DNA of 13,167 nt from Methanobacteriota archaeon. Its GTDB lineage: Archaea > Halobacteriota > Bog-38 > Methanoflorentales > Methanoflorentaceae. Location of the stretch: positions 1-13,167 of the forward strand of contig PMYA01000004.1 in NCBI GenBank assembly GCA_003170935.1. Direction: 5' to 3'. Shown in pieces: positions 1 through 13,167 of the stretch (positions are counted from its first letter, which is position 1; each line of letters starts with the position of its first letter). A model generated the notes under the pieces. That model was not told the origin of the DNA and did no database searches. It worked only from the letters and a program-made list of their open reading frames with translations. A program made the position numbers and the translations under genes.

Positions 1-25
1 TTAAAAACTCGTACCTGGAGGTTTT

Positions 26-631
26 ATGGTCAATGTAATGATTGCGACGGTTGGTTTTGAGTCCGAACCCCTGATCATCGGCATCCAGAATTTTAATATC
101 AAGAGAATGATCCTGATTCGAGAGGTGGCCCCCCCTTCAGAGGTTAAGAAGGTCGAGAACCTTATGGCGTCCACCTTTGGAAACGTCATCGACATCGAAA
201 TCAAGGAGGTCGATAACTGGTATGACATACTCAGCTTGGTGGACCTCGTCACCTACCTGATCAAGAGCGAGTATGACAAAAACAACCAGGTCTTCGTTAA
301 CATCACAGGCGGGCGAAAGACCGCCTCAATAGGCGCCTTGTTGGGCGTTTTTAAGAACGTGGACAAGGTCAAAGAGGTCTTTTACGTCACTGAGGAGGAG
401 CACGGCATAATGCCGCTGCCTAAGATCTCGTGGACGCTGCAACGGACTAAATACAACCTGCTAAAGATGATTTCTGAAGGCATGAGCGATATCGAGGTGC
501 TTAAGGAAGAACTTGAGATAAGCAGAACGATGACGTATACGCACCTTCGTGACCTTAAGGATCAAGCGCTGATTGTGGAAACCCCTAACGGGTACGAACT
601 AACGTTAGCAGGGAAACTGCTGCTCATATAA
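26..631 (+). CDS. csa3: Csa3-like CARF/winged-helix transcription regulator
   Basis: A 201-residue protein with the two-part layout of Csa3, a CRISPR-associated regulator that senses cyclic oligoadenylate through a CARF domain and binds DNA through a C-terminal winged helix. Residues 1 to about 130 form the Rossmann-like CARF part: an N-terminal strand ending in TVGFE (residues 8-12) and the second ligand-loop motif NITGGRK (92-98), followed by a small-residue helix. Residues about 141-201 give a winged helix, with a recognition-helix-like stretch near 164-178 and a wing around PNGYELT. Length fits the family. The start is chosen because GGAGG at 17-21 sits four bases upstream of the ATG; the next Met (residue 5) lies too far from it. 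No cas gene or repeat array follows, so it may control the downstream helicase-nuclease gene or a cas locus left of the window. Family assignment is good; the regulon is inference. Confidence 0.8.
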   Translation: MVNVMIATVGFESEPLIIGIQNFNIKRMILIREVAPPSEVKKVENLMASTFGNVIDIEIKEVDNWYDILSLVDLVTYLIKSEYDKNNQVFVNITGGRKTASIGALLGVFKNVDKVKEVFYVTEEEHGIMPLPKISWTLQRTKYNLLKMISEGMSDIEVLKEELEISRTMTYTHLRDLKDQALIVETPNGYELTLAGKLLLI

Positions 632-682
632 CACAGTTAACACAAAACCATTAAAGAAAAATTGAAGCATAACGCTCTTAAG

Positions 683-690
683 TCTATATC
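683..690 (+). promoter_or_regulatory. TATA-like box of the helicase-nuclease gene (leaderless start)
   Basis: The sequence TCTATATC in the 80-base gap after the csa3-like gene is centred 25 bases before ATG 712 and 28 before ATG 715. That is the spacing at which an archaeal TATA box places transcription directly at the start codon. No Shine-Dalgarno sequence precedes either ATG, consistent with a leaderless mRNA. This suggests the helicase gene can be transcribed independently of the regulator gene. Confidence 0.5.
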
Positions 691-711
691 ATACCTTTCC
701 ACGTGTTTCTC

Positions 712-3700
712 ATGATGCTCAATCCCTCTCAACAGGAAGCTGTCGAAGAAGACGGCATTCAACTCATTATTGCCGGTCCCGGGTCAGGAAAAACCCGGGT
801 GGTAACAGAAAAGATCTTGCACCTCATTAAAAATGGCGTCAAACCGCAGAGCATCCTTGCCCTCACGTTCTCTGATAAAGCGGCTGCTGAAATGCTCGAG
901 CGACTCGAGCAGTACATTGACCCCTCTGACATCACGGCTGGCACATTCCACTCGTTTTGTCTTGAGGTGCTGCACGATAACGTCTTAGACTCTGGCATCA
1001 GCTTTGCCTCCGGCATCATTAGCAGGACGAACCAACTGGTTTGGGCGCTGCGCAACATCGACGCTTTCGGGTTTGAGGAGATCGAAATCGGCAATAATGC
1101 TGTAGAAGTCGTCGAATCGATCATTGAGGGGATCAGCGCTTTTAGAGATGAGCTTATCACTCCGAAAGAACTTGAGGAGTATCTCAAGCGCAAAGACGGC
1201 GAGAAGCTCGAAATACCCGAGCGGACCTACCTCAACCAACTTGACGATCTCCTCAAGGTGTACAAAGCATATGCCGCATACAAGCGGAAAGAGCGGCTCC
1301 TCGACTTTGACGACATGATTCTCGAGGCCTCTGCCGTCTTCGACCGGAAGCCCGCACTATTGCAGCAGTACCGCGACCGCTACACCCACGTCCTTGTCGA
1401 TGAGTTTCAGGACACGAACTACGCGCAGCTGTATCTCATCAACCAGCTTGCCGGAGACAACGTCTGCGTCGTCGGGGATGACGACCAGTCCATCTATCGG
1501 TTCAGGGGCGCGTATCTGACCAGCTTTAACGACTTTAAAGAACGCTTTGAACGCTGCAAGGAAACGCTGCTTGACATCAACTATCGAAACTCGGGTAACA
1601 TTCTAACGTGTGCCCTCCAGCTGATGAGCAGTGCACCTAACCGCGAGGAAAAACCGCTGGTGACGCACAACGTGGATGGAGACAAGGTCATCGTCGCGCG
1701 TTGTGAAAACGAGCAGGCGGAAGCCCAGTTTGTATGGCAGGAAATCGAGCGAATCGTAGGCACGACGTTCGTCTCTTCAGATGGAGACGAGGTCACCCTC
1801 ACGTACCGGGACATTGCCGTCCTCAGCAGGCGTCGCGTAGAAGGGGTCAAATTTTACGCCGCGTTGCGTAAACGCGGGATTCCTTGTGAGTTTGTCGGTG
1901 AGGTGGACTTCTTTTCGACTGCCGTTATTCGTGACGCTTTAGCATACCTGCACATCATCGAGAATCCTTTAAAAGCAGGCGTCTACCTCAATCGCATCTT
2001 GAAGCTGTCCGGCATCACCGAAGTGAACGTGCAGCGGCTTAATACGTGCGCAGAGCGCTTGGCATGGGACGACGATTCGAGCGATTTCATATATGAGTGC
2101 ATGCTCGACGTTGAGAACCAACTCGACGCTCAAGTGGACCACGTACGCGAGGTTGCTCGCACTATAGAGCAGCTGCTGCAACGAAAGGACCGTTTAACGC
2201 TTTCCGAGCTTGTCTATGATCTCCTTGTGCGTTCGACGGATTTGTACAAGCGGAGCTTCCATCAGAAGAACTGGCGTGACGCGCAGCTCCTTAACAAACT
2301 GTACGAAATTGCGCAGGAGTATGAGTCTATAACGAAGCATCCGTCGGTCGCCGATTTTCTCGACTACCTTGACCTCCTCAGCGGGTTCCAAATAGAGCTC
2401 GAAGAGCCAGAGGAGACGGATAGCGTCAAAGTGATGACCGTTCACCAAAGCAAGGGAAAGGAGTTCAAGGTCGTTTTTGTCGTAGACGCGGCGACAAACC
2501 GGTTTCCGTTGCGGTATCAGCAGAAGCCGTTTTACGTGCCAAATGACCTCGCAAAGGGGCTTATGACAGGGGACGATGAAAAGGCGCTTTATGAACAGGA
2601 GGAGCGCCGTCTCTTTTTCGTGGCGATGACGCGGGCCGAACAGAAGCTTTATTTGACCTTCGCGGAGCGGTATGGCCAGAACGTCAGGCAGACGAAACCG
2701 TCAAAGTTTCTTGACGAGCTTCAGTTTGAAGGTAATCCGCGGATCGACGTGAAGGACGTGTGCGACGAGTCAGAACAGGATTTCCGAACAGTTGAAAGTG
2801 TTGTCGAACAAGCGAAGACCCTCCTTCAAGATCAGGCTATTCGAGCGATTCAGAATATGCAGCCAAAGACGGCAATCCAAAAGATCATCGAGCTCGAGAA
2901 ACTCCGCATCCTTGAGAGTGGGGGACATCTTGAAGATTTTAAACTGCCGTCTATCACGTGTGAAGCCAGCGACACAGAGCTGCGTCGGCTTTTTGAGGGA
3001 AAGCACACACCCCTGATAAGTGAGGATCATCACTTTTCGGCATCTGCCCTTCAAACCTTTGACAACTGTCCAATGCAGTACAAATTCAGTTACGTCTTGC
3101 GGATCCCCACCGCAGGAAAGACGTACTTCAATCTTGGAGGCGCGGTTCACGAGGTTATCGAGAACCTCACAAGACAAGAACTCGAAGGAATTCCGCCAAC
3201 TAAGGAAACAGCGCTCGCGATGCTCGAACAATTCTGGTCATCTGATGCTTACGCGTCAAAAAAGAAAGAACGCGAGGATAAGGAGCTCGCGGAGCAAATG
3301 ATTGACACTTACCTTGGCTGGCACTCGCAAAACGAAAACGAGGTTCTTGACGTCGAGATGAAGTTTGCGTTTGACCTCAGCGATCGTATTGTCAAGGGGT
3401 TTATAGACCGGGTTGAGCGGACCCCTGAAGGAAATTATGTAGTAATCGACTTCAAAACTGGTTATCAGTCGGAAACGAAGAATAGCATCAAAGAGAACAT
3501 ACAGATGAACGTTTACTGCCTTGCCATCCTCGAGAAGTTTGGCGCTCTTCCACGTAGAGCGTCGCTCTTTTACGTTAAGCACGAAAAAATGGTAGACTAC
3601 GTTCCCGACAATGAGCAGCTCGAAAAACAGAAAACGCGATTAACAAGTATGATCGATGCGGTTCTTCTGGAACGATTTCCCGGAAGCCCAGCGTACCAAA

Positions 3701-3759
3701 CGTGTCGATTCTGTGATTACGAAGCCCTCTGTGAAGAGAAGGAAATTAATGAAGTCTAG
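712..3759 (+). CDS. UvrD-family helicase fused to RecB/AddB-like Fe-S nuclease
   Basis: A superfamily 1A DNA helicase joined to a nuclease, a layout like the AdnA/AddB subunits that process double-strand breaks. From ATG 712 it has about 1,015 residues. Helicase motifs run in order: Q motif LNPSQQEAV, Walker A AGPGSGKT (21-28), TFHSF, Walker B VDEFQD (229-234), GDDDQSIYRFRGA (about 255-267), TVHQSKGKEF (about 576-585) and FVAMTRAEQKL with the arginine finger near R641. The C-terminal 240 residues form a PD-(D/E)XK domain: H813, D899 in GFIDR, D913 and K915 in IDFKTG, then QMNVYC. Cysteines C786, C998, C1001 and C1007 follow the C-x(n)-C-x2-C-x5-C pattern of the AddB/Cas4 4Fe-4S cluster. All catalytic residues are present, so motor and nuclease should both work. 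A GTG at 703 is also in frame, but the TATA spacing and the family N-terminus favour ATG 712 or 715. Likely role is DNA end resection or defence; no partner subunit is visible. Confidence 0.88.
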   Translation: MMLNPSQQEAVEEDGIQLIIAGPGSGKTRVVTEKILHLIKNGVKPQSILALTFSDKAAAEMLERLEQYIDPSDITAGTFHSFCLEVLHDNVLDSGISFASGIISRTNQLVWALRNIDAFGFEEIEIGNNAVEVVESIIEGISAFRDELITPKELEEYLKRKDGEKLEIPERTYLNQLDDLLKVYKAYAAYKRKERLLDFDDMILEASAVFDRKPALLQQYRDRYTHVLVDEFQDTNYAQLYLINQLAGDNVCVVGDDDQSIYRFRGAYLTSFNDFKERFERCKETLLDINYRNSGNILTCALQLMSSAPNREEKPLVTHNVDGDKVIVARCENEQAEAQFVWQEIERIVGTTFVSSDGDEVTLTYRDIAVLSRRRVEGVKFYAALRKRGIPCEFVGEVDFFSTAVIRDALAYLHIIENPLKAGVYLNRILKLSGITEVNVQRLNTCAERLAWDDDSSDFIYECMLDVENQLDAQVDHVREVARTIEQLLQRKDRLTLSELVYDLLVRSTDLYKRSFHQKNWRDAQLLNKLYEIAQEYESITKHPSVADFLDYLDLLSGFQIELEEPEETDSVKVMTVHQSKGKEFKVVFVVDAATNRFPLRYQQKPFYVPNDLAKGLMTGDDEKALYEQEERRLFFVAMTRAEQKLYLTFAERYGQNVRQTKPSKFLDELQFEGNPRIDVKDVCDESEQDFRTVESVVEQAKTLLQDQAIRAIQNMQPKTAIQKIIELEKLRILESGGHLEDFKLPSITCEASDTELRRLFEGKHTPLISEDHHFSASALQTFDNCPMQYKFSYVLRIPTAGKTYFNLGGAVHEVIENLTRQELEGIPPTKETALAMLEQFWSSDAYASKKKEREDKELAEQMIDTYLGWHSQNENEVLDVEMKFAFDLSDRIVKGFIDRVERTPEGNYVVIDFKTGYQSETKNSIKENIQMNVYCLAILEKFGALPRRASLFYVKHEKMVDYVPDNEQLEKQKTRLTSMIDAVLLERFPGSPAYQTCRFCDYEALCEEKEINEV

Positions 3760-3905
3760 CATTTGGACAAGCGCGGGATGAGACTGTTCGTCGCATCAAT
3801 AAGCCGTTATTATGTGAGGTAGCAAAAACCACTAGAAAAACAAATCGTCAGTTCTTCGTTATAACTCGGTCGATTATGACATCGCCTTTACACATCACTC
3901 ACCAC

Positions 3906-3912
3906 TTTTTTT
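3906..3912 (+). terminator. Possible T-run terminator after the helicase gene
   Basis: Seven consecutive T residues lie about 150 bases past the helicase stop codon. Archaeal transcription often ends at such T-tracts without a hairpin. The distance from the stop is long and there is no supporting structure directly before it, so confidence is low. Confidence 0.25.
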
Positions 3913-4058
3913 CACTAATCTGTCATGATGGGCTACTAACAAAGCGATCAATAAAGAATCTGAAGACCCACATTGGTTGTCAACATCGCCTATCAAATGG
4001 GAACCTGCAGGGTTAGAATCGCTCTATCAAGCCTGCATAAAAATGCTTGGCCTTGAAT

Positions 4059-4080
4059 GCATCCACATGAGGATGCTTTT
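4059..4080 (+). terminator. Hairpin plus T-run, terminator-like
   Basis: GCATCC (4059-4064) and GGATGC (4071-4076) form a perfect six-base-pair stem with a six-base loop, followed at once by TTTT (4077-4080). It looks like an intrinsic terminator on the + strand, upstream of the CHAT gene promoter. What transcript it would end is unclear: either the far end of the helicase mRNA or a short RNA begun inside the gap. Confidence 0.35.
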
Positions 4081-4121
4081 ACCTTCTACCTTACACAGCT
4101 GAACAGATCTACAAAACAAGG

Positions 4122-4129
4122 TATTTATA
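4122..4129 (+). promoter_or_regulatory. Candidate TATA box of the CHAT cassette
   Basis: TATTTATA lies about 100 bases before the CHAT gene start. Transcription would begin near 4150 and leave a leader of about 75 bases, followed by the weak G-rich ribosome site CGGGGGCG at 4207-4214. No better TATA element lies closer at the right spacing. Confidence 0.3.
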
Positions 4130-4225
4130 CGACGTGCAGCCAAACTGAATTAATTTAGACGCCACTAAAATACTCATGGTAGCACGAAAGTAAGGGTATC
4201 GTTCCTCGGGGGCGAATATAAGACG

Positions 4226-7200
4226 ATGAAACTTCGTGACTTTTTTGGTAAGAAGGATAAGGGGGTAGATAGCCTCGTAAATCATCTTATAGCATCAGTA
4301 ACCGCGAATAACACGGCCGAGCTTGGAGATACGATTGCGAAGCTACGCATAGTGACAAACGAGACACCACCCGATGTCTCATCATTGGATGTGCCCGTTG
4401 CTCTCGCATGTGGGCTTTTGTATCGATATTATGCAACGCTGGACCGTGCCGACCTCACAGAAGCTATCTCAAAGTGGAATGAAGTGGTGAATGTTCCCCA
4501 GCAAGACGCTTCTGACCTGCCTCGCAGGTTGAGTATCTTGGGCAACAGCCGGCTTGAACAAAGTCAGTACACAGGACTCACCGACATAGAGGGTGCCATA
4601 TCGAACTATCGCCAAGCGACGGCTCTTGAATCAATAAGTGCTATGGACCTGCGATATAACCTAAACGCGCTGAGCCTCTTGCTCGTACAGCACTATGAGA
4701 GCACAAACGACCTTACCAATCTTTACGAAGCGATCACGTGCAGGGAGAGAGCGCTCAGTATGGCCCCACAACTCTTTGACGTAGCTGATCTTCGCAGTCG
4801 GTCGCCTATGACTGCCATGGGAGTGCCACGGCACCCCATTAAAACTCTCGCCGATGTAGAAGCGGCTGTTTTGTTCCGTGGCAGGTCACCTGAGATTGCC
4901 GCTCCAGATTCTCTCTTCCAAAATCCTTTCCTTGACTTATCGGAGATGTATTACACTTTAAACAGCGCTCTTTTTGAGAAATACAAGCACACGCGTGACA
5001 TTACCTATATTGACCGAATCGTTTCAACACGAGAAGCTCTTAGCAAAGTTCCAAAAAGTTCTCGTTATCTGCCTTATTGGCAGTTAAGCATAGGCGAGAG
5101 TTTACGTAACCGTTACGATTATGCAGGTGATCCTGAAGACCTCGAGGCGGCTATTTCAATCCTCAATGAAGCACTGAACTCTGTCAATGCAGATTTTCCG
5201 GACATCGCTGACATTCGTACAAGGTTAGCTACAGTTTTAGGGATGCGATACGACCTTGCAGGCGATCCTGAAGACCTCGAGGCGGCTATTTCACTTCTTG
5301 ATGAGGCATTAAAATCTGTTAAGCCAGATTCCCCTCAGTTACCTTGGATACAGCAAATAATGGCCTCTACGTTGCAAGCTCGCTACGAAGCTATAGGCGA
5401 TGAGCTGGATCTCGAGGCTGCCATATCGTACAATGAAAGCGCAGTGAACCTCACTGAAGAAGGTTCCGATCAATTGGCACTTAGGCTAAGCAGCCTTGGC
5501 GACACCTTGAGTATGCGATATGCGCGTAAAGGCGATGTGAAAGATCTCAGCGAGGCTACTTCGAGATATAAGCGGTCATTCGATTTAACCTCCGCTGATG
5601 ATCCTCGCATGCCGACGGAGCTTACCAGAATCGGATTGATGGCCGAAAAACGATATGATCGCACACAAGATCTCAAAGATCTAAAGGGAGCTGCATCCTA
5701 TCTGGACAGGGCTCTCAACATTACTCCAAAAAACTCTCCAGAAATGCCGGGTCGTCTCTACAATGTGGGTAGAATCAAGCTTGGTCTCTATGAAAGAACG
5801 CAAGAAACGTCAGATCTTGAGGATGCCATCTCTAACGATCGCGAAGCAGTTCGAATTATCCCTGCGGATGCTCCACATGGTTCCGATGCGCGAGAACAAC
5901 TTGCTCAGGCGCTTCGTTTACGGTATTTAACAATGCACGATACTACGGATCTTAGGGAGGCTTTTAGCGTTCTGAGAGAAGCTGTCATAGGATCAGATCG
6001 CGTTTTCGCTGTTGTGTCGGTAGACTACAAACTTGGAGAACGTCGACATAAAGGTGGCATTGACTACGAAATGGTTGCTACAGCATTACAGCTGGGACGG
6101 CTTCAGCAACCAGAGCAACGTCTTGAATGCTTTAAGGAAGCGTTACTCGGTGCGGAAGGAGCTAAGTCCCGCATTCTCACCGAGCTCTTAGGGAGGGGGA
6201 GTGTTCCTGCACCGCCTTCTGTGCCTCAGGATCTCGCAGAAAAAGAAGCAAACCTGGTCAAGAAACTGATCCAGATGGATAGCCAAGACCTTGCTACCGT
6301 AGGTAACTCTCGGCATATCGCTCCAGTAGGTATATCGCCTATAGCTAAGGGTCTGAATACGTCTGAGTCTACGCGGGCCGCTCTAAGAAAAGAGTGCATA
6401 GCAGCTCTCGAGAAGGTCTGGGTCGCTATGGAAAAATACCCTAACGCTACCGAGTTCGTCGCCCTTCGCCGCGGCAGCAAGCCCGCCTGGAGCGAGCTTT
6501 TGCAGCTAGCTGAAGAAGCTGGTAACGAGACTGTCTTCATCTCTACGCTTACATTCTCGGATCAGATGGTGTTTTTCGTAATGCGAGCAGGCTGGAAAGG
6601 TCCAAAAGTCGCAAGCGTTCCATTTGACAGGGCGCGCCAGCAATTCCTACTACGACAATTTGAGCGTGAGGTATATAGATACGATCCTACGACCGGGCGC
6701 AAAGAGACTTGGCAGCACTTGATCGCTCCGCTGTTAGATGAAATTGTAAAGCATTTGAAAGACGTGAAACAGGTTGTTTTTTCTCCAGATGGATTCGGAT
6801 ATCTGATCCCTTGGTCGGCAGCATTGCAGAAAGCAGGAAGGGACCTTAGTTGGAGTATCACCCCTTCATTTGGCAGCTCTATCCGTCTCTTGGAACGACG
6901 TGCGCTTGATCTGAAAGATAGCTTAGTCGTGGGTAATCCTAAAGGGGATCTGTCTAATGCAGAGCAGGAGGCGAATGTCGTCGCTGAATTGTTTAAAAGC
7001 GGACCGCCTCTTATAGGCCGAGAAGCGGCAAAAGAAGAAGTACTGAGACGGCTGCCAACTGCGCGAATTGCCCATTTTGCGACACACGCTTACTTCGATC
7101 CTACAGATCCACTAAACTCGGGAATCGTCCTAGCAGATGGGATATTGACTGCACGCGAAATTATGGGTTTAGAGATCAGTCCAGACCTTCTAACCCTCTC

Positions 7201-7510
7201 TGCGTGTGAAACAGGAATAACAGCGACCTTAGGCGGAAATGAAATGGCCGGTATTACTCAAGCCTTCCTTCAAGCGGGCGCAACTTCTCTACTAGTAAGC
7301 TTGTGGAGAATCAACGATCCCGCGTCTGCAGCACTTATGGGTCGGTTTTACACGTGCATAAACAAAGGTTGTAACAGAGCAGATGCGCTCAAAAAAGCTA
7401 TGGCTAACGTTCGAATTGACACATCTTGGAAAGATACATACTACTGGGGTGCTTTCACGCTCGTTGGAAACTGGCAGGGTGGGAAAGAATGCACCGAACA
7501 AGAGAACTGA
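4226..7510 (+). CDS. TPR-CHAT caspase-like protease
   Basis: A 1,094-residue protein with a long helical repeat region and a C-terminal CHAT domain, the caspase/separase-related cysteine protease fold. Residues about 60-600 hold roughly eleven degenerate TPR-type units, period near 45 residues, with core RYxxxGDxxDLExAI. This is the long-period type common before CHAT domains. The CHAT domain starts near residue 735 (LRRGSKPAWSELL) and runs to about 1088. The catalytic histidine is H954 in HFATHAYF and the catalytic cysteine C994 in LSACETG, followed by the usual AFLQAGATSLLVSLW and YYWGAFTLVG blocks. The dyad is intact, so it should be an active protease. No signal peptide or membrane segment is seen, so it is probably cytoplasmic. 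The next gene starts 26 bases downstream in the same direction, so the two are probably co-transcribed. CHAT proteases of known systems cut partner proteins such as Csx30 or bacterial gasdermins; the target here is unknown. Confidence 0.88.
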   Translation: MKLRDFFGKKDKGVDSLVNHLIASVTANNTAELGDTIAKLRIVTNETPPDVSSLDVPVALACGLLYRYYATLDRADLTEAISKWNEVVNVPQQDASDLPRRLSILGNSRLEQSQYTGLTDIEGAISNYRQATALESISAMDLRYNLNALSLLLVQHYESTNDLTNLYEAITCRERALSMAPQLFDVADLRSRSPMTAMGVPRHPIKTLADVEAAVLFRGRSPEIAAPDSLFQNPFLDLSEMYYTLNSALFEKYKHTRDITYIDRIVSTREALSKVPKSSRYLPYWQLSIGESLRNRYDYAGDPEDLEAAISILNEALNSVNADFPDIADIRTRLATVLGMRYDLAGDPEDLEAAISLLDEALKSVKPDSPQLPWIQQIMASTLQARYEAIGDELDLEAAISYNESAVNLTEEGSDQLALRLSSLGDTLSMRYARKGDVKDLSEATSRYKRSFDLTSADDPRMPTELTRIGLMAEKRYDRTQDLKDLKGAASYLDRALNITPKNSPEMPGRLYNVGRIKLGLYERTQETSDLEDAISNDREAVRIIPADAPHGSDAREQLAQALRLRYLTMHDTTDLREAFSVLREAVIGSDRVFAVVSVDYKLGERRHKGGIDYEMVATALQLGRLQQPEQRLECFKEALLGAEGAKSRILTELLGRGSVPAPPSVPQDLAEKEANLVKKLIQMDSQDLATVGNSRHIAPVGISPIAKGLNTSESTRAALRKECIAALEKVWVAMEKYPNATEFVALRRGSKPAWSELLQLAEEAGNETVFISTLTFSDQMVFFVMRAGWKGPKVASVPFDRARQQFLLRQFEREVYRYDPTTGRKETWQHLIAPLLDEIVKHLKDVKQVVFSPDGFGYLIPWSAALQKAGRDLSWSITPSFGSSIRLLERRALDLKDSLVVGNPKGDLSNAEQEANVVAELFKSGPPLIGREAAKEEVLRRLPTARIAHFATHAYFDPTDPLNSGIVLADGILTAREIMGLEISPDLLTLSACETGITATLGGNEMAGITQAFLQAGATSLLVSLWRINDPASAALMGRFYTCINKGCNRADALKKAMANVRIDTSWKDTYYWGAFTLVGNWQGGKECTEQEN
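5123..5293 (+). repeat. Near-identical 36-base duplication inside the CHAT repeat region
   Basis: Bases 5123-5158 and 5258-5293 are the same apart from one silent change (GGT versus GGC) and lie exactly 135 bases (45 codons) apart. Both encode the core AGDPEDLEAAIS of neighbouring TPR-like units, while the other units of the gene have diverged strongly. This points to a recent unit duplication or local gene conversion. Confidence 0.8.
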
Positions 7511-7536
7511 TGTGCTAAACACTACTGAGGGAGAAG

Positions 7537-8289
7537 ATGTGGCTAAAAACAACTGATACTATTGAGAATGTCTTATGGGAAGCGCCACTCGTGCCGGCGC
7601 TTAATCATGAGTCAATGCGGACGACTTTGACGAGAGGGGATTACGAGAGCTTCCAAGAGGAGTGCCAAGAAATTCAGAAAGAGCCCCCAACTGCTACGAT
7701 AGGAAAGCCAGAAAAGTGGACGATGGAAGAGTTTTTCTCTCCTTCTGAGCTACCACGAGAAGTCAAATCCAGGTTAGACAAAGAAGATTACTATTTGATA
7801 CAATTGAAGTGCTCTTTGCGGCCCAAAGAAAGTGTACAAATCGACTCGGCTCAATTTAGTGTTGAACTCCACTCCGACGAGAGCGGTCGGCAGCCTGTTG
7901 CCTTTGATTTATACCCTAAAGAAGTTGTTCAAGAGGTTAAAAGGACGCATAATGTGACTCTCAGTCCATCACTTAATTTCATTCCTGCGGTAGGTATCAA
8001 AGGTAGTGTGGGATGGGGCATCGAATATACTTCTTTGGAGCCGATGGTGGTTGCGTGTGGTGACGGAGAGCCATGCCCAACGTGGAACTACGAGCAAGTA
8101 ATAGGTGTGAAATTGCAAGGAAGTAAGAAGATGTTCCTCGTGGTTCAAGCACCAAAAGGAATGATGTCGATTCGCACTACCTTGCGCTTGGTCGCTGACT
8201 TGAAGAAGGGTAGGTTTACGGTTCCAGTAATAATGCGTAAACCTGAACCAGCGAAGGCGAAGCCCCTAGAAGTCGATTTACTAGAATAA
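7537..8289 (+). CDS. Uncharacterised 250-residue protein in the CHAT cassette
   Basis: I do not recognise the family. The start is supported by GAGGGAG at 7527-7533 just before the ATG, 26 bases after the CHAT gene stop. Residues 1-80 are polar and partly helical, with many acidic residues. Residues 85-230 look beta-rich, with alternating hydrophobic strands, a LYPKEV segment (126-131), a glycine-rich VGIKGSVGWGIEY (152-164), and CGDGEPCPTW (174-183), whose two cysteines are five residues apart and might bind metal or pair. The C-terminus is a charged, proline-rich tail (KPEPAKAKP). There is no signal peptide or clear membrane helix. Its place right after a CHAT protease makes it a candidate partner or cleavage target; that is inference from position. 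It does not resemble bacterial gasdermins in its N-terminus. The following ORF begins on its stop codon. Confidence 0.8.
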   Translation: MWLKTTDTIENVLWEAPLVPALNHESMRTTLTRGDYESFQEECQEIQKEPPTATIGKPEKWTMEEFFSPSELPREVKSRLDKEDYYLIQLKCSLRPKESVQIDSAQFSVELHSDESGRQPVAFDLYPKEVVQEVKRTHNVTLSPSLNFIPAVGIKGSVGWGIEYTSLEPMVVACGDGEPCPTWNYEQVIGVKLQGSKKMFLVVQAPKGMMSIRTTLRLVADLKKGRFTVPVIMRKPEPAKAKPLEVDLLE

Positions 8290-8492
8290 TGAAGAACAAA
8301 TTCAACATCATCGAACCCCAGAAGATTGAAGTGGAATTCGGGCTTACGAAAAAGCCGGGCGAGCTTAGAGGCCAACTATCGGATCACGATGATATGGGAA
8401 AAATTGTAGGTGAGCTAAATGAGCACGTGGAACGACAAAGGGATGAGTCTGAGCAGCTTAGGGCGCGACGAAGAAGCCATCGACTGTTATAA
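8289..8492 (+). CDS. Small coupled ORF, possibly real or part of a frameshifted N-terminus
   Basis: Its ATG overlaps the stop of the previous gene by one base (TAATG), a classic arrangement for translational coupling; no ribosome site of its own is seen. The 67-residue product is highly charged. The first 43 or so residues are unique sequence. The rest (EHVERQ to the end) is only an alternate-frame reading of the first TPR unit of the next gene, which it overlaps by 74 bases. Two readings are possible: a small real protein, or the original N-terminal extension of the TPR protein now separated by a frame change near 8418. No domain is recognisable. Confidence 0.4.
   Translation: MKNKFNIIEPQKIEVEFGLTKKPGELRGQLSDHDDMGKIVGELNEHVERQRDESEQLRARRRSHRLL
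8408..8413 (+). promoter_or_regulatory. Ribosome binding site of the TPR-repeat gene
   Basis: GGTGAG/AGGTGA lies five to six bases before ATG 8419, and an in-frame TAA sits directly before that ATG. Together they fix the start of the TPR protein here rather than further upstream, despite the overlap with the preceding small ORF. Confidence 0.6.
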
Positions 8493-10041
8493 TAAAGCTC
8501 TTGCGATCGATCCGGGCGACGTGGATGCGTGGAACAACAAAGGAGTTAGCCTTAGCAACTTGAGACGCTCAGAAGAAGCTATCGGCTGTTATGATAAGGC
8601 CCTCGCAATTAATGCGGACCAGGCGGGTGTGTGGCATAACAAGGGCATTAGCCTTGACCACTTAGGGCGCGACGAAGAAGCTATCGACTGTTATAATAAA
8701 GCTCTTGCGATCGATCCGCGCCTCGCGAGTGCGTGGTATAATAAGGGCGTTAGCCTTGACCACTTAGGACGCTCAGAAGAAGCCGTCGACTGCTTCGACA
8801 GAGGGCTTACAATCGATCCGGGCGACGTGGATGCGTGGAACAACAAAGGAGTTAGCCTTGGCCGCTTAGGGCGCTTCGAAGAGGCTATAAACTGTTATGA
8901 CAAGGTCGTTGTAATTACTCTTGACAACGCGAATGGCTGGTATAACAAGGGAAATTGTCTGAGCAGCTTAGGGCGCGATGAAGAAGCTATCGGCTGTTAT
9001 GATAAGGCTCTTGCGATCGATCCGCGCCTCGCGAGTGCGTGGTACACTAAGGGCAGGATTCTTGACCACTTAGGACGCTCAGAAGAAGCCGTCGACTGCT
9101 TTGACAGAGCCCTCAAAATCGATCCGGACTATGTGGATGCGTGGAAATACAAGGGAATTAGCCTTGGCGACTTACAATGCTACGAAAAAGCCGTGCACTG
9201 TTACGACAAGGCCCTCACTATCGATCCAAGCGATGTGGCTTCGTGGGACAACAAGGGAGTTAATCTTAGTAACTTAGGACGCTACGAAGAAGCGATTGAT
9301 TGTTTCGATAAGGCCCTCGCTATCGATCCGAGCAATGTTGCTGCGTGGAACTACAAGGGAGCTAGCCTTAACTATTTAGGACGCTACGAAGAAGCTTTAG
9401 GCTTTTATGACAGAGCCCTCAAAATCGATCCAGGCGATGCTGGTACATGGAACAACAAAGGGGCTAGCCTTAACTATTTAGGACGCTACGAAGAAGCCAT
9501 CGAGTGTTCCGACAAGGCCCTCGCAGTCGATCTGGGCTTCGCAAATGCGTGGTACAACAAGGGAGCTAGCCTTAACTATTTAGGACGCTACGAAGAAGCC
9601 GTCGAGTGTTTTGACAGAGCCTCGACAATCGATCCGGACTATGTGGATACGTGGAACTACAAGGGAATTAGCCTTGGCAACTTAGGGCGCTATGAAGAAG
9701 CTTTAGGATGTTACGACAAGGCCCTCGCAGTCGATCTAAGCAATGTGACTGCGCTGGACAACAAGGGAGCTAGCCTTAGCAACTTAGGACGCTACGAAGA
9801 AGCCGTCGACTGTTTCGATAAGGCCCTCGCGATTACTTCCGGGGACGCGAGTGTGTGGAATTACAAGGGAGCTAGCCTTGGCAACTTAGGACGCTACGAA
9901 GAAGCCGTCGAGTGTTTTGACAGAGCCCTCAAAATCGATCCGGACTATGTGGATGCGTGGAACTACAAGGGACTAAGCCTACAGAAACTTGGTCGTCTTA
10001 AGGAAGCTAAGAATTGTTTTGAGAAGGCAGGCGCCTCATAG
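8419..10041 (+). CDS. Protein of sixteen tandem TPR units
   Basis: All 540 residues are accounted for by three leading residues, fifteen TPR units of exactly 34 residues and a sixteenth partial unit of 27. The consensus is WNNKGxSLxxLGRYEEA followed by xxCYDKALAIDPxxxxA, the canonical TPR helix pair. There is no insertion, signal peptide, membrane segment or catalytic domain, so it is a pure superhelical protein-binding scaffold, probably cytoplasmic. Most units keep tryptophan at position 1 and a cysteine in helix B, giving an unusually cysteine-rich TPR. The last unit has a changed, more polar sequence typical of a capping helix. A good ribosome site supports the start. It is the fourth ORF of a same-strand run begun by the CHAT gene, suggesting it presents or senses a partner for that cassette; similar proteins are common in Methanosarcinales and can also stand alone. 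Confidence 0.88.
   Translation: MSTWNDKGMSLSSLGRDEEAIDCYNKALAIDPGDVDAWNNKGVSLSNLRRSEEAIGCYDKALAINADQAGVWHNKGISLDHLGRDEEAIDCYNKALAIDPRLASAWYNKGVSLDHLGRSEEAVDCFDRGLTIDPGDVDAWNNKGVSLGRLGRFEEAINCYDKVVVITLDNANGWYNKGNCLSSLGRDEEAIGCYDKALAIDPRLASAWYTKGRILDHLGRSEEAVDCFDRALKIDPDYVDAWKYKGISLGDLQCYEKAVHCYDKALTIDPSDVASWDNKGVNLSNLGRYEEAIDCFDKALAIDPSNVAAWNYKGASLNYLGRYEEALGFYDRALKIDPGDAGTWNNKGASLNYLGRYEEAIECSDKALAVDLGFANAWYNKGASLNYLGRYEEAVECFDRASTIDPDYVDTWNYKGISLGNLGRYEEALGCYDKALAVDLSNVTALDNKGASLSNLGRYEEAVDCFDKALAITSGDASVWNYKGASLGNLGRYEEAVECFDRALKIDPDYVDAWNYKGLSLQKLGRLKEAKNCFEKAGAS
8428..10038 (+). repeat. 102-base tandem repeat with 306-base and 510-base higher order
   Basis: The DNA of the TPR gene repeats every 102 bases without length change. 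Longer-range copies stand out: the sequence from 8707 recurs from 9013 (306 bases, three units) with IDPRLASAWY, that from 8515 recurs from 8821 (again 306), and GAGCAGCTTAGGGCGCGA at 8451 recurs at 8961 (510 bases, five units). In the protein, units 12 and 15 also match at a three-unit distance. Many stretches are alike at synonymous sites, which indicates recent expansion or recombination. Confidence 0.9.
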
Positions 10042-10133
10042 TCATAACCTAGGCATTGTTGTTAAGACGTACGATTGGTTCTGCATTAACGTCGGTATGT
10101 ACTTACGGTCATGCCGACTCGACTTATTGTCTA

Positions 10134-10139
10134 TTTTTT
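10134..10139 (+). terminator. T-run terminator of the CHAT/TPR cassette
   Basis: A T-rich tract, TTATTGTCTATTTTTTC, ends in six T residues about 95 bases after the TPR stop codon. It fits an archaeal T-tract terminator and would close the transcript of the CHAT cassette. Confidence 0.4.
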
Positions 10140-10143
10140 CTGA

Positions 10144-10160
10144 AAATGTTCTGAACATTT
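10144..10160. promoter_or_regulatory. 17-base perfect odd palindrome, operator-like
   Basis: AAATGTTC-T-GAACATTT is a perfect inverted repeat with eight-base arms around one central base. The single-base centre is typical of a site for a dimeric DNA-binding protein rather than an RNA hairpin, although as RNA it could form a seven-pair stem. It lies just after the presumed terminator of the TPR gene. No gene start follows closely enough to assign it. Confidence 0.45.
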
Positions 10161-10216
10161 CGCGGACTAGACCTTAATGACTAAATCGATCAAACGTGCA
10201 CCGTGGAGCCCTCGCG

Positions 10217-10246
10217 TTCCTAGTGGTTGTCTCACCCGCTAGGGAA
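10217..10246. other. Imperfect inverted repeat / hairpin
   Basis: TTCCTAGTGG (10217-10226) pairs with CCGCTAGGGAA (10236-10246) through ten base pairs, with one bulged G and one G-U pair, around a nine-base loop. No T-run follows on either strand, so it is not a standard terminator. Function unknown. Confidence 0.4.
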
Positions 10247-10432
10247 GCGGCAGAAAAAGTGCGACTTAATCTAAAGATGCCAAAATGAACGCCAAATAGC
10301 CCTTCTTTACACGGTGAAGTTGGATGATAAATGATGACGGCTCGAGTGTAGTTGCAGATACTTTCGAAGGATGTAAGTAGTAAGTTGTATTGGAAGGCTA
10401 TTATGGAGCAGCAACGATCAGTATCAGCCACA

Positions 10433-10439
10433 TATATAA
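10433..10439 (+). promoter_or_regulatory. TATA-like box in the intergenic region
   Basis: TATATAA within CACATATATAAG is a strong match to an archaeal TATA box. Transcription would start near 10462, two bases before the G-rich GAGTGGGG and 14 before an ATG at 10476. Confidence 0.35.
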
Positions 10440-10475
10440 GTGCTGTAAAGGTCTCACGAGGCCGAGTGGGGAACC

Positions 10476-10556
10476 ATGTTTACCCAACGCTGCGACTGCC
10501 GGAATCACTTGGCCAACTACGTCAAATGCTTCCATGTGTTACCCCAATTTGTTTAA
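10476..10556 (+). CDS. Possible 26-residue cysteine-rich small protein
   Basis: A very short ORF that has all expected signals at reasonable spacing: TATATAA at 10433-10439, a G-rich ribosome site GAGTGGGG at 10464-10471, then the ATG. The product carries C6, C8, H11, C18 and H20, which could bind a metal. Its end overlaps the 3' end of nurA on the other strand by 18 bases. ORFs this short occur often by chance, so this is a weak call based on the signals rather than on any known family. Confidence 0.22.
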   Translation: MFTQRCDCRNHLANYVKCFHVLPQFV

Positions 10557-11651
10557 AAGACCGTGGGCGTCCACAGCCTTCGCATGTCTATAAAATTTCT
10601 CCCAATTTCCCATCGCTGCCATTTGCGAGCGAAGTATCGTAAAATAATGCTCACGATCAGCACTTGTAACCCGCGCAAAGCGGTCGGCATCGATGAGCCC
10701 ATATGGATATCCAGGGAACGTGAAATCCGTCGAATTTCGCACGAGCTGTGTGAGTACCTCATTAAGTTCACGTTCGTCGAGTGACAGAAATTGATCTCTT
10801 TGGATCTCTAATCGAAATATTCGCTCTGAAATCGCGTTGAGCTTAACGCCGAGAATGAAAACGAAGTGATCTTTGCTTGTACCGTCCGCTATGGGATAGT
10901 ACCATTCTGAGGTGATACCCTTTTCAGCTGCGAGCTTATCAAGTGCCCCGAGAAGGGAGTAGCCCGTGTCAGTGAAAAGCGCGCTTGTCTTAGAAAGTCC
11001 TGCGAGAATGACACCTTTTTCCTGAGCTACTTGGCTGAGCTCGTCCAAATAAGCATACTCATTTGGAAACGCCGTTTGAAGGGTGCCGTCAAGTAACAGT
11101 AAGTCGCCAGGTGCAAGCTCATTTTCAACGACGCTCTTTGCAAGCACGAGCTCCGAGAATCGTCGTGAGATAGAGCCGACCCTGTAAATGTCCGCGCGTT
11201 GGTTACCGACGGTGATTGAACGATCCATCGAGCTAAAAGAAAGGTCACGTTCGCGCGGGAGACTGACCCCTTCGCTAGAAAGTGGGAAAAGCTCAGTGCT
11301 GTACTGAATCTCTCCTCTTTCGAAGTCAGAATATGTCGCCGCGAAGAACTCGGTCCGTTTAGGGATTGACCGTTCAGGTATCCTTCTATTTCCGCTCCAC
11401 ATTCCAAAATAGACACGGTTCAGTTGGACTGAAAAGTTGGGGGCTCCGAAGACTTCTTGATTGCCGCCATCAACGAACGCGGTTTTCCTGTCAGAATCGA
11501 CGTGTTGGACTATCTTGAATCCATCAGTCGTCAGCGGGAAAGGCCTTACGCCTCGCTCAGGAAAAAACGGGTTGCCTATGCGCTCATCGTTGAGGTGGGA
11601 ATCCAAGCGTTTAATAAGCTCGTTGGCAATTTGTGAAGTTTCCTTCTTCAT
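10539..11651 (-). CDS. nurA: NurA 5'-3' exonuclease, DNA end resection
   Basis: A NurA-family nuclease of 370 residues. In archaea NurA works with the HerA translocase, Mre11 and Rad50 to resect double-strand breaks. The N-terminal metal motif is TAFVDGGNQ (D61) and the second is LLLDGTLQ (D188). Further family signatures are AGLSKTSAL, YPIAD with KDHFVFILGVKLN, and the C-terminal FPGYPYGLIDADRFAR. Length is normal and the catalytic acids are present. A TTG 24 bases upstream is also in frame, but ATG 11651 has a short AGGTC ribosome site just before it and a TATA-like TTTTTACA at 11684-11691 at suitable distance, so I take the ATG. herA, usually next to nurA, is absent from the window. The gene converges on the TPR gene and shares no operon with it. 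Confidence 0.88.
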   Translation of the reverse strand: MKKETSQIANELIKRLDSHLNDERIGNPFFPERGVRPFPLTTDGFKIVQHVDSDRKTAFVDGGNQEVFGAPNFSVQLNRVYFGMWSGNRRIPERSIPKRTEFFAATYSDFERGEIQYSTELFPLSSEGVSLPRERDLSFSSMDRSITVGNQRADIYRVGSISRRFSELVLAKSVVENELAPGDLLLLDGTLQTAFPNEYAYLDELSQVAQEKGVILAGLSKTSALFTDTGYSLLGALDKLAAEKGITSEWYYPIADGTSKDHFVFILGVKLNAISERIFRLEIQRDQFLSLDERELNEVLTQLVRNSTDFTFPGYPYGLIDADRFARVTSADREHYFTILRSQMAAMGNWEKFYRHAKAVDAHGLLNKLG

Positions 11652-12097
11652 TTTAAGACCTGACGGAGACGACAACGCGTTATGAGTGTAAAAATTGACA
11701 ACAGGACTTAGTCTTACTATTACTTGCTATTGTCGAGTTTGTAGTGCAGATTCGGCATATGTGCGCGAATCTTGTCATAACTTCCAATTTATGTGTCAGT
11801 CGCCGGGAATAATATATGCCCCCTAGATGCACCCCGAAAGTGTTTAGCTGTTAAGCTGACGCTTTGTTAAAAGTATTGCAGCTTTGTCGACCTCTGCGAC
11901 TGTTTGCGCTTTCAAGTCGCTGGGACCAGCTCCACCACGTAACCCGGACGTTGGTGCTTGGATGCATGTTCTCCGTGGTGATACTTACACAAACGACCGG
12001 AATTGGCATGCCGCGTTACACGTTAAGGTGCTTCAAGCTCAACGTTGCCCGATACGTGGAAACCATTCGCCAACCCTTTTAATCTCACCGCCTATGC
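11652..12097. other. Intergenic region upstream of nurA, no gene seen
   Basis: About 450 bases between the two - strand genes. The nurA side holds the TATA-like TTTTTACA (- strand, 11684-11691), and an AATATAT lies at 11811-11817, readable as a TATA box in either direction. ORFs on the + strand here have TTG-type starts, no ribosome site, and run on into sequence antisense to the nuclease gene, so I do not call them. No terminator hairpin is evident downstream of the nuclease gene. Confidence 0.45.
11684..11691 (-). promoter_or_regulatory. Candidate TATA box of nurA
   Basis: Read on the - strand this is TTTTTACA. A transcript starting about 26 bases downstream, near 11662, would leave a leader of about ten bases before ATG 11651, just enough to contain the AGGTC ribosome site. 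It would exclude the upstream TTG as the start. Confidence 0.35.
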
Positions 12098-12775
12098 TTA
12101 CGATGCAGAACCTACGCTCCACAGACCGAGATGCGCTTGCTGCGCCTGTAACTGAGCATCGTAAAACAGCCCCTCGCACGATATGTCAGGTTTATACGGC
12201 GTTGCCTTCGCGTACCCCTCTCGAACGAGTTCGTAGTTCACAAGCACGTTGCCCACAAACACGAAGCGAAGCAACCGCCCGAACTGGTCAGTTTCAGAGA
12301 CGTCTTTGACCAGTGTAACCGTTTTGCCGGCGACCAGCTCCTTGTCCCGTGCGGTGGCTTCAGGACCAAGCCGTTCTTTCTTCGTCGTATCCTCAGGGGC
12401 GTTTATACCGATGTACCGCACTTTGTAATCCACGCCGTTAATGAGAACGTGGATCGTATCCCCATCAATGACCTTCGTCACCACCCCGACTGATGTGCGA
12501 TCGGTCGTTTCGTGGATGCACGGGAAGCTCGTTCCAACGGTGAGCGGGGCAGACGGCGTGGTCGTGCTCCGAGGAGCTGCCGTCGGTGTGGCTAAAGGTT
12601 GTGTGTTTGTGGCGGCTCCGTTTGAGTCACTCGCAACGGAAGCCGTTGGAAGCTCCGACGGTGCGTTTGTAGGCTGAATCGCGTTGTTCACGACTTTCTG
12701 ATCGCTGCATCCGCAGACAGATATAATGAGCGCTAATGCAAGTATCGCGTAAAAAGCGGGCCTGATGCCCTTCAT
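12098..12775 (-). CDS. Lipid-anchored staphylococcal nuclease-like protein
   Basis: A 225-residue secreted nuclease (thermonuclease/SNase family), which cuts DNA and RNA with calcium. The N-terminus has a short basic stretch and a hydrophobic segment, ending in VCGC, a lipobox-like site that would place a lipid on C23. A Ser/Thr/Pro/Ala-rich linker follows (about 24-85), then the SNase domain (about 95-222). Active-site residues R120 in KVRYIG, E128 in NAPE and R167 in GRLL correspond to R35, E43 and R87 of the staphylococcal enzyme. Of the metal ligands, D106 in IDGDT is kept, while the second is N125 instead of Asp. C86 and C200 could form a disulfide outside the cell. A TTG seven codons upstream is in frame, but ATG 12775 lies 28 bases from the TATA box and starts with a proper signal sequence. 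Likely job is nucleic-acid scavenging at the cell surface. Confidence 0.87.
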   Translation of the reverse strand: MKGIRPAFYAILALALIISVCGCSDQKVVNNAIQPTNAPSELPTASVASDSNGAATNTQPLATPTAAPRSTTTPSAPLTVGTSFPCIHETTDRTSVGVVTKVIDGDTIHVLINGVDYKVRYIGINAPEDTTKKERLGPEATARDKELVAGKTVTLVKDVSETDQFGRLLRFVFVGNVLVNYELVREGYAKATPYKPDISCEGLFYDAQLQAQQAHLGLWSVGSAS

Positions 12776-13167
12776 AAGTAGAAAGAGAACGGTCAATGGC
12801 TTATAACGTTTTCCTTAACAGCGACACCGTTGCTAGAGCCGGTTACGTCAACGCGCGGTCCGAAGCCGCCCTGCGCGCAGGCTGCAAATCGGAAGTTCTG
12901 CGCGAATGAAATTCGCGGTGGGGCAAATCAATCGCTTAAAAACATTCACCCGTGGTGTACTGCGCCGTCAAAGAGCGGCAACACGTGTCGCAAGAATGCC
13001 GCCCCTTACGCTCGTGTTAATCGTTTTTTATAGCATTTCTTCCGGAACTCATAAACGATAATTGCATCCACAAGAAAGCCCGACTTATTATTATCAGACG
13101 CCGTCACGTCATGCAACCTTGCATCACTGCAACTGGCAGCCGCTAATTGCCGGTAGCTGCCTATTTC
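12776..13167. other. Upstream region of the nuclease gene, no gene seen
   Basis: About 390 bases to the window end without a convincing gene. It holds the TATA box of the nuclease gene, a palindrome CGCGAAT-GAA-ATTCGCG (12901-12917), the eight-base palindrome ACACGTGT (12981-12988), a second strong TATA-like CTATAAAAAA on the - strand (13024-13033) with no gene start in range, ATGCAA-CC-TTGCAT (13111-13124), and GGCAGC/GCTGCC (13135-13140, 13156-13161). The one + strand ORF drawn here starts at TTG without a ribosome site. Confidence 0.45.
12801..12806 (-). promoter_or_regulatory. TATA box of the SNase-like gene (leaderless start)
   Basis: TTATAA, in the - strand context GTTATAAGC, is centred 28 bases upstream of ATG 12775, and no Shine-Dalgarno site lies between. 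This matches a leaderless or nearly leaderless archaeal promoter and decides between the ATG and the upstream TTG, which would lie before the transcript start. Confidence 0.55.

Follow-up and report, generated by a model that had tools for sequence, protein, structure and literature searches.

A caspase-fold protease gene beside a predicted hemolysin-fold partner: a candidate gasdermin-like module in archaea and bacteria

Described protease-effector systems and the archaeal locus

To our knowledge, the pore-formers that are associated with caspase-like proteases in prokaryotic immunity are gasdermins. In the available text of two papers, bacterial, archaeal and fungal gasdermin systems consist of a pore-former gene adjoining a gene for a caspase-like or CHAT protease, which carries sensor-like regions, and the pore is triggered by cleavage (PMC9612521, PMC12881547). 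CARD-NLR defence systems have peptidase-triggered lytic effectors, and the available text describes variants that swap gasdermin for other effectors (PMC13236601). Trypco and caspase/alpha-beta-hydrolase pairs belong to NTP-dependent conflict systems (PMC7159879).

The window, which is the whole stretch of 13,167 nucleotides analysed here, is contig C184 of a 1.79 Mb genome that is 77% complete. Its main features are the following.

703..3759, plus strand: UvrD helicase with PD-(D/E)XK nuclease (Pfam), a conserved edge of a defence slot in the genus
4226..7510, plus strand: CHAT (caspase-like) protease of 1094 aa, with the CHAT domain at residues 829-1082 and catalytic H954/C994 (Pfam PF12770, motifs and repeat period)
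7537..8289, plus strand: 250-aa predicted hemolysin-fold pore-former, with a candidate stem hairpin at about 138-167 and variable stretches at 21-50 and 231-240
8289..8492, plus strand: 67-codon ORF, a doubtful gene that overlaps both flanking genes (no convincing relative in 20 loci)
8419..10041, plus strand: TPR protein of 540 aa, probably a bystander (Pfam; absent at E <= 1e-3 from 20 other loci)
10539..11675, minus strand: NurA nuclease, on the opposite flank (Pfam PF09376; 87-89% identity in two same-genus genomes)

The layout and residues given by the original prediction are correct: the four ORFs from the protease to the TPR gene are all on the plus strand, 26 bases separate 7510 from 7537, and H954 and C994 are present. 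The start of the 67-codon ORF overlaps the stop of the 250-aa gene by one base. Scans for promoters and terminators gave site numbers not above those of shuffles.

The locus resembles the gasdermin systems, as far as the available text describes them, in that a small partner gene adjoins a caspase-fold protease with sensor-like regions and a cleavage-triggered pore is proposed. It differs from them in that the structural matches listed are hemolysins, and none of 66 members of the partner family matches a gasdermin Pfam model. By analogy, and as far as the evidence goes, the pair may work like a gasdermin system, which is not to say that it is one. Compared with hemolysin/leukocidin beta-PFTs, the partner has no Pfam hemolysin match and no export signal, and has a caspase-fold protease as neighbour. 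Hemolysins are exported, and secretion is a defining feature of the hemolysin/leukocidin family. Craspase, which contains the TPR-CHAT protein Csx29 of type III-E CRISPR, shares with the window the combination of TPR-like repeats and CHAT and a likely substrate next door, whereas the Csx29 model reaches 20.9 bits on the window against a cut-off of 300, and no type III-E effector is present among the seven window ORFs scanned. In the Trypco and caspase/alpha-beta-hydrolase pairs, too, a peptidase of a prokaryotic conflict system has a partner gene that is dedicated to it and co-occurs with it; they differ, in the text available, in that the partner in the window is without Pfam match and their vWA-MoxR core was not seen among the window ORFs scanned (PMC7159879). 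The same portion of that text makes no mention of hemolysin or leukocidin. In CARD-NLR systems a lytic effector is also triggered by a peptidase and non-gasdermin variants exist, but the gasdermin replacements named in the available text are phospholipases and endonucleases and include no hemolysin fold (PMC13236601). A CHAT protease or prokaryotic caspase with a hemolysin-fold partner is undescribed among the open-access matches listed, as far as their available text goes (including PMC13236601, PMC7159879, PMC9612521, PMC12881547 and PMC9558359), and may be published elsewhere.

Pairing of the family with caspase-fold proteases

The 1094-aa protein matches PF12770 with an E-value of 2.5e-55 and 188.4 bits, against a curated cut-off of 24. 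H954 lies within HFATHA and C994 within LSACET, so both CHAT catalytic residues are present, and protease activity is inferred from them. The protein had been called TPR-CHAT, and the CHAT part of this name stands. Its N-terminal half matches no Pfam TPR model above the cut-off; since residues 61-640 have a repeat period of 45 residues (5.8 sd, with 90 at 4.7 sd), "TPR-like" is a fair label for this half. PADLOC gives weak BovA matches only, the best with an E-value of 5.6e-5 and 20.3 bits.

Members of the partner family were examined in 21 places, which are the window, three loci on genome contigs, one Paraburkholderia phymatum plasmid and, for the rest, loci from genome searches. A CHAT gene directly adjoins the family gene in 13 of them (the window, L003, L005, L012, L015, L016, L017, L034, L069, L070, L071, L073 and L075), and in L004 the family gene shares four bases with a C14 caspase gene. 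A caspase-fold protease is therefore adjacent in 14 of the 21 places, across domains of life, and the family does not occur mostly without a CHAT gene. All 14 pairs are on the same strand; the protease precedes the family gene in 11 and follows it in three (L015, L034, L069). When one locus is kept from each pair of close relatives, K. racemifer (L003) with K. robiniae (L005) and G388 with G171 (L013, L014), the count is 13 of 19. CHAT and C14 genes were counted in 11 genomes or records. For these, a simple gene-count model, set at 0.9 genes per kb and with the window included, predicts adjacency by chance in 0.027 of 13; it was observed in nine (P about 5e-23). In the window's genome, in the plasmid record and in the Anaerolineae genome, no CHAT or C14 gene was found other than that of the adjacent protease. 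Some of the paired genes are damaged or incomplete: the CHAT gene is split over frames or bears stops in L003, L017 and L073, as is the family gene in L017 and L074, and the CHAT genes of L070 and L071 reach contig ends.

The sensor part varies among the paired proteases, being made of TPR repeats or, in L012, of a WD40 propeller. The L034 protease has matches to STAND-like ATPases, NB-ARC just over the cut-off and others below it, and the L069 protease has such matches below the cut-off. Beside the family member of L004, the caspase C14 domain is fused to an EAL-type domain (L004:7169-9448; Pfam E 6.1e-21).

Seven places have no adjacent protease (L013, L014, L033, L035, L068, L072 and L074), of which L068, L072 and L074 were checked for CHAT only, with a four-sequence profile and a few chosen ORFs. 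L068 is cut by the contig end, the neighbour in L072 is a STAND-TPR-like protein truncated by a contig end, and the family copy of L074 is degenerate. The family members of L013 and L014, from two related archaeal genomes, have no protease gene nearby; G388 lacks CHAT and C14 genes altogether, the single CHAT gene of G171 lies far from the family gene, and both count against the pairing. An 847-aa protein with no Pfam match at E <= 0.05 lies directly downstream of the second Anaerolineae family copy (L033:9616-12159), and might be another kind of partner. In L035 (8614-13841) the family member is followed by an S9 peptidase, and a C14-HEAT-FGE-sulfatase protein is encoded three genes from the family gene.

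Predicted fold of the partner and a possible mechanism

The 250-aa protein is likely to have a hemolysin/leukocidin-like beta-sandwich fold, judging from structure prediction. The predicted structure has the beta-sandwich, rim and stem of the hemolysin/leukocidin beta-PFT family, and the structural matches listed for the family models are hemolysins, with no gasdermins among them; the TM-scores are low and the second model is weaker. A sequence-level link to hemolysins was rejected: hemolysin/leukocidin Pfam models gave no match at E <= 1 to any of the 66 members, and the profile search found no PDB hemolysin sequence. Because it has no sequence homology to the models of that family, the partner family is described as sharing the predicted fold and is not filed as a hemolysin/leukocidin member. 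BFVD viral structures gave no match with E <= 0.001.

Around G156, which is invariant in alignment A2, polar and hydrophobic residues alternate at 138-148 and 158-167, as they would in a membrane hairpin. Since core strands near 211-221 and 87-95 score equal or higher, this alternation is consistent with a stem hairpin and not decisive for it. The second model has pLDDT below 50 at residues 130-145 and 154-173. The most variable stretches of the family, residues 21-50 and 231-240, are the likeliest places of family-specific cleavage and candidate protease-sensitive linkers. None of the 66 members has a transmembrane or signal-peptide-like segment by a simple hydropathy test, in which the mean over 19 residues reaches at most 1.18 near the N-terminus and nowhere exceeds 1.6.

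A protease gene beside a predicted pore-former without export signal suggests a self-destruct device, which would be gasdermin-like, built from a different fold and present in some archaea and bacteria. On balance, we consider it probable that the two genes form a defence module, in which the CHAT protease cuts its 250-residue neighbour and the resulting pore kills or stalls the cell. The CHAT protein would sense the intruder through its repeat-rich N-terminal half, and the H954/C994 protease would then cut the neighbour, most plausibly within residues 21-50 or 231-240. The freed protein would oligomerise, and its amphipathic hairpin at about 138-167 would swing out as a beta-barrel into the membrane of the same cell, leaving the infected cell dead or stalled.

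The best reading of the 250-residue protein is thus as a substrate or effector, as originally proposed, given the adjacent caspase-fold protease in two thirds of the places and the predicted pore-forming fold. A less probable reading, which still deserves some weight, is that it is a poreless regulator, adaptor or inhibitor with a general beta-sandwich, which keeps the CHAT or caspase protein inactive or brings substrates to it. This role would give the same adjacency, and is favoured by the low TM-scores, by the weaker second model and by the lack of any sequence tie to known pore-formers; prokaryotic peptidases with dedicated co-occurring partner genes exist, as in the Trypco families of the available text (PMC7159879). 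It is rather unlikely that the protein forms pores without cleavage, the CHAT protease removing it or acting elsewhere, or that it is a weapon against other cells released on lysis: the family is tightly paired with caspase-fold proteases of two classes and all 66 members lack an export signal, both of which stand against this, while the L013 and L014 copies without adjacent protease speak for it. Staphylococcal hemolysins act without proteolysis, which also counts for a cleavage-free pore.

The 540-aa protein is indeed a TPR protein (TPR_1 E 5.9e-159, 16 stretches in Pfam). The 67-codon ORF gives two chance-level tblastn matches in the 20 related loci, over 20-22 residues (E 0.39 and 0.81), and shares its last third with the TPR gene, so it may not be a gene. 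A smaller set of loci gave no match for either. The two were therefore dropped as conserved parts of a cassette; neither the sensor or adaptor role proposed for the TPR protein nor a role for the small ORF is supported. It is very improbable that the four genes form a cassette with the TPR protein as dedicated sensor or adaptor of the CHAT and 250-residue pair: the same strand and the 129-base spacing within the window speak for it, and against it stand 20 other loci in which the TPR protein has no relative (tblastn, E <= 1e-3) and the small ORF no convincing one. The protease is more likely to do the sensing itself, through the region joined to its CHAT domain (TPR, WD40 or STAND-like).

With the protease-activated pore as the preferred reading, the chances appear evenly balanced that the family represents a gasdermin-independent class of executioners, in which an intracellular hemolysin-fold pore-former is served by interchangeable proteases (TPR-CHAT, WD40-CHAT, CHAT-STAND and C14). 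If so, caspase-triggered lytic death arose at least twice, from pore folds that are not related to each other, and the exported hemolysins have relatives in the cytosol that serve defence. If a pore fold unrelated to gasdermins fills the same place, a protease next to a dormant pore is a recurring design, and a family that has no model in Pfam, NCBIfam or PADLOC, as searched, gains a function. The pair, with one protease and one candidate substrate, is directly testable in archaea and bacteria.

Host range and the defence slot

The 250-aa protein itself has no match in Pfam, NCBIfam or PADLOC. A single-sequence search with it finds six clusters, the window's own among them; the alignment of these six finds 114 clusters at E <= 0.01, and the wider family alignment 119 at E <= 0.001, of which 113 are new. 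The named hosts are few (Ktedonobacteraceae, Theionarchaea, Bathyarchaeota, Nitrososphaeraceae and Methylomirabilis). In three genomes of the window's phylum, the archaeal models give the best SSU and LSU rRNA match within their clans, and the window's host is accordingly taken as archaeal by phylum; an SSU search, to which bacterial controls also respond, was positive in three of seven genomes and found no SSU in the window's own fragmented genome. The family is rare in whole genomes, being present in 5 of the 392 genomes searched from the window's phylum (the same five with a narrower profile), in 4 of 400 of the Ktedonobacter phylum and in 10 of 396 of the class of Anaerolineae bacterium Ch132. 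None of six same-genus genomes, which are 61-90% complete, has a member, so the cassette is accessory. Conservation of the neighbours, which was to be looked for in close relatives, is thus found between distant hosts and is missing within the genus. A viral or plasmid origin was rejected, with no relative in viral contigs (family alignment A2) or phage records (one query) and one plasmid record of 72,556.

Downstream of the UvrD-PD-(D/E)XK gene, two same-genus genomes have, on three contigs, a type I restriction-modification system (L049), BREX (L050; BrxC, PglX, PglZ and BrxL) and Dnd (L053), as called from 10 ORFs scanned with PADLOC. The slot is thus a variable one, and the CHAT pair occupies a site that holds known defence systems in relatives. 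In the relatives, NurA is followed by genes with HerA-, Mre11- and Rad50-like N-termini (L049, L051, L052), named by inspection and not by family search. In the window, the homology to the relatives ends at 10529, on the 3' side of NurA, which is cut off from the HerA/Mre11/Rad50-like genes.

Two further genes lie toward the ends of the window. Positions 26-631 encode a CARF-HTH regulator resembling Csa3, which scores 70.6 bits with NCBIfam cas_HTH (cut-off 60.2) and could link cyclic-nucleotide signals to the slot; no CRISPR effector is present among the seven window ORFs scanned. Positions 12098-12796 encode an SNase-like protein with a lipoprotein-like N-terminus, and related pieces are found in L050 and L052 of the same genus.
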